Positions 1 to 54,025 of a stretch of DNA of 54,025 nucleotides are shown here, piece by piece. Location of the stretch: positions 1 through 54,025 of the IMG/VR virus record IMGVR_UViG_3300028840_006481. One strand, written 5' to 3'. Numbering within the stretch: position 1 is the stretch's first letter; every line of letters starts with the position of its first letter. The notes under the pieces are model-generated. The model worked only from the letters and a program-made list of their open reading frames with translations, was not told where the DNA came from and searched no databases. The position numbers and the translations under genes are program-made. The DNA comes from a virus.

Positions 1-792
1 TTTATACCTGTTCGTGATGGAAAGCGGACGACTGAAATAGACGTCATCCAAGGGCCTGATTACACCGAGACCGATAGTCTTGAGTATCACCGTGATAAGC
101 TTGTTGCCTCGTTAAAAATACCAAAGGCGTACTATGGGTACGGTGGAGAGCCTGTTCAAGGGCAATTGTCCACCCAAGATATCAGGTTTGCTCGTGCTAT
201 TATGCGTATTCAGCGATGCCTAAGAGGTGGGTATCGAAAAGCATGCCGAGTTCACCTTATAGCTATCGGCATGGACCCAGATAAACACGATTATCAAGTA
301 CACATGACTGTTCCGTCGTCGATTCTTGAATTGGCCAGAATGGAAGTCATGAACACCACTGCTGATCTCGCTTCAAGAATGGGCGAGATGGTGGCAACCA
401 AGTGGCTTTTGGTTCACCTTTTCAAGTTTACAGAAGAAGAAGCTGTCAAGGTTATGGAAGAGAAAAACGAGGAGAGGTTGAAGGATGGAGCTGTAGAGGC
501 TCAGATCCAAAAGCTTCAGATGTCTGTAGATGATGAGACAGTTTCTGGTGGAGCTCCAACATTGACAGAAGTTCATCAATTTGATCGGCGTTTATCACAA
601 TTGATCAAAGCTGTCCCTAATTTCGATTGGCGGCGTGAGTTTGAGAAAGGAAATCGTGAGACAGAAAGGCGGGTAAATGAGAAATTTGCCCGATTGTATA
701 GGGAAAACGCGGTGGTCAATAAGCGAATGCGTGAACTGGGCGGATTGCTTGTAGACCTTCGTAAAACGATGCGAGCGGAAGCAAGTTTATAG
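1..792 (+). CDS. Portal vertex protein, C-terminal part (T4 gp20-like)
   Basis: The reading frame is open from base 1, so the gene begins upstream. The visible 263 residues resemble the C-terminal half of T4 gp20-type portals. They include a TEIDVIQGPDYTETDSLEY segment, then KLVASLKIPKAYYGYGGE, and the family-typical STQDIRFARAIMRIQRCL around residue 56, where the portal wing/stem lies. The portal forms the dodecameric DNA entry pore at one capsid vertex and binds terminase and neck. A TTG at 166 could pass for a start but lies inside the conserved block, so it is not the real one. The next genes are head genes in the expected order. Confident as to family; the N-terminus is not seen. Confidence 0.9.
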   Translation, partial: FIPVRDGKRTTEIDVIQGPDYTETDSLEYHRDKLVASLKIPKAYYGYGGEPVQGQLSTQDIRFARAIMRIQRCLRGGYRKACRVHLIAIGMDPDKHDYQVHMTVPSSILELARMEVMNTTADLASRMGEMVATKWLLVHLFKFTEEEAVKVMEEKNEERLKDGAVEAQIQKLQMSVDDETVSGGAPTLTEVHQFDRRLSQLIKAVPNFDWRREFEKGNRETERRVNEKFARLYRENAVVNKRMRELGGLLVDLRKTMRAEASL

Positions 793-878
793 TATCATGT
801 ATGATAACAAGGCTTGACACGCGAGCACTCATAGCCGTAGGCTGCTTTTCGTAAGGAAAGACCTATAATCTGGATGTC

Positions 879-1829
879 ATGGGATCACGAAAGCTAGTAG
901 ATGGTGAATTCCTCTCGAAGTTACTAGAGGGTAGCTACGAGGTGGTAATGGGGCGGGTTGACGAGGCTGTTGCTTTACAACCTGAGCTTTTTGGTGGTGA
1001 CGAAGGTGCCGAAGTTCGAACACTAGGAACGTTCGCCAACCATGCGATTATTCTCAACAATACTGGAGAGTTCTTTCGGGCTAGTTTTTCGTTTAACGAA
1101 GAGACTGGAGAGGTAGAATTTGACAATGTTGAGAGGGTTGATATTCCTGTTCGAGAAGCTTCTGAGTTGAGCGCTGAAGTGAGAAATGAGTCAGTTGGGG
1201 CGGTTAAGGCTCTTCTTGATGGCAACGACGACGAGGTGGACATCCATCTTGGGTCATTGTATGAATTAGTAAGGTCTGGTGTAAAGCTCACCGCAGAAGG
1301 AGTTGAGGACGATTTTATTCAAGCTTCATTTTGTGGCGGTGACTCTGCAAAAGACCCTGAATGGCTCGTTGCGGTACGTGAAAACGAGAAAACCATGGCT
1401 CAATACGTAGGCGCTGAGGCTAACAAAGATTTTCCGAAGCCGAAATTCGATAATTTTATCAACGAAGGTGATAATAGCGATGATCGGCACAGAAAAATAA
1501 TTGAGGCGTCTCTTAGACGCTTACGTGAAAGTCTTCATCGAATGAAAGATAGCATTGCGGTTGCTTGTCGTTTCAATGACGAGTATCGTCTAGAGAGTGA
1601 TTTGGATTCCGCAGTGATCGTCGAAGACTTCATAGAATTTGTTTCTAAATTTGGAGCAGACCTCGATGCTACTATTGGGATCGTCGAAGATGCCATTTCG
1701 GTGTGTAAAGACGGTACGCTAAAGAGCCTTGCACGGGTTCATGATGGAGTGGCGGCGAGGGCAAAAGAAATGGGTCTTGCGGCAGCGTTCTCAGAAAAGT
1801 TCGCTCGTCGTTTCGATCAGCCTCAATAG
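879..1829 (+). CDS. Hypothetical head-region protein (316 aa)
   Basis: No family recognised. The first ~110 residues are mixed beta with a stretch around ANHAIILNNTGEFFRASF that looks like a compact domain. Residues ~200-310 are mostly helical and charged. It lies between the portal and the protease, where T4 keeps its prohead core genes (gp67, gp68), so a prohead core or internal role is possible. Residues 15-18 read LLEG, a match to the gp21 cleavage rule (L/I-x-E before A/G/S), so the protein may be trimmed during maturation. The ATG at 879 is preceded by AAGGAAAG at 853-860, rather far away; an ATG at 874 is in another frame. Confidence 0.7.
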   Translation: MGSRKLVDGEFLSKLLEGSYEVVMGRVDEAVALQPELFGGDEGAEVRTLGTFANHAIILNNTGEFFRASFSFNEETGEVEFDNVERVDIPVREASELSAEVRNESVGAVKALLDGNDDEVDIHLGSLYELVRSGVKLTAEGVEDDFIQASFCGGDSAKDPEWLVAVRENEKTMAQYVGAEANKDFPKPKFDNFINEGDNSDDRHRKIIEASLRRLRESLHRMKDSIAVACRFNDEYRLESDLDSAVIVEDFIEFVSKFGADLDATIGIVEDAISVCKDGTLKSLARVHDGVAARAKEMGLAAAFSEKFARRFDQPQ

Positions 1830-1847
1830 GCAGGGAGGTCGAGGGGA

Positions 1848-2843
1848 ATGTTCAATCGGAAAGATATCAAAGTTCGCCCACTGAGTGAGGAGCTTGAAGG
1901 TATTGGGCTCGATCCAAGCAAGGTCATGGATGACATCGAGCGCAACTCTGGGCTGCTTGAACAACATGCTGGAAGTCCACCGACCTCTGAGGCGGTGCGT
2001 CCACGATTGACAGAAGAAAACGAGAGCTCTGACAATGATGAGCATGATACTTCTGAAGCTGATGACAACGAACAACAGCATGTTGAATGGGATGGCAGTG
2101 ATTTAGAGGAAGACGAAGATCTCGTTTTTCTTGGAGAACGCATGGTTCGCAGAAAGAGGGGTTTCAGAGTTGACCCCAAAACTGGGAAGTTGGTGAAAGT
2201 CACTGTCAAACAAAAGCGCAAAGAGAAGGCAGCCAGAAGAAAGAAAAAAGGTCAACTTCGTGCTGCTGCCAAAATGTACTATAAGCGCAAAAAGGCCAAG
2301 ATCAAAAAGCGCCGTAAACGTCTCTCAAAAGTGGCGAAAAAGGGCTTTATTGTCCGTCAAGAGGGTGTGGCCGCTCAGCTTCAACAGCTCAGAGAAGAGC
2401 TGGAGAACAGCGACACCAACACTGGAGAGGTTTCGCCCCATGAAGAAGCTGCCATTAATGGCGGTTGGCTGGCTTGGCTCCTTGGCGAATGCTTTGAGGC
2501 GATGGGAGACATCGACGCTGGCAATATGCTCTATGCTATGAGCGAGTCAGCAGTGACTCTTTCTGAGGCTATCGAGGCGGCTGGCGGCGAAGTGAGTGAA
2601 GAGCTTCAAAGCAGACTTGCTTCTCTGCTCGAGGGCGTGACAAAAGCTCTTGCGACACATGAAGAAATCGGATCTCCAAGCCTATTTGAATCCATCCAAA
2701 TGGGTGTCGAGAATGGGCTCTACGAGGACGACGAAGAAGACGATGACGAAGACCTTATCAGCGAAGACGATGACGAAGATATTGAACCTGACGAAGACAA
2801 CGATGATAAGGACAACGAAATCGACTTCGAGGATGACGAGTAG
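1848..2843 (+). CDS. Hypothetical head-region protein with basic core and acidic tail (331 aa)
   Basis: No family recognised. Three parts are visible: an acidic N-terminal third, a strongly basic Lys/Arg stretch at about residues 100-165, and, after a helical segment with short hydrophobic runs, a C-terminal tail of about 45 residues that is almost all D and E. Such a charge layout suits a DNA-associated or scaffold-like internal head protein, but this is inference. A GAGGGG site sits just upstream of the ATG. The stop is followed after two bases by the GTG of the next gene, so the two are probably translated together. Confidence 0.7.
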   Translation: MFNRKDIKVRPLSEELEGIGLDPSKVMDDIERNSGLLEQHAGSPPTSEAVRPRLTEENESSDNDEHDTSEADDNEQQHVEWDGSDLEEDEDLVFLGERMVRRKRGFRVDPKTGKLVKVTVKQKRKEKAARRKKKGQLRAAAKMYYKRKKAKIKKRRKRLSKVAKKGFIVRQEGVAAQLQQLREELENSDTNTGEVSPHEEAAINGGWLAWLLGECFEAMGDIDAGNMLYAMSESAVTLSEAIEAAGGEVSEELQSRLASLLEGVTKALATHEEIGSPSLFESIQMGVENGLYEDDEEDDDEDLISEDDDEDIEPDEDNDDKDNEIDFEDDE

Positions 2844-2845
2844 AG

Positions 2846-3067
2846 GTGACGTGGATTCCCGTCGATTGGCTCTTTGAAGCTAGCAGGCTAAGAACCAGAA
2901 GTGGTCGGCGGGAAGCCCTTGGTTTTGGAGGTACGACTCGGGACAAGATTGGATTTGAGAAAAAGGGTAAGCGAAAAATTGTTCCAAAACGGAAGAGACC
3001 AAAACGACGGCTCGGCGATTTGCTTGCCCGCTCTCCTTTTCGATCAAGTGCCATAAGGTCAGGGTGA
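2846..3067 (+). CDS. Small basic protein with protease-site leader (73 aa), probable internal head protein
   Basis: The product is very basic (many K and R after residue 12). It begins MTWIPVDWLFEA, almost the same as the MNWIPLDELFEQ start of the protein at 7977. In both, L9-F10-E11 fits the P3-P1 rule of T4-type prohead protease (L/I-x-E), here followed by A12. Cleavage would leave a ~62-residue basic peptide, like the basic internal proteins of T4 heads. The GTG start is chosen because it gives the shared N-terminus; the SD is weak and translation is probably coupled to the gene ending at 2843. Function beyond this is unknown. Confidence 0.6.
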   Translation: MTWIPVDWLFEASRLRTRSGRREALGFGGTTRDKIGFEKKGKRKIVPKRKRPKRRLGDLLARSPFRSSAIRSG

Positions 3068-3071
3068 ACGG

Positions 3072-4661
3072 ATGGCTACTCTACTCATCGATACAATGCC
3101 TCTTACTTTTGAGTTGCAGGAATCAACTGAAAAAGGAAAGCTTGGCAAGGTTGTTGCTCGTGGTCCATATGCTCGCAGTGATAAGGCGACTGAAAATAAG
3201 CGTCTGTACAGAAAGCATTTGTGGGATCGCGAAATCAACCGAAAACTCGAAGATATGAATATGCGTCGATGCTTTGGTGAGCTCGATCACCCTGCCGATG
3301 GGCGCACCAAGCTACAACGTGTTAGTCATTTACTTACTGGCTTGAATGTCGAGGGCAACGAGGTCATTGGTGAATCTGAAATTCTGGACACTCCAAATGG
3401 TCGTATACTAAAGACTATTATGGAGGCTGGGGCTCAGGTTGGTGTAAGCAGCCGGGGCTATGGTTCAACGAAAACGCTTCCTGATGGAACCGAAGAAGTA
3501 CAAGAGGATTTCAAACTCGATACTTTCGATTTCGTCGCGGACCCTGCTACGCGTTCGGCGTATCCGCAGGTGTTCCATGAGGAGCTACAGCGGATACCAG
3601 AGGGAGAGAATATGCTAACCGTCGAGGAACTAAAGAAAAACTATCCTGGCTTAGTCGAGGAGATGACATCTGGCGTGTTGGCAGAAGCCGAGCGCCGTGT
3701 TGAAGAGCGTTTGACTGAAAAATTTTCTACCGAGCTTCGTCGAAAGATGGAGCAGATTGATGGAGCTGCTGAAGAACGTGTAAGGAGTGAGTACCTGAGT
3801 GATCCAGAGATAGCAGGTGCAAAGCAAGTTCTTGAGCGTATCGCTTCGATGGTAACGAGTTTTGCCAGTCCAGTAGTTCACCAACAAGAGTTGGCGTCGA
3901 GAGATGAGCGTATTGCTAAATTGGAAGGCGATTTAGCTGAGCGTGAACTCGAGGTACAGAAAATCAAAAAAGAACATGATGAGATGGCTGTTATTGCGAA
4001 AGAGGCAGCGTATCGGCTTCATATTGAGCGCAAGATTGCTGGTCATTCTTCGCGTGATGCCATTGTAAAACTCATTGGAAAGATAGACCAATATGACAGC
4101 ATTGAAGCTCTTGATGAACGTATTGAAGTTCTTCAAAAAGAGCTTTCGTCGGCCAAAGACGAACATATTGGTGAAGAAGAAGAAGCCAAGAGCGAACTTC
4201 TCGATAAAATCAGCTCGCTTGAACAGCGTGTTGAGAAGGCCGAAGAACGAGCTGAAGAAGCCAAAAAGAAAATCAAAGAAGCTGATGATCGTACAAGAAA
4301 AGCTCTTGATTTAGCAGAACATGTACAGGTAGCTTCTTACGTTGAAAGCATTATCCAACATCACCCTGATGGTGAAGAACTTCAAGAACTTTGTGAAGGC
4401 GCCAACTCGGTGTCAGAAGTAGATAGAATCGTTCGATCTCATGGGCGCCGTAGCAGCGGCGGTCGTGTTCGTGACGAAGATGAATCTGAAAGAATCCGCG
4501 CTCGTCTTGGGCGTGGAAAACAGCGGTCATTAGAAGAAGATACTTTTGGTGCGCCGCGCAAAAAATCAGGCAATGGCCAGCAAGGCGCTACGCTGGATGA
4601 CTTCGGGCTCACCGAGCAAGAATTCGATGAGCTGGCTGGAACGGGGAATCTGACCTCGTAG
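3072..4661 (+). CDS. Prohead protease-scaffold fusion (T4 gp21-like protease, S80 type)
   Basis: Residues 1-175 form a T4 gp21-type maturation protease. The GELDHP motif puts the catalytic His at 73, GVSSRGYGS puts the catalytic Ser at 126/127, and FDFVADPAT lies near 155, as in the family. Residues 181-529 are a long Glu/Lys-rich coiled-coil like a scaffold or core protein (T4 gp22 role). The join at 175-178 reads IPEG, itself a match to the protease cleavage rule. T4 encodes the two functions as separate genes; here they are one polypeptide of 529 residues. The gene lies directly before the capsid gene. The scaffold part should fill the prohead, and the protease should then cleave scaffold, capsid protein and any leader-bearing cargo. 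Confidence 0.9.
   Translation: MATLLIDTMPLTFELQESTEKGKLGKVVARGPYARSDKATENKRLYRKHLWDREINRKLEDMNMRRCFGELDHPADGRTKLQRVSHLLTGLNVEGNEVIGESEILDTPNGRILKTIMEAGAQVGVSSRGYGSTKTLPDGTEEVQEDFKLDTFDFVADPATRSAYPQVFHEELQRIPEGENMLTVEELKKNYPGLVEEMTSGVLAEAERRVEERLTEKFSTELRRKMEQIDGAAEERVRSEYLSDPEIAGAKQVLERIASMVTSFASPVVHQQELASRDERIAKLEGDLAERELEVQKIKKEHDEMAVIAKEAAYRLHIERKIAGHSSRDAIVKLIGKIDQYDSIEALDERIEVLQKELSSAKDEHIGEEEEAKSELLDKISSLEQRVEKAEERAEEAKKKIKEADDRTRKALDLAEHVQVASYVESIIQHHPDGEELQELCEGANSVSEVDRIVRSHGRRSSGGRVRDEDESERIRARLGRGKQRSLEEDTFGAPRKKSGNGQQGATLDDFGLTEQEFDELAGTGNLTS
3612..4661 (+). CDS. Internal in-frame start for a free scaffold protein
   Basis: Inside the protease-scaffold gene an ATG at 3612 is preceded by AGGGAG at 3601-3606, five bases away, an ideal Shine-Dalgarno layout. 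It is in frame and begins exactly where the coiled-coil scaffold part begins (residue 181). It would make a 349-residue free scaffold, like the nested scaffold Nu3 within phage lambda gene C. That the start is used is inference from site quality and domain position. Confidence 0.5.
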   Translation: MLTVEELKKNYPGLVEEMTSGVLAEAERRVEERLTEKFSTELRRKMEQIDGAAEERVRSEYLSDPEIAGAKQVLERIASMVTSFASPVVHQQELASRDERIAKLEGDLAERELEVQKIKKEHDEMAVIAKEAAYRLHIERKIAGHSSRDAIVKLIGKIDQYDSIEALDERIEVLQKELSSAKDEHIGEEEEAKSELLDKISSLEQRVEKAEERAEEAKKKIKEADDRTRKALDLAEHVQVASYVESIIQHHPDGEELQELCEGANSVSEVDRIVRSHGRRSSGGRVRDEDESERIRARLGRGKQRSLEEDTFGAPRKKSGNGQQGATLDDFGLTEQEFDELAGTGNLTS

Positions 4662-4695
4662 CGCCAAGGGTCAGACGACGGAGGGAAGGTAGGCC

Positions 4696-6198
4696 ATGGA
4701 GGCACGGAATATGAATCTGACCGAAGAAGCAGGAGCACGGAGCATTCGTGATGACAGCTACACTGGTCAGCTTGTTGAAAAGTGGGATCGCTTCTTGAAG
4801 GGAGTCAAGGAGGACTATACCAAAAAATGCATGGCAATGTTGATGGAAAATCAATTCCTCGACATGCGCCGACAGCTCGCCGAGGATACTCTTAGCACAA
4901 ATGCTGGTGTGTATACCAAATACATTTTCCCAGTATTGCGCCGAGTGTTCCCAAATCTCATCGCAAATGAGATTGTGTCCGTCCAACCAATGACTGCACC
5001 TGTTGGAGCCGTGTTCTACTTCGAGTACAAGCACGGACGTTCGAAGGGTGAGACAGTAGCGGGTACTAACCTGATTCAGAATTTTGATGACCAATATTCG
5101 TCAGAAAAAATTCCGAATGAACAGTTGACTCCGATCCTTGCTGGTGGTGAGTGGTTCACAGGTTCTCCTGGCTCAGTTATTCTTCAATACAGCCCAGTTC
5201 GTCCTCTCGATGCGACTGTAGGATATTCGCTCACAGTTGAAGAGTATAACCCAACGACTGAGGCGGTTGTACAGACGGCAGTCGATGACGGAGCTGGTGG
5301 TTTCACTGGCGACGTATTGACTGGCGCTATCAACTATGCCAATGGGCAGATCACAAACTTTACGTTTGATACGATCACAGTGGCTGGTAATTACGTTCGA
5401 GCGACTTACTACTACGACATGGAAGGCAACCGGAATATCCCGGATGTCTACATCGACATCGAATTCGAAACCATTCGAGCACAGACGCGCAAGCTCAAGG
5501 CTCGTTGGTCGAGTGAAGCTGCTGATGACCTGCGTGCATTCCATGGCGTTGATGCCGAGACCGAGCTTGTCTCTGGTATCAGCCAGGAAGTTGCGCTCGA
5601 AATCGATCGAGATATCTTAGGGCAGCTTTTCTTGGCGAGTGCTGGAATTATTCGCACATTTGACTTTACAGTTCCTGCTGGCATCAATGAGCTTGACCAT
5701 ATTCGTTCAGTTATGACTCGGATGAGTGCGGTCAGCTTTGAGATTCATAAGCAGACCTTGAGAGCGCCTGCGAATTGGTACGTAACGAGCCCTGATATCT
5801 CTGCAAAACTGGTACAGCTCCAAACTCATGGTGACTTTAGGCCGCCTTGGGTAAGCGCTCCTGGTAACGTTCAAGGACCGTTTGACGGTGTTGTAGTGCC
5901 GCCAAGTTATGGCCCAATGACGAGCCACCAGGGTATCTTGAGAATGGGTCCGCTCTCCAACAAATGGATGGGCTACCAAGATCCATTTTTCCAGTGGAAT
6001 CAGATGATGCTCGGCCTTAGAGGTCGGAGTTATCTTGACGCTGGATTCGTGTTCAGTCCATACGTGCCATTGCAGATGACTCCAACGTTCCTCGATCCAG
6101 AGGATCAGAGTTATCGCAAAGGAATGCGGACTCGTTATGCGACCAAGCGTTTGCGCGACGAGTGGTTCGGGCGTGTGACGATCACGGGCGGGCTCTGA
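4696..6198 (+). CDS. Major capsid protein (T4 gp23-like)
   Basis: The 500-residue protein has the T4 gp23-type N-terminal block around residues 73-110 (VYTKYIFPVLRRVFPNLIAN followed by EIVSVQPM) and ends with a typical FLDPEDQSYRKGMRTRYATK region. It forms the hexamers of the HK97-fold shell. Residues 61-63 are LAE, next to where gp23 is cut (after E65), so maturation probably removes the first 63 residues, although D rather than A follows. Residues ~150-245 look like an inserted beta-sandwich with a DDGAGGFTGDVLTGAINYANG motif that also recurs in the sheath. A strong GGAGGGAAGG site precedes the ATG. Confidence 0.93.
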   Translation: MEARNMNLTEEAGARSIRDDSYTGQLVEKWDRFLKGVKEDYTKKCMAMLMENQFLDMRRQLAEDTLSTNAGVYTKYIFPVLRRVFPNLIANEIVSVQPMTAPVGAVFYFEYKHGRSKGETVAGTNLIQNFDDQYSSEKIPNEQLTPILAGGEWFTGSPGSVILQYSPVRPLDATVGYSLTVEEYNPTTEAVVQTAVDDGAGGFTGDVLTGAINYANGQITNFTFDTITVAGNYVRATYYYDMEGNRNIPDVYIDIEFETIRAQTRKLKARWSSEAADDLRAFHGVDAETELVSGISQEVALEIDRDILGQLFLASAGIIRTFDFTVPAGINELDHIRSVMTRMSAVSFEIHKQTLRAPANWYVTSPDISAKLVQLQTHGDFRPPWVSAPGNVQGPFDGVVVPPSYGPMTSHQGILRMGPLSNKWMGYQDPFFQWNQMMLGLRGRSYLDAGFVFSPYVPLQMTPTFLDPEDQSYRKGMRTRYATKRLRDEWFGRVTITGGL

Positions 6199-6255
6199 TC
6201 GGCTGCGACTCGATTGATTCAATGGCCCCTCGATGGGTCTTATGTTGAGTAGGCG

Positions 6256-6290
6256 ACGGGAGGGTCGGCGGCGGCTGGCTCTCCCGTTTT
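6256..6290 (+). terminator. Rho-independent terminator after the capsid gene
   Basis: ACGGGAG (6256-6262) pairs with CTCCCGT (6281-6287). The stem extends inward through GU and GC pairs to 6266/6277, and TTTT follows at 6287-6290. It lies in the gap after the capsid gene and would limit readthrough of its abundant transcript. Confidence 0.75.
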
Positions 6291-6306
6291 GATTCAGGGA
6301 GGAGTT

Positions 6307-6729
6307 ATGAAGAGATTCAAGAAAGCTCCAAGGTTTATTGGCAAATCTCTCCCGTTATACGTTGGAGGTGGTGAGAGGCGCATCGGGGACAACGAAATAC
6401 TTGAGGGTGCATATTGGCAGAAATTTGCTGATCAAGGGTTGCTTGTTGCTATTAAAGATGTTGCACCAAAACCTGCACCAAAAAAAGAACAAAAACCTAT
6501 ACCAAAGAAACCAAAACCGAAAAAGGAGTCGAAGCCTGCGCCAAAGAAGTCAGAGTTAAAAAAGGAGTCGAAGCCTGCGCCAAAGAAGTCAGAACCGAAG
6601 CAAAAGTTAGAACCGAAAAAAGAACTCGAACCTGAGCCTGAAAAAGGGACTGCTACAAAATCTACTGCTGATAAAATGGTAAAGGCGATGAGTGGAAAAA
6701 AGACGTCCAAAAAGAAGGACAAGAAGTAA
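6307..6729 (+). CDS. Hypothetical protein with Pro/Lys repeat tail (140 aa)
   Basis: The first ~45 residues form a small globular part (SLPLYVGGGERRIGDNEIL and on) that may be a beta-barrel. The rest is a low-complexity tail of repeated KPAPKKSE-like units, rich in K, P and E, with two nearly identical copies of a KKESKPAPKKSE segment. Such tails are extended and flexible. The ATG at 6307 follows GGGAGGAG at a good distance; an upstream in-frame TTG at 6289 lies in the terminator and is not used. Its place between capsid and neck genes suggests a head or head-tail joining component. Function not known. Confidence 0.6.
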   Translation: MKRFKKAPRFIGKSLPLYVGGGERRIGDNEILEGAYWQKFADQGLLVAIKDVAPKPAPKKEQKPIPKKPKPKKESKPAPKKSELKKESKPAPKKSEPKQKLEPKKELEPEPEKGTATKSTADKMVKAMSGKKTSKKKDKK

Positions 6730-6752
6730 TACGCTTTTGGTGGAGGTGATTT

Positions 6753-7532
6753 ATGACTGACCCTCTCAACAGAAATGATGCCATTGATTGGGTCAAGAGA
6801 TCATTAGGGTGTGGTGCGGTAATCTTGGAGGTTACAGAGTATCATGCTGATGACTCTTTTGATGACGCGTTGAGGTGGTGGATAGGTCGCAAGGGAGTCA
6901 AACGTCATGCTGTTCAGACTGTTACATCTGGCGAGTCATCTTACACTATGCCGGATGATTGCGATGAGGTGTTGAGTGTTTGGTTTCCTGGCGTGCAGTT
7001 AGATGTTATTGCAGCCATCAATCCTTTTGCTTTTATAGATGTCGAGATGCTTCCAGTGGCTTATCAGAGTCTCACTGGGCTACCTGGCGGCTCGTTTTAC
7101 GGAACTCTTCATCAAATGATTGCTCATGCATCGACAGCGCGGCGTATAATTGGGGCTGAACCTGCCTGGGAATATGACAAAGACATCAACACACTTAGCA
7201 TTTATCCGACGAATCATCAAAGCGGTACAGTCATTGCTCGATATGCCAGCACTAAATTGATTACTGAGGACCCAACTCCTCCTGATACAACGCCTGCAAA
7301 TGACTTTAAGAGTCTTCGTTTTCGCGATAGAGATCTTATCCTTCGGTATGCAAGAGCGGCTCTCAAGGTGCGGCTGGGGCGTGTTAGAAGCAAGTACAGC
7401 GAGTGGCCATCGGCTGGCGGTGCAAAAAGCATGGATGGTGAGACGTTGGTTAGCGAAGGACAAGCCGAATGGGATACTCTGACCAATGAGTTGATTGGGC
7501 TTAGCGATCCTGTTCCTTTTGTAGTTGGGTAA
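6753..7532 (+). CDS. Neck protein (T4 gp13-like candidate)
   Basis: The 259-residue protein has features I associate with T4 gp13-type neck proteins of myoviruses. An N-terminal WVKRSLGCGAVILEVTEYHADDSFDDAL-type helical region comes first, followed by a beta-rich middle. The C-terminal block has RDRDLILRYARAALKVRLGR, then a PSAGG turn and GETLVSEGQAEWDTLTNEL. Neck proteins close the portal after DNA packaging and connect head to tail. A strong GGTGGAGGTGAT site precedes the ATG. The gene sits right after the capsid module, as expected. Confidence 0.7.
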   Translation: MTDPLNRNDAIDWVKRSLGCGAVILEVTEYHADDSFDDALRWWIGRKGVKRHAVQTVTSGESSYTMPDDCDEVLSVWFPGVQLDVIAAINPFAFIDVEMLPVAYQSLTGLPGGSFYGTLHQMIAHASTARRIIGAEPAWEYDKDINTLSIYPTNHQSGTVIARYASTKLITEDPTPPDTTPANDFKSLRFRDRDLILRYARAALKVRLGRVRSKYSEWPSAGGAKSMDGETLVSEGQAEWDTLTNELIGLSDPVPFVVG

Positions 7533-7563
7533 GAAAAATAGCTCGAAAGAAAGGAGCAACGTT

Positions 7564-7962
7564 ATGGATATTGAGCGAGTCAACTCGGTGCTTTCTAAGG
7601 CTATTCTTGGTCTTCAGGAAAGCGAGATTGAAACGATGACTGAGGCATTGAATCCTGATGTACCTGTGTTTCAGGTCGTTTTTGCCAAGAGCACCAAAAG
7701 AATGCTTGGGCGAAAGCTCAAGACTCTGAGCCCGGACAGGTGGTATGTTTTTGGTGTTGGTCCTGGTGTTGGCCCTCATGGTGAGCCGGTGAGATTTGGT
7801 CCGTATAAAAGCGAGGATAACGCAAAAAAAGAAGCGAATGCAATGGCCAAAAATGTTGACGGAAGAGTGCTTAAGAAGATAGAGATGAATTTTCAAAAGG
7901 CCATTGGTCGTTTTGCACATTTGGGTAGCAAAATGTCTGGTCCTTCTGAATACGATGTTTAG
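7564..7962 (+). CDS. Leader-family protein 1 (132 aa), predicted capsid-targeted cargo
   Basis: It starts with the leader MDIERVNSVLSKAILGLQES, which recurs in six further genes up to 12251. The leader is amphipathic and ends at M25-T26-E27|A28, close to the gp21 cleavage rule. The remaining ~105 residues form a compact, basic alpha/beta domain (RWYVFGVGPGVGPHGEPVRF then a helix) of unknown family. The ATG at 7564, after GAAAGGAG, is chosen because it gives the family N-terminus. If cleaved, the mature protein would begin ALNPDVPVF. Predicted to be packed in the prohead; this is inference. Confidence 0.65.
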   Translation: MDIERVNSVLSKAILGLQESEIETMTEALNPDVPVFQVVFAKSTKRMLGRKLKTLSPDRWYVFGVGPGVGPHGEPVRFGPYKSEDNAKKEANAMAKNVDGRVLKKIEMNFQKAIGRFAHLGSKMSGPSEYDV

Positions 7963-7976
7963 TAGTTGGGATTGAT

Positions 7977-8501
7977 ATGAATTGGATTCCGCTTGATGAG
8001 CTTTTTGAACAGGCTAAGATTGGCGGTTATCGTGTGCCTACTCCTGCTGAGTTAAAAAAGAAAATCGAGAAAAAGAAAGAAAAGAAGGCAGATGTAAAAC
8101 CACCAAAGAGGAAAGCAAAAAAAGCGGCTCGTGGTGGATTGCGCAAGAAGCCACCAAAGCAGAAACCCAAACCAGGTGGGATAAAGGCCAAGGCTAAAGT
8201 CGATCAGGTGCCTGCTCAGTTGCAGCATTGTGTATTGGCAGTACGAGGAGGCAAGCCAAGCAAGAAAGGCGGAAAGCCTCAAAAAAAACATAGCACTAGG
8301 GCGGCGTGGAACATATGTCGTTGGGCGTTGACGAGGTATGGGTACCTCAAACCCCCCTATAAAAAAGGCGCTAAATTGAGCAGTGTAAGGCAGACTCAAA
8401 AAGGTGTGCGGCGTACGATGAAGCATGCGATGGAACCAGAAGCGCCGGCTAAATACAAACGGTTCAAGGATTTGTTCCGTGAAATCGAGCCAACGGTGTA
8501 G
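7977..8501 (+). CDS. Basic leader-bearing protein with Cys-containing C-terminal domain (174 aa)
   Basis: The start MNWIPLDELFEQAKIGG matches the gene at 2846 and has L9-F10-E11 at the same place, though Q follows instead of A. YRVPTP follows at about residue 19, the same VPxP motif found behind the other leaders. Residues ~27-75 are Lys/Pro-rich. The C-terminal ~100 residues hold two Cys (QLQHCVLAVRGG and RAAWNICRWAL), similar in spacing to small phage domains with a Cys pair. The high positive charge suits DNA binding inside the head. Function not known. Confidence 0.6.
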   Translation: MNWIPLDELFEQAKIGGYRVPTPAELKKKIEKKKEKKADVKPPKRKAKKAARGGLRKKPPKQKPKPGGIKAKAKVDQVPAQLQHCVLAVRGGKPSKKGGKPQKKHSTRAAWNICRWALTRYGYLKPPYKKGAKLSSVRQTQKGVRRTMKHAMEPEAPAKYKRFKDLFREIEPTV

Positions 8502-8518
8502 AAAGGAAGAGGAGAATC

Positions 8519-8854
8519 ATGTCGTTGTCAAAAGAGTTATTTGAAGCAACTTTGAAAAACGAGCAAATGGGTGAGAGTTTTAAAGAGATATTAGCTGGGC
8601 ATTCAATGAATCTTGAGCATCTTGCTGATGATATTGGTAAGATTTTTGCTAAAAAGGCATTGAATGTGAGAAATAGTTTAAAAGCAAATCTTTATGGTCC
8701 TTCGTCAGATGATTTGCCTTTTAGTTTTTCTTCACGCGAACGAAAGACGTTGGAAAATGCTGAAAAAGAAATAGGAGGATTGTATAAGAATATAAAAGCA
8801 ATCCAGAAGAAATTGGAATCTATTTCTAAAAGTATCGATTCTATTATTTTGTGA
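8519..8854 (+). CDS. Small helical protein with MSLSKELFEA leader (111 aa)
   Basis: It begins MSLSKELFEA; L7-F8-E9|A10 fits the prohead protease rule exactly. The same M-x-L-S-x-x-L-x-E-A start occurs at 12809 and 13412. The rest is almost entirely helical, with a C-terminal coiled-coil-like stretch (KEIGGLYKNIKAIQKKLESI). Strong SD GAAAGGAAGAGGAG. The DNA is noticeably more AT-rich than in the neighbouring genes, which may mean recent acquisition. Function not recognised. Confidence 0.6.
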   Translation: MSLSKELFEATLKNEQMGESFKEILAGHSMNLEHLADDIGKIFAKKALNVRNSLKANLYGPSSDDLPFSFSSRERKTLENAEKEIGGLYKNIKAIQKKLESISKSIDSIIL

Positions 8855-8882
8855 TCTTGAACCAACAGAATAGGTGGCGATA

Positions 8883-9209
8883 ATGTCATTGGCTAAGAGG
8901 TTGGGTAAAATCATCGGTGTTGTGGTTGGAGAAACCATTGATGAAGCTGTGACTTATCACGGGAACGATGGACGTTTTACTTCGCAAAGGTCAGCTCATA
9001 CTGTGACCAAAGGCGGTGAACGTTTCAAAATGGTTCGTCAACTTCGGCGTATTGGTGGCAAGCCAAACATTGAGCCCGAGAATGATGTGGTCGATACTGT
9101 TGAGGCATCAAAGGCGAAAGAAGAGATGGCGATGTTTTTGTCGTCGTCTCCTGGATGGATTCAATTGCACGACATTATGGGTGTTGCGTTTGACGACAAG
9201 GAAGGGTGA
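8883..9209 (+). CDS. Small protein with candidate protease-site leader (108 aa)
   Basis: The ATG at 8883 after AGGTGG is preferred over the GTG at 8874 because it gives MSLAKRLGKIIGVVVGE, an amphipathic start similar to the MxLS leaders. I19-D20-E21|A22 would be a good protease site. The body (YHGNDGRFTSQRSAHTV and on) is of unknown family. Its stop overlaps the SD region of the next gene. Confidence 0.55.
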   Translation: MSLAKRLGKIIGVVVGETIDEAVTYHGNDGRFTSQRSAHTVTKGGERFKMVRQLRRIGGKPNIEPENDVVDTVEASKAKEEMAMFLSSSPGWIQLHDIMGVAFDDKEG

Positions 9210-9214
9210 GCGGG

Positions 9215-9724
9215 ATGGATATTGAAAAAGTCAATGCAGTGCTCGTAAAGGCTATCGTTGGTCTTCAGGAAGTTGAGTCTGAGGAGATTATTGAGGCGAT
9301 GGCTTGGGGAGTGACTGGCAAGTATGATGTTCCAGCTCCAGGGACTATTGGGGCAGGCGAGATGAAGGGTGGTATTGACAAGTCTAAAGATGTTGTTGAT
9401 GACTCTGTTGGTGAAAATGTTCGTTATGGTGACGCTAAACTTCAAGGGATAAAGCCTGCTAAAAAAGGAAAACTCAATAAGACGCAAAAGAAAGTTCTTG
9501 GTCTGTTCAAGAAGATGGAGTATGAGGGGCCGTGGGGTGCACTTTTGCTTGTTATTGGTCGTCATAAAAAGTTGAAAAAAAATGAGGTCAAGGCATTGGT
9601 CTCATTAGTTGCCGGTGGTTTATTGAAGGTCTATCGATTCAAAGGTCCGTCTCCTGTTAAAACTATTGATGACCCTCACTGGCAAACTCGTGATTTTCAT
9701 TACAGAATTTTCAAGGAAGGGTGA
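9215..9724 (+). CDS. Leader-family protein 2 (169 aa), predicted capsid-targeted cargo
   Basis: The leader MDIEKVNAVLVKAIVGLQEV ends at I25-I26-E27|A28. YDVPAPG follows at about residue 37. Residues ~90-160 (KTQKKVLGLFKKMEYEGPWG and on, through NEVKALVSLVAGGLLKVYRF) look like a winged-helix fold, which often binds DNA. The DNA from ~9200 to 9270 is nearly the same as at ~9715-9785, showing duplication with the next gene. The ATG at 9215 follows GAAGGG; a GTG at 9206 is rejected because it breaks the family alignment. Confidence 0.65.
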   Translation: MDIEKVNAVLVKAIVGLQEVESEEIIEAMAWGVTGKYDVPAPGTIGAGEMKGGIDKSKDVVDDSVGENVRYGDAKLQGIKPAKKGKLNKTQKKVLGLFKKMEYEGPWGALLLVIGRHKKLKKNEVKALVSLVAGGLLKVYRFKGPSPVKTIDDPHWQTRDFHYRIFKEG

Positions 9725-9729
9725 GCGGG

Positions 9730-10062
9730 ATGGATATTGAGAAAGTCAATGCGGTGCTGGTGAAGGCCATTGTTGGGCTTCGCGAAGGCGAACTTCAAGA
9801 AATAAGTGAGGCGGCAATTGGTGGCTTCAGGATTCCGACACCTAAAGAGGTTGCCAAGAAAGCAAAGAAAAAGAAAAAGAAAAGGTCGAAACAAGCTAAG
9901 TGCATGGAAAAGTATCGCAACAAAAAAGGCGATTTCGATACTATCAGAGATTGCATTGATGCTTTGTCTGATTGTACCTCGGTGAAGTCTCCTGAAGGTG
10001 CATGCGCTGCTTTGATGGTGCATCGTGTGCAGACAAAGCCTAAAGGTGACGAAGAGGAGTAG
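9730..10062 (+). CDS. Leader-family protein 3 (110 aa), Cys-rich C-terminus
   Basis: The leader MDIEKVNAVLVKAIVGLREG is nearly identical to that of protein 2. It ends at I25-S26-E27|A28, then FRIPTP. A run of Lys (residues ~40-56) leads to a C-terminal domain with four Cys (KCMEKYRNKKGDF, DCIDALSDC, GACAALMVHR). This resembles the C-terminus of the protein at 19366 in the spacing of KYR..KGDF and the final P-x(3)-C-A segment. Possible metal-binding or disulfide domain. Function unknown. Confidence 0.65.
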   Translation: MDIEKVNAVLVKAIVGLREGELQEISEAAIGGFRIPTPKEVAKKAKKKKKKRSKQAKCMEKYRNKKGDFDTIRDCIDALSDCTSVKSPEGACAALMVHRVQTKPKGDEEE

Positions 10063-10065
10063 GCC

Positions 10066-10518
10066 ATGGATGTTGAGCAAGTTAATTCGGTTTTAATTCG
10101 TGCAATCCTTGCTTTTCAGGAACGCGAGATCGAGGAGATGATCGAGGCGACTGCTTATGGCGTTTCGTCATACGAAGTACCAAGTCCGAAAATCTCAAAA
10201 CCAATAAAGGTGAAGAAGATTACTGAAGCGATGGTGAAACGAGCACTAAAAAAAGAGAAGTTTCGTCTTGATCACACCAAGGAATGGTTTAGTAGATCGG
10301 CCGAGGTGTCACCTGGGGTTTATATCGTGGAGCGCAAGTGGGCTGGTGAGCCTGTGAAATATGAATATCGAGTTCAGGTATATCAGGGAAAACGCGCTCT
10401 TTACAGATGGCAGGGCCATCCTAAAATGGAAGTTTCTCTCAAAGAGGCTATTGCGTGGGCTAACGAGCATGCTCAAGAGGCGGCCGATCATGTGGCGGCT
10501 GAGAAAAGAAGGGTATAG
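10066..10518 (+). CDS. Leader-family protein 4 (150 aa), paralogue of protein 5
   Basis: The leader MDVEQVNSVLIRAILAFQER ends at M25-I26-E27|A28, then YEVPSP. It aligns with the next gene over its whole length. The shared body has a basic helix (TEAMVKRALKKEKFRLDH), a beta-rich middle (WFSRSAEVSPG then a WAGEPVKYEYR strand) and a C-terminal helix ending AQEAADHVAAE. The two are tandem duplicates that have drifted apart. No known family recognised; the fold could be a small nucleic-acid binding alpha/beta domain (inference). Confidence 0.65.
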   Translation: MDVEQVNSVLIRAILAFQEREIEEMIEATAYGVSSYEVPSPKISKPIKVKKITEAMVKRALKKEKFRLDHTKEWFSRSAEVSPGVYIVERKWAGEPVKYEYRVQVYQGKRALYRWQGHPKMEVSLKEAIAWANEHAQEAADHVAAEKRRV

Positions 10519-10522
10519 CAAG

Positions 10523-10969
10523 ATGGACATCGAGCGTATAAATTCGATACTCAATAATGCTATTCTTGCCTTTCAAGAGAACGAGATCGAGGAGATAATC
10601 GAGGCGACTGCTCATGGCGTTACGTCGTATCGTGTTCCAAGTCCTAAGAAGGCAGTGAGGATAAAAAAAATCACGATAGCGAAGGTAAAACGAGCGTTGA
10701 AGAGCGATGAATTTCGTCTTTATCATGGTGATTGGAGTTGGTTTATAAGATCAGCGGATGTATCACCAGGTATTAATATTATTGAGTTTAAGTGGAACGG
10801 AAAGCCTGTAAGATACAAGTACAAGGCTCGGGCTTATCAAGGAGAAAGTGCTGTTAATAGGTGGGATAGCATTGACGATGCTTCTCTTAAAAAAGTCGTC
10901 GTATGGATTAATAAGCGTGCTCAAGAAGCGGCTGATCATGTAGCTGCTGAAACAGGGGAGACTTTTTGA
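10523..10969 (+). CDS. Leader-family protein 5 (148 aa), paralogue of protein 4
   Basis: The leader MDIERINSILNNAILAFQEN ends at I25-I26-E27|A28, then YRVPSP. The body matches protein 4 from end to end (KRALKSDEFRLYHGD, a WFIRSADVSPG segment, and the shared end AQEAADHVAAE). The ATG at 10523 is four bases after the previous stop; longer upstream versions of the frame only overlap protein 4. Function unknown. Confidence 0.65.
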   Translation: MDIERINSILNNAILAFQENEIEEIIEATAHGVTSYRVPSPKKAVRIKKITIAKVKRALKSDEFRLYHGDWSWFIRSADVSPGINIIEFKWNGKPVRYKYKARAYQGESAVNRWDSIDDASLKKVVVWINKRAQEAADHVAAETGETF

Positions 10970-10970
10970 G

Positions 10971-11483
10971 ATGGATATAGAGCGTATAAATTCGGTGCTC
11001 ACCAAAGCTATTCTTTCTTTTCAGGAAAGAGAAATTGATGAAGCTGTAGCTCGTGGTGTTACGAGCTACGATGTACCGATTCCTGGCGAAAAGCCAATGC
11101 GCAAATGGGACAGAACACAAATAGAAGCTCGTGAAGCTGTTATAGCTTATCTCAAAAAGAAAGGCTTGAAGGTAAACAAGACAAATTTGCGAAAAATCAA
11201 GAAAAACTCTGATATTCCACGTTCAATGGGAATCGATCACATTGGAGCTTGGCAGATGGCTTGTGATCGACTGATTGATAAGCTGAAAAGTGTCAAGGAT
11301 TACAAGCGTGAGTTGAAAAAATTAGAGAAACAACAACGGGATGCTCATATGGCGGCAATGAAAGATGCAATAGAGATACCTGGTCGAGCTATGGGAAGAA
11401 AAGCTAAACGTGATTTAAGTATTGCTTGGAGAAACGATGAAATCCGACGACTCAAGAAGAAAATCGCCGAGCTAGGAGGGTAG
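10971..11483 (+). CDS. Leader-family protein 6 (170 aa)
   Basis: The leader MDIERINSVLTKAILSFQER is followed by EIDEAVARGVTSYDVPIPG. Compared with the others it lacks three residues, so the protease-type site is I22-D23-E24|A25. The body is basic and mostly helical, with a coiled-coil-like stretch (YKRELKKLEKQQRDAHMAAM) and another at the end (NDEIRRLKKKIAELGG). It is unrelated to its neighbours behind the leader. The ATG follows the previous stop by one base. Confidence 0.65.
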   Translation: MDIERINSVLTKAILSFQEREIDEAVARGVTSYDVPIPGEKPMRKWDRTQIEAREAVIAYLKKKGLKVNKTNLRKIKKNSDIPRSMGIDHIGAWQMACDRLIDKLKSVKDYKRELKKLEKQQRDAHMAAMKDAIEIPGRAMGRKAKRDLSIAWRNDEIRRLKKKIAELGG

Positions 11484-11486
11484 GTT

Positions 11487-12251
11487 GTGGACATCGAGAG
11501 GGCAAACGTCATTCTTACGAAAGCTATCATGGGTATCCAGGAGGCCGAGATCGAGGGTATCTTCGAGGCAACGGCTGGTTCAGGAGCACAGGCTTATGAG
11601 GTACCATCTCCGGGGTCCATGGGCATGAAGCCGAAGGCGCAAAAGTCTAAGGGCTGGTCGACCAAAAAGTTCGATTTTGTGATCAAGGCAAAGCATCCAG
11701 GCGAGGAAGACATAAAAGATACGCTGAAAGTTTCGGTAAAGGGTGTCTGGGCGGTCCACAAGAGCACTGTTGGTGCTCGTCGAGGATGGATGATAACCCA
11801 TGTGCCATCTGGTCAATTGGTGGAGTTTTCTGGATTTAAAGGCACCTTTCATAAAAAAAAGAAAGACGCTCAGCGAGTCGTTGATCGATGGATTGAGGTG
11901 ATCCCAGAGCTTCTGAGAGCCAACAATCCAGGGGTGATTAGAAAAAACCTTCGCATCATGCAGGAGATTGCGGCTGGCAAGGAAAAAAAGCCACAGCCAC
12001 AAAAGCAACTAGCCAAGGAACCGACTATTGTCCAAGCAGCCACTATGGATTTGCTCAAAAGAAATATTTTGAAAGCGATAAAGTTTGACAAGTGGATGAT
12101 GACCAATCATGTGGAAAGGTTGGTTTTTAGGGACAAGCGTCTCAAGGGAACTTCTGCTACTGAGTTTATGAAAGCTCTCTATGCTCTGGAGAAAGAGGGC
12201 AGGGTGGTTGGCGGCTCTATGAGGGGTGACCCTGTTTGGAGGTTGGCATAG
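11487..12251 (+). CDS. Leader-family protein 7 (254 aa) with predicted winged-helix C-terminus
   Basis: It uses a GTG start after AGGAGGG. The leader MDIERANVILTKAIMGIQEA ends at I25-F26-E27|A28, then YEVPSPG. Residues ~60-150 form a beta-rich domain ending in a helix (FHKKKKDAQRVVDRWIEVI). Residues ~185-254 read like a winged helix (a TMDLLKRNILKAIKFDKWMM helix, then ATEFMKALYALEKEGRVVGG and a final strand PVWRLA). It is the largest member and the last in the array. A DNA-binding cargo is possible; not shown. Confidence 0.65.
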   Translation: MDIERANVILTKAIMGIQEAEIEGIFEATAGSGAQAYEVPSPGSMGMKPKAQKSKGWSTKKFDFVIKAKHPGEEDIKDTLKVSVKGVWAVHKSTVGARRGWMITHVPSGQLVEFSGFKGTFHKKKKDAQRVVDRWIEVIPELLRANNPGVIRKNLRIMQEIAAGKEKKPQPQKQLAKEPTIVQAATMDLLKRNILKAIKFDKWMMTNHVERLVFRDKRLKGTSATEFMKALYALEKEGRVVGGSMRGDPVWRLA

Positions 12252-12812
12252 ATGGCGTTTTGTGGTGACGATTGTAAGCCCAAGAGGAGACTTTTTCCAG
12301 GTGGTGACTGTGGGGATTGTGGAGATGAGCGGGCTTTATGGGACTCGATAGCGAGTGAGCCAGCGCGGCTTGCTGGTGAGCCAGTAAAGCTTTATGTGAT
12401 TCGTCGTGCAAAGAATCGAGATCCGCTTTATAAAGAACCTTCATTGGAGGGCAAAGAGTGGAGTTACGAGGGGCCGTTTGAGCTGTGGGCAACCATTGAT
12501 TTTCCTCAGAGCGACAATATTACAGAGGAAGCCACTGAGGTTGGTGAACGCACAGAAGCTGATGCTGTCGCATGGATTTCTCGAAAAGAATTTGAAGATA
12601 GAGAGGCGCCGTATCCTAAAAAAGGTGATGTTTTGGAGTTTTGGGCTGCACCGCCATTTGGGTACGATCCTGAAGAAACCCAATGGGATGTTACTAAGGC
12701 TACTCGTGACGGGAATGTTTTTACAACAGCGACTTTTGTCCAGTTCAAAATAGAATTGAAGCAACGGAGTAAATTTGTTCCATTTCGCAAGACGGAGCAT
12801 TCGAGAATATGA
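12252..12812 (+). CDS. Probable neck/head-tail connector protein (186 aa)
   Basis: It has no leader, unlike its neighbours. It starts with a Cys-rich patch (FCGDDCKPKRR, GGDCGDCGDER). The rest is a beta-rich domain with a FELWATIDFPQS strand, WISRKEFED, a KKGDVLEFWAAPPFGYDPEE turn and a final ATFVQFKIELKQRSKF. The pattern reminds me of gp14-type neck proteins of T4-like phages, but I could not confirm this. It starts right at the stop of the previous gene. The four Cys near the N-terminus may bind a metal. Confidence 0.5.
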   Translation: MAFCGDDCKPKRRLFPGGDCGDCGDERALWDSIASEPARLAGEPVKLYVIRRAKNRDPLYKEPSLEGKEWSYEGPFELWATIDFPQSDNITEEATEVGERTEADAVAWISRKEFEDREAPYPKKGDVLEFWAAPPFGYDPEETQWDVTKATRDGNVFTTATFVQFKIELKQRSKFVPFRKTEHSRI

Positions 12813-13189
12813 GATTGTCGCGACAACTCGAAGAAGCTCTCAAGGTGCCGACACCTTACGAAATGCATGTCGCGCATGGAATGCACCTTTCGCCGGTTTT
12901 TATCACTAAGGGCAGAAAGGGTGTGGAAGCAAAAGGGCCACGTTTGTTTTTATCGAGACCTAACAAAAAGTGGCGCGTTGAGGCTAAAATCAAAGGTCGT
13001 GGTGAGACAAAAAAGACTTTTGAAAAAAAGAAGGATGCGTATAAGCTTGCTCGAAAAATCCTTGGACAGTTGCGTGATTATGGTGATGATTTCGTCGTAA
13101 ATAGCGGTAGGCGCACTTGGAGGGTTCAGGGTGGTGACACAATGGCCTTTGCTGCGGCTCAAAAGGGTGTCCGTTCGTTTTTTAGGTGA
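12809..13189 (+). CDS. Small basic protein with MRLSRQLEEA leader (126 aa)
   Basis: It overlaps the previous stop (ATGA). L7-E8-E9|A10 fits the prohead protease rule at the same position as in the genes at 8519 and 13412, and KVPTP follows directly. The body holds a beta-beta-beta-helix pattern (KKWRVEAKIKGRGETKKTFE then a basic helix), like small DNA-binding modules of the AP2/integrase-arm kind. That last point is a guess from shape only. Confidence 0.6.
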   Translation: MRLSRQLEEALKVPTPYEMHVAHGMHLSPVFITKGRKGVEAKGPRLFLSRPNKKWRVEAKIKGRGETKKTFEKKKDAYKLARKILGQLRDYGDDFVVNSGRRTWRVQGGDTMAFAAAQKGVRSFFR

Positions 13190-13196
13190 GGTGGTT

Positions 13197-13415
13197 ATGA
13201 GGTTGAGCGAAGAGTTAGAGGTAGCCTTGTCTGAGTGGGAAAGGACGCCAGAAGGGTTTGAGATGAAGACCACTAAAGGTCTTGCCAAGTTATACAAAAA
13301 AGGCAAGAGAGAGTGGTTTGTTTCAGTGGATGGCAAGGAGAAGAGTCTTGGCAAGCGTGCTTCGTTCGATCATGCTGAGGGGTATCTAGTAAGTATTGGA
13401 GCGAAACCAAAATGA
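13197..13415 (+). CDS. Small protein with degenerate MRLS leader (72 aa)
   Basis: It starts MRLSEELEVALSEW, clearly like the leader at 12809, but position 9 is V instead of E, so the predicted protease site is lost. The body (REWFVSVDGKEKSLGKRASF then a helix with YLVSIG) repeats the strand-strand-helix pattern of the previous protein. The ATG follows GTGAGGTGG. The stop overlaps the next start. Function unknown. Confidence 0.55.
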   Translation: MRLSEELEVALSEWERTPEGFEMKTTKGLAKLYKKGKREWFVSVDGKEKSLGKRASFDHAEGYLVSIGAKPK

Positions 13416-13762
13416 ATCTTTCCGCGCAACTTTATGAGGCTATTGGAGCAAGGCTTCTTGACGAAGCGGCTGAGCGCGTTGTGCTTGTGCCTGGTCAGAT
13501 GGTTTCAGTCAGAACTAAGCGCGGTGTCAATGTTATCAAAAAAGGACGTGTCACAAATGTCGATCTTCCAACTGGCATAATTCGTGTCCAGGATATTTCG
13601 TCTGGGACAACTCTTGAGGTAGATGTCAATCCAGAAAAATATATTGTTTGGATTTTGCCCACTCCAGATGTCAAAACAGACAGAATGACTCGCATTAGGT
13701 CGTTGTATGTACGCGGTGGTGGACTTAGGCCGAGTGCATATCAAGGAGGCAAGTGGCCGTGA
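13412..13762 (+). CDS. Small protein with MNLSAQLYEA leader and SH3-like barrel (116 aa)
   Basis: L7-Y8-E9|A10 fits the protease rule; a second match (L16-D17-E18|A19) follows. Residues ~28-85 look like a small beta-barrel (VPGQMVSVRTKRGVNVIKKG, RVTNVDLPTGIIRVQD, then EVDVNPEKYIVWIL), similar in outline to SH3/KOW folds. It starts by ATGA overlap with the previous stop. Predicted head cargo; function unknown. Confidence 0.6.
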   Translation: MNLSAQLYEAIGARLLDEAAERVVLVPGQMVSVRTKRGVNVIKKGRVTNVDLPTGIIRVQDISSGTTLEVDVNPEKYIVWILPTPDVKTDRMTRIRSLYVRGGGLRPSAYQGGKWP

Positions 13763-14097
13763 GCAATTATTTGTCTGACAGATTGAGAGAGATTGGTTTT
13801 TCGTTTATTTGTGCCAATTGCACAAAGCTTCATATTGGGATAAAACGCGGGGAAAAACATTGCGGGCATGCGTTGAGGGGACGTAGTTGTGGTGGACCTA
13901 TAGTTGAGTTGGCTTTTCCAGAATACGAGGGACCACTAACCAGGCAAACTATTGCTGATATTTGTTTTAGATGTGGCAAAGAATCTACTCGTTTGATTGA
14001 GGTTAAGGGCAAGGGATTTGTTGGTGCTTGCACAGAACACATTGACATGATTAACAAAATGATTCAGGTAATACCAACAAAAGGTAAAACAGCATGA
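13759..14097 (+). CDS. Zinc-ribbon-like small protein (112 aa)
   Basis: It holds Cys/His pairs suited to metal binding: CANCTKLH near residue 18, HCGH and SCGG around 35-45, CFRCGK near 69, and CTEH near 89. The GTG at 13759 is chosen because the AAGGAGG site is nine bases upstream and the start overlaps the previous stop (GTGA). A GTG at 13753 is only three bases from that site. There is no protease-type leader. Function not known; zinc-ribbon proteins in phages are often nucleic-acid or assembly factors. Confidence 0.6.
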   Translation: MSNYLSDRLREIGFSFICANCTKLHIGIKRGEKHCGHALRGRSCGGPIVELAFPEYEGPLTRQTIADICFRCGKESTRLIEVKGKGFVGACTEHIDMINKMIQVIPTKGKTA

Positions 14098-14897
14098 GAT
14101 TTGCTGTCAAACAAGATCCAAGAAATAAAAAGAAGTTGAAGCTTGTTGATGAGCTTCCTGAACGCGTGGAAGCTATTGTCAAGACCCTTCCTCAGTTGGT
14201 TGCATTTGATGTTCTTAAGTTGGTTCAATCGGCAGCTCCAAAAGATATTGAGGGATATCCTGATATGCTCAGAGTGAGAGACCTTCCAAGTATACAAGGG
14301 TGGGAGTTAACGGCAATTCTTCCGCCAGGTTGGGCAGCGTCTCAGAGACTACGTTCCGTTGACGTAAAGAGAACGGTGTTGTACGTTCGTCCAAAGGTGA
14401 GGGGTGGCGAAGTTGTGGAGCCTGCAACAGTGGTTCTAGAACGTAGCAATCCTTGGACAATGGACACGTTGCCGTACGAGCCAAGCAGATTTGAAGCAAG
14501 CATGCTTTCTCGAAGAGTAACGGAAAAGGAAGCTCGTGTGATAGAGTCTCGAAGACGCCAAGAACTCAGAGAAGTTCGCCAAGAACTAAAAGATCTTGGA
14601 GTTCAATTGCGTCCACCGTCTAAGGCCCTATTGAGTCGACGTGTAACTCGTGATATTGCCTTTGAGGTACTAAGATACGAATTTGGAATTCCGCCTATAC
14701 CTGGACGATCGCACTGGAAACCAGCTATACGAGCGGTGCCTAATACGATTACTAAGAGAGCTTTGAAATCTCTTGAAAAGTGGATTTCTAGTCCACAAGA
14801 CGCTGGATTTAAGACGGCAGAAGACCTTCAATATGAGAGGGCTTCAGTAGCCAAAAGACTTCAACGGTTTCAAGATCTAGTAGCGGCAGGAGTGTGA
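14094..14897 (+). CDS. Hypothetical head-tail connection protein (267 aa)
   Basis: The N-terminal ~90 residues (ELPERVEAIVKTLPQLVAFD, then SAAPKDIEGYPDMLRVRD) recall the helix-plus-sheet layout of HK97 gp10-type tail-completion proteins, but the match is weak. The middle is strongly charged and helical (SRRRQELREVRQELKDLG). It starts by ATGA overlap with the previous gene, and its stop overlaps the ATG at 14897. A connector or tail-completion role is suggested by position only. Confidence 0.5.
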   Translation: MRFAVKQDPRNKKKLKLVDELPERVEAIVKTLPQLVAFDVLKLVQSAAPKDIEGYPDMLRVRDLPSIQGWELTAILPPGWAASQRLRSVDVKRTVLYVRPKVRGGEVVEPATVVLERSNPWTMDTLPYEPSRFEASMLSRRVTEKEARVIESRRRQELREVRQELKDLGVQLRPPSKALLSRRVTRDIAFEVLRYEFGIPPIPGRSHWKPAIRAVPNTITKRALKSLEKWISSPQDAGFKTAEDLQYERASVAKRLQRFQDLVAAGV

Positions 14898-15592
14898 TGA
14901 GCGCAAGAACTGGCATTGTTTTTCTTAGAGACTATGATGAAGGATTGGTGCGCACTATGGGTGCAGAACTGATCGAAATCGAGCTCGATGGAGAGACAGT
15001 GCAGGATTACGCGATAGCTATCGAAGGAGTTCTTGGTCCTGATTTGTATGGTGGTCATGTTCCTGTTATTTGGCAAAATCCAGAGGATGTGTATCAAGAA
15101 GGATTGATTCCTCATGTGGCTGTTTCACGTACGGCAGTGACGATAGCAATGAATCGATGGTTTCCAGGTGGCCACGAATACAGAACACCATCTGCGACTT
15201 CTCATTTGGTAACGGCAGGCAATGGGGTTCAGGGACCGTCAGCGTTGGAGTTCAAGGCTTGGGCGTACCCGTATGATATTTCTTACGAAATTCATATAAG
15301 AGCAAGACAAAGAGCTCAGGCTGATTTGATGCTCAGACAGATCGGTCAAAAGTTTTGGGCGTATGGGCAGATTTATTTGATTGATTCTGAGGGAGAGCAA
15401 CGAGGATACTATGCTTTCCAAGAATCTCTTGATTCCCTTGATGAGGTAGCCGATGTTGCTGATCGAATGATTGGCTGGACGATATCTCTGAGATGTGAAG
15501 CTGAACTTGACTTCAACGATCCTTATATCGCTCCTACTTCGCCAAATGTTGAAACAAGTGTAGAGCCTAAATCGTCATTGGCGGGAGAGTGA
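14897..15592 (+). CDS. Probable tail terminator/sheath stabiliser (T4 gp15-type candidate, 231 aa)
   Basis: The protein is mixed alpha/beta, with GGHVPVIWQNPEDVYQ followed by a long beta-rich middle and YPYDISYEIHIRARQRAQAD leading into a helix. It ends in strands (GWTISLRCEAELDFNDPY). The layout and the YPYDI-type strand fit tail-terminator proteins that cap the tube/sheath near the neck. Placement between connector genes and the sheath agrees. The ATG at 14897 is four bases after AGGAG; the GTG at 14894 is too close to it. Confidence 0.5.
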   Translation: MSARTGIVFLRDYDEGLVRTMGAELIEIELDGETVQDYAIAIEGVLGPDLYGGHVPVIWQNPEDVYQEGLIPHVAVSRTAVTIAMNRWFPGGHEYRTPSATSHLVTAGNGVQGPSALEFKAWAYPYDISYEIHIRARQRAQADLMLRQIGQKFWAYGQIYLIDSEGEQRGYYAFQESLDSLDEVADVADRMIGWTISLRCEAELDFNDPYIAPTSPNVETSVEPKSSLAGE

Positions 15593-15600
15593 GGTAAACG

Positions 15601-16104
15601 ATGGCTTGGTGGGTGTATACTGGAAGAGTAACGACTCCTATTGATGGGGGTATTTCTGCTGTCATTGACGAAAAAGGCAAAAAACCTCGTATTATCAGGA
15701 GAGACCCTTCTGGACCAACGGTTTTGGTTCCGAGGCTTAAGTTTGAGGCTGCGATGTCTTCGGTCGCGCATTTGAAACGATTGAAAATGGTTGCACCACT
15801 AAAACCTCACCAAATACCGAAAGAACCAAAAGAAAAAACAGAAGTTCTCGTACAAAAGGAGGCCCCAGTGTTACCTAAAACGGTAGCTACTGGGGAGCCT
15901 AAAAGAGAAGAAAAAAAGAAGAAAGTTTCGGATATCAAGAAGCTTGTGGTAGCATCGAATGCAATTAAAGAAAAACCAAATATTCTTGAAGATGATAAAC
16001 TTAAAGATAAAAATGAAGATATAGACATAGGTAAGTCGAAGGAGAAGGCGCAGCAGGTGAAGAAGGAGAAGGGAGGAAAGGAAACAAAAAAGCGTCGAGG
16101 CTAG
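15601..16104 (+). CDS. Hypothetical protein with Lys/Glu-rich tail (167 aa)
   Basis: The first ~65 residues (WWVYTGRVTTPIDGGISAVI and on) form a small compact part. The rest is low-complexity K, E, P and D like the tail of the protein at 6307. No family recognised. It sits between the tail-terminator candidate and the homing endonuclease. Confidence 0.6.
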   Translation: MAWWVYTGRVTTPIDGGISAVIDEKGKKPRIIRRDPSGPTVLVPRLKFEAAMSSVAHLKRLKMVAPLKPHQIPKEPKEKTEVLVQKEAPVLPKTVATGEPKREEKKKKVSDIKKLVVASNAIKEKPNILEDDKLKDKNEDIDIGKSKEKAQQVKKEKGGKETKKRRG

Positions 16105-16131
16105 CCCACGGCGACGGAGGGAGATTAGGTC

Positions 16132-16680
16132 ATGGCTGAGAAGACGATCATCGATGGGAAAAACTCATTTGGATGGTGGGTTACAGGTCTCGTAGATGGT
16201 GAGGGTTGTTTTTATGCAAGCCTGTCTTTTCGTATGAAAAAATCTCCTGACAGCGGTCGATCTCATTTGTGTACTGATTTTTCTGTTGGCTTACAGATAT
16301 GGATGCGGGATGACGATGCTATAGTGGTTGAGAAAATTCGCAACTACTTTGGATCTGGTCGTATCAACAAAAAGCCAGTCACGAAGAGTAGAAGAAGTAA
16401 GGTTAAAGGAGCTAAGCCATCTGTCTGTTATCGGATTGATCTCGTTGAGGATTTGATTGATGTGGTTATACCTCATTTCGAAACATTCCCATTGCAAAGC
16501 AAAAAGGCTAATGATTTTGAAATTTGGAGACAGATTGTAGAGTTCGTGGCGAGGAACCTTCGTGGGAAAAAGAAGTGGAAAAAACGTTTTCCAGAACATG
16601 TGGCCGTTGTCGTAGATTTGTGTGAAAAGTTGCAAGCCGTAAGGGCATATGAGCCCATGGACGTGGCGGCGGGAGGATAG
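16132..16680 (+). CDS. LAGLIDADG homing endonuclease, free-standing (182 aa)
   Basis: Residues 16-29 read WVTGLVDGEGCFYA, a clear LAGLIDADG motif with the catalytic acidic residue at its end. Length and a single motif fit the homodimeric class. Such enzymes cut a specific site in an uninfected or related genome and spread their own gene by repair. It is not inside an intron or intein that I can see, but between two virion genes, with its stop one base before the sheath start. It probably invaded this junction. The bases before its ATG resemble those before the capsid gene (see findings). Confidence 0.85.
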   Translation: MAEKTIIDGKNSFGWWVTGLVDGEGCFYASLSFRMKKSPDSGRSHLCTDFSVGLQIWMRDDDAIVVEKIRNYFGSGRINKKPVTKSRRSKVKGAKPSVCYRIDLVEDLIDVVIPHFETFPLQSKKANDFEIWRQIVEFVARNLRGKKKWKKRFPEHVAVVVDLCEKLQAVRAYEPMDVAAGG

Positions 16681-16681
16681 G

Positions 16682-19348
16682 ATGAGTGAGAGATTACACC
16701 CAGGCGTGTATGTTGAGGAGCGACGCGGCGGGCTTGCCCCGATTCAGGGGGTCTCCACGTCGAACATGGGGATCGTGGGCTTTACGCTCAAGGGGCCATC
16801 AAATGTCGCGACTCTAGAAACGAGTTTTACAGCATTTGACGGTGAGTTTGGTGGATTTACTGCTTTGAGCCAAGTCCCGACTCACGTCTATGCGTTTTTC
16901 GCAAACGGAGGACGTCGGGCATACATCGTTCGTGTTGTGCCATCTGATGCAGTGATTGCTACCGGTGAAATCACTAATCCTATTTGTGAAGAGACAGTTG
17001 GGACTGGTGACGGGACTACTCTGGACTTTACTTCTGGTGGTACGGCTTTGACGCCGTTGTCAAATCTGCCAGTTCAGCAGGTTACTCCTGCCCCTGGAGT
17101 TGTCGCAATCACCTATTATGAGGCAAATACTGCTGTAACTGGTCAGACACTTACTGTGTTACCAGCTCCAGATGGTGATGGTTCAGGTGTGTCGCCATCG
17201 TCGCAGGAAGCGATGATTGGGCGCATTGTTACTGTTGCAGTCGCTGGTGTCAGTCCAAAGATCGAGCCAGGAAGTGTTCTCATCAACACTGTATTGAATA
17301 CTTCGCCATACATCTATGGTGATGGTTCTGGATACGCGCCTGCTCCAGCTCAGGAAGGCATCGGTATACTTTACGATTCGAACAATATTGAAAGAGGATA
17401 TATCGATTACGATACTGGCCTTTTCAATGTTTCGTTTGAAACGACCGCTGGCGCTGTTCCTCCACCTTGTGTGCCAGACAGTGGAGCGGCAGTAACGGCA
17501 GATTATACTCCACTTAAGACAACTGCTGTTACCATCTATGACGATGGTGCTGGTGCGTTGGCTTCTACCACGACAACACTTGATGGTGTTGGTCCAAATA
17601 CAGTCGATTACACGACTGGTGACATCGAATTCAAGATTGATGTTGGATCTCCTGCGCCGGCGAACAAGCAGCCCATTAATGTTTGCTACGAGCAAGTTCT
17701 TTGGGATTATAGTGCTATTTCAGCAGGCGAATGGGGTAATGATGTCAGCGTAGATGTTCGAGGTGATGACGATTATTATACAAGGGCAACGGCGGCGTTC
17801 TCTCGATATGATGTTCTCGTTTACCTCGAAGGCGAACTGGCTGAGCTTTACGAGGATGTCAGTTTTACTAATACTTCTGATGCTCGGTATGTTGGCGATA
17901 TTCTCAACAACGAAGGGACTGGTTCTAAACTCGTTGAATTTACTGAGCCATCTAATGCTGATCTTGGTCCAGAGCGTCTGAGTGGTTATGCTCGCTCTGT
18001 TGGGTGTGCGGCTGGCAACGGTGGAATCCCGACTGCGAGCCCGACGCTGGACTATGGTTCAACAGATGGTACGGCTGGCGGCGGTGGTGTTGGTTCTGCT
18101 GTTATTCCTGTTGGTGTTCGAACTCTTCCATTTGAGGGGCCTGTTCAGGCTGGTTCTTTGACCATTACCTACACTGACAAAAACGGTACTACGAGAACCA
18201 TTACCGATGATGGCGATGGCTATTTGATTGGTGATGTGGATGGCGCAGCGCCGTCAAATCTCAATGTTATCGATTATACAACTGGTCATTTCTCGTTCCG
18301 CTTGGTAGCTGGTCAGGAGATATCCGAACCAGAGACAACTCATGGTGCTGGTCCTGCTACTGTGGTTCCTGGTTCTATTGGCACAGCAGCGTACTACAAA
18401 ACTCCAGATCTTGAGATTGTTGAAAACGCAGCGGCAGGTGGAACTGATGGAACGAGTCCAGGTGTTGTAACTCGAAACGAGCTCACTGATCCTGCTCTCC
18501 TCGCCGATCGAGAAGGCATGTACGCTCTTCTTACAACGAATGAGCTTATAAACCTTACCATTCCTGACGCGGCTGGAAACGTAACGATGTCGTCTGATCA
18601 GGTGACTGAGGCCGAGAGAAACGGTATGTGGTTCGTTATCTTGGCAACTCCTCCAGGGCTTACGCCGCAACAGGCACAGAGTTACCGCATAAATACGTTG
18701 GGACTCAATAGCTCTTATGGTGCTCTGTATTACCCATATATCACCATCGCTGATCCTGTGACAGATCTTCCAACGAATATTCCTGCTGGTGGACATATTG
18801 CTGGTATTTATGCACGAGTTGATAACACGAAGAGTGTTGGCAAGGCTCCTGCTGGCGTTGAAGATGGAAAAATCAATTTCTCCATTGGTCTTGAGCGTAC
18901 GCTGGAATTCGCCGAGCTTGATATTCTTTTCCCAAAACAGGTCAATTCTCTCATCGATACGGCGCAAACTGGACGTTGCGTATGGGGTGCTCGAACACTA
19001 GAGAATCCACCTTCAGATTTTCGTTTCATTCACACGAGACGGATGTTCAATTTCTTGAAGTCGTCGATCTTCAATAGCACTCATGGGTATGTGTTTGAGA
19101 ACGTTGGAGCGTCGCTGCGCAAACGAATCAAGCTTGCTGTTGAGAGCTTCCTTCTTACTCTCTATGGGCAGGGATTGTTCAAAGGAGATTCGCCACAAGA
19201 TGCATTTACTGTTATTTGTGATGAGTCGAACAATCCTCAAGAAGTTGAAGATAGCGGTACGGTTATTTGTGACGTCTACGTTGCTGCCAATGTACCTGGA
19301 GAATTTATTGTATTCCGTATTCAGCAAAAATTCGTTGCGGCATCGTAG
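16682..19348 (+). CDS. Tail sheath protein (T4 gp18-like, 888 aa)
   Basis: The N-terminus (HPGVYVEERRGGLAPIQGVS, then GIVGFTLKGPSNV and YAFFANGGRRAYIVRV) is typical of contractile sheaths. The C-terminal ~150 residues (FRFIHTRRMFNFLKSSIF through FIVFRIQQKF) match the conserved sheath core. Between them, about residues 100-560 hold inserted beta domains with repeated DDGxG and xxDYxTGxxxF motifs, also found once in the capsid protein. The protein is longer than T4 gp18 (659 aa). The ATG at 16682 after GGGAGG gives the family start; a GTG at 16649 overlaps the endonuclease and is not used. Confidence 0.93.
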   Translation: MSERLHPGVYVEERRGGLAPIQGVSTSNMGIVGFTLKGPSNVATLETSFTAFDGEFGGFTALSQVPTHVYAFFANGGRRAYIVRVVPSDAVIATGEITNPICEETVGTGDGTTLDFTSGGTALTPLSNLPVQQVTPAPGVVAITYYEANTAVTGQTLTVLPAPDGDGSGVSPSSQEAMIGRIVTVAVAGVSPKIEPGSVLINTVLNTSPYIYGDGSGYAPAPAQEGIGILYDSNNIERGYIDYDTGLFNVSFETTAGAVPPPCVPDSGAAVTADYTPLKTTAVTIYDDGAGALASTTTTLDGVGPNTVDYTTGDIEFKIDVGSPAPANKQPINVCYEQVLWDYSAISAGEWGNDVSVDVRGDDDYYTRATAAFSRYDVLVYLEGELAELYEDVSFTNTSDARYVGDILNNEGTGSKLVEFTEPSNADLGPERLSGYARSVGCAAGNGGIPTASPTLDYGSTDGTAGGGGVGSAVIPVGVRTLPFEGPVQAGSLTITYTDKNGTTRTITDDGDGYLIGDVDGAAPSNLNVIDYTTGHFSFRLVAGQEISEPETTHGAGPATVVPGSIGTAAYYKTPDLEIVENAAAGGTDGTSPGVVTRNELTDPALLADREGMYALLTTNELINLTIPDAAGNVTMSSDQVTEAERNGMWFVILATPPGLTPQQAQSYRINTLGLNSSYGALYYPYITIADPVTDLPTNIPAGGHIAGIYARVDNTKSVGKAPAGVEDGKINFSIGLERTLEFAELDILFPKQVNSLIDTAQTGRCVWGARTLENPPSDFRFIHTRRMFNFLKSSIFNSTHGYVFENVGASLRKRIKLAVESFLLTLYGQGLFKGDSPQDAFTVICDESNNPQEVEDSGTVICDVYVAANVPGEFIVFRIQQKFVAAS

Positions 19349-19365
19349 TTTGAGTGAGGTGTAGT

Positions 19366-19767
19366 ATGAAGAAGTTAGCAGAGGAGTTGTTGGGGATTCT
19401 TGCAGAGTCCCGAGGTGAAAACAAGGACGGCTCACTTCGAGAGGATGAGCCTGATTTTGAAGAAGGGCCACTCTGTGAGGACACCAAAACTCCCTGTTGG
19501 CATCTTCAGGAAGCAGCTCAGTTCGTCGCTGAGGACATGGCTGAGGTAACTGGCCTTGATGCTGAAAAGCTTTCTGTGGCACTCACAGAAGCCATGAAAT
19601 GTGACCATGGGTGTGGTGAAAAGTATCGCACTTCTAAAGGTGATTTCAAGGGCGGAAAGGGCGAGGCTTTCAAAACTTGTGAGCAGTATGCTAAGGACTG
19701 TTGTACAGGTGTGAGAGATCCAGCGGCTTTCTGTGCTTATTTAGGAAGACGTGCAGGTAAGGTTTAA
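19366..19767 (+). CDS. Small Cys-rich protein with LAE-type leader (133 aa)
   Basis: It starts MKKLAEELLGILAES; L12-A13-E14|S15 fits the prohead protease rule. The body is acidic, then has nine Cys, with a C-terminal domain (CGEKYRTSKGDFKGG, then TCEQYAKDCCTG and PAAFCAYLGRRAG) like the C-terminus of the gene at 9730. The ATG at 19366 follows GTGAGG. Possible internal protein, but it lies beyond the sheath, so an unrelated role cannot be excluded. Confidence 0.6.
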   Translation: MKKLAEELLGILAESRGENKDGSLREDEPDFEEGPLCEDTKTPCWHLQEAAQFVAEDMAEVTGLDAEKLSVALTEAMKCDHGCGEKYRTSKGDFKGGKGEAFKTCEQYAKDCCTGVRDPAAFCAYLGRRAGKV

Positions 19768-19777
19768 AAACAACAAC

Positions 19778-19798
19778 GGGCAATTGATTGCCTATTTT
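19778..19798 (+). terminator. Weak rho-independent terminator candidate
   Basis: GGCAA (19779-19783) pairs with TTGCC (19788-19792) around TTGA, followed by TATTTT. The stem is short (5 bp plus a possible GU), so it may only attenuate transcription between 19767 and 19814. Confidence 0.4.
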
Positions 19799-19813
19799 CG
19801 AGGGTGAGGAAAA

Positions 19814-20218
19814 ATGGACGCAGCAATCACGAATAATGGGAGTGAGGCCACTTTTATTCCTGGGCCAAACATTCAGATCAATGCTGGCGAAACCAAGACA
19901 TGGTCAGATATCACAGTAGCTGATCTTGATGGGAACGAGGTCATCAAGGCAGGTGTTGTCGCTGGCGATCTTTCGGTGTCAATGACTCCAGGGGCCAATG
20001 ATGCAGCTCTGGCGACTCAGGGACAAATTGTTTCTGATGCGTTGCCTGTTTATGCCTATATAGATCTACCGGTTGGCTTCAACGGACGTGTAGCGTTTGT
20101 AAGCAATGGTAGAAAGGGCGGCGAAGGAGCTGGGGTTGGAACTGGTGTTCCTTGTTACTATGACGCTTCAGGTGGCGACTGGTTCACTTTTTCAGGTGAC
20201 ATTGCGGTGACCGTCTGA
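19814..20218 (+). CDS. Hypothetical virion protein (134 aa)
   Basis: All-beta composition rich in G, A, T and D. The second half (GFNGRVAFVSNGRKGGEGAG, then TGVPCYYDASGGDW) resembles small phage decoration or fibre-associated beta proteins. It lies after the sheath and before other small beta proteins. No firm family. Confidence 0.55.
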   Translation: MDAAITNNGSEATFIPGPNIQINAGETKTWSDITVADLDGNEVIKAGVVAGDLSVSMTPGANDAALATQGQIVSDALPVYAYIDLPVGFNGRVAFVSNGRKGGEGAGVGTGVPCYYDASGGDWFTFSGDIAVTV

Positions 20219-20233
20219 TTGTAGGGGGTTATC

Positions 20234-20638
20234 GTGGCAGAACAGTTTGTCACAATCCAGCAGGAGATAACTGCTGGTAGTGATTGGGACGGCACAGTAC
20301 CGACGACTACGCCAACAATAGCTGATGGCGTAAAGTCGTATCCGACTCATACGGCAGGTGGGCTGTTTAGTTTTGGTCTTGGCACTGGTTTCTTTCTTTG
20401 GCAGGTTGAGCGTGTTGCTGTTGATTTCAATGGTGTAGCAGTCAAAGGCATTTATATTCGCAAGACTGGAGCGCCAGATATTCCTATTTGGGAGTCTACG
20501 CTTGCGACAGAGAAAAAGGTGCTTATTACTGATAAAATTCAACTTCAGGCGGATGAAGATCTTGTTATTATTTCGACAAGCGCAACTCTTGCTATGTATG
20601 CAAGAGTGACAGCTCGTCCTGTCTTAGCGAGGCCATAA
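20234..20638 (+). CDS. Hypothetical virion protein (134 aa)
   Basis: Beta-rich, with a YIRKTGAPDIPIWESTL segment and strands at the end (DLVIISTSATLAMYARV). GTG start after TAGGGGG. Its last base is the first base of the next start (TAATG), so the two are translationally coupled. No family recognised; probably a fibre or decoration component given its company. Confidence 0.55.
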   Translation: MAEQFVTIQQEITAGSDWDGTVPTTTPTIADGVKSYPTHTAGGLFSFGLGTGFFLWQVERVAVDFNGVAVKGIYIRKTGAPDIPIWESTLATEKKVLITDKIQLQADEDLVIISTSATLAMYARVTARPVLARP

Positions 20639-21087
20639 TGCCAGTATATTGCGATGGAAGACCGTGTGATAGAGGATCATCTTCAGGAGGTATGACTTCT
20701 GAAGGTGGTGTTACGATTTCTCTGATAAACAAAACTGGTTCGGCTTCTGTCAAGGGAACTGTTGTAATAGCTTCGACTACTATTGATGATGCTTTCGATA
20801 TTGCTTCTGCTGGTGAAGTTCAACCTATTGGCGTTGTTTTAGATGATGGGATAGCAGATGGGTCGTATTGTCGCGTTGTGATCAGCGGAAGGGCTCAAGT
20901 GCTTTTGGAAGACGCTGCTCCTGCTACACGTGGTTATTGGGTTGAGGTGGCTACGGCAACGGCTGGAAGAGCAACAATGTTGGCAAGTCCTAATGCTGTT
21001 ACACATTGGGCTGAACTTGGCCATTGTCTTGAGAGTGTGGCTGGTGGCACTGATGTACTAGCGTGGTGCAATTTGCACTTCAACTAG
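20638..21087 (+). CDS. DUF2190-like decoration-type beta protein (149 aa)
   Basis: The motif order is as in small capsid-decoration or fibre-associated beta barrels of the DUF2190 kind: NKTGSASVKGTVVIAST, then EVQPIGVVLDDGIADGSYCR, VVISGRAQVLLED and TRGYWVEVATATAGRA. Similar modules recur at 23003 and at the C-terminus of the fibre at 23977. Three Cys near the start (YCDGRPCD) and elsewhere are unusual for this kind of domain. Confidence 0.55.
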   Translation: MPVYCDGRPCDRGSSSGGMTSEGGVTISLINKTGSASVKGTVVIASTTIDDAFDIASAGEVQPIGVVLDDGIADGSYCRVVISGRAQVLLEDAAPATRGYWVEVATATAGRATMLASPNAVTHWAELGHCLESVAGGTDVLAWCNLHFN

Positions 21088-21107
21088 TAAGAGGTGGGAG
21101 GTAAAAA

Positions 21108-21656
21108 GTGGCGCGTTTGTCAGAACAACTTGGGTTAGCGATTCGTCCTGGGCCTCCAGATTGTGAAGGGCTGATCGTTAAACTCGCCCGTCTTCACAAC
21201 AACAATTATCCTGGCAGGGATGCTCATGGAGTGCTTCCTGTGTTTGTTGTAGGGCACCAGGACCTCTCTGAGGGCGAATGGGTATCTTGGGTCAAAACAA
21301 ACGCTACCGCGCCTTACGGGGTGGCCTATGCCGCAAAATTGGCCTCTACAGGGGTAGACCTCAAAGAGATGCTCCCAACTGCGCCAATGGGGCGTCAGAT
21401 GAGAAAGCCTGGTGGAGGCGTGAATTACAGTCATTTTGAGTATCTGAGTAAAGCTGGATACATATTGACATTGGTTGAGAAATGGCCTTCGCTGTATAAT
21501 TTGATAGCAGAGGAGATGGGTGAGCAGCGGATGACCCTTGCAGAATTTGTAAGGAAAGTCCAAGAGCTACCTTCTCCGCAGGAGGCAGGGGAAGGGCGCA
21601 TGGTGACACTTGGTGACCTTATTGGTCGTTTAGTCACTGTAACCCCTAGTTTTTAG
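21108..21656 (+). CDS. Hypothetical protein with MxRLS start (182 aa)
   Basis: GTG start after GGTGGGAGG. It begins MARLSEQLGLAIRPGPP, similar to the MxLS leaders but without the E|A site. The middle contains VLPVFVVGHQDLSEGEWVSW and a helical end (EFVRKVQELPSPQEAGEG). No family recognised. If it is a cargo relic, the leader has lost its cut site. Confidence 0.55.
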   Translation: MARLSEQLGLAIRPGPPDCEGLIVKLARLHNNNYPGRDAHGVLPVFVVGHQDLSEGEWVSWVKTNATAPYGVAYAAKLASTGVDLKEMLPTAPMGRQMRKPGGGVNYSHFEYLSKAGYILTLVEKWPSLYNLIAEEMGEQRMTLAEFVRKVQELPSPQEAGEGRMVTLGDLIGRLVTVTPSF

Positions 21657-21677
21657 GAGAGGGAGTAGGAGAAGGAT

Positions 21678-22271
21678 ATGCCAAGAGCAGCAGCGTCAGA
21701 TCCGCTTCATGCGTTTAGGTTTCATGCGACAGCAACATCTCCATTAGCATTGGGAGATGCAAATAATCCAAACGATGTACTTCAACCAGAGGGAACTGAC
21801 CCGGATTCCGGGTATATTATTGGTGAAGGATCAGAAGCGGGTTTCAACAGCATTACATTGCCTGAGATCACGGTGGAACATGCAGAATATCGTGAGGGTA
21901 TTCGCGTTTACACAATGAAATTTCCAGGTGTACCAACTATTGCAGAGATTACATTAAACAGAGGTGTGGCTATAAATGATACCGCATTTTTTAACTGGGT
22001 TCTCGCAGCGATAGAAGGCAATGAGTATAGAACAAACCTTGTTGTCTATCACATCCAGCGTCCAGCATTAGAACATAAGCCAGACACATCGAAGGGGCCG
22101 AACTTGGATGCTGAAGCTTTAGTAACAAAGGAGTATCGCCTTTATGAGTGTTCTCCTGCTCGTATCAAAATTGCTGGTGACCTCGACGCCAGTACCAGTG
22201 ATGTGAGTATCGCTGAGCTTGATGTGGCGCTCGAACGATTCGATGTCGTTAGGCCCAAAAACAAAACGTAG
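21678..22271 (+). CDS. Tail tube protein 1 (T4 gp19-like, 197 aa)
   Basis: Residues ~52-195 show the gp19/tail-tube pattern: ITVEHAEYREGIRVYTMKFP, GVPTIAEITLNRGVAINDTA, FFNWVLAAIEGNEYRTNLVV and, near the end, KIAGDLDASTSDVSIAELDV. The tube forms hexameric rings inside the sheath and guides DNA. Its place shortly after the sheath is usual. The next gene encodes a second tube-like protein. Confidence 0.85.
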   Translation: MPRAAASDPLHAFRFHATATSPLALGDANNPNDVLQPEGTDPDSGYIIGEGSEAGFNSITLPEITVEHAEYREGIRVYTMKFPGVPTIAEITLNRGVAINDTAFFNWVLAAIEGNEYRTNLVVYHIQRPALEHKPDTSKGPNLDAEALVTKEYRLYECSPARIKIAGDLDASTSDVSIAELDVALERFDVVRPKNKT

Positions 22272-22357
22272 AAGTTGGGGATTATTGTGCGGCCCATCTC
22301 GCCATAACCTGGCCTGTGGCGCCGGTTTGAGGCATCATGGGCTCAGGAGGGTCTTAG

Positions 22358-22993
22358 ATGCCTCGACTCCGATATTTAGACATGCTCCAGCTTTACCCGT
22401 TCTGGTGTTTTGACGCTAGTGGGTTTGCTGGCAATCCGCTTTTTTCAATATTTGACCCTTCTTTTGGTTTTTCGGCGTGCACAGCGCCAGAAGTCAACAT
22501 TGAACTACGCGAAGTACAGCCAGGAAACTGGGAATACAAACGTCGTGCAGTCAAAACGGCTGACGTGTCTGCCGTTACTCTTTCTAAGGGGGCTAGATTT
22601 TATGATAGCGACTTTTGGATTTGGATTAATAATGCTATTAGAGGAAAGCAACCTTTGAGACGAAATTTGGTGTTGGTTCATTTTATGGGTTATCGACCAT
22701 TATCTGCTACGACTCAAGCTGATACGTCAGGGGCTTTTCCTGATGAAGTGGCGTCGACATGTTTGACGACAAGGATTCCTGCACGTGCGTGGTTTCTTTC
22801 TGGGTGTCTCCCAACAAGGTATAAAGCAGGTGGTGATTTTGACGCGGCGTCAAGTGACGTTTCTATTCAAGAATTAGAGTTACAGCCGGAGCTTGTTGAG
22901 GAAATGACGATTGCAACAGTTTCGCCAGTTTTGGCGAGATCTTTTTCACTTACGGCGACTTCTCTCGAAGCTGCTGGAGTGCAAGGGTTCTAG
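22358..22993 (+). CDS. Tail tube protein 2 / tube-like paralogue (211 aa)
   Basis: It has the same pattern as the gene before it: NIELREVQPGNWEYKRRAVK, then VTLSKGARFYDSDFWIWINN, RGKQPLRRNLVLVHFMGY and YKAGGDFDAASSDVSIQELE. Sequence identity is low, so the copies are old. It could form tube rings, tube ends (tube initiator like T4 gp54/48 in role) or a distinct segment. The ATG follows CAGGAGGG. Confidence 0.8.
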   Translation: MPRLRYLDMLQLYPFWCFDASGFAGNPLFSIFDPSFGFSACTAPEVNIELREVQPGNWEYKRRAVKTADVSAVTLSKGARFYDSDFWIWINNAIRGKQPLRRNLVLVHFMGYRPLSATTQADTSGAFPDEVASTCLTTRIPARAWFLSGCLPTRYKAGGDFDAASSDVSIQELELQPELVEEMTIATVSPVLARSFSLTATSLEAAGVQGF

Positions 22994-23002
22994 TGGGTCG
23001 CG

Positions 23003-23419
23003 GTGCAGAAAGTCAATGCCGCTTCTGTTCCACGAGCTGAAAGAATCCTTGGTCGGGCTAATTGCCTGGCCACGGATGCAGTGGGAGATTGCGTTCGCAT
23101 TACTGCTGCGAAAATAGCTAATCGTTTTCAGGTTACAAAATTTGTTCCAACTGTGACTGGAACTGATCAAGCTGTTGGTATCATAATAAAGAAGGATGAC
23201 CCAACGACGTGTATCGTACAGTTTCATGGTCCTATGCGAGGGGTGTATACTGGACTTACACCCGGTAGAAGATATTGGGTTGGTTCTGATAGCAGGTTGA
23301 CATTGTCTGTAGGTGTTCCTGGGATAGGAGGCGTTTTTTACCTCCAAATGATGGGGGTGGCTACAGATGATGAGGAGATATTGGTAGATCCATGTCTGCC
23401 AATGAAAAGGAGAGGATAG
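23003..23419 (+). CDS. Decoration-type beta protein (138 aa)
   Basis: The motifs VGDCVRITAAKIANRFQV, TDQAVGIIIKKDDPTTCIVQ, GVYTGLTPGRRYWVGSDSRL and MMGVATDDEEILVDP match the small beta-barrel module also seen at 20638 and in the fibre at 23977. This module is common in phage fibres and decoration proteins. GTG start with a weak SD, probably coupled to the upstream tube gene. Confidence 0.6.
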   Translation: MQKVNAASVPRAERILGRANCLATDAVGDCVRITAAKIANRFQVTKFVPTVTGTDQAVGIIIKKDDPTTCIVQFHGPMRGVYTGLTPGRRYWVGSDSRLTLSVGVPGIGGVFYLQMMGVATDDEEILVDPCLPMKRRG

Positions 23420-23905
23420 ATGACGAAGTCGAAGGTGAAGAAGGTGAAGGCGACAAGAGAAGAGTCTCAGGAAAAAATCAAGCCTGAGATCAAAGAAATG
23501 GATTCCAAGGTTGAGGCCAAGGAAGAGTCTAGAGCTCAACCAAAGGAAAATGAAAAACCAAAGCGAAAGCTTGCTGGGTACGAAGATGAAGAAGGCGCTA
23601 GATATTTGGACGAGATTGATTTGTTGAGGTGGCAAAATTCTGTACTCAGAATCAAAAATCTCAGACATCAAGTTGATGCTTTGAGACATCAAGCTGAGAA
23701 CATACGTTTGACAATGGAAGCTCAACGATCGAAATGTTTGAGCACTGCGGGGGCTTTTGAGGTGTCGGCCAAGAACAGGGAAAAAAATCAACATATAAAC
23801 TTAGTCAAAGAGATGGGGGCTAGATATGGTGTTGATTTTACAGACAAAAATGTCGTCTTGGACGATGAAACTGGAAAGATAAGTTTTATCAATCCTCCTC
23901 CTTGA
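23420..23905 (+). CDS. Hypothetical coiled-coil protein (161 aa)
   Basis: The first 50 residues are Lys/Glu-rich and disordered-looking. A coiled-coil follows (LRIKNLRHQVDALRHQAENI). The end (MGARYGVDFTDKNVVLDDET, then GKISFINPPP) is a short conserved-looking motif I have seen in phage proteins of unknown role. It starts directly after the previous stop. Confidence 0.6.
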   Translation: MTKSKVKKVKATREESQEKIKPEIKEMDSKVEAKEESRAQPKENEKPKRKLAGYEDEEGARYLDEIDLLRWQNSVLRIKNLRHQVDALRHQAENIRLTMEAQRSKCLSTAGAFEVSAKNREKNQHINLVKEMGARYGVDFTDKNVVLDDETGKISFINPPP

Positions 23906-23976
23906 TTGGTTTGGGGAGAGGGAAAGCATGTTGGCCGGTGCGGGGACCGAGCTAACAGGGAAAAGGAGATAGGGAT

Positions 23977-25398
23977 ATGGCCAATGTGCAACCATTGTTT
24001 ATCGGTAGTGAAGGACTACCGACCGAAATGGCGGATACTGATTCATTAGATCTTGGCGCTTTGAACATGAGCGGCGATATCACAATGAGCACAAATGAAG
24101 TTACGGGGCTTCCTGCGACACCATCTGGTGATACTGCGGCGACGTCAAAAGCATATGTCGATGCTATTGCTTCTGGTCTTCATCTAAAAGAGACGTGTCG
24201 TCTTGGTACGACTGCTGCGCTTTCAACGTGGACAGCGAATGGATCTGGTGTTGGTAAGACACTTACAGCGCCAGATAACAGCACAAGTTACAACGATTTT
24301 GATAGTATCACGGCGTCATTGAATGACCGTATTCTTGTAAAAGATGGCGGTCCAAATGCGACTCCAGCCATTGATAATGGTATCTACGAAGTCACTCAGC
24401 TCGGTGATGGAGCTACTCAGCCATGTATTCTGACTCGTGCAACTGACTTTGACACGACAACCGAGGTCAAAGCAGGGTCGTTTACTTGGGTCGCTGAGGG
24501 TAACACTCAGGCTGATACTCAGTGGGGTGTTACTACTGATGATCCAATTACAGTTGATACGACAGCCATCAACTGGACACAGCTTAGCGGGCCAGGGGCT
24601 TACACTGGCGGTGATGGTATTGATATCACTGCGAATGTAATCAAAGTTGACCTTGCAACTGGCGCAGTTATTCAGCCAGGTCTCCAATTTGGTACGGGTG
24701 CTGATGCCGGCAAACTTGCTGTGGACCCAGCAAATGGTATTACGGTCACGGCTAGTGGTGTTGAGGTCGATCCAGGCGCTGGTATTTCAGTTGATGCCAA
24801 TGGTGTCAACGTCAATGCTGGAGATGGTATTTCAGCGACTCTTGCAGGGACCACAGATGTTGATCTTTCAGCAACTCCTGGTCTTGAGTTTTCTACTGGG
24901 CAGCTTCAGGTTTTGGTCGATCCTGCCGGTGCTCTTCTTCGACTTGCTGCTGGTCTCCATGTCAATACTGATGATTCAACCATTCAAATTAATGGTTCAA
25001 ACCAGCTTGAGGTTCTTGGAGCTGATAACGCTATAAATCTTCAAGAGGAAGTCACGGCCAATGAAGCTGTAACTGCTGGTGATCCTGTACACTGGGGTGG
25101 CGCTAACGATGAAGTTCGTGAGTCTATGGCTGATAGTGCTGGGCGTCGTAAAGTCGTTGGTGTCATGGAAGACACCACTGCGGCATCGGCTACAGGAACC
25201 ATGATCAAGCGTGGCGATTGCGATGGTGTTTTGAGTGGTGCGACAGTTGGTGATCGTTATTATCTTGCAGCAGGTGGTGGTCTTAGTGCAGCTAATACTC
25301 CTCCAACAGGCAGTGGTGATGCGGTTATTTTTATAGGTCATGCTCGTAACTCAACTGATCTTGATGTCTTGATCCAGTTCATCGGTATAAGGGCGTAA
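23977..25398 (+). CDS. Tail fibre protein (473 aa)
   Basis: A fibre-like mix of repeats and beta modules. Residues ~30-60 carry a coiled SGDITMSTNEVTGLPATPSG and SKAYVDAIASGLHLKETCRL motif common in phage fibres. Next comes a long series of short beta repeats (GITVTASGVEVDPGAGISVD, NGVNVNAGDGISATLAGT). The C-terminal ~120 residues (VTANEAVTAGDPVHWGG and on) form the small beta-barrel module also seen at 20638 and 23003. Probably trimeric, contacting the host or linking other fibres. Confidence 0.8.
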   Translation: MANVQPLFIGSEGLPTEMADTDSLDLGALNMSGDITMSTNEVTGLPATPSGDTAATSKAYVDAIASGLHLKETCRLGTTAALSTWTANGSGVGKTLTAPDNSTSYNDFDSITASLNDRILVKDGGPNATPAIDNGIYEVTQLGDGATQPCILTRATDFDTTTEVKAGSFTWVAEGNTQADTQWGVTTDDPITVDTTAINWTQLSGPGAYTGGDGIDITANVIKVDLATGAVIQPGLQFGTGADAGKLAVDPANGITVTASGVEVDPGAGISVDANGVNVNAGDGISATLAGTTDVDLSATPGLEFSTGQLQVLVDPAGALLRLAAGLHVNTDDSTIQINGSNQLEVLGADNAINLQEEVTANEAVTAGDPVHWGGANDEVRESMADSAGRRKVVGVMEDTTAASATGTMIKRGDCDGVLSGATVGDRYYLAAGGGLSAANTPPTGSGDAVIFIGHARNSTDLDVLIQFIGIRA

Positions 25399-25405
25399 TT
25401 CTCAC

Positions 25406-25981
25406 GTGGTTGACAAAGTCAAACCTTTAAAGCTGGAATCTCCTGCTACTGGTGGTACACAGCTAGATGAGTTCCCGACTGCGATGAATCCAAACCAGGA
25501 TCATGCCAATATGCGTGGTCTTGTTATTCAAAGTGATTCATCTAGTGATGAGGTGGTTCATCTCACTCGGGACTCATCTGATCGTATGACATTCAAGGAT
25601 GCCGAGAACACAACTCCTGTTGATCTTTCTACATTGGTTGCTGGGAGTGGTGGACTTACTGAGGATGCTCACAAAACGCTTCGTCAACTTATTCATTTTA
25701 TTAATGAAGGTCCTGCTGAGGGGTTTGCTACTGGGGCTTACAAAGAGATACTGCCGTCTGGTAATCCATTCCCGACTTCAATGACGTGGTATGAAAGCTC
25801 TTCAAAAAGTAAAATAATAGTTAAAAGATTGATTACATGGACTGGTGCGAATCCTACTACAGATCAGTGGAAAATTTACGATACTGACGGCTCCACAGTG
25901 TTGTGGATCGTCACTGATTCTATCTCGTATTCTGGACCGTATGAGACCACGAGAACGAGAACAATAGCAGCGGGGCCATAA
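25406..25981 (+). CDS. Fibre- or baseplate-associated protein (191 aa)
   Basis: It starts MVDKVKPLKLESPATGGTQL, an N-terminus I recognise from phage fibre-region proteins that attach to other structural parts. The C-terminal half is beta-rich (KSKIIVKRLITWTGANPTTD). GTG start without a clear SD, seven bases after the fibre gene, so probably coupled. The last base overlaps the next start. Confidence 0.65.
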   Translation: MVDKVKPLKLESPATGGTQLDEFPTAMNPNQDHANMRGLVIQSDSSSDEVVHLTRDSSDRMTFKDAENTTPVDLSTLVAGSGGLTEDAHKTLRQLIHFINEGPAEGFATGAYKEILPSGNPFPTSMTWYESSSKSKIIVKRLITWTGANPTTDQWKIYDTDGSTVLWIVTDSISYSGPYETTRTRTIAAGP

Positions 25982-27285
25982 TGGGTATTTTGTCTCCAGC
26001 GGCAATTATTTATGACGCGAGTGGTAATCCTGTTTCTATTATCAGTGATGGCGGTATTTATCGTATTTCTGGCATAAACAAGGTGCTCGATGCTAGTGGA
26101 TCGCAAATAAATCCAGCCACAAAGGAGACTTTAGATTCCATCAAAGACACGGATGGAATAAAGAAGATCACGGATGCATTGCCCGCTGGATCTAATCTTT
26201 TGGGTAAGATTCAGATCAGGAATCCTGGAAACACTGTTGATCTTGGTGATGCGACGAACCCAGTCAGAACTGACACAACTGGAACGACTACTCAGCCTAT
26301 ATCAGCTTCGAGTCTTCCGCTTCCAACTGGAGCTGCTACAGAGGCGACTTTGGCTACGAGGTCAACGTCAGCGGCTCAAACAGATGGAAGTCAAAAAGCG
26401 CAAGTTGTCGATAGCACTGGTGATGGTCTTGAAATAGATGCTTCTGGAAGGGCGGCGATTCAGGATCAGCCGAACATGGACGTTGCCCTTAGCACTCGGG
26501 CTACTGAATCTACTCTGACGTCAATAAAAGACACCGATGGCGTAAAGAAAATCACAGATGCTCTCCCTGTTGGCGACAATGTCGTTGGTAGAGTCAAAAT
26601 AACTGATGGTACAAATGTTTCAGATGTTGTCGTTGATAACACAATAAACAGGTTAGAAGTTAGGACTACTGTCGTTGGCCAGACTGCCGGGGCTGGTAGT
26701 GAGAAAAAGGCTTCTGTTATTGATGACATTGAGGATTCCAACGTAAAGCGACTTCAGACACAAGCGCTTTTGGCGCCTGGTTCGACTGTGAATATTGGAA
26801 CGTCTATTCCGTCAGACCCAGCTAATTTGACGATAGAATTTTTAAAAAATGGTACTAGTGAGAATTTGAGAGTTGATGGTTCTGTTACACCAGTTGAATT
26901 CAAATATCAACCAAGTGCTGGCAAAATAGTCTCTTTGGAATCTGTTCTTATTGTTTTTACTGCTGATGATTTTGAGTTCAACGGTCAAAGTTTTGGTCCT
27001 AATAGTGCTTTGACAAATGGAATTGAGTTTGAGTTGACGATTGATTCTTCGAATACAACGATTTTTACAATCAAGCAGAATGAAGATTTTCTTAGAATTC
27101 CTGGAAGAGTGCCAATTATAAACAATACTGGACCGAAAGACCTTTTGTCTGCTGTGTTTTCTTTTGGTGGTTTAGTAAAGCTTGATGGCGACACAAATGA
27201 CAAAGTGTCTGCGATTATAAATGATGACTTGACAAGCGTAAAATTAAAGTACCTCACGGTAACTGTATACGGAGCAGAGGTGTAA
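25981..27285 (+). CDS. Fibre-region structural protein with internal repeat (434 aa)
   Basis: Two copies of the motif SIKDTDGxKKITDALPxG lie about 125 residues apart in the N-terminal half, joined by low-complexity T/S/A stretches. The C-terminal ~170 residues (APGSTVNIGTSIPSDPANLT onward) form a beta-sandwich-like domain. Probably a fibre shaft plus head. No specific family or ligand recognised. Confidence 0.65.
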   Translation: MGILSPAAIIYDASGNPVSIISDGGIYRISGINKVLDASGSQINPATKETLDSIKDTDGIKKITDALPAGSNLLGKIQIRNPGNTVDLGDATNPVRTDTTGTTTQPISASSLPLPTGAATEATLATRSTSAAQTDGSQKAQVVDSTGDGLEIDASGRAAIQDQPNMDVALSTRATESTLTSIKDTDGVKKITDALPVGDNVVGRVKITDGTNVSDVVVDNTINRLEVRTTVVGQTAGAGSEKKASVIDDIEDSNVKRLQTQALLAPGSTVNIGTSIPSDPANLTIEFLKNGTSENLRVDGSVTPVEFKYQPSAGKIVSLESVLIVFTADDFEFNGQSFGPNSALTNGIEFELTIDSSNTTIFTIKQNEDFLRIPGRVPIINNTGPKDLLSAVFSFGGLVKLDGDTNDKVSAIINDDLTSVKLKYLTVTVYGAEV

Positions 27286-27286
27286 A

Positions 27287-28135
27287 ATGACTGTTCATTT
27301 GGCAGAAAATACAACAGTAGGAGTCAATTTTAAGTTTGCTGCTGGGCAGGTGACAGCTTCTGTTTCTTCATTAAAAATAGAGGTAGCGAGTTTTAAGTAT
27401 GACATTGGTGGTGATCGTGGTTTGTTTGTAGGTGCTGTAGATCAATCTGTTACTGACGATGATACAAGTTATGTCTACCTAAACAAGAATGGTACTCTTG
27501 TTATAAACACAACTGGGTTTCCGAGTGACACACATATTCCTTTGGCAAGAGTTGTTGCTACAAACGGAGAAATTGTTGCAATTATTGAAGAACGTGTTTT
27601 GTTGGCTAGTTCTTCGTCCGCGATTGGGACGTGTCGAATTAGTTATCCTGTTGATGGTGATATCAGAGGAGGTCAAACATCTGCGAGTTCGAATAATGAT
27701 TATGCTGCCGTTAGATATGATGGAACGCCTAACACAGACACAGGTCGTAACAGATGGAATCGTCGACCGCCACAGAATTATGTAAGCGGAAATGTCGTAT
27801 TGCGTATTTGGTATTCGTGGGCAGTTGCACCATCTAACAATGACACGATTATCCTTGAGTGGCTGTGGTCTTTTCGTAGTTCAGGTGAGGCGCTTGGATC
27901 GTGGGATGACAGCGATCAACAATCTTTTGAGGTCGATACAGAAAACTCTGATACTCTTTATTATAAAGATTTGACAATGCCTGGAGAAGATATGGATATT
28001 GATGCAGACCTTATGTTTATGAAATTCCAACGTAGAACAGATTTGAGCGGTGATGATTGCGACGAAAACATGTATGTGCATGACGTAGAATTACAGTATA
28101 CGGGATATCTCGTTGCTGGACAGCCAGGGCAGTAA
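27287..28135 (+). CDS. Putative fibre-tip or receptor-binding protein (282 aa)
   Basis: All-beta, rich in aromatic and Asn/Asp residues (RIWYSWAVAPSNNDTIILEW, LWSFRSSGEALGSW), as in carbohydrate-binding jelly-roll heads. The first ~110 residues resemble fibre attachment modules. It starts one base after the previous stop and lies in the fibre cluster just before the polymer hydrolase. Function inferred from context and composition only. Confidence 0.55.
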   Translation: MTVHLAENTTVGVNFKFAAGQVTASVSSLKIEVASFKYDIGGDRGLFVGAVDQSVTDDDTSYVYLNKNGTLVINTTGFPSDTHIPLARVVATNGEIVAIIEERVLLASSSSAIGTCRISYPVDGDIRGGQTSASSNNDYAAVRYDGTPNTDTGRNRWNRRPPQNYVSGNVVLRIWYSWAVAPSNNDTIILEWLWSFRSSGEALGSWDDSDQQSFEVDTENSDTLYYKDLTMPGEDMDIDADLMFMKFQRRTDLSGDDCDENMYVHDVELQYTGYLVAGQPGQ

Positions 28136-28159
28136 AATGCCTAAGAAGGGTTAGTAAAA

Positions 28160-29053
28160 ATGTCTGAGATTGACATCCTTAAGGCAAAGGTTGAACAAGA
28201 CTATTTAATTGGTCATGGTGAGCGTATCTCCATGGACCCAGAATTGGCATCTGATAACAATGTCAGCGTAGGTCAGCAGGTTAGGATTGGTGTAAAAGAG
28301 AAAAAAACTGATCCGAAGGCTTATGGGATCTATACAGTTTATGCCTTCATGGATGATGGTACGGACGACAATGATGTCCGTATGGCTTATGATGGTCGTC
28401 AACGACTCAATGAGAGTGATAGTTTTGATGGTATTTTATCTGGATGTGATCAGGTGGTAGTTCATGGAAAAGACGAGTCTTGGTTGAATGACAATGATGA
28501 ATTTGGTGAGTTTTTGGACGAGTCTAGTATATCGCATTCAAATATTGCTTTTTGTGCTCCTCATGGTGGTGTGATTGAAACAAGAACTGACGAAATGGCA
28601 AAGCATGCTTTTGACAGTCTTGTTGCGGCTGGAAAGGATGTAACTTGTTGGCGTTGTATTGGACACCAGGACGAGGTTGGAGGTTACGATGCGTGGCATA
28701 TAACTTCTACTGAGATTAGTCGAAAAAGTTTTCCATATCTCGACCAAATAGGAGATAGAGGTTTCGAGAATGTGGTCAGTTTTCATGGTTATGGAGAGGA
28801 TGAAATTGCTGTTGGTGGTGGTGCTCCTACCGCGATCAAGCAAGCTATCGTAGATGCTATTTCGGCTATCGATGGGCTTTCGTATGATGTGACAATTGTT
28901 ACAAGTGGTTCATATGCTGGAGTTTCTCCTGATAATTTCGTGAATTGGCTTTCGCTCAATGGTGGCGGTGGAATTCAGATTGAGATTCCGTATGGTGCTC
29001 GTGTAAATCATTGGCAAGCGATTGCTGAAGCTGTGGCATCTGTGTTTGTATAA
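28160..29053 (+). CDS. Poly-gamma-glutamate hydrolase-type enzyme (PghP/DUF867 family, 297 aa)
   Basis: Motifs of the family occur in order: NIAFCAPHGGVIETRTDEMA (H135, E140), AWHITSTEI (H180), and ENVVSFHGYGED (H209), followed by AVGGGAPTAIKQAI. Members are zinc peptidases that cut gamma-glutamyl bonds in poly-gamma-glutamate, letting phages cross such capsules. The N-terminal ~60 residues include a strand-rich part (NNVSVGQQVRIGV) usual for the family. No signal peptide. Its place among fibre genes suggests that it is mounted on the virion or released at lysis. Substrate is inferred from family. Confidence 0.82.
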   Translation: MSEIDILKAKVEQDYLIGHGERISMDPELASDNNVSVGQQVRIGVKEKKTDPKAYGIYTVYAFMDDGTDDNDVRMAYDGRQRLNESDSFDGILSGCDQVVVHGKDESWLNDNDEFGEFLDESSISHSNIAFCAPHGGVIETRTDEMAKHAFDSLVAAGKDVTCWRCIGHQDEVGGYDAWHITSTEISRKSFPYLDQIGDRGFENVVSFHGYGEDEIAVGGGAPTAIKQAIVDAISAIDGLSYDVTIVTSGSYAGVSPDNFVNWLSLNGGGGIQIEIPYGARVNHWQAIAEAVASVFV

Positions 29054-29156
29054 TGATTTGTGTTTGTTTTGGAGCAAGCCAGAAAATTTGTTAAGTTATG
29101 TAAAAAGTTGAAGTTTTTTTGGTACTCTAATCGTTGAGCGGCAGGGTATATCAGAG

Positions 29157-29474
29157 ATGAGCAAAGATTTAGAAGTTGATAATGATGAAGAAACTGGAGT
29201 AGAGCTTGATATCCAGCCAATAATTTTAGAGGAATTATGTACTATTAGAGGGGATCTTGATTGTATCAAGCAACGGATCAGCAAGCTTGAGGCGATCATG
29301 AGAGAATACATGGAGAGAACCGAGCAAGTAATAAAAGACCTGAATACCATTTATGCTTTCCAAAAAACATATACATCGAGGTTGTCCGCTATTGAAGAAG
29401 TATGCGCTGATGTACCTCTTAAGTCCTCTACTCCACTGCCAAAACTCATAGAAGATGATAAACTTGAATCATGA
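29157..29474 (+). CDS. Small acidic coiled-coil protein (105 aa)
   Basis: Strongly helical, with a heptad-like stretch (DCIKQRISKLEAIMREYMER). No family recognised. The ~100 bases before it are AT-rich and may hold a promoter, but no clear -35/-10 pair is visible. The stop overlaps the next start (ATGA). It might form the shaft or linker of a fibre, or a chaperone. Confidence 0.55.
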   Translation: MSKDLEVDNDEETGVELDIQPIILEELCTIRGDLDCIKQRISKLEAIMREYMERTEQVIKDLNTIYAFQKTYTSRLSAIEEVCADVPLKSSTPLPKLIEDDKLES

Positions 29475-30334
29475 CCTTGACGGCGAGCGTTGGCGAGTTG
29501 GTGCAGATTCAGTTTCCTGCTTTTGATATCGATGGGATAACGCCGCTTACTGGTCTTGTTGATGGCGATTTTTCTAAGCTTCTTATCGTGGATGATTCGG
29601 TATCAGCTCAGACAGCAACTGTGACCGAAGTTGGATCAACTGGTCGTTATGTCATATCGTTCACTCCTAATGCTAATGGGCTTTGGTATGCAGAGGTAAC
29701 TACGCCAGTGGATGATATTTTCGCAGATCAGGTTGAGGTTGGGCCTCCTCCAACTGATTGGATTGATTCACTCGTAACAGCGGTATGGTCTGAGATTTTG
29801 GCTGGTGCTTATCCTGCTGATTCTGCTGGCTGGCGACTCGCTCGTGTCGATGACACCGTTGTCAATATCTATACGCTTACTCAGGGTATCGATGACAACG
29901 TGCAGAACATTCATGACGCGCTCATTATGGCTGTGTTGACGGCGAGCGGCGGCGGTGTTGATGGAGTCGAGACGAATGCCACACAGGCAGATGGTTTTTA
30001 CGATGGATTAACGGCAGTTGTACGTAATGCCAGCGGCAATGTATCTAGGCGCATTGCGTCATATGTCCAGACAGATGGGACCTTCTATTTTGACGACGAT
30101 CTTCCGTTTACTCCAGCGGCGGGCGATGACGTTATTGTGCTCGGGCTCTTGGGGAAAGTGCTTTGTGAGGGGTCGTCGTCGAATCTTGAGAAGTTGATCG
30201 AAATCTGGCAACGTCTTGGTCTCGATCCTGAGAATCCTTTGTGTATCACTAAAACTGCGCAAGAAGCTAATGGGTGGCGCTTGGTTCATACTGAGGTTGG
30301 TGACAAGCTTATCGTAACGCGGGAGGACGTCTGA
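29471..30334 (+). CDS. Fibre/baseplate structural protein with Ig-like N-terminus (287 aa)
   Basis: Residues 1-95 form a BppU-like beta domain (VGELVQIQFPAFDIDGITPL and VTEVGSTGRYVISFTPNANG). The middle holds helices and a small beta module (RRIASYVQTDGTFYFDDDLP). The end carries LEKLIEIWQRLGLDPENPLC, a motif I recognise from other phage structural proteins. Probably an adaptor in the tail or fibre base. Exact role unknown. Confidence 0.65.
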   Translation: MTLTASVGELVQIQFPAFDIDGITPLTGLVDGDFSKLLIVDDSVSAQTATVTEVGSTGRYVISFTPNANGLWYAEVTTPVDDIFADQVEVGPPPTDWIDSLVTAVWSEILAGAYPADSAGWRLARVDDTVVNIYTLTQGIDDNVQNIHDALIMAVLTASGGGVDGVETNATQADGFYDGLTAVVRNASGNVSRRIASYVQTDGTFYFDDDLPFTPAAGDDVIVLGLLGKVLCEGSSSNLEKLIEIWQRLGLDPENPLCITKTAQEANGWRLVHTEVGDKLIVTREDV

Positions 30335-30335
30335 A

Positions 30336-30815
30336 GTGGATAATCTCCTGCCACCTATTCCTAAGCATCTCGCAACGCTTGGACTTCTTGACAGCCAAAT
30401 CGGGATGGCAACTCTCGGCTACATTGTTGGGCCTGAGATTGTCCCGCGGTTTCCTTCTGATGGAGTGATTCGAGCTGACGAGCTGATTGCTGTTGTTTCA
30501 GAGCATGGAGACCTTATTGCTCAGCTCGAAGCCTGTGAGTGGAGAGGTGTTGTTGATAGTCCTCTTGATATGGATGGAATTGTTGAGAGCTTGGCGTGGA
30601 GAGCGGCCGTTCAAGAGGATGATCTTGGTGGTGATATCGAGGCTGAGAAACCGTATAGTGGAAAGGTTGAAGTGGAAGACGATCCACAAGCCGAGATTGA
30701 GGAACGCGAAGACCTTACCGCCGAGGTGGCCGAGGTGGATGGCACGGCTGAGGTGAGCGAATGCGATCGAGTCGCAGAGATCACAGAAAAGCCTGGAGAG
30801 GGACGGTGCAAGTGA
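30336..30815 (+). CDS. Hypothetical acidic protein (159 aa)
   Basis: Residues 1-110 are mixed (PKHLATLGLLDSQIGMATLG and on). The tail is a repetitive acidic stretch of A, E and V (EIEEREDLTAEVAEVDGTAE). GTG start about ten bases after GGGAGG. Neighbours are fibre/baseplate-type genes. No family recognised. Confidence 0.55.
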   Translation: MDNLLPPIPKHLATLGLLDSQIGMATLGYIVGPEIVPRFPSDGVIRADELIAVVSEHGDLIAQLEACEWRGVVDSPLDMDGIVESLAWRAAVQEDDLGGDIEAEKPYSGKVEVEDDPQAEIEEREDLTAEVAEVDGTAEVSECDRVAEITEKPGEGRCK

Positions 30816-30816
30816 T

Positions 30817-31188
30817 ATGCCTCAACCTGCAAATTTATTGAATAGTATTAGGGTTGTAAGGGGACAAACCAAAGTTCTCGATGTTGTGGTCAAGACTTGC
30901 GAGGGACACTTTGCATCGCTCAATGGGGCAACTCTCTATTTTACAGTAAGAGAAGAAGTGGGTGGATCAGTTTTGATTCGGCTCAAGAGTCCAGATGAAG
31001 GGATTGAAATCACAGATGCTGCCAATGGTGAGGCAACCATTACCATTTCTTCGACAGACAGTGATTTGACGCCAGGTTGCTATTTTTATGATTTGTGGGT
31101 CGAGTTCCCAGGGACTCCGCCTATTCGACATCCTGTTGTAAAAAAAGCAGAACTTACGATTGAAGCTTCTCTGGCAGATTTTAGTTAA
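30817..31188 (+). CDS. BppU-like Ig-fold baseplate/fibre protein (123 aa)
   Basis: A single beta-sandwich with the usual strand motifs: IRVVRGQTKVLDVVVKTCEG, LNGATLYFTVREEVGGSVLI, ITDAANGEATITISSTDSDL and GCYFYDLWVEFPGTPPIRHP. This is the N-terminal fold of upper baseplate proteins (BppU) that anchor receptor-binding parts. It starts one base after the previous stop. Last rightward gene in this cluster before a small regulated gene. Confidence 0.7.
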   Translation: MPQPANLLNSIRVVRGQTKVLDVVVKTCEGHFASLNGATLYFTVREEVGGSVLIRLKSPDEGIEITDAANGEATITISSTDSDLTPGCYFYDLWVEFPGTPPIRHPVVKKAELTIEASLADFS

Positions 31189-31213
31189 TTTTTTTGTCAG
31201 GAATCGGCTCGTC

Positions 31214-31243
31214 GTTTCGTCCTAATAGTAGGAGGGACGAAAC
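31214..31243 (+). promoter_or_regulatory. Hairpin presenting the Shine-Dalgarno site of the 31244 gene
   Basis: GTTTCGTCC (31214-31222) and GGACGAAAC (31235-31243) are perfect inverted arms of nine bases. The 12-base loop TAATAGTAGGAG holds most of the SD (AGGAGGG at 31230-31236), and the downstream arm ends exactly before the ATG. In RNA this would either display or block the SD. There is no U-run after it, so it is not a terminator. Translational control is inference. Confidence 0.6.
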
Positions 31244-31615
31244 ATGACAAACGCCATTGAGAACATTCAGGATCTTGCCGATTTAGTCGAAGAAATTAGC
31301 ATCCGTCGTTCAGATGGGTTTGATGATCAATTCAACAATTTGGTATCGCTTATTTTGACTGGTGAGCAACTGCGCGATCAGCTTTCTGAGGTAGAGTGTA
31401 ATTCAGCTACTCTTAGGGCTGAGGCTGATGTTGAACTGTATGAGATCGTCGCAGGTCAGGTATCCATAGATGTGTATTGGGCTCTCAGAGAAGCCACTGA
31501 GGCGGCTTCAGACGAGGATTTCGATGATGAGCATGAGCTGGAATATCTTAGGCGCGGCATTGGTGTTATTAGGAAAGAGCGTATCGAGTGGGCTGTGAGA
31601 CGTTTGACGAGATAG
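31244..31615 (+). CDS. Hypothetical helical protein (123 aa)
   Basis: Acidic, mostly helical (IENIQDLADLVEEISIRR; ELEYLRRGIGVIRKERIEWA). No family recognised. It has its own hairpin-borne SD, so its translation may be tuned separately from the fibre genes. It faces a leftward gene whose stop is at 31618. Confidence 0.6.
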   Translation: MTNAIENIQDLADLVEEISIRRSDGFDDQFNNLVSLILTGEQLRDQLSEVECNSATLRAEADVELYEIVAGQVSIDVYWALREATEAASDEDFDDEHELEYLRRGIGVIRKERIEWAVRRLTR

Positions 31616-31617
31616 TT

Positions 31618-31812
31618 TTAGGCGGCTCGTTGCCGCCGACAGTTGGTTTTATACAAAGCATTCCTGCAACGAGCTATCAGAAAAATGAGTTTGTGCTTTT
31701 TGGCAAGCTGCAAAGCTATCTTTGCAGCGGTATGGGCTTCTTCTGGGGTGCAACCCGAGTCAGGCGTGGTCCTTTGAAGCAATTTGTTGATTGTATTGGT
31801 TTTGTTTGTCAT
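31618..31812 (-). CDS. DUF2786-like small protein (64 aa)
   Basis: Read leftward from 31812 after GGGAGAGGGAG. Residues 8-37 (INKLLQRTTPDSGCTPEEAH, then TAAKIALQLAKKHKL) are a DUF2786 N-terminal motif, found in many small phage and bacterial proteins of unknown role. The gene is behind promoter copy 1 of the island repeat. The rightward frame here (31588-31842) is a shadow. Confidence 0.7.
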   Translation of the reverse strand: MTNKTNTINKLLQRTTPDSGCTPEEAHTAAKIALQLAKKHKLIFLIARCRNALYKTNCRRQRAA

Positions 31813-31833
31813 GATCTCCCTCTCCCTATTTAT

Positions 31834-31861
31834 ATTGTATAATATAATAAGCGTCTGTCAA
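31834..31861 (-). promoter_or_regulatory. Leftward promoter, island copy 1
   Basis: On the minus strand TTGACA (31861-31856) and TACAAT (31839-31834) are 16 bases apart, with the start of RNA expected near 31827, just before the SD and ATG of the gene at 31812. The -35 sits in the repeat CTTGACAGACGCTTAT, shared with two other leftward promoters. The element downstream (TTGATAGAC at 31866) is an imperfect inverted copy. Confidence 0.7.
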
Positions 31862-31902
31862 GATATTGATAGACTTTTTTTGAGATTTTTTTGGTTGAGG
31901 TG

Positions 31903-32103
31903 TTAGTTGAGATGTTTTTTGTAAGGTTGGTTTTTCTTTTCTTTTTTGGCTAGATAGAGTGCGTATTTGCACCTATCTACGATATGGTCTCCCACATCGT
32001 AATTTTTCGCTAGCTGTAGCGCTAGCAGGGCGTCGTAACGCCCTTTTTTTGGCTTCGAGAGCAATCTCTCGATTATTCTCAAGGCCGTTTTCTTTACATC
32101 CAT
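31903..32103 (-). CDS. Small basic protein, DUF2786-region relative (66 aa)
   Basis: Read leftward from 32103 after AGGAGGGG. The core (RYDALLALQLAKNYDVGDHI) resembles the helix pair of the neighbouring DUF2786-like protein (ALQLAK is shared), so the two are probably distant duplicates. The C-terminal part is Lys-rich. It has its own promoter (copy 2). The gene contains a rightward terminator at 32027-32050. Function unknown. Confidence 0.65.
   Translation of the reverse strand: MDVKKTALRIIERLLSKPKKGRYDALLALQLAKNYDVGDHIVDRCKYALYLAKKEKKNQPYKKHLN
32027..32050 (+). terminator. Rightward rho-independent terminator inside a leftward gene
   Basis: AGGGCG (32027-32032), loop TCGTAA, CGCCCT (32039-32044) and then TTTTTT (32045-32050) form a textbook terminator for rightward transcription. 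It lies within the leftward coding sequence at 31903-32103, where it still encodes KKGRYDALL. It would stop transcripts coming through the convergent junction from the late genes. Confidence 0.75.
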
Positions 32104-32132
32104 GGCGACCCCTCCTTTGTCTCCATGATTAT

Positions 32133-32161
32133 AATATAATACTATGATAAGCGTCTGTCAA
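32133..32161 (-). promoter_or_regulatory. Leftward promoter, island copy 2
   Basis: On the minus strand TTGACA (32161-32156) and TATATT (32138-32133) are 17 bases apart. It shares CTTGACAGACGCTTAT with copies 1 and 3 and stands before the gene at 32103. A facing TTGACA at 32166-32171 completes a TGTCAA..TTGACA operator-like pair. Confidence 0.65.
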
Positions 32162-32222
32162 GATATTGACAAACTTTTTTTACAATATGTTTTGGTTGTA
32201 ACAAAACGATTGAAATACGAAT

Positions 32223-32251
32223 CTTGACAGACGCAAAAATAATTTGTCAAG
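32223..32251. promoter_or_regulatory. Orphan operator-like inverted repeat
   Basis: CTTGACAGACGC begins at 32223 and TGTCAAG ends at 32251, giving 7-base inverted arms 15 bases apart. It repeats the half-site of the island promoters, but no -10 stands at the right distance in either direction. It may be an extra protein-binding site or a decayed promoter. Confidence 0.4.
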
Positions 32252-32403
32252 ACGGGTTTTGGATTCAAAATCGCTTAAGCGGGAGAAAAAATTTTTTTGC
32301 TTCCAACTGGTCGTATTTTATTGTGTTTGTGATCTTGGGTAATTTTTGAAGATTTTAGACGCTAAGAAGTATCTTGTACTATAAGATAATGTGATCGGGA
32401 GGT

Positions 32404-32425
32404 GTGGGAGGAGTTCTCCTCCCAC
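32404..32425. terminator. Perfect hairpin just past the leftward 32437 gene
   Basis: GTGGGAGGAG (32404-32413) and CTCCTCCCAC (32416-32425) are perfect inverted arms. It lies 11 bases beyond the stop of the leftward gene, where a terminator or 3'-end stabilising hairpin would be expected. No T-run follows on either strand, so termination is uncertain. Confidence 0.4.
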
Positions 32426-32436
32426 TTCGTGAGTTA

Positions 32437-33327
32437 TTATTCGAGGTCTTCTATGGTGTTTCGAATTGCTTCCTCTGTGTTGATGAGAACGATATTGTGA
32501 TCAGAGGCTTCTTGCTCGACATCCTCAACGGCTTTGAGGATGTCTTCATCTGTTGCTTTTTTTGTCAATCCTAATGATTCAGCCACTTCCTCAGCTCTTT
32601 GGTTGTTTCTGAGCCAGTCAGAAGCCTGCCAGTGATCTAGGGTTCCTTTTTTTGTTCGTCGTGTCTCTATGATGTCGTCATCGAGATAATCGTCAGGACC
32701 TTCGACGACCTCTGTGTATCCGAGCTCGTTTGCTTTTTTTTGGGCGTCTTCGAGTGTAGAGAATTCGCCGAATGCATGAGAATGGTTATCGTTGGTGTTA
32801 CCCAACCAACCTTCTGAACACTCTTCACCACTCAGGTTTTTACATCCTGGGGTGGTTTGAATGACCAGCTCGCCGTCTTCAGGGTTGTTTTCCCAATCGA
32901 AATTATAATCGTTTCTTGGTCCAACATATGTATTGACAATCACATAATAATATTGTTTTATTTCTTTTTTCCACTGTTCTATCCAGGGCGTTATGTCGCC
33001 ATCGATAATGCATTCCTCGATAACGTCTTCGAGTTGGCCGACTATTCGGCCTTGATCTTCGTGGTATTCTCCAGTTACCACGTAAGACTCGATTTCTTCA
33101 TTCCAGCTAACGAATCCATTTGTGAATTCGTTGCTGTTTAAGTTCCCGATCCCTGGGGTTTTTAAAACGGCGACGCATCCCTCAAGATCGTCGGGATGCA
33201 AAGACTCAGAACTACTGAGTTTTTCAATAGTTCCGTTTTTGAACACATGAATTTTTGAGCCAGCTTCTTCGTCAAGAAGAATCTGTCTAGCCAGCTCGTT
33301 CCAGTTGATAGAATCAAAAAGTGTCAT
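32437..33327 (-). CDS. Hypothetical leftward protein (296 aa)
   Basis: Read from 33327 after AAGGAGG. Acidic; N-terminal ~75 residues may form a small domain (KIHVFKNGTIEKLSSSESLH). The middle holds WIEQWKKEIKQYYYVIVNTY and a GELVIQTTPGCKNLSGEECS segment. A DAQKKANELGYTEVVEG motif suggests a small alpha/beta fold, and the end is helical and acidic. Its own promoter (copy 3) and leftward direction suggest expression at another time than the virion genes. No family recognised. Confidence 0.7.
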   Translation of the reverse strand: MTLFDSINWNELARQILLDEEAGSKIHVFKNGTIEKLSSSESLHPDDLEGCVAVLKTPGIGNLNSNEFTNGFVSWNEEIESYVVTGEYHEDQGRIVGQLEDVIEECIIDGDITPWIEQWKKEIKQYYYVIVNTYVGPRNDYNFDWENNPEDGELVIQTTPGCKNLSGEECSEGWLGNTNDNHSHAFGEFSTLEDAQKKANELGYTEVVEGPDDYLDDDIIETRRTKKGTLDHWQASDWLRNNQRAEEVAESLGLTKKATDEDILKAVEDVEQEASDHNIVLINTEEAIRNTIEDLE

Positions 33328-33352
33328 ATCTAATCCTCCTTGTTACAATTAT

Positions 33353-33381
33353 AATGTAATACAATAATAAGCGTCTGTCAA
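33353..33381 (-). promoter_or_regulatory. Leftward promoter, island copy 3
   Basis: On the minus strand TTGACA (33381-33376) and TACATT (33358-33353) are 17 bases apart, before the gene at 33327. Its -35 lies in a perfect palindrome shared with the rightward promoter at 33386. Confidence 0.7.
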
Positions 33382-33394
33382 GACCTTGACAGAC
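33373..33394. promoter_or_regulatory. Perfect palindromic operator between divergent promoters
   Basis: GTCTGTCAAG (33373-33382), AC, CTTGACAGAC (33385-33394): ten-base arms without mismatch. It covers the -35 of both the leftward and the rightward promoter, so one dimeric regulator could control both. The half-site CTTGACAGACG recurs at the other island promoters. Confidence 0.65.
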
Positions 33395-33414
33395 TTTTTT
33401 CATGGTATTATGTT
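33386..33414 (+). promoter_or_regulatory. Rightward promoter of the 33438 gene group
   Basis: TTGACA (33386-33391) and TATGTT (33409-33414) are 17 bases apart, with the RNA start expected near 33421 and an SD (GGAGGGAG) before the ATG at 33438. It likely drives the small genes 33438-34490. Confidence 0.6.
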
Positions 33415-33437
33415 TGAATCAGGACAGGAGGGAGATC

Positions 33438-33635
33438 ATGAAATCTTTTGGTTACGGGCCTCGTTACTGGAGTGAGAGGTCTTCATTGTCTCGTGGTAAT
33501 TCGAAGCGTCGGACGTCGAAAACCTGCCGAGTCAGGGCTCGACAAGCAGCTCGGGCGGAGATAGAAGAAGAGCTCGCTCATTATTACGATGATACTCAGA
33601 GTGGAAACAATGAAGGTGTTGGAGATGGAATTTAA
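33438..33635 (+). CDS. Small basic protein (65 aa)
   Basis: The ATG at 33438 follows GGAGGGAG. The first 40 residues are Arg/Ser-rich (YGPRYWSERSSLSRGNSKRR), then a helix (ARQAARAEIEEELAHYYDD). No family recognised. It is the first gene behind the divergent rightward promoter and overlaps the next gene's start region. Confidence 0.6.
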   Translation: MKSFGYGPRYWSERSSLSRGNSKRRTSKTCRVRARQAARAEIEEELAHYYDDTQSGNNEGVGDGI

Positions 33636-33993
33636 AATAAAAATAGAAAAGCACGCAAGGTGGAAAACGGAAGGCGGACAGCCTTGTCCAGTATGTGGTG
33701 AAAGTCCGGCGAATGGATGTACTTATCTTGAGTATAATTATTGGAATGGAGATTATGATTGTGTGCATCCTTATTCCTATTCGAGAGAAATGGAATGTAA
33801 TGGATGCATAGAATTAACATGCACGGAGTGTAGAGAGAGAGCTGAATGTTGTGAATTTTTTTGTCATGAACCGCTTGGTGTGGATTATGAATGTCTAAGT
33901 ACAGAAAAAAATGAACGGAATTGCGAAAAATGTGTAGCGTATTATGCGTTCAAAAAGGACATACGATTTAACGATGATGAAGAAGAGACGTAG
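33610..33993 (+). CDS. Cys-rich small protein, possible zinc binder (127 aa)
   Basis: Cys pairs are spaced as in zinc ribbons: CPVCGESPANGC near residue 25, CNGCIELTCTECRERAECC around 60-78, and CEKC near 107. I place the start at the ATG at 33610; ATGs at 33589 and 33625 are in the same frame and possible. It overlaps the previous gene. Function unknown. Confidence 0.55.
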   Translation: MKVLEMEFKIKIEKHARWKTEGGQPCPVCGESPANGCTYLEYNYWNGDYDCVHPYSYSREMECNGCIELTCTECRERAECCEFFCHEPLGVDYECLSTEKNERNCEKCVAYYAFKKDIRFNDDEEET

Positions 33994-34197
33994 AAGGGTT
34001 CAAATAAGAAAAAAGCCCAAGTCTATAGGGGTGCAAGAGGCGATCAGTGAGTACCCGGAGGCGTATCACTCTGGATACGATGAAGCTGAAAAAATAGTTT
34101 TCCTGACGATAATCCATATCCAGAAGGTTCTTCTGAGTGGAAAGCTTGGGCTATTGGATGGAATGAGTTCCAGAGTTGGATAGAGGTGAAAATATGA
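33974..34197 (+). CDS. RMF-like small protein, frameshifted at an A6 run
   Basis: The frame from 33974 gives a basic start and EAYHSGYDEAEK, then runs on as unrelated sequence to 34183. Shifting -1 at the A6 run (34089-34094) gives DDNPYPEGSSEWKAWAIGWN and ends at 34197, overlapping the next ATG as ATGA. A-x(2)-G-x(2)-A followed by NPYP-x(5)-W-x(3)-GW is the pattern of ribosome-modulation-factor-like small proteins. So this is either one gene with a one-base loss (real or a sequencing error), or a slippage-controlled gene. The ATGA overlap supports 34197 as the original end. Confidence 0.55.
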
Positions 34198-34490
34198 ATC
34201 TTAACGGAGAAATAAGAATAGTTGTATTGTCTCGTGGATGGATCTATATCGGAAAATGTTATTGTACAGATCTTGGTCAAACATTTCGCATAGATCAAGC
34301 TTACAATATAAGGAGGTGGGGAACTGAAAGAGGATTAGGGCAAATTGCCATAAATGGACCAACAGAAAATACAGTCCTTGATTTTTATGGAGAGATTGAA
34401 TTAGAACCCATAAATGTTCTTCATACTATTGTTTGTGATGAAGAGAAATGGAGTGAACACTATAAAGCGAAAAGGAAGTTTGATGATTAG
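34194..34490 (+). CDS. Conserved-type small phage protein (98 aa)
   Basis: MNLNGEIRIVVLSRGWIYIG, then AYNIRRWGTERGLGQIAING and a CDEEKW near the end. The IRRWGT-x-RGLG-x-IA pattern is one I know from small phage proteins of unknown function. It starts by ATGA overlap with the frameshifted gene and ends inside the SD/start region of the repeat gene that follows. Confidence 0.65.
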   Translation: MNLNGEIRIVVLSRGWIYIGKCYCTDLGQTFRIDQAYNIRRWGTERGLGQIAINGPTENTVLDFYGEIELEPINVLHTIVCDEEKWSEHYKAKRKFDD

Positions 34491-34608
34491 TTTTGCAGAC
34501 ATTGCTGTGACTGGAGATTGTGTTGAGTCTGAATTTTCCAATGATTGGGTTTTGGTTAATTTGATATACTTAAAACATCGAATTTTTCTAAACGATTATG
34601 GCAATAGC
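34472..34608 (+). repeat. 137-base perfect direct repeat, copy A
   Basis: Identical to 34874-35010. It covers the SD, the start codon and the first ~42 codons of the Gly-X repeat gene. Perfect identity means recent duplication or continuing gene conversion. Confidence 0.9.
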
Positions 34609-34866
34609 AATGGCTATGGCGATGGCGATGGCTATGGCAATGGCAATGGCTATGGCTATGGCGATGGCGATGGCTATGGCAATGGCAATGGCTATGGCTA
34701 TGGCGATGGCGATGGCTATGGCAATGGCGATGGCTATGGCAATGGCAATGGCTATGGCGATGGCAATGGCAATGGCAATGGCAATGGCTATGGCGATGGC
34801 AATGGCAATGGCGATGGCAATGGCAATGGCGATGGCGATGGCTATGGCAATGGCAATGGCTATTAG
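34483..34866 (+). CDS. Gly-X repeat protein A (127 aa)
   Basis: The first ~40 residues (MISFADIAVTGDCVESEF, then SNDWVLVNLIYLKHRIFLND) form a unique part, followed by ~85 residues that alternate Gly with N, D or Y without exception after the first repeat. The DNA is a hexamer array GGCNAT in which N is A, G or T. The start overlaps the previous stop and has AAGGAAG upstream. Gly at every second place suggests an extended beta or silk-like fibre; an adhesin tip or phase-variable surface is possible. No family recognised. Confidence 0.6.
   Translation: MISFADIAVTGDCVESEFSNDWVLVNLIYLKHRIFLNDYGNSNGYGDGDGYGNGNGYGYGDGDGYGNGNGYGYGDGDGYGNGDGYGNGNGYGDGNGNGNGNGYGDGNGNGDGNGNGDGDGYGNGNGY
34595..34865 (+). 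repeat. GGCNAT hexamer array A
   Basis: About 45 tandem six-base units, nearly all GGC followed by AAT, GAT or TAT; CAT is not seen. The array has no stop in any rightward frame except its final TAG. The order of AAT/GAT/TAT units shows longer sub-repeats of 30-60 bases. Confidence 0.9.
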
Positions 34867-34873
34867 CTATGGC

Positions 34874-35010
34874 AAGGAAGTTTGATGATTAGTTTTGCAG
34901 ACATTGCTGTGACTGGAGATTGTGTTGAGTCTGAATTTTCCAATGATTGGGTTTTGGTTAATTTGATATACTTAAAACATCGAATTTTTCTAAACGATTA
35001 TGGCAATAGC
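34874..35010 (+). repeat. 137-base perfect direct repeat, copy B
   Basis: Identical to 34472-34608. See copy A. Confidence 0.9.
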
Positions 35011-35232
35011 GATGGCTATGGCTATGGCAATGGCAATGGCAATGGCAACAGCTATGGCAATGGCTTTGGCGATGGTTATGGCGATAGTGTTGGCGATGGC
35101 TATGGCGATGGCGATGGCTATGGCAATGGCAATGGCTATGGCGATGGCAATGGCAATGGCGATGGCGATGGCTATGGCGATGGCTATGGCGATGGTTATG
35201 GCGATAGCGATGGTGATGGCGGTAAAATGTGA
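34885..35232 (+). CDS. Gly-X repeat protein B (115 aa)
   Basis: It has the same first 42 residues as protein A (perfect DNA repeat), then a Gly-X array of different length and order with a few variants (NS, GF, DS, SV). It ends GDGGKM. The ATG at 34885 is the equivalent start; a TTG three bases upstream is in frame. The two genes are tandem duplicates whose arrays have diverged in unit order, as expected from slippage or unequal recombination. Confidence 0.6.
   Translation: MISFADIAVTGDCVESEFSNDWVLVNLIYLKHRIFLNDYGNSDGYGYGNGNGNGNSYGNGFGDGYGDSVGDGYGDGDGYGNGNGYGDGNGNGDGDGYGDGYGDGYGDSDGDGGKM
34997..35222 (+). repeat. GGCNAT hexamer array B
   Basis: About 37 units, less pure than array A: GGCAACAGC, GGCTTTGGC and AGTGTTGGC interruptions and GGTTAT variants occur. 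Unit order differs from array A after the shared first units. Confidence 0.85.
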
Positions 35233-35257
35233 CATATCAATTGATGTCTTGTAGAAT
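35229..35257 (+). promoter_or_regulatory. Promoter, first of a duplicated pair
   Basis: GTGACA (35229-35234), 17 bases, TAGAAT (35252-35257). An ATG follows six bases later (35264), where RNA would be expected to begin, so the transcript would be leaderless or nearly so. The same layout repeats 101 bases downstream. Confidence 0.55.
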
Positions 35258-35263
35258 AATTTC

Positions 35264-35341
35264 ATGCCGTTCTGCTCGGCTCCGTCAACTGATTTTAGAA
35301 AAGTAGGCACAAGACAAGGAGTGGACAGTGTGACATATTGA
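35264..35341 (+). pseudogene. Truncated duplicate of the 35365 gene start (25 aa)
   Basis: MPFCSAPSTDFRKVGTRQ matches the MPSYSTPSTNLSTGLSTK start of the 35365 gene in part, and its stop lies within the next promoter copy. Promoter plus first codons have been duplicated. It is either a relic or a short leader peptide. Confidence 0.45.
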
Positions 35342-35358
35342 GATCGGTCTTGTAGAAT
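35330..35358 (+). promoter_or_regulatory. Promoter, second of a duplicated pair
   Basis: GTGACA (35330-35335), 17 bases, TAGAAT (35353-35358), then six bases to the ATG at 35365. Same spacing and same short distance to the start codon as the first copy. No SD is visible before the ATG, which agrees with a leaderless start. Confidence 0.6.
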
Positions 35359-35364
35359 ATTTGT

Positions 35365-36021
35365 ATGCCGTCTTATTCGACGCCGTCAACCAATCTCAGC
35401 ACAGGGCTTAGCACTAAACCAACTCGTTTAATCCCTGATTACCTGGCAAAGAATCAAAATTATCTTCCTCTTTCTGTGTTTTTTGCTGGGATACCAGAAC
35501 AAGAAGCTGATCCGGATTCACTTTTTGGTCTAAGAATGCCTGAGCGAAAAAAGAAAGGGGAACCCAAGCAAAAGAAAACCAAAGGCGGCAATACGAGTGG
35601 CGAGAATGACCCAAAGCAAAAAAGTGATGACGAGGATACCTCTGAAAAAAAGGGAGCTCAGAAAGGCTCTGAGGGGCCTCAGCGCTCGCAAACATCGAAA
35701 CAACGACCACAGTCATCTGTTCCAGCTCGTACGTCTCAGGCTGGTACTCATGCTCAAGGCGCAACACAACAGGGGGCGCAACAGCAAGAGGTGTTTATGA
35801 AGGACATGAGCCATGGATTGGCAGTTCTTCTTGATATGGCTCTAAACGGGCAATCAGTTGCCCGTTCTGAAATGACTACGACAGCGAATGTCCCAACTTT
35901 GCCAGTGCCTATTGGGGCTGGTGATGGTCGAAAATTTCTCGATCGACCAGGTGATACCAAGAGAAAAAAGAAAAAGAAGAAGTCATTGAGTCGTAGTCTT
36001 TATATTTTATTGAGGAGATAG
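35365..36021 (+). CDS. Hypothetical low-complexity protein (218 aa)
   Basis: The N-terminal ~55 residues are followed by a long Lys/Glu/Gln/Ser-rich stretch (KQKKTKGGNTSGENDPKQ and on). A short conserved-looking segment (MKDMSHGLAVLLDMALNGQS) lies near residue 150, and the end is a basic KKKKKK tail. No family recognised. It is expressed from its own promoter and stands directly before the tail chaperone, so it may be a tail assembly factor, but nothing in the sequence proves it. Confidence 0.6.
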   Translation: MPSYSTPSTNLSTGLSTKPTRLIPDYLAKNQNYLPLSVFFAGIPEQEADPDSLFGLRMPERKKKGEPKQKKTKGGNTSGENDPKQKSDDEDTSEKKGAQKGSEGPQRSQTSKQRPQSSVPARTSQAGTHAQGATQQGAQQQEVFMKDMSHGLAVLLDMALNGQSVARSEMTTTANVPTLPVPIGAGDGRKFLDRPGDTKRKKKKKKSLSRSLYILLRR

Positions 36022-36109
36022 CATCTTTTCACCATGGGTGGTAAGATGACGACAATTGTAAGGCGTGGCGCCCTATCTGTAGAGGGTGTCGGAGTAGGAG
36101 AAGACGAAG

Positions 36110-37120
36110 ATGGCCGAAAATACATCTACACAACAAGGTGGTGAGCGCGGTATTCCCTCTCAGTCTCTAAAAGAGGCGATGGAAAAGGGGAAGACTTCTG
36201 GTCGTGGTATATCTGTTGAGCAAGAAAGCGAGACGACATACGAGCGTATTACGGAGGCAGTACCAGAAAAAGGATTTTTCACTATTGTTGGTGGCTATGT
36301 TGATGACGAAGGTGAGCTTCACAACGAAGTCGAACTTCGAGCTATGACAGGTCACGAGGAAGACCTGTTAGGCAATCGTGGTATTCCCATGACGCAGAGG
36401 ATGGATTCTATCATGGGCAATTGTGTATTGCGGCTTGGTAGCATCACAGACAAAGGAGAAATTCTTCGCGCTGTACATCGTATGCCTTCTGGTTCTCGGA
36501 CTCATCTTCTTATTTGTCAGCGAATAACTGGGCACTGGAAGACCGAGAAAGATGTCTATGAAATGGAGGTTAGGTGTCCATCAAGAAGCACGTGTGGAAA
36601 GATTGGTTATTACAAACTTAATTTGCTCGATCTTGACCTGTTTGAGCCAGAAGATCCAACCAAATTGATTCATAAAACCAAGTTGCCGTACAGTGAAGAT
36701 GAGGTTTCGTGGGCGGTGATGACGGGTATAGAAGATCGTATTATGCAAGCTGTCAGTGATGCTGGTGTTGGTAGTGAAACAAGTGCATTAAGCTATGCGA
36801 TCCTGATTAGGCTCAGAGAATGGAATGGTGAGCCTTTGAATCTCGACACGCGGGATTTTATGACTAGTGGCAAAAAACCAAAATTGAAGCTTTCAAAAAA
36901 GGCAAAGGAATTTTTACTGAAGGTCAAAAATCTTTCGACAGGTGATCGTGATCATTTACGCGGCGAGTTCGATTCTAATGAGCCAGGTGTCGAGGTGGAT
37001 ATCGAGATTGAGTGTGAGCACTGTGGGCTGGAGTATATGACTAGGCTCGATGTTGCACAGGAGTCGTTTTTTTTCCCTCGGGCAACCTCACGGCGCTCGA
37101 AGCGGAATGCCTCTACTTAA
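36110..37120 (+). CDS. Tail assembly chaperone (T4 gp26-like), short product
   Basis: Residues ~58-110 (GELHNEVELRAMTGHEEDLL, then RMDSIMGNCVLRLGSI) and the C-terminal zinc-type pair (ECEHCGLEYMTRLDVAQESF) fit T4 gp26/baseplate-type chaperones, which come just before the tape measure gene. An earlier Cys pair (CPSRSTCGK) lies near residue 155. The stop at 37118-37120 is in frame 0. A -1 slip at 37069-37075 would extend the protein to 37269. Chaperones of this kind bind the tape measure and recruit tube subunits. Confidence 0.75.
   Translation: MAENTSTQQGGERGIPSQSLKEAMEKGKTSGRGISVEQESETTYERITEAVPEKGFFTIVGGYVDDEGELHNEVELRAMTGHEEDLLGNRGIPMTQRMDSIMGNCVLRLGSITDKGEILRAVHRMPSGSRTHLLICQRITGHWKTEKDVYEMEVRCPSRSTCGKIGYYKLNLLDLDLFEPEDPTKLIHKTKLPYSEDEVSWAVMTGIEDRIMQAVSDAGVGSETSALSYAILIRLREWNGEPLNLDTRDFMTSGKKPKLKLSKKAKEFLLKVKNLSTGDRDHLRGEFDSNEPGVEVDIEIECEHCGLEYMTRLDVAQESFFFPRATSRRSKRNAST
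37069..37075 (+). promoter_or_regulatory. Predicted -1 ribosomal frameshift site
   Basis: In frame 0 the heptamer T TTT TTC follows the X XXY YYZ rule, inside a run of eight T (67-74). A -1 slip joins QESFFF to PSGNLTALEAECLYLMEALR. The position, just after the Cys-pair motif at the end of the chaperone and before the tape measure, is the one used by G/GT-type tail chaperones. Confidence 0.65.
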
Positions 37121-37269
37121 TGGAAGCATTGCGCCAAGGGTACGAGGACATCATGTCGATGCCTGTTGGGCGCCGCAAAAGGTTCTGTGAGGAACATGAA
37201 AATTTATTGCGATGGAGAAAGGCAAAGCAAGATGCGGAAGCAAAAAAGTCTCCTCGCACTAGACGTTAG
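37075..37269 (+). CDS. Frameshift extension of the tail chaperone (C-terminal part of long product)
   Basis: This frame (-1 relative to the chaperone) is open from the slip site to TAG at 37267-37269 and gives 64 residues, including LTALEAECLYLMEALRQG, YEDIMSMPVGRRKRFCEEHE and a basic end. This helical, charged segment is the kind of tape-measure-binding extension made in small amounts by -1 slippage. It has no good SD of its own; an ATG at 37120 lacks one too. Confidence 0.6.
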   Translation, partial: PSGNLTALEAECLYLMEALRQGYEDIMSMPVGRRKRFCEEHENLLRWRKAKQDAEAKKSPRTRR

Positions 37270-37311
37270 GCTTTTACAGAGGGCCAACATTGTGTAAAAA
37301 AAGGTAGCATA

Positions 37312-40300
37312 ATGGCTGCTGGTATAGGTAGAACGCTAGGGTTAGGATTTATTTTCGGTGCCAAGGACGATGGCGCAATTCGTATGACTGAGGATATCGG
37401 CGAGGGCATGGAGAATATGTCTCGCTCGGTACGCGAAGTTGGAGAGGAATCCACTGGTGTTCAGCGGCTTGGTAACTTTATCAATGCTCTCAATTTAGCA
37501 CAGCTTACTCGTGTTGGTAGTGCCCTTGAGGGTCTTGCCGAAAGGGCTGGCGCGTTATCTGGTGAAATATCCAGCACAAGTCTCGAGTCACATGGTGCTC
37601 AATTTGCCCAGGAATACAGGCAAGCAACGGCTGGCCTTGGTGAATATCGAGCTGAAGTTGATACTGTGCGTGGTCAAATTAGCAGCCTGTCATTTGATCT
37701 TGGTGTCGGGGCAGAGGATATGTTGGCTTATGCAACGACCGTGGCAAGGACAGGAAGGAGCATCGATGATTTTGGCCTTTCGATGAGAGCTGTTGCTGGG
37801 TCAATTCAAGCTAACATTTTGAGTGGAGAACAACTTGCTAATGTAATGACGAGTCTATCTGAGGGATATGGACTTGGAGCTGAAGGTGCTGTTGGCATAA
37901 TAGATACAATAACTACTCTCGGGACGCAATTTGGAGTTGGCACTGAAGCTGTCAGTGCAATGCCTGATATTTTGGAGGCTGTGGATCAGGCGGCTGCTCG
38001 GTTTCCGTCAATAGGTGAAAACGTTGATGTCGCTATCGAGTCAATCACTCGGCTTGGCTTGGCCCAACAAAGACATTTGGGTGGCACTTTTCAGGACAAT
38101 TTACAAGGAGCAATTACTGTTTTCAATGAATTAGCTGCTACACGTCGAGAAATGCAGGGACTAATCAGCGGATTGAGTAGTGAGTTTCCAGAACTTGCTG
38201 AAAGAATCGCTCAAACGACTGGTGATGTAGGGATGTCTCTGGAAGCAATCATGCAAGACCCTGTTCGTTTTGCTTCGGTTATGACTGATGTATTCGACGG
38301 CATGGATCAAAACAGTGTTGCGGCTGATAGATTGCGTGAAGGGCTTGAGCGAATGAGCCCACGGTTTATGTTTTTGGTTCAAGGAACCGACGACGCTCGG
38401 GCGGCCTTACAAGAAGCCACTAGGGATGCTGGTGACACAAGAGATGCTTTTTCCAATATGGCCAGTGGGGCGGCTGGTTCAACTCGAACATTTGCAGAGT
38501 CAATGGAGCTTGTCGAAGAGCGTTTTAGAGCTGGCCTCGATAGAATGGCTCGGCGTCACTATCCAAACTTCGAACGGCGAGTCATAACGCGCCAGCGGCG
38601 AGCATTTGATAATCTCACTGGCACAATCAATCGCTATGCTGATGAACGAACAGGTCCATTCGGTGCGGCTCTTAGATCGATGCTTGCCCTTCGTCGTGGT
38701 GGGGTAATGGGGCTTACCATTGCTCTTGAGGAAGAGCTCGGTCAAGCGTTTCCGGGTTTATCACGACAGATTAGTCGATTTTTACCCATGCTCGATGGGA
38801 TAGGCGAAGGGCTTTTTGAGGTCGTTGGTCAAGTTGGTCCATTTATGATGGGCATGTCAGCGATGGGGATTAGGCTGCCTGCAATTGGGCGTTTACTTCG
38901 GTTCGCTTTCAATCCGCTGACTCTTATTGCTGGTGGCATATATCTCTTGGTTCGTTATTGGGACCAACTTAATCCGCTTTTGGAGCGTGGAGCCGAGTAT
39001 TTTAGGCAACTTGGAACCAGGATGTTGCATTGGACCACCAAGATTGATTGGGAAAAACTTGGCGAGGATGTAGTTGAGGGTGTTTTGAGTGTTTTTCGAT
39101 CTCTTGCTGGTATTGGTGAAGAGACTGAACTTTCTGGTATGGCTCGAAATATCGCCGATGGATTTAGAGACATGTTCAGTGCTGTAACTCGGATTGTTGG
39201 CGGTATGGCTCGTGGAATGTGGAATCGGATTATTGAGTGGATTATGGAGCCTCCAGATGTCGAGAGCCAGGTAAGGCGAGCTGGCGCGGCGGCTGGAGTA
39301 ACTATCGGCGGTGTTTTTGGTGTCGCAATGCTCTCTCCTTTGAGGAGAACTATTCTAAGGTCACTCGGTCGAATGTTCTCAGGATTCGGGCGTATTTTGA
39401 CTGGTGGCCGAGCGCTTGGTGGCGGAGCTCTGAGAGTGATGTTGCGTCGCTTGCCATACATTGGTGCGATTATTGGTGTTCTTTTTGATCTACCAGATAT
39501 TATCGCCAGCTTTCGCACTGAGGGTATCGTTAGTGGGTTCAGAGAACTATTCAGATCGATCGTCAATGGGCTTCTTCTTGGTATTCCTGGCATTCTCGAG
39601 GGGTGGACTGGAACAGATATTACTGGAAGCATTTTTGACTTTTTGATGAACTTGCTCAATATCGAGGAAATTGTTGGATATTTTAGATCAGGAGATATCT
39701 TAAGGGGTATTATTGAGGCCATTTACTCGATCGGTCCAATGGGTATCACAAGGATGCTTATGGAGCGTGTTATAGGAGAAGACGTCGTCAATGCGTATCT
39801 TGATGGAATAACAGGGCTTTTAGAAACGTGGGGCGGTGTCATTCGAGATACTTTCAACCAATGGTTAGGTTATGTGTCTCCTCTCTGGGATGAATGGATG
39901 AATGTTTTTCGTGAGGTTGGAGGTGTAATTGGTGAGCTTTGGGATGACACTCTTAAACCGTTACTTGAAGAAATTCTCGGGTTCTCACTTGATGTAGAAG
40001 GTGTTGGCGGAATGTTTGGCACTGCCGAGGAGGGAGCTCAGGGATTCGGCAACATGATCCGTGGAGTTATGGATTGGCTTATGCCAAAGATTCAATGGCT
40101 TCATCGACGAGCCATGCCTCTTGTAGTTGCTGGCATAAGAGCATGGGCTGATCATATCAGGATGGTAGCCAGAGTTATTCGGTTTTTGTGGCGTATTGGA
40201 GCGCGTGTCTTTCCGTATATTGTCAGTGCCGTCGAGCTTATTGTTAACAACTTCCGTTTTTGGGGTAGCGTAATAAGCTGGCTTTGGACGAATGTTACGA

Positions 40301-41679
40301 GGCCGACGTTTAGGCTTATTTATAGACTTTTTAGGCGTATATTCTTAGGTCTCATTTTGCCTATTGGTGTTCGAGTTTTTAGAACAATAGGTGCTGTGAT
40401 AGAGACAGTTTGGACTCGTGTAATAAGGCCAGTTTTTGAGTTTTGGTGGAATCTTTGGTCTACAATCATGAGTAGTATTTGGAATACTGCACGACGTACT
40501 TTTAATATTATCAGGGATTATATATCAGAAAAGATTGAACAGGCTGCATATGCGTTTCGGATATTGGCAGCTACATGGAATGAAACTAAAACTGTATTGG
40601 CATCTGGTTTTAGATTAATTGCTGCTGAACTTAATCGATATATCATTGTTCCATTTTTGAGGGTTAGGAACACCATGGGGGCTCTTGCCGAAACGATGCA
40701 TACAGCTTTCTTGCGAGTCAAATTGGCTATTGTTGGACTTTTCGCGACTATGCTTGAAAATATTCAATCTATTTTTAGTGCATTAGGTACTATTGGTAGA
40801 CCTTTGGCTAGAGCTATGGAAGGTCCTCTTGAGTCTGTACGCGGAACGATGTCTGATATTAACAGAGATATTTCTGATGTTCAAAGGCGTGGCAGGACGG
40901 CACGACAAGAAAATGAACGACGGATAGAACAGGCAAACGCAAGATCAGAAGAAGCGCGACGAGAATTCCAAGAAGCTGAGGCAGCGAGACAGCAGGCCGT
41001 TCAGCGAGCTGCGATGGAGGAGGCTCAGAGGAGGGCTGCCAGACGTACAGCGAGAAGAGCAGAGAGAGAAGCAGTTGCTCCGACGCGAGAACCTAGAAGA
41101 GTGCCAGGACGAGCTCCTACACCGACTCGAGAACCAAGACATTTAACAAGGCAAGAAATGAATCGTTTTGCAATGAATCTTATGCAGGAAAGTGAGCGTG
41201 GCCTTCGTCGAGAAGAAAGAAGACAGCTTGCAGCGATACTGACTGAGATGGAATCTAGAGGGATGACTCTGACTGAAGAACAAGTGGCTAGGGCGGCTTC
41301 TCTGCTTGAAGGAACTCGTGGAGCCGAGAGAAGAGAGGCTTTATTAGCGATAGGAACAGGTTTAGGTGAAATGGTAATGAGAAGAGCAGCAGAGGAAGGT
41401 GAAGGTCGTCCTGTGCTTGCTGAGCCTTCTGTTCCAACTCCAGAAGAAGACGAAAGAAGGGCTCGAAGGACTGCTACGAGAAGAGAAGGTGCTGTTGCTG
41501 GCGAGCAACGAAGGGAGGCTGAAGAGCTTGCACGTGAGATTATGATTCAAGGATTCAGTGGTCAGGCTAAACGTGACATGACTGAAGCCATGAGAGCGGC
41601 GATGCCTAGACCTATAACTCGCAGACGAGAAGCCATGATTCCAACACCGCCAGGGAATGGTAATCAGTATCAAAGGTGA
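37312..41679 (+). CDS. Tape measure protein (1455 aa)
   Basis: By far the longest gene. The N-terminal ~400 residues are helical (MENMSRSVREVGEESTGVQR, SFDLGVGAEDMLAYATTVAR) with tape-measure-like heptads. Residues ~480-740 and ~960-1120 hold many hydrophobic segments that may insert into the host membrane. The C-terminal ~300 residues are Arg/Glu-rich coiled-coil (ARSEEARREFQEAEAARQQA). It sets tail length and leaves the tail on ejection. It follows the chaperone genes, as usual. At roughly 1.5 A per residue the tail would be about 200 nm long (rule of thumb). Confidence 0.88.
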   Translation: MAAGIGRTLGLGFIFGAKDDGAIRMTEDIGEGMENMSRSVREVGEESTGVQRLGNFINALNLAQLTRVGSALEGLAERAGALSGEISSTSLESHGAQFAQEYRQATAGLGEYRAEVDTVRGQISSLSFDLGVGAEDMLAYATTVARTGRSIDDFGLSMRAVAGSIQANILSGEQLANVMTSLSEGYGLGAEGAVGIIDTITTLGTQFGVGTEAVSAMPDILEAVDQAAARFPSIGENVDVAIESITRLGLAQQRHLGGTFQDNLQGAITVFNELAATRREMQGLISGLSSEFPELAERIAQTTGDVGMSLEAIMQDPVRFASVMTDVFDGMDQNSVAADRLREGLERMSPRFMFLVQGTDDARAALQEATRDAGDTRDAFSNMASGAAGSTRTFAESMELVEERFRAGLDRMARRHYPNFERRVITRQRRAFDNLTGTINRYADERTGPFGAALRSMLALRRGGVMGLTIALEEELGQAFPGLSRQISRFLPMLDGIGEGLFEVVGQVGPFMMGMSAMGIRLPAIGRLLRFAFNPLTLIAGGIYLLVRYWDQLNPLLERGAEYFRQLGTRMLHWTTKIDWEKLGEDVVEGVLSVFRSLAGIGEETELSGMARNIADGFRDMFSAVTRIVGGMARGMWNRIIEWIMEPPDVESQVRRAGAAAGVTIGGVFGVAMLSPLRRTILRSLGRMFSGFGRILTGGRALGGGALRVMLRRLPYIGAIIGVLFDLPDIIASFRTEGIVSGFRELFRSIVNGLLLGIPGILEGWTGTDITGSIFDFLMNLLNIEEIVGYFRSGDILRGIIEAIYSIGPMGITRMLMERVIGEDVVNAYLDGITGLLETWGGVIRDTFNQWLGYVSPLWDEWMNVFREVGGVIGELWDDTLKPLLEEILGFSLDVEGVGGMFGTAEEGAQGFGNMIRGVMDWLMPKIQWLHRRAMPLVVAGIRAWADHIRMVARVIRFLWRIGARVFPYIVSAVELIVNNFRFWGSVISWLWTNVTRPTFRLIYRLFRRIFLGLILPIGVRVFRTIGAVIETVWTRVIRPVFEFWWNLWSTIMSSIWNTARRTFNIIRDYISEKIEQAAYAFRILAATWNETKTVLASGFRLIAAELNRYIIVPFLRVRNTMGALAETMHTAFLRVKLAIVGLFATMLENIQSIFSALGTIGRPLARAMEGPLESVRGTMSDINRDISDVQRRGRTARQENERRIEQANARSEEARREFQEAEAARQQAVQRAAMEEAQRRAARRTARRAEREAVAPTREPRRVPGRAPTPTREPRHLTRQEMNRFAMNLMQESERGLRREERRQLAAILTEMESRGMTLTEEQVARAASLLEGTRGAERREALLAIGTGLGEMVMRRAAEEGEGRPVLAEPSVPTPEEDERRARRTATRREGAVAGEQRREAEELAREIMIQGFSGQAKRDMTEAMRAAMPRPITRRREAMIPTPPGNGNQYQR

Positions 41680-41688
41680 GGCTAATTA

Positions 41689-42018
41689 ATGACTATTAGA
41701 TTAAGAGAAACTTCTCGTTTGAGAAACGCTAAACTTTACACCATTGGTGGGGTTGAGTGTTGGGGAATGCCTGAGTATCCAGCAGTCGATCCGTCGCCAG
41801 ATGACATTTTTTATACTGTTGCGAGAAAAGACAGAATAGATTTGTTGTCGTACAGATTTTACAACTCGGCTGAACTGTGGTGGGTTATCGCTCTTGCTAA
41901 CGATTTTCGGCTGCTGCCAAATGATTTACAGGAAAACATGAGACTTCGAGTGCCGTCTCCAAGTCGTGTTTACACCGTAATTTTGAAAAGGGTAACTCAA
42001 GGAGAAGAAGGACTATAA
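41689..42018 (+). CDS. LysM/gp53-like baseplate protein (109 aa)
   Basis: DIFYTVARKDRIDLLSYRFY, then NSAELWWVIALANDFRLLPN and LRVPSPSRVY is the LysM-like pattern of small baseplate/tail proteins of the T4 gp53 type. These sit between tube and hub. It is followed with one-base overlap by the hub gene. Confidence 0.75.
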   Translation: MTIRLRETSRLRNAKLYTIGGVECWGMPEYPAVDPSPDDIFYTVARKDRIDLLSYRFYNSAELWWVIALANDFRLLPNDLQENMRLRVPSPSRVYTVILKRVTQGEEGL

Positions 42019-43409
42019 TGACGAGTGTTCTTGATCCTTCTGGCTTTCAGATAGCTGTCGTTGTTAGGACAGGTGGGAGTCGTTTTCCGTTATGGATCGG
42101 AGGCGCCATTGGTGCTGGCAGAACAATCTATCAAAGCGATGATTCTAATGATGCTCTTTACGAAGATTTACCAATTGTAGAATCTATACAGGTAGACATT
42201 GGTATGGGGCTTATTGGCAAGGTGTCGGTTGAAATTGCTGCAACTTATGATTTAGGACTCAAACTTCTTGAAAGTGCTCTTTTTGCGATTGGTACAGCTA
42301 TTGATGTTCAAATTGGATATCCTCGGACAGGTAAGTTTTTACCATGGTTTTCAACTATGGCCTCGAAGCCTTCGATCAGTATAAGTCCAGATGAAGGGCT
42401 CACAGCAACGCTCAATGGCGAGGGCGGTGCTTTCGCGGCTGAGCGTGGTACTTCGTCTGAAACTTTCAATGGCTCATATGCTGAAATTATCAATACAATT
42501 GCAGGTCAAGAATCGAATCGATGGGAGGTGGATATTCCATCAAGTTCTGGCAACGAAGATCCACTGTACGTTAGCAGAGAAGGTGTGTCGCAGAACAATC
42601 GGACGGATTGGATGTTTGTGCAACATCTCTGCCGGCTAGCGAATTGCGATACCTGGATTACGCCGCACCCAACAGTAAAAGGTGCCAACCTGCTTCGTGT
42701 AAGACGTCGTTCTGAAGCCATGGCTGACAAGCCGAGGTACACATTTGTTTCTCGTGGAAGAATGGATTTTATTAATTCTTTTCCGATTTTTTCTTTTGAA
42801 TCTTCGGCTGAGGGTGTTTGGTTGCCTCCTGGAGCTCGTGAAGTTCGGACGGCTGATATAAACATTATCACAAGAGAAACGCCTCCTGAGATTGTTGTAA
42901 GACCAGAAGAAACAGACGTTCCAACTATGCCAGGAGACACTACTGTTGGGCCAGGGGCAGAGGAAGAAGAAGGGGCAACTCGTGCGGCTGAGGCAACCCC
43001 AAGAGATGCAAGGGGTACTGCTGGTATTCGTGTCGTTCAGCCAGCACATGCTCCCGAGTCTCAGCGTGAGTCATTGGTCTCTCTTGCCACAGAGCGTCGT
43101 CAGCAAGGTGGTCTCAATGCAAATTTTACTACTATTGGGATTCCAGATCTGTTTCCTGGGGAGGTAATTAGACTCGAGGGGCTTGGTATTTTTAGTGGGA
43201 ATTATTGTGTTGAAAGCGTTTCTCATAGTGGTTCTCCTGGAGAATGGACTATGACTATAAAATTACTTGGTGATGGTATAGATTCAAGAGGATTGGATAC
43301 GGCTATTTCTCAAAGATGGGAGCGATTCAATCAGGAATCTGCGCCAGAACAGCAGGAAGCAGAAGGAAGGGGTTCAACGAATGTTGAGCCTACTCCTGCT
43401 GAAGAGTAA
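42018..43409 (+). CDS. Baseplate hub protein (gpD/gp27-like, 463 aa)
   Basis: It has the late-control D/hub pattern: beta barrels around residues 50-140 (VESIQVDIGMGLIGKVSVEI), an internal SYAEIINTIAGQESNRWEVD segment, QHLCRLANCDTWITPHPTVK, and a C-terminal barrel (FTTIGIPDLFPGEVIRLEGL; GNYCVESVSHSG). Residues ~300-345 are a flexible linker rich in P, E and A. Hub trimers hold the spike and the end of the tube. Neighbours (LysM protein before, spike after) agree. Confidence 0.75.
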   Translation: MTSVLDPSGFQIAVVVRTGGSRFPLWIGGAIGAGRTIYQSDDSNDALYEDLPIVESIQVDIGMGLIGKVSVEIAATYDLGLKLLESALFAIGTAIDVQIGYPRTGKFLPWFSTMASKPSISISPDEGLTATLNGEGGAFAAERGTSSETFNGSYAEIINTIAGQESNRWEVDIPSSSGNEDPLYVSREGVSQNNRTDWMFVQHLCRLANCDTWITPHPTVKGANLLRVRRRSEAMADKPRYTFVSRGRMDFINSFPIFSFESSAEGVWLPPGAREVRTADINIITRETPPEIVVRPEETDVPTMPGDTTVGPGAEEEEGATRAAEATPRDARGTAGIRVVQPAHAPESQRESLVSLATERRQQGGLNANFTTIGIPDLFPGEVIRLEGLGIFSGNYCVESVSHSGSPGEWTMTIKLLGDGIDSRGLDTAISQRWERFNQESAPEQQEAEGRGSTNVEPTPAEE

Positions 43410-43414
43410 GACAG

Positions 43415-44185
43415 ATGGTTTTTCGTCGTAGAGCAGCAGGATCTCCAGCATATAGTGCGACGGGGTTTGCTCGTTTTTATGATGACATTGTGACTCGTGG
43501 GCTTGAAATCATTGGTCTTTATTATGGGAGTTATAGGGCTGAAGTTGTAAACAATGAAGACCCGGACCAGTCTGGACAACCAGATCCTTATGGGCGACTC
43601 AAAGTAGTCATTCCTGCGGTTGATGGTGATTCTCGACTTACTGAAAGGACAGCATGGCCAATAGTGCCGATAGCTGGTCCTGGGTATGGATTTAAGAGCT
43701 TGCCACCGGTTGGTGGTTATGTCTGGGTTGAGTTCGAGCGTGGACGCCTAGACCTTCCAATATGGAAGGGTGGATGGTTTGGTGATGGTGATATTCCTGA
43801 CGATCTCAAACCAGTTGAAGCTCACGGTTGGTTTACACCAGCGGGACATCAAATTTTGATGGATGAACAGTCTGGTTCTGAGTTTATCAGGATCAAACAT
43901 AAAAATGGAGAAACGATGATCGAGATGGATTCTCAGGGAGCCATCTTTATCACAAACAAAAGTGGTCAGAAGGTAAATATTGGCGACGGTGCTGATACAG
44001 CAAATGAGCCTGCATTGTTGGGTACGACGACCAAGGATTTAATTGGTCAAATTATCGATGCAATTATGGCACTTACTGTTCCGACAGGTGTTGGTCCCTC
44101 GGGGACGCCAGTTAATGCGGCACAGTTTGCAGCGGTTAAGGCGCAGCTTCAGACAGCGTTGTCGCAAACTGTAAACGTGAAGTGA
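43415..44185 (+). CDS. Baseplate spike protein with OB fold (gp5/gpV-like, 256 aa)
   Basis: Residues ~40-130 carry the gpV/gp5 OB-fold pattern: YRAEVVNNEDPDQSGQPDPY, GRLKVVIPAVDGDSRLTERT and KSLPPVGGYVWVEFERGRLD. Residues 145-200 (GHQILMDEQSGSEFIRIKHK, GETMIEMDSQGAIFITN) are a short beta-helix needle. The end is helical. No lysozyme domain, unlike T4 gp5. The spike pierces the outer membrane or cell wall. Confidence 0.82.
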   Translation: MVFRRRAAGSPAYSATGFARFYDDIVTRGLEIIGLYYGSYRAEVVNNEDPDQSGQPDPYGRLKVVIPAVDGDSRLTERTAWPIVPIAGPGYGFKSLPPVGGYVWVEFERGRLDLPIWKGGWFGDGDIPDDLKPVEAHGWFTPAGHQILMDEQSGSEFIRIKHKNGETMIEMDSQGAIFITNKSGQKVNIGDGADTANEPALLGTTTKDLIGQIIDAIMALTVPTGVGPSGTPVNAAQFAAVKAQLQTALSQTVNVK

Positions 44186-44188
44186 GAG

Positions 44189-44219
44189 AAAAGCCCGTTC
44201 CTTTTGGGAACAGGCTTTT
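44189..44219 (+). terminator. Rho-independent terminator after the spike gene
   Basis: AAAAGCC (44189-44195) pairs with GGCTTTT (44213-44219), and inside GTTCC (44197-44201) pairs with GGAAC (44207-44211), with one mismatch between. The T-run is part of the stem end. The next gene's SD follows directly, so readthrough is probably partial. Confidence 0.75.
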
Positions 44220-44228
44220 ATTGAAGGC

Positions 44229-44810
44229 ATGGCACTTGATAGATCTAAATTTAGCAGAGCTCTGATGAGTTTTTTTGGAACTCCTGATAGTATTTCTTCG
44301 GCAGCAGTGGGTGAGGTTCGGTGGGCAGATGCATATCACCTTTACGCTTCTGATGCCGAAGATATTAGTGGTGATGGCGTGGTAAGTGCTAATCGTCGAA
44401 AATTCTTAGAGATACTTGATTTTGGCGGAAAAAAGACGGCTGCTGAGACTGCTCAGAATTTTGATCGAGCTTTTATTGCTTATTGGACAGGTGCTGTGTT
44501 TGGTGTTGGAAGCTTAATAGTGACGCCTCCTATTCAATGCCCTGACGTCAACCCAGGAGGATCAGGGGTATGGGCGTCTGAAACGACGAGTGTGGTTGTG
44601 GCTGTAACCCAAAATATTTTGGCTAGATTGCTTCGACCAATATTTGAGCGTTCGAATGAGTCTGATACGGCTTATTCGAAAGCACAGGAGATAGCACAGG
44701 CATTTCATGAAGCAACGACGACAGCGGTGTTCGTTTTGATTACTGGGCTTGATACGACACCAGGGCCAACAGGGCCGCTGCCGATCACGAATACCTGTAC
44801 TATTAATTAG
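44229..44810 (+). CDS. Hypothetical baseplate-region protein (193 aa)
   Basis: Helical first half (RSKFSRALMSFFGTPDSISS; NFDRAFIAYWTGAVFGVGS), then a SETTSVVVAVTQNILARLLR helix and a C-terminal hydrophobic strand. I recall similar proteins beside gp25 in other myophages, but with no known role. It is the first gene after the terminator. Confidence 0.6.
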   Translation: MALDRSKFSRALMSFFGTPDSISSAAVGEVRWADAYHLYASDAEDISGDGVVSANRRKFLEILDFGGKKTAAETAQNFDRAFIAYWTGAVFGVGSLIVTPPIQCPDVNPGGSGVWASETTSVVVAVTQNILARLLRPIFERSNESDTAYSKAQEIAQAFHEATTTAVFVLITGLDTTPGPTGPLPITNTCTIN

Positions 44811-44822
44811 AGTGGTGAGATA

Positions 44823-45206
44823 ATGACGATTAGAGGCATCGCTTTTCCTTTTAGAAAAGGATCAACCTCTTTTCCCGTAAAGGTTGAAGATAATGATGTG
44901 ATCCGAGATAACATTACGCGAATCCTTCAGACAATGAAAGGGGATCGTGTGATGCGTCCGACATCTGGTAGTAATACTTGGGCTTTTGTTTTTGAGAACA
45001 CGGGGTCTGTGCTCAATGCTCGGATGGATCATGAAGTCAGAAGGGCGATTGCTGTTGGCGAGCCACGAGCGAATGTATTGAATGTAGGAGTAAGCGAAGA
45101 AGAAAGAGAGGATGGCGGTCGAAATGTTATTGTTCATTTGGTTTACATGGCAAGACTTGATATTCAAGAGCTGCAAGTGTCTTTCTCTCAACCGACGGGT
45201 GGATAA
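44823..45206 (+). CDS. Baseplate wedge protein (T4 gp25-like, 127 aa)
   Basis: IAFPFRKGSTSFPVKVEDND, then VIRDNITRILQTMKGDRVMR and the EPRANVLNV segment are the gp25/GpW family pattern (PF04965). The protein has a lysozyme-like fold without activity, joins the wedge to the sheath and starts sheath assembly. The following wedge gene agrees. Confidence 0.88.
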   Translation: MTIRGIAFPFRKGSTSFPVKVEDNDVIRDNITRILQTMKGDRVMRPTSGSNTWAFVFENTGSVLNARMDHEVRRAIAVGEPRANVLNVGVSEEEREDGGRNVIVHLVYMARLDIQELQVSFSQPTGG

Positions 45207-45226
45207 ATGATTTGGAGGCATAGCTA

Positions 45227-47353
45227 ATGACTGAGCCGCTTGCTATTGAGTCGCCTCAAGCGAACATTAATCGCGCAAGATTTGCTGGAAAAGATTTTTT
45301 CACATTTGTTGATGATCTGATTGCAAGAATTCAGTTGCTTTTTGTAAATGAATTCAATGATTTTGTAACAAGTGGCACCGGTCAGATGCTTATCGATATA
45401 GTATCGTGGGCATGTGAGACATTGAGTTTTTACATTGATCGCCAGGCTGCTGAGAGTTATCTTGAGACGGCAAAATTAAGACGATCAATCAATCGTCTTT
45501 GTCGCCAACTTGGTTACAAAATGGCTCCGGCGACTGCTGCCTCTGCTGATCTCAGTGTAAATCTTAAGGAAGTTTGGTCTTTTGATGTAAAGGTTCCTGT
45601 TGGTTTTCAGTTTCAGGGGCCGAACGAATTGACTTTTGAGGCTACAGAAGAAGTAACTTTTCCAGCAGGCGAGGGGCCGACGAGTCCGTCAAGAACTGTT
45701 GCGACTCGTGAGGGTGTTACGAAGATTGAAAAATTCAAAAGTGATGGTGAAAAAAATCAGGTTTTTCGTATTGGTACATCTGAGGGAAAATGGGTTGCCG
45801 AGGGCACTGTATCTGTAACTGTAGCTGGAGCCCCTTGGGTTGAAAGCCGATTTATCACTTATGATGCAACGGATCAGTATGAAATCGATTACAATATGAT
45901 CCCTCCTTTGATTCGGTTCGGCGATACTGCCGCTGGCAATGTTCCTGCTGTTGGTGCTGACATTGTCGTGACTTATGTTGAGACATCTGGCGAAAGTGGT
46001 CTCGTAATGCATGATACCATTCAGGATGTTGTAAGTCCTCTCGTGGTTGCATTCACAGATATCGGGCTCACTATCACGAATCCAGATCCATCGGCTGGCG
46101 GAGCTCCTCCTGAATCGTTGGAATCGGCTCGAAGAAACGCTCCTCTTTATTTTGCAGCTAGAAACGTTGCTGTAGTGCAGTCGGATTATGTTTCTCTTTC
46201 TGAGGCATACACAGATCCTGTAGCTGGTTCAGTAGCAGTGGCTCAGGCTTTTGTAGCACTTGGTGCTGAGGATGATTTAACACTTAAAGAATTATTGGAT
46301 AATATCAGGTTGATCGTTGGTCCTCTTTCGACTGAAATCCAGGGTTATGTTACGCAAGCCGAATCGGATCTTTCAGAGATTTCTGATCTTCGAGACAATG
46401 CTGCGTCAGAGAACAGTGATATTGGAACGGCTTTGACCAATATTGGGACTGCAAAAGATACAGCTATTTTGAGAACAGAGGATGCTCAAGGCGAAAACAT
46501 AAAAATAGAGGGTGATGTATCGGCAGCACTTGCATATATTGGTACGTGGTCGACTGGTTCAACACAAATCCAAGATCCTGAGCTGACGTCAATTCAAAAT
46601 TATCTCAATTCTATCAACACAAAAGCTGGTGCGGCGCAGGGGTATGGTGATGATGCCATTACCCAGCTTGTGAATATTGGCAACGAAAAGGATGACGGTG
46701 ATGTTGCGCAGGCTCAAGTTGCCTCTGATTTGACTGCAATGACCCCTTATATAACAAGCATAGAAACGGAACTCGACAACATCAATACAGCTATTACATC
46801 TGGTTTTGAGACAGCTATCGAAACGGAGCTACAAGACATCTATGATCATGTAGATGGATTTTTAGCTGATACTTGCAAGAGCAATCTTGTGCAAGTTCCT
46901 ATTCTTGCTTATGATGCTGATGGGTTCTATACGGCTCCTCCTATTGCATTAATGCGATCGCTTGAAAGTTACTTGAGAGCTCGCTGTGAAGTAACTCAAG
47001 TGGTCGAAGTTGTTTCCGGTGAGCCTTATCTTGTGGCTGCTGTGATTGAGGGGGTTATTGGTATTATTGAAGGGTATGTTCAGCCTACTGTTCTTTCGAA
47101 TGTCAGAAAATCAATAGGAGATTTGCTCAAGAATCGGCGGTTTGGTAATAGCCTGCGGCTCGGTGATGTATATTCGTCGATTCAACCAGATCCAACAACT
47201 GGAGTGGGTGGAATCGAAGGTGTTGAGTATGCTTCATTCACAATTACAGGTCCAGCAAGTTTTCTTAACGCTAGAGGCAACCTTGTTATCACGAAGGAAT
47301 ACGTGATTACTCTTGGATCGCTCACTCTTACAGGCGAAACGGCGGTGGATTGA
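45227..47353 (+). CDS. Baseplate wedge protein (gp6/GpJ-like, 708 aa)
   Basis: The N-terminus (GTGQMLIDIVSWACETLSFY, then IDRQAAESYLETAKLRRSIN) and the LESARRNAPLYFAARNVAVV segment, then QSDYVSLSEAYTDPVAGSVA match the baseplate J/gp6 family. Residues ~365-545 are an inserted helical stretch with repeats (SDIGTALTNIGTAKDTAILR and relatives) that looks like a coiled-coil. The C-terminal part (RFGNSLRLGDVYSSIQ and on) resumes the family pattern. It makes the wedge ring of the baseplate. Confidence 0.85.
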   Translation: MTEPLAIESPQANINRARFAGKDFFTFVDDLIARIQLLFVNEFNDFVTSGTGQMLIDIVSWACETLSFYIDRQAAESYLETAKLRRSINRLCRQLGYKMAPATAASADLSVNLKEVWSFDVKVPVGFQFQGPNELTFEATEEVTFPAGEGPTSPSRTVATREGVTKIEKFKSDGEKNQVFRIGTSEGKWVAEGTVSVTVAGAPWVESRFITYDATDQYEIDYNMIPPLIRFGDTAAGNVPAVGADIVVTYVETSGESGLVMHDTIQDVVSPLVVAFTDIGLTITNPDPSAGGAPPESLESARRNAPLYFAARNVAVVQSDYVSLSEAYTDPVAGSVAVAQAFVALGAEDDLTLKELLDNIRLIVGPLSTEIQGYVTQAESDLSEISDLRDNAASENSDIGTALTNIGTAKDTAILRTEDAQGENIKIEGDVSAALAYIGTWSTGSTQIQDPELTSIQNYLNSINTKAGAAQGYGDDAITQLVNIGNEKDDGDVAQAQVASDLTAMTPYITSIETELDNINTAITSGFETAIETELQDIYDHVDGFLADTCKSNLVQVPILAYDADGFYTAPPIALMRSLESYLRARCEVTQVVEVVSGEPYLVAAVIEGVIGIIEGYVQPTVLSNVRKSIGDLLKNRRFGNSLRLGDVYSSIQPDPTTGVGGIEGVEYASFTITGPASFLNARGNLVITKEYVITLGSLTLTGETAVD

Positions 47354-47955
47354 TGAAAGTCAAAAGACATATTTTGCTCTATTTTTTTGCAGCTCCTTGG
47401 AATGTGCTTGTTGCATGGCCTATCGTTTTGTTGATTCGGCTGTTATGGGGCAAGGATTTGAAGTGGGAAACTCCTCCGCCGTATAGCCTCAAAAAAGGTG
47501 GTGGCGGTGGTCCATGTTTGACGTGTCAGATTATGTATGGGAGTTTTCCAGTAACTCCTGGGACCTTTCCAAAAGGTTGGTATATTCACAAAAAATCGAA
47601 GCGTCCATGGGGAGGAACAACATTAGGGCATGGTATTTTTTATGGGCCTGATGGGCGTTGTATTTCTGATAGATGGACGAGTGTTCAGGCTCATGAGCAT
47701 GTTCATGTAGAACAATATGAGGTTTCTATGCTTAAGAGCTTCATTGTTGGGATGGTTTCTGGCATCGTTTTGTTTACTCTTGGGCATTTTGTAGCAGCTA
47801 TTGCGACTTTTCTTGGTATTTGGGCTACTGGTTATCTTATGATGGGTGTAGCAGGTTGGCTGACAGCCTTGCTGCGAGGCGAAGAAGCGTATTGGGGGTC
47901 AACCCATGAAGAGAGCGCAAGAAGCCAGGATAAGCATTTGAGCGAGGTAAAGTAG
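47353..47955 (+). CDS. Membrane protein with HExxH metal-binding motif (200 aa)
   Basis: The ATG at 47353 overlaps the previous stop (TGATG). Residues ~7-32 are a membrane segment. Then comes a Gly-rich linker with a CLTC pair (55-58) and VQAHEHVHVEQYE with H114-E115-x-x-H118, the zinc-peptidase motif. Residues ~127-172 hold one or two more membrane segments. The HEHVHVEQ form is known to me from small membrane proteins of unknown role in phages and bacteria. Enzyme activity is not proven. Confidence 0.65.
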   Translation: MKVKRHILLYFFAAPWNVLVAWPIVLLIRLLWGKDLKWETPPPYSLKKGGGGGPCLTCQIMYGSFPVTPGTFPKGWYIHKKSKRPWGGTTLGHGIFYGPDGRCISDRWTSVQAHEHVHVEQYEVSMLKSFIVGMVSGIVLFTLGHFVAAIATFLGIWATGYLMMGVAGWLTALLRGEEAYWGSTHEESARSQDKHLSEVK

Positions 47956-47956
47956 C

Positions 47957-49642
47957 ATGTCTGAACAATCACCGAGGATGAATTGGACGTATCCTGGGCG
48001 CGAAGATGATCCATGGTATGACGGATTTAAAGATCTGGTTATTGCTGTTGATGGTTCAGGGTTCGCTAGCCGAGAAGACAGATCTATTGTTTGGGCTGGT
48101 GGGGGCACAATTTCATGGGATCTCGGCGCAGAGACATTGACGTGGACAGATACGATCAGTATTTACTCGCCGATGAGCGGCAAACTCATGCAGATTTCTG
48201 CTGGTACTGTTACTTCATGGAGTGATGGAGAGGTAGTTTTTCTTGATTTAACGAGGCAGGTTCTTGTAAACACGGGTAAAACGCTCCAGAAAGGAACAAC
48301 GGTTCAGTCAAGTGATGATGCAATGGCTCTTGCCATTCGCATAGGAGACAGGGTCTATTTTCGTACTGGGTTTAGCCTTGGTGACGGTCAATCATCTACT
48401 GTTGGAGTAGCCCCTTTTCCAGCAACTCCAACTTCTACAGATCCAGACGCGATTCATGTTAATGTCGCGGCCGAAATAGATGGAATTACGGCGAAAGCCA
48501 CTCCAACTGTTTCGGATATATTGGTTATTGAAGACGCCGCTGATTCGAATAACAAGAAAAAGGTTCTTTTAGGAAACCTTCCTGGAGTGTCGACTGACAG
48601 ATTTGGTCCGGCAATTATTGTAGGTAATAGTATTGCTGGTGATACGCTCGATCAATGTCACTATCTTGACACTGGTAATGGGACTCAATTGGCGACGGCA
48701 ATAGCTGCTGCGGCGGGCTCGCCAGCTAAGGATATTTGGATTCGTCCTGGTACTTATGATTTTCGTAACAGTGGTGGTCCGTCTGGGCCTATTTCAGTTC
48801 CGACGGATGTCAAAGTTCGGGGTTGTGGGGAGGGCAATGTCGTCGTTATCGGTAATGACGAGGGGGACATGGGGGTGTTCTCTCTCAACGACAATACTCT
48901 TATTGAAAATTTAGAGATCAACGTTCCGTTACCGGTAGCGGCTGGAAGCACATCAAATGGTGTGGTTTCTATTCCTGGAGATAATGTTACGTGTCGTATG
49001 GTAAAAGTTGATTTTCTTGGTGTATACACAGCGACTGAGGCTAATTATCTTTTTCTTACGGCTGCTTTTAGGGGTACTTCTGGTACTGCACGAGCAAAAA
49101 TAATTGATTGCTATGTAGACAATGGGCCACAGATTAATCAGTTTGTTTCTGCTTCGTTTTATGGTGCTTATTTCTTGGCTGGCGATCGTGTTGATATTCG
49201 TGGTCTTGTTACTGTTGAGTGCGATTATGGTGTTTTTTCAGCTACAACTGCGATGATTCATGAGAGTGAATTTTATGATTTCTGGAACGGCGGTGTTGTC
49301 ATTAGTAGTTCTGATGGTAGCGGATCTGATGTATCCAACAATCAATTTACAATAGTTTCGTCACCTGGGTCTTCGACATATGGGATGAGACTTGTTGACA
49401 CAAGTCGTTGTAATGTCATGGGTAACAATTTAAATGGTGATGCTGGAGCACATGCTAGTGTTGTTGGAGTTTTATTGGTAAATGCTGATTTGAACACAAT
49501 CAACAGTAACAGAGGTCAATTATGGCCTACTTCAATCGATCTTGATTCTAGCTCTGATGACAACATTGTTGTTGGTAATAATTTTGGTGGTCTTCCTATT
49601 GTCAATGACGGGTCAGGGAATGACTTATCACACAACTTGTAG
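47957..49642 (+). CDS. Tail spike/fibre with parallel beta-helix (561 aa)
   Basis: N-terminal ~200 residues are fibre attachment-like (PTVSDILVIEDAADSNNKKK). From ~235, a GTQLATAIAAAAGSPAKDIW, IRPGTYDF pattern and the repeated turns that follow (VKVRGCGEGNVVVIGNDEG; ENLEINVPLPV; DVSNNQFTIVSSPGSS; NVMGNNLNGDAG) are a pectate-lyase-like beta-helix, ending NIVVGNNFGG. Such trimers bind or cleave surface polysaccharide. No catalytic residues can be assigned by eye. Confidence 0.78.
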   Translation: MSEQSPRMNWTYPGREDDPWYDGFKDLVIAVDGSGFASREDRSIVWAGGGTISWDLGAETLTWTDTISIYSPMSGKLMQISAGTVTSWSDGEVVFLDLTRQVLVNTGKTLQKGTTVQSSDDAMALAIRIGDRVYFRTGFSLGDGQSSTVGVAPFPATPTSTDPDAIHVNVAAEIDGITAKATPTVSDILVIEDAADSNNKKKVLLGNLPGVSTDRFGPAIIVGNSIAGDTLDQCHYLDTGNGTQLATAIAAAAGSPAKDIWIRPGTYDFRNSGGPSGPISVPTDVKVRGCGEGNVVVIGNDEGDMGVFSLNDNTLIENLEINVPLPVAAGSTSNGVVSIPGDNVTCRMVKVDFLGVYTATEANYLFLTAAFRGTSGTARAKIIDCYVDNGPQINQFVSASFYGAYFLAGDRVDIRGLVTVECDYGVFSATTAMIHESEFYDFWNGGVVISSSDGSGSDVSNNQFTIVSSPGSSTYGMRLVDTSRCNVMGNNLNGDAGAHASVVGVLLVNADLNTINSNRGQLWPTSIDLDSSSDDNIVVGNNFGGLPIVNDGSGNDLSHNL

Positions 49643-49651
49643 AGGCTTAGA

Positions 49652-50269
49652 ATGTTGAAAAAACAAGATCATGTGCATTGGGGAACATTTGCGACGACGT
49701 CGGTTTTGCCAAATGTTAGCGGTAGCCCTAACACGAGCAGTGATCTTGCTGCCGGCGATCTGGCCTTCGTAACTGGTGATGTAACATATCAATGCACTAA
49801 TCCTTCTGTCGGTTCAGCGGTATGGGGGCCGGTTGGCGGTGGTGTCAGTTCTTTGCTTTCTATTCTCGGTGTTTCTTACACATATACTCAAGCAGCGACA
49901 CCTGTCGAAGAAGTTGTTGGTAATGGAGCATTTAATGGTGGCCTCGTGGGGAATGCTACGGCTTATTTTAAGGCTGCCATTACAAACGTATGGCAGAACC
50001 CTGGAAGTGGCGAGACGACACGTTTGAGGCTGTATGACATGGGTACTGCTGCGGGACCACCGGGCTCACCGAGACTTGTTTATGAGCTTACTGCAACTTA
50101 TCAAGGTGGACCTCGATCTAACGAGCAGGCGTTGACAGTCGTTGCTGCTTCTCCGACTACAGGTGAGATTCTCGATACGGATAGGATGTATGAGGTAGCT
50201 GTGATTCAAGATGTGTCCGATCAGGGAGATGTGGCTTTTATTGGATCGGTTGGGATTGAGGTAAGATAA
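49652..50269 (+). CDS. Fibre-region beta protein (205 aa)
   Basis: It starts with QDHVHWGTFATTSVLPNVSG, an attachment-type segment, then TSSDLAAGDLAFVTGDVTYQ, a beta module frequent in phage fibres. The second half (TRLRLYDMGTAAGPPGSPRL) is beta-sandwich-like. It is coupled to the next gene by one-base overlap. Confidence 0.6.
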   Translation: MLKKQDHVHWGTFATTSVLPNVSGSPNTSSDLAAGDLAFVTGDVTYQCTNPSVGSAVWGPVGGGVSSLLSILGVSYTYTQAATPVEEVVGNGAFNGGLVGNATAYFKAAITNVWQNPGSGETTRLRLYDMGTAAGPPGSPRLVYELTATYQGGPRSNEQALTVVAASPTTGEILDTDRMYEVAVIQDVSDQGDVAFIGSVGIEVR

Positions 50270-50601
50270 TGACAATAAAGAGCAATCTTGACGCGGCTGT
50301 AGTTGACTTAAAAAGTGAGCTCGACAGTCGAAGTTTTCTTGATCCAGGGGCGAAAGAAGCTGTTGATAACGATTTGATATCTGATATTCAGACAGATATG
50401 GATAGCTTAGTCACGGATTATGATGCGACGTTTTTAGCGATTTTTGGGGGAGATTATGTGGAAGTTATACCAACGGCTGAGATGTTGGCTCACTGGCTGT
50501 TTGATGGTGAAAGTCATCAATTAAAGATAACTCTTTATCCGACCAATTTAAGTGAAGGATTGGAGTTCACTTCTGACGTTCCGTTCCCCTGGAGGTCGTA
50601 A
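50269..50601 (+). CDS. Small hypothetical protein (110 aa)
   Basis: The N-terminal half is helical (NLDAAVVDLKSELDSRSFLD), the rest beta-rich (HQLKITLYPTNLSEGLEF). No family recognised. It has one-base overlaps with both neighbours, so it is translated with the fibre cluster. Confidence 0.55.
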   Translation: MTIKSNLDAAVVDLKSELDSRSFLDPGAKEAVDNDLISDIQTDMDSLVTDYDATFLAIFGGDYVEVIPTAEMLAHWLFDGESHQLKITLYPTNLSEGLEFTSDVPFPWRS

Positions 50602-52007
50602 TGGCGAAGTGGGTGAGAAACTGGCAAACACCTTATACCGCAGATGGGTGGGGTGGCCATCACAACACTATGATGATCAAGGAGCTGTGCTTGGTAGCTG
50701 GATACACGGTTGATTCTGACGACGGTGATTCTGCATGGACTAGTGCGAGCAATATTCTTGTGAATGAGCCAGGGGGCGCAAACGGCTTTCAGGTAAGTGC
50801 TGGTTCGCCTCGTGAGATTTATGATCCGTTGGGGCGTTTTACACAGGCCATGGTAGACGATGAGTGCTCTATTGGTCTTCGTGGTGGTGTTCTTGACGAT
50901 GATCAGAATCATTCTCTTTGGCGTATTGTAGAGTACCTCGATGCCAATCATGTGAGGGTGGATTCTGACGGGTTCAATCCTTTTGGGTGGGTTACTGATA
51001 CGCAGCTTGCAGGGCGTATTTTCAAGTTTAGTGGACTTCAATTAACCAGTGGGGCATGGGTTATTCTTGACAGTCCAGATCCTGAACGTGTGCAGATAAA
51101 AGTTGAGAAGGACTCGACAACCAATTGTTATGTTCAGATTGCGCCTTTTGGCAAACCACATCAAGGAACTGCTCAGGCTGGTGATACCATTGGTGGCACA
51201 GCTCCGGACATGACATTAAACATTGCTGCCGCCAAATTCAACAAGCATATGGTCGGTCTGAATGTGACTATTTCTGGGGCTCCTACTCCTGCAAATAATG
51301 GTACGTTTCCGATTACTGCGGTTGGCTCGACAGGCCAGATTACTTACACGAATGCAAGTGGTTCTGTCGAAGGTATCACAGGGGCGACTTTTTCAGTGCA
51401 AGAAATATCGACTTTGGTTCCGTCTACTCCAATAAACTGTGGTGATTATTATACTAATCGATTGAGAGTAAATGCATATATTGATGACGGATCGTTTATT
51501 TTGTACACGATGAATCAAGACGCAGATCCAGATCCTGGAGCTGATACTGATTTTATGTCGTTAGTCGTTGGAAAGCTGACTGGTACGGATGATGGCGACA
51601 CTGATCCTTGGTGTGTTGCCGGTGGCATAGCGGTTGTTGATCCATATAATTGGTATCTCTATGGCTTAAACGGAGCTGCTACGCCTGCTCAGATTAGTCA
51701 TTGGATAACTTATCCTCAACAGCACACTGTAAAGACGCGAACGACTGCATATCATACTTTGTTTGGAAGAAGGGTAAATGTTCTTGGAAAAACTCCTCTC
51801 AGAGTACCTTATATAGTAATGGATGACACGGCGTCAGTTGGGGCGTGCATTCGTGGAAGATTGTCACTTTTGCGTGTTGGATATAATGGTTTTGAGACGT
51901 TGAGACCATTGGATTCTGCTGGCACATTGTTGCACTGGAAGAACGGTATGTTTGTGCCGCGAAATGGGCCAAATGATCCGCTTCCACTGCTTCCACCAGT
52001 GTCATGA
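50601..52007 (+). CDS. Large fibre-cluster structural protein (468 aa)
   Basis: A beta-rich protein with a HHNTMMIKELCLVAGYTVDS start, an NHVRVDSDGFNPFGWVTDTQ region, an Ig-like part (LNVTISGAPTPANNGTFPIT; GQITYTNASGSVEGITGATF) near residues 210-265, and a C-terminal head (GYNGFETLRPLDSAGTLL). The same N-terminal layout (short start, then domains for surface contact) recurs in the next gene. Probably a tail appendage; receptor unknown. Confidence 0.6.
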   Translation: MAKWVRNWQTPYTADGWGGHHNTMMIKELCLVAGYTVDSDDGDSAWTSASNILVNEPGGANGFQVSAGSPREIYDPLGRFTQAMVDDECSIGLRGGVLDDDQNHSLWRIVEYLDANHVRVDSDGFNPFGWVTDTQLAGRIFKFSGLQLTSGAWVILDSPDPERVQIKVEKDSTTNCYVQIAPFGKPHQGTAQAGDTIGGTAPDMTLNIAAAKFNKHMVGLNVTISGAPTPANNGTFPITAVGSTGQITYTNASGSVEGITGATFSVQEISTLVPSTPINCGDYYTNRLRVNAYIDDGSFILYTMNQDADPDPGADTDFMSLVVGKLTGTDDGDTDPWCVAGGIAVVDPYNWYLYGLNGAATPAQISHWITYPQQHTVKTRTTAYHTLFGRRVNVLGKTPLRVPYIVMDDTASVGACIRGRLSLLRVGYNGFETLRPLDSAGTLLHWKNGMFVPRNGPNDPLPLLPPVS

Positions 52008-52016
52008 GGTGAATAG

Positions 52017-52571
52017 ATGGCTACGAAACATTGGGCACGAGATGCATACATATCTGATCCGACGGTTAATTTGTCTAACGGGAATCAAGTGCACGCTAAC
52101 TCTTTGGTTTTTCACTTTTTGAGAAATGCTGGGTTTAGTTGGTTATGGGAGTGTGACGGCGAGACATATACTTCGTCTCTTACAGATTACCCTGCTGATT
52201 CAAATCATGTCGAAGATGGTTCGATGGAAGATTCTGGTACTTCGAAATATTCAGGAGGGGGTTCTGGTCCTGGTTTGGTATCAAAGAATACGACTACTGT
52301 CAAGAGTGGTACTCAGTCTCTTCGTATCGCTTCGCAGAATGCTGGTGATTGGGGTCAAACGATTGCTCTTCGTAACATGCGAAGAGCTGGCAATGGAAAC
52401 ATTAGTGGAACAGCTCCAAACATGAGGATGGATGACGCTGGGTCTGGGTTGTTTTCTGGTGGTATTAGTGGAAATGTTACATTTGTTGGTGCTGTAAAGA
52501 TTGGGCAACTGATGAACCTTATGAGGTTGTTCTTTGGGCGTACAATAACAGCTCGCAGATTTGGGATGTAG
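52017..52571 (+). CDS. Fibre-cluster protein, 5' part of a frameshifted gene
   Basis: MATKHWARDAYISDPTVNLS to about residue 160 is natural sequence, with a jelly-roll-like part (VEDGSMEDSGTSKYSGGG; TTTVKSGTQSLRIASQNAGD). After AVK (codon 52497-52499) this frame gives unrelated sequence and stops. Shifting -1 there (V52494-96, then K at 52496, D at 52499) gives DWATDEPYEVVLWAYNNSSQ, which continues the jelly-roll into the 3' part. One base appears missing in the AAA run at 52496-52498. Confidence 0.55.
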   Translation: MATKHWARDAYISDPTVNLSNGNQVHANSLVFHFLRNAGFSWLWECDGETYTSSLTDYPADSNHVEDGSMEDSGTSKYSGGGSGPGLVSKNTTTVKSGTQSLRIASQNAGDWGQTIALRNMRRAGNGNISGTAPNMRMDDAGSGLFSGGISGNVTFVGAVKIGQLMNLMRLFFGRTITARRFGM

Positions 52572-52624
52572 ACGTCGATCGAGGAGATGGTTCTTGGACG
52601 AATATTGGGACTATTCCGATCAAT

Positions 52625-53884
52625 ATGGGTGTATGGACTCAGTACCATTTTACGTTTACGTTGTATCCTGGGACAGATGCAGCTAATCCAAGATATATTC
52701 GGTTTCGCGATCCATCTACTGGTAGCCAGGAGATTTATATTGATGGATTGCAAATTTTTCGATCGATGTTTGAATATTATCCTGGAAACCAATATGGTAC
52801 TGATGGAATTTTGACAAACCCGGATCGGTTTTCAACTGGTGGCAGTTATACTCCAGGGTCTGCTGATGTTGGCAAATGGTTATTTGTTTGGGACCCTGCT
52901 AATCCTGGCAATAGTGGTTGGTACAAAATAACCACAGATATTGGTGGAGGAGTTGTTGATGTTGATTTGAGAAGTCCAACGGCTGCTTTTACTAGCAATA
53001 CTGGCCTAAATTACCGAATAGTTGATGTGGAGGGTCAGTGTTACAATATTCAATATGATAATGGTAGGATAGCGGCTGGTTTTGGGATAGAATCACCGCA
53101 TACGTCTAAGTGGCGATTTTTTGCGCGTCAGTTTAATTCTCCAGGTAGCGTTGATAAGGGTACGGTTCTTTGGGGTGCTCCTGTTGATGTTGATTTTGAT
53201 GTAGACACAGGGCAATTTTACTCTGTTGGTCCGTCAACAGGGTCTAGAAATGGCACTGGACCATATCATGGAAAGACGATTTCTATAGCATATCGTCAAT
53301 TATACACAAGAGGACAGAGTATTTACTCAGCTTCGCCGACTGTTTCTAGAACGTTTTTGATAACTGATGCGGATTTGAGTTTTTTCTCTTATTTTCATGG
53401 TGGAAGCGCTGGTGTTCATGGTTGTTTTTTTGCTGGATATACTGGCGCCGATCCAAGTAGACCTGGAAACATGGAATGGATGATTGCGGCTCCATATTCT
53501 AATACTGCGTTTACAACAGCAAACGAAGCTGATTTTAGTCAGCTTACTACGGCTTTTTCGACATCTGGGACAGGAATTGGCAGTAATGATCTTGCGGTAG
53601 AAACTACATTTAGTTCAGATCTTGGGTATTTTAGCAACAAACATGTGTTTGGCCAAACGAATGCTGGGGCTAATCCATGGTCTGGCAAAGAATGGCTTCA
53701 AAAGCCGATTGTTGCTATCGATCCAGAAGGAAAATTTGGTCAAGCTACTGAAGGAGATGTTGATTGCGGCATTTATAGGGCGCGCAACAATATGGCTGAA
53801 TTATATACATTTGACAGCCATCAATATCTCCATCTTGATAATGGGCTTGTTTGGGAGTGGTCAGGAGAGCAATTATCTCCATAG
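52625..53884 (+). CDS. Fibre-cluster protein, 3' part of a frameshifted gene
   Basis: The frame is natural from 52496 on, not just from the ATG at 52625, so this is the continuation of the gene at 52017 (together ~622 residues). It completes a carbohydrate-binding-like jelly-roll (MGVWTQYHFTFTLYPGTDAA; QEIYIDGLQIF), then beta modules (GSADVGKWLFVWDPANPGNS) and a long C-terminal head (GVHGCFFAGYTGADPSRPGN and on). Probably a tail appendage binding host glycan; ligand unknown. Confidence 0.6.
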   Translation: MGVWTQYHFTFTLYPGTDAANPRYIRFRDPSTGSQEIYIDGLQIFRSMFEYYPGNQYGTDGILTNPDRFSTGGSYTPGSADVGKWLFVWDPANPGNSGWYKITTDIGGGVVDVDLRSPTAAFTSNTGLNYRIVDVEGQCYNIQYDNGRIAAGFGIESPHTSKWRFFARQFNSPGSVDKGTVLWGAPVDVDFDVDTGQFYSVGPSTGSRNGTGPYHGKTISIAYRQLYTRGQSIYSASPTVSRTFLITDADLSFFSYFHGGSAGVHGCFFAGYTGADPSRPGNMEWMIAAPYSNTAFTTANEADFSQLTTAFSTSGTGIGSNDLAVETTFSSDLGYFSNKHVFGQTNAGANPWSGKEWLQKPIVAIDPEGKFGQATEGDVDCGIYRARNNMAELYTFDSHQYLHLDNGLVWEWSGEQLSP

Positions 53885-53894
53885 GAGGTGAGCC

Positions 53895-54025
53895 GTGGCC
53901 GTGACAATTTATGGTACTGTTGGAGCTCCTGTTGAATGGAGTGCTCTTCAACAGGCTGTAGGGTCACCAAAAGACACCGGGATTGAGACATATAGTCCTT
54001 GGCCACTTCCAGGATCTGTACAGGC
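53895..54025 (+). CDS. Start of another fibre-cluster protein (cut by right edge)
   Basis: GTG at 53895 six bases after AGGAGG; the frame stays open to the end of the window. The 43 visible residues (MAVTIYGTVGAPVEWSALQQ, then AVGSPKDTGIETYSPWPLPG) do not allow a family call. A GTG at 53901 is also possible. Confidence 0.6.
   Translation, partial: MAVTIYGTVGAPVEWSALQQAVGSPKDTGIETYSPWPLPGSVQ

Follow-up and report, generated by a model that had tools for sequence, protein, structure and literature searches.

Phage accessory genes that carry their own promoter and terminator are known as morons. PeSLs were reportedly described in phage RB49. The PeSL cassettes of the T4-type phages are presented as units that combine a promoter with a stem-loop (Arbiol 2010, cited in PMC4503421). 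In the cluster A mycobacteriophages, the repressor binds 20–30 asymmetric sites without dyad symmetry, and a block of both initiation and elongation has been proposed for this operator/stoperator system (PMC6550527, PMC9283540).

The window discussed here is the whole of a 54,025-base virus record, which represents an uncultured tailed phage with a contractile tail. Its genes are otherwise directed rightward, and amid those of the structural region three leftward open reading frames, each with a good ribosome-binding site, form an island. Like the morons, the island genes are small, have no assigned function and carry their own signals inside a structural operon. Unlike the morons, they are counter-oriented, stand three in a row and share one repeated cassette, in which the promoter and the putative terminator are fused. 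The likeness to the T4-type PeSLs lies in the short repeated unit of a sigma70-type promoter and a terminator-like stem-loop, placed among the accessory genes of a myovirus; the two elements occur together in three copies in the window and in one copy in a near-identical record. The tandem geometry of the PeSLs is not seen in the window cassettes. In a scan of RB49, hairpin and promoter form a tandem with the hairpin on the upstream side, its start typically 37–41 nt before the -35, and none of the 175 promoter-like sites has a terminator over the -35, whereas the stem in the window includes the -35 and would terminate against the leftward promoter. The window cassette therefore has the idea of the PeSL in common with it, not the geometry. 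In 1.04 Mb of other DNA, mostly phage, none of 249 strong TTGA promoters overlaps a terminator-like hairpin of at least 8 bp. As in the cluster A system, a single short word is present at promoters and at non-promoter places; the differences are that only six sites occur here, that the cassettes contain dyads and a hairpin with a U-tract, and that no repressor was found.

The phage and its relatives

The rightward genes include those for the capsid, protease, tail sheath, tape measure and baseplate proteins. The tail sheath and baseplate matches indicate a myovirus, and the matches of the baseplate wedge include T4-like phages at about 25% identity. A search with the DNA returned no matching phage record, and the short DNA matches were at chance level. 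The near-identical record, referred to below as the twin (IMG/VR 3300018080_000203, G001; 58,921 bases), corresponds to window positions 1–31913 except for about 27.3–29.1 kb, and reaches 26.5 kb farther upstream than the window. The twin stops just past the first cassette, and therefore a single cassette can be compared between the two records. Within the exception, window positions 27306–29088 have no DNA match in the twin while both flanks match at about 98%; accessory or tail-associated genes have likely been replaced here recently.

Two further relatives (L108, from a 100,682-base record, and L109) show 70–74% identity in a neighbouring protein. At the locus of the island they carry different small genes, directed rightward, with TTGACA promoters and no palindrome, as would be expected for an exchangeable accessory region; no exchange junction at a cassette is seen. 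The 13-mer TCTTGACAGACGC, which recurs in the island, is missing from both records even when one mismatch is allowed, and the dyad is missing from nine more relatives, most of which lack coverage of the island. The relatives found through the capsid protein stop short of the island, and neither a capsid scan of genome_contigs nor scans with the tape measure and with the third leftward gene yielded any relatives. The pattern TCAANNNCTTGACAGACGCNTAT occurs in IMG/VR only in the near-identical record and in genome_contigs not at all. A looser cassette pattern gave 80 matches, about the number predicted by chance, and a perfect match in contig L027 was set aside as its sequence context is unrelated.

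The leftward genes and their promoters

Gene 1 (P0002; 31618–31812, minus strand) encodes 64 amino acids and is weakly DUF2786-like (Pfam E = 1.2e-4, with 22.4 bits under the curated cut-off of 23.9). Its coding status is backed by an in-frame, whole-codon (three-base) indel relative to the twin. Gene 2 (P0003; 31903–32103, minus strand; 66 amino acids) is a paralogue of gene 1, with 39% identity over 33 amino acids in a single BLASTP comparison (E = 9e-6). Gene 3 (P0001; 32437–33327, minus strand; 296 amino acids) has no match over the cut-off in Pfam, partial matches in two plasmid hypothetical proteins and an uninformative predicted structure (pLDDT 35). PHROGs, NCBIfam and PADLOC give no family for any of the leftward genes, and the proteins encoded by genes 1 and 3 are without a match among phage records. 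Just past the stop codon of gene 3, a strong hairpin on the minus strand (GTGGGAGGA-GAAC-TCCTCCCAC, 32404–32425; -17.5 kcal/mol, z -4.1) lacks a T run and is a possible 3′ end of the leftward RNA. The first rightward gene after the island (P0004; 33438–33635, plus strand; 65 amino acids, ribosome-binding site AGGAGGGAG) has no assigned function.

The minus strand of the window holds three exact copies of the repeat CTTGACAGACGCTTAT (31847–31862, 32147–32162 and 33367–33382) and the plus strand none, with a chance expectation of about 5e-5 per 80 kb. Each copy contains the -35 of a promoter-like site matching 10–11 of the 12 bases of the sigma70 consensus, by which the promoters were called. 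These are TTGACA-16-TACAAT for gene 1 (31834–31861), TTGACA-17-TATATT for gene 2 (32133–32161) and TTGACA-17-TACATT for gene 3 (33353–33381), all on the minus strand. At 33373–33394, the perfect 10+2+10 palindrome GTCTGTCAAG-AC-CTTGACAGAC covers the -35 of the gene 3 promoter and, on its other arm, that of a rightward promoter (TTGACA-17-TATGTT, 33386–33414, plus strand). The first-pass annotation had been right in placing the TTGACA-type promoters of three leftward genes in one repeat, in describing this palindrome over two opposed -35 boxes and in assigning to the genes promoters of their own inside the late region. Since the leftward genes bear host-type promoters within the structural region, their expression outside the late programme is plausible, and the resemblance to host promoters makes early expression plausible as well. 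The lysogeny-like or stress control also put forward there finds no support here.

Dyads are present at the three leftward promoters and at the rightward one, the second arm matching at 8 of 10 positions at sites 1 and 2, the cassettes before genes 1 and 2. Among 25 promoter-like sites in about 80 kb, a mirrored -35 arm of at least 8 is restricted to the island promoters, and the others reach 3–6. The cassette extends over about 50 bp, and its flanks are unrelated between the copies. When the copies are aligned, the conserved block consists of A6–7 (T6–7 on the plus strand), the dyad, GCTTAT and the -10 region, beyond which the flanks diverge; the repeat word itself runs into the promoter spacer (GACGC). 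A DNA-inversion site was also considered as a reading of the palindrome, because its core is 2 bp. Another site, 3196–3211, with two mismatches to the word, lies within coding sequence and was taken as chance.

Terminator-like hairpins at the cassettes

On the plus strand, T6–T7 directly follows the dyad at all three promoters and in the copy of the twin, a feature which had gone unremarked in the first-pass annotation. The dyads of the cassettes fold on this strand as a 9-bp stem with a 4-nt loop. At site 1, the hairpin GTCTGTCAA-GATA-TTGATAGAC-T7 (31853–31881; -11.5 kcal/mol, z -3.4) has nine pairs, one of them G-U, and overlaps the -35 of gene 1. The weakest copy is site 2, where GTCTGTCAA-GATA-TTGACAAAC-T7 (32153–32181; -7.0 kcal/mol, z -1.9) contains one C-A mismatch and overlaps the -35 of gene 2. 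Site 3, GTCTGTCAA-GACC-TTGACAGAC-T6 (33373–33400; -12.7 kcal/mol, z -3.5), is the perfect palindrome and overlaps both the leftward and the rightward -35. The site 1 copy of the twin, GTCTGTCAA-GACA-TTGACAGAC-T6, has a perfect stem (-13.4 kcal/mol, z -3.7). Sites 1 and 3 were picked up by a general terminator scan of the plus strand, and site 2 by a scan allowing one mismatch. The cassettes have the GC-containing stem and the immediate U-tract of intrinsic terminators, weakly so at site 2, and for RNA polymerase moving rightward the dyad with its T run resembles such a terminator. If the dyad were an operator, the T run beside it would not be required. The run could have an alternative role on the leftward strand, as an A tract upstream of the -35 acting as an UP element.

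A fourth inverted pair, CTTGACA...TGTCAAG at 32223–32251, folds with -10.3 kcal/mol. It exists without a promoter, as had been described; its assignment as an operator fares less well, because it is 83% identical over 54 bp to a terminator-like hairpin from the upstream region of the twin and is thus more likely a variant or decayed rightward terminator.

Antisense hairpins within the leftward genes

In a mechanical scan, genes 2 and 3 together contain six rightward terminator-like hairpins, and the sense direction contains none. In gene 2, they lie on the plus strand at 31978–32001 (10 bp with one mismatch and the tail ATTTTTCG), at 32024–32047 (core AGGGCGT-CGTA-ACGCCCT, then T) and at 32055–32072. 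The last two are found by an energy-based score as well and are the only ones common to both methods, the first being missed by it. In gene 3, the mechanical scan places three on the plus strand (33036–33051, 33110–33131 and 33209–33233), which the energy-based score misses, giving in their place 32479–32508 and 32526–32555.

When synonymous codons were shuffled such that the protein and the codon use were preserved, the mean number of rightward hairpins was 1.1 versus the six observed, and none of 400 shuffles reached six. The energy-based score points in the same direction, with none of 60 shuffles attaining the observed sum. For the rightward genes, the density of terminator-like hairpins is 0.18 per kb on either strand. 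The window has 14 perfect hairpins of at least 8 bp, and these too are dense in the island, where 4 of them lie. For the leftward reading frames, the surplus of antisense terminator-like hairpins is only suggestive, because the choice of the island preceded the design of the test.

The repeat word outside the island

The 13-mer TCTTGACAGACGC (reverse complement GCGTCTGTCAAGA) has six exact occurrences in about 80 kb, where 0.003 are expected; four are in the island and two lie upstream in the twin. One of the two upstream copies supplies the -35 to a dyad-free promoter in front of a structured RNA. The other lies in a hairpin stem with T5 behind it, where the half-sites are in the reverse arrangement; it is this hairpin to which the inverted pair at 32223 is similar. 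The recurrence of the sites elsewhere in the genome, suggested as a check of the regulon proposal, holds for the word and fails for the dyad at the outside promoter. Termination alone does not explain a 13-base word shared by sites of differing architecture, which could be accounted for by a protein that reads the word or by descent of the elements from one another.

The search for a regulator gene, suggested likewise, gave two HTH genes in the upstream region of the twin, neither of which is linked to the sites. One encodes an XRE and sigma-70 region 4 fusion (G001 'up' 7935–8480, reverse complement of the contig; Pfam HTH_3 1.3e-8, Sigma70_r4 3.6e-12), the other an HTH_26 protein. The word nearest to an HTH candidate is that in the dyad-free promoter of the structured RNA, about 280 bp before that gene.

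The structured RNA is about 137 nt long (G001 L094:5815-6040, minus strand; about 45815–46040 of IMG/VR 3300018080_000203) and has the promoter CTTGACAGACGCTCC..TAGATT. It possesses a tRNA-like T arm (CAGGG-TTCGACT-CCCTG) and an acceptor-like stem, followed by a strong terminator, and a long helix replaces the anticodon arm. ARAGORN and Rfam at the gathering threshold return nothing for it, and it has no phage match.

A proposed promoter-terminator cassette and the alternatives

The repeat is explained here, with moderate confidence, as a composite promoter-terminator cassette that insulates counter-oriented accessory genes from rightward (late) transcription. Read leftward, the cassette would provide a strong host-type (sigma70) promoter for the accessory gene. 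Read rightward, the dyad and the T run would stop the RNA polymerase arriving from the structural genes, and further rightward stops would occur at the hairpins within genes 2 and 3. At 33373–33394, the 3′ arm of the terminator would double as the rightward -35, such that rightward transcription is stopped and then restarted, and the restart at 33386–33414 would serve the rightward genes from 33438 on. As a net effect, the genes lying against the direction of the operon would be insulated, which we infer to be the selective benefit, and could be turned on without dependence on the late genes, probably before them, with less antisense RNA over them. This explanation is supported by the T run inside the conserved block, by the stem and loop present in all copies, by the lack of any such overlap at the 249 promoters of other DNA, by the surplus of antisense hairpins, by the different island of the two relatives and by another terminator-like family dispersed in the same phage. 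Against it stand the C-A mismatch and the weak fold of the site 2 stem. Antisense RNA would, moreover, already have run through a leftward gene on reaching a terminator at the 5′ end of that gene, so that such a terminator would protect the next gene, not its own. The word in the spacer, at a dyad-free promoter and in a second hairpin is likewise left unexplained by termination.

The single dimeric regulator of the first-pass annotation, which by occupying the -35 would shut or open the three leftward promoters and the rightward one, is an unlikely explanation. The perfect 22-bp dyad lies on the -35 and its arms are kept at 8–10 of 10 positions in four copies; the excess of the word, one copy of which marks a promoter upstream in the twin, and the two HTH genes of that region, including the fusion protein, also agree with such an operator. 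The T run beside the dyad is conserved too, however, the mirrored -35 occurs at no other promoter of the phage, the sites are missing from the relatives and no regulator is tied to them. Moreover, one dimer could not bind all sites alike, because the outside promoter is dyad-free and the half-sites at 32223 are opposite, the hairpins holding them in reverse arrangement. What stands of this proposal is the recurrence of the word outside the island; the palindrome is explained equally well or better by termination, and its role is more likely that of an insulating terminator, either in place of a repressor site or in addition to one. A monomeric repressor of the cluster A type, binding TCTTGACAGACGC at promoters and stoperators, with the dyads as two overlapping sites, would fit an asymmetric 13-mer without fixed spacing that is found at promoters and non-promoter sites alike. 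It is considered decidedly improbable, as three of the only six sites are copies of one cassette, versus 20–30 sites in cluster A (PMC6550527), and no repressor of this type was noticed. It is improbable, too, that the cassettes are mainly recombination sites through which accessory genes are swapped, with no selected insulation. Such a role would suit the three copies of about 50 bp with unrelated flanks, the cassette shared by the paralogous genes 1 and 2 and by the unrelated gene 3, and the wholly different island of the relatives, yet it leaves the additional terminator-like hairpins within the coding sequences unaccounted for; it is also compatible with the composite promoter-terminator explanation. 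The palindrome might finally be a by-product of back-to-back -35 boxes at 33373 and of a duplication of the promoter region, in which the second arm has no role. Both arms at 33373 are indeed -35 boxes, but the second arm is kept with the T run even where no -10 accompanies it, as at sites 1 and 2, which makes this origin very hard to credit.

A general anti-interference design, in which the stem of the opposing terminator includes the -35 and further terminators lie antisense to the gene's own coding sequence, is a tentative and rather doubtful extension of the composite promoter-terminator explanation. If true, it would let a phage gene sit against the grain of the late operon. The cassette itself would illustrate how about 50 bp, by fusing a promoter with an opposing terminator, can keep an independently controlled gene inside an oppositely transcribed operon. 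It also cautions against taking every palindrome found over a -35 box in raw sequence for an operator, since a T run adjacent to it on the opposite strand is a sign of a terminator. Whether coding sequences are enriched in antisense terminators is testable across phage genomes purely by computation, and the idea that these protect counter-oriented genes would gain in interest if it proved valid in other phages.

Other features of the window and the twin

A dispersed palindromic element, AAACGGGCAATYRRTTGCCYRTTTT, is present in four copies, mostly intergenic, at 19775–19798 and 35844–35866 of the window and at G001 'up' 15370–15393 and 19350–19378. It is possibly a family of bidirectional terminators. 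The copy at 'up' 19350 is followed by a promoter-like site, in a PeSL-like arrangement. In the same upstream region, putative genes of nucleotide metabolism (G001 'up' 3000–3626 and 3836–4267) resemble PurH/IMP cyclohydrolase and dCMP deaminase, as judged from translations read by eye. At 34472–35220 of the window, two tandem copies, 91% identical over 347 bp, form a stretch of a gene built of TATGGC/AATGGC/GATGGC repeats; weak matches to Rfam miRNA families there look like artefacts of composition. Directly before the start codon at 31244, a nine-bp inverted repeat (GTTTCGTCC...GGACGAAAC, 31214–31243) holds an AGGAG ribosome-binding site in its loop and is a possible hairpin for the control of translation.
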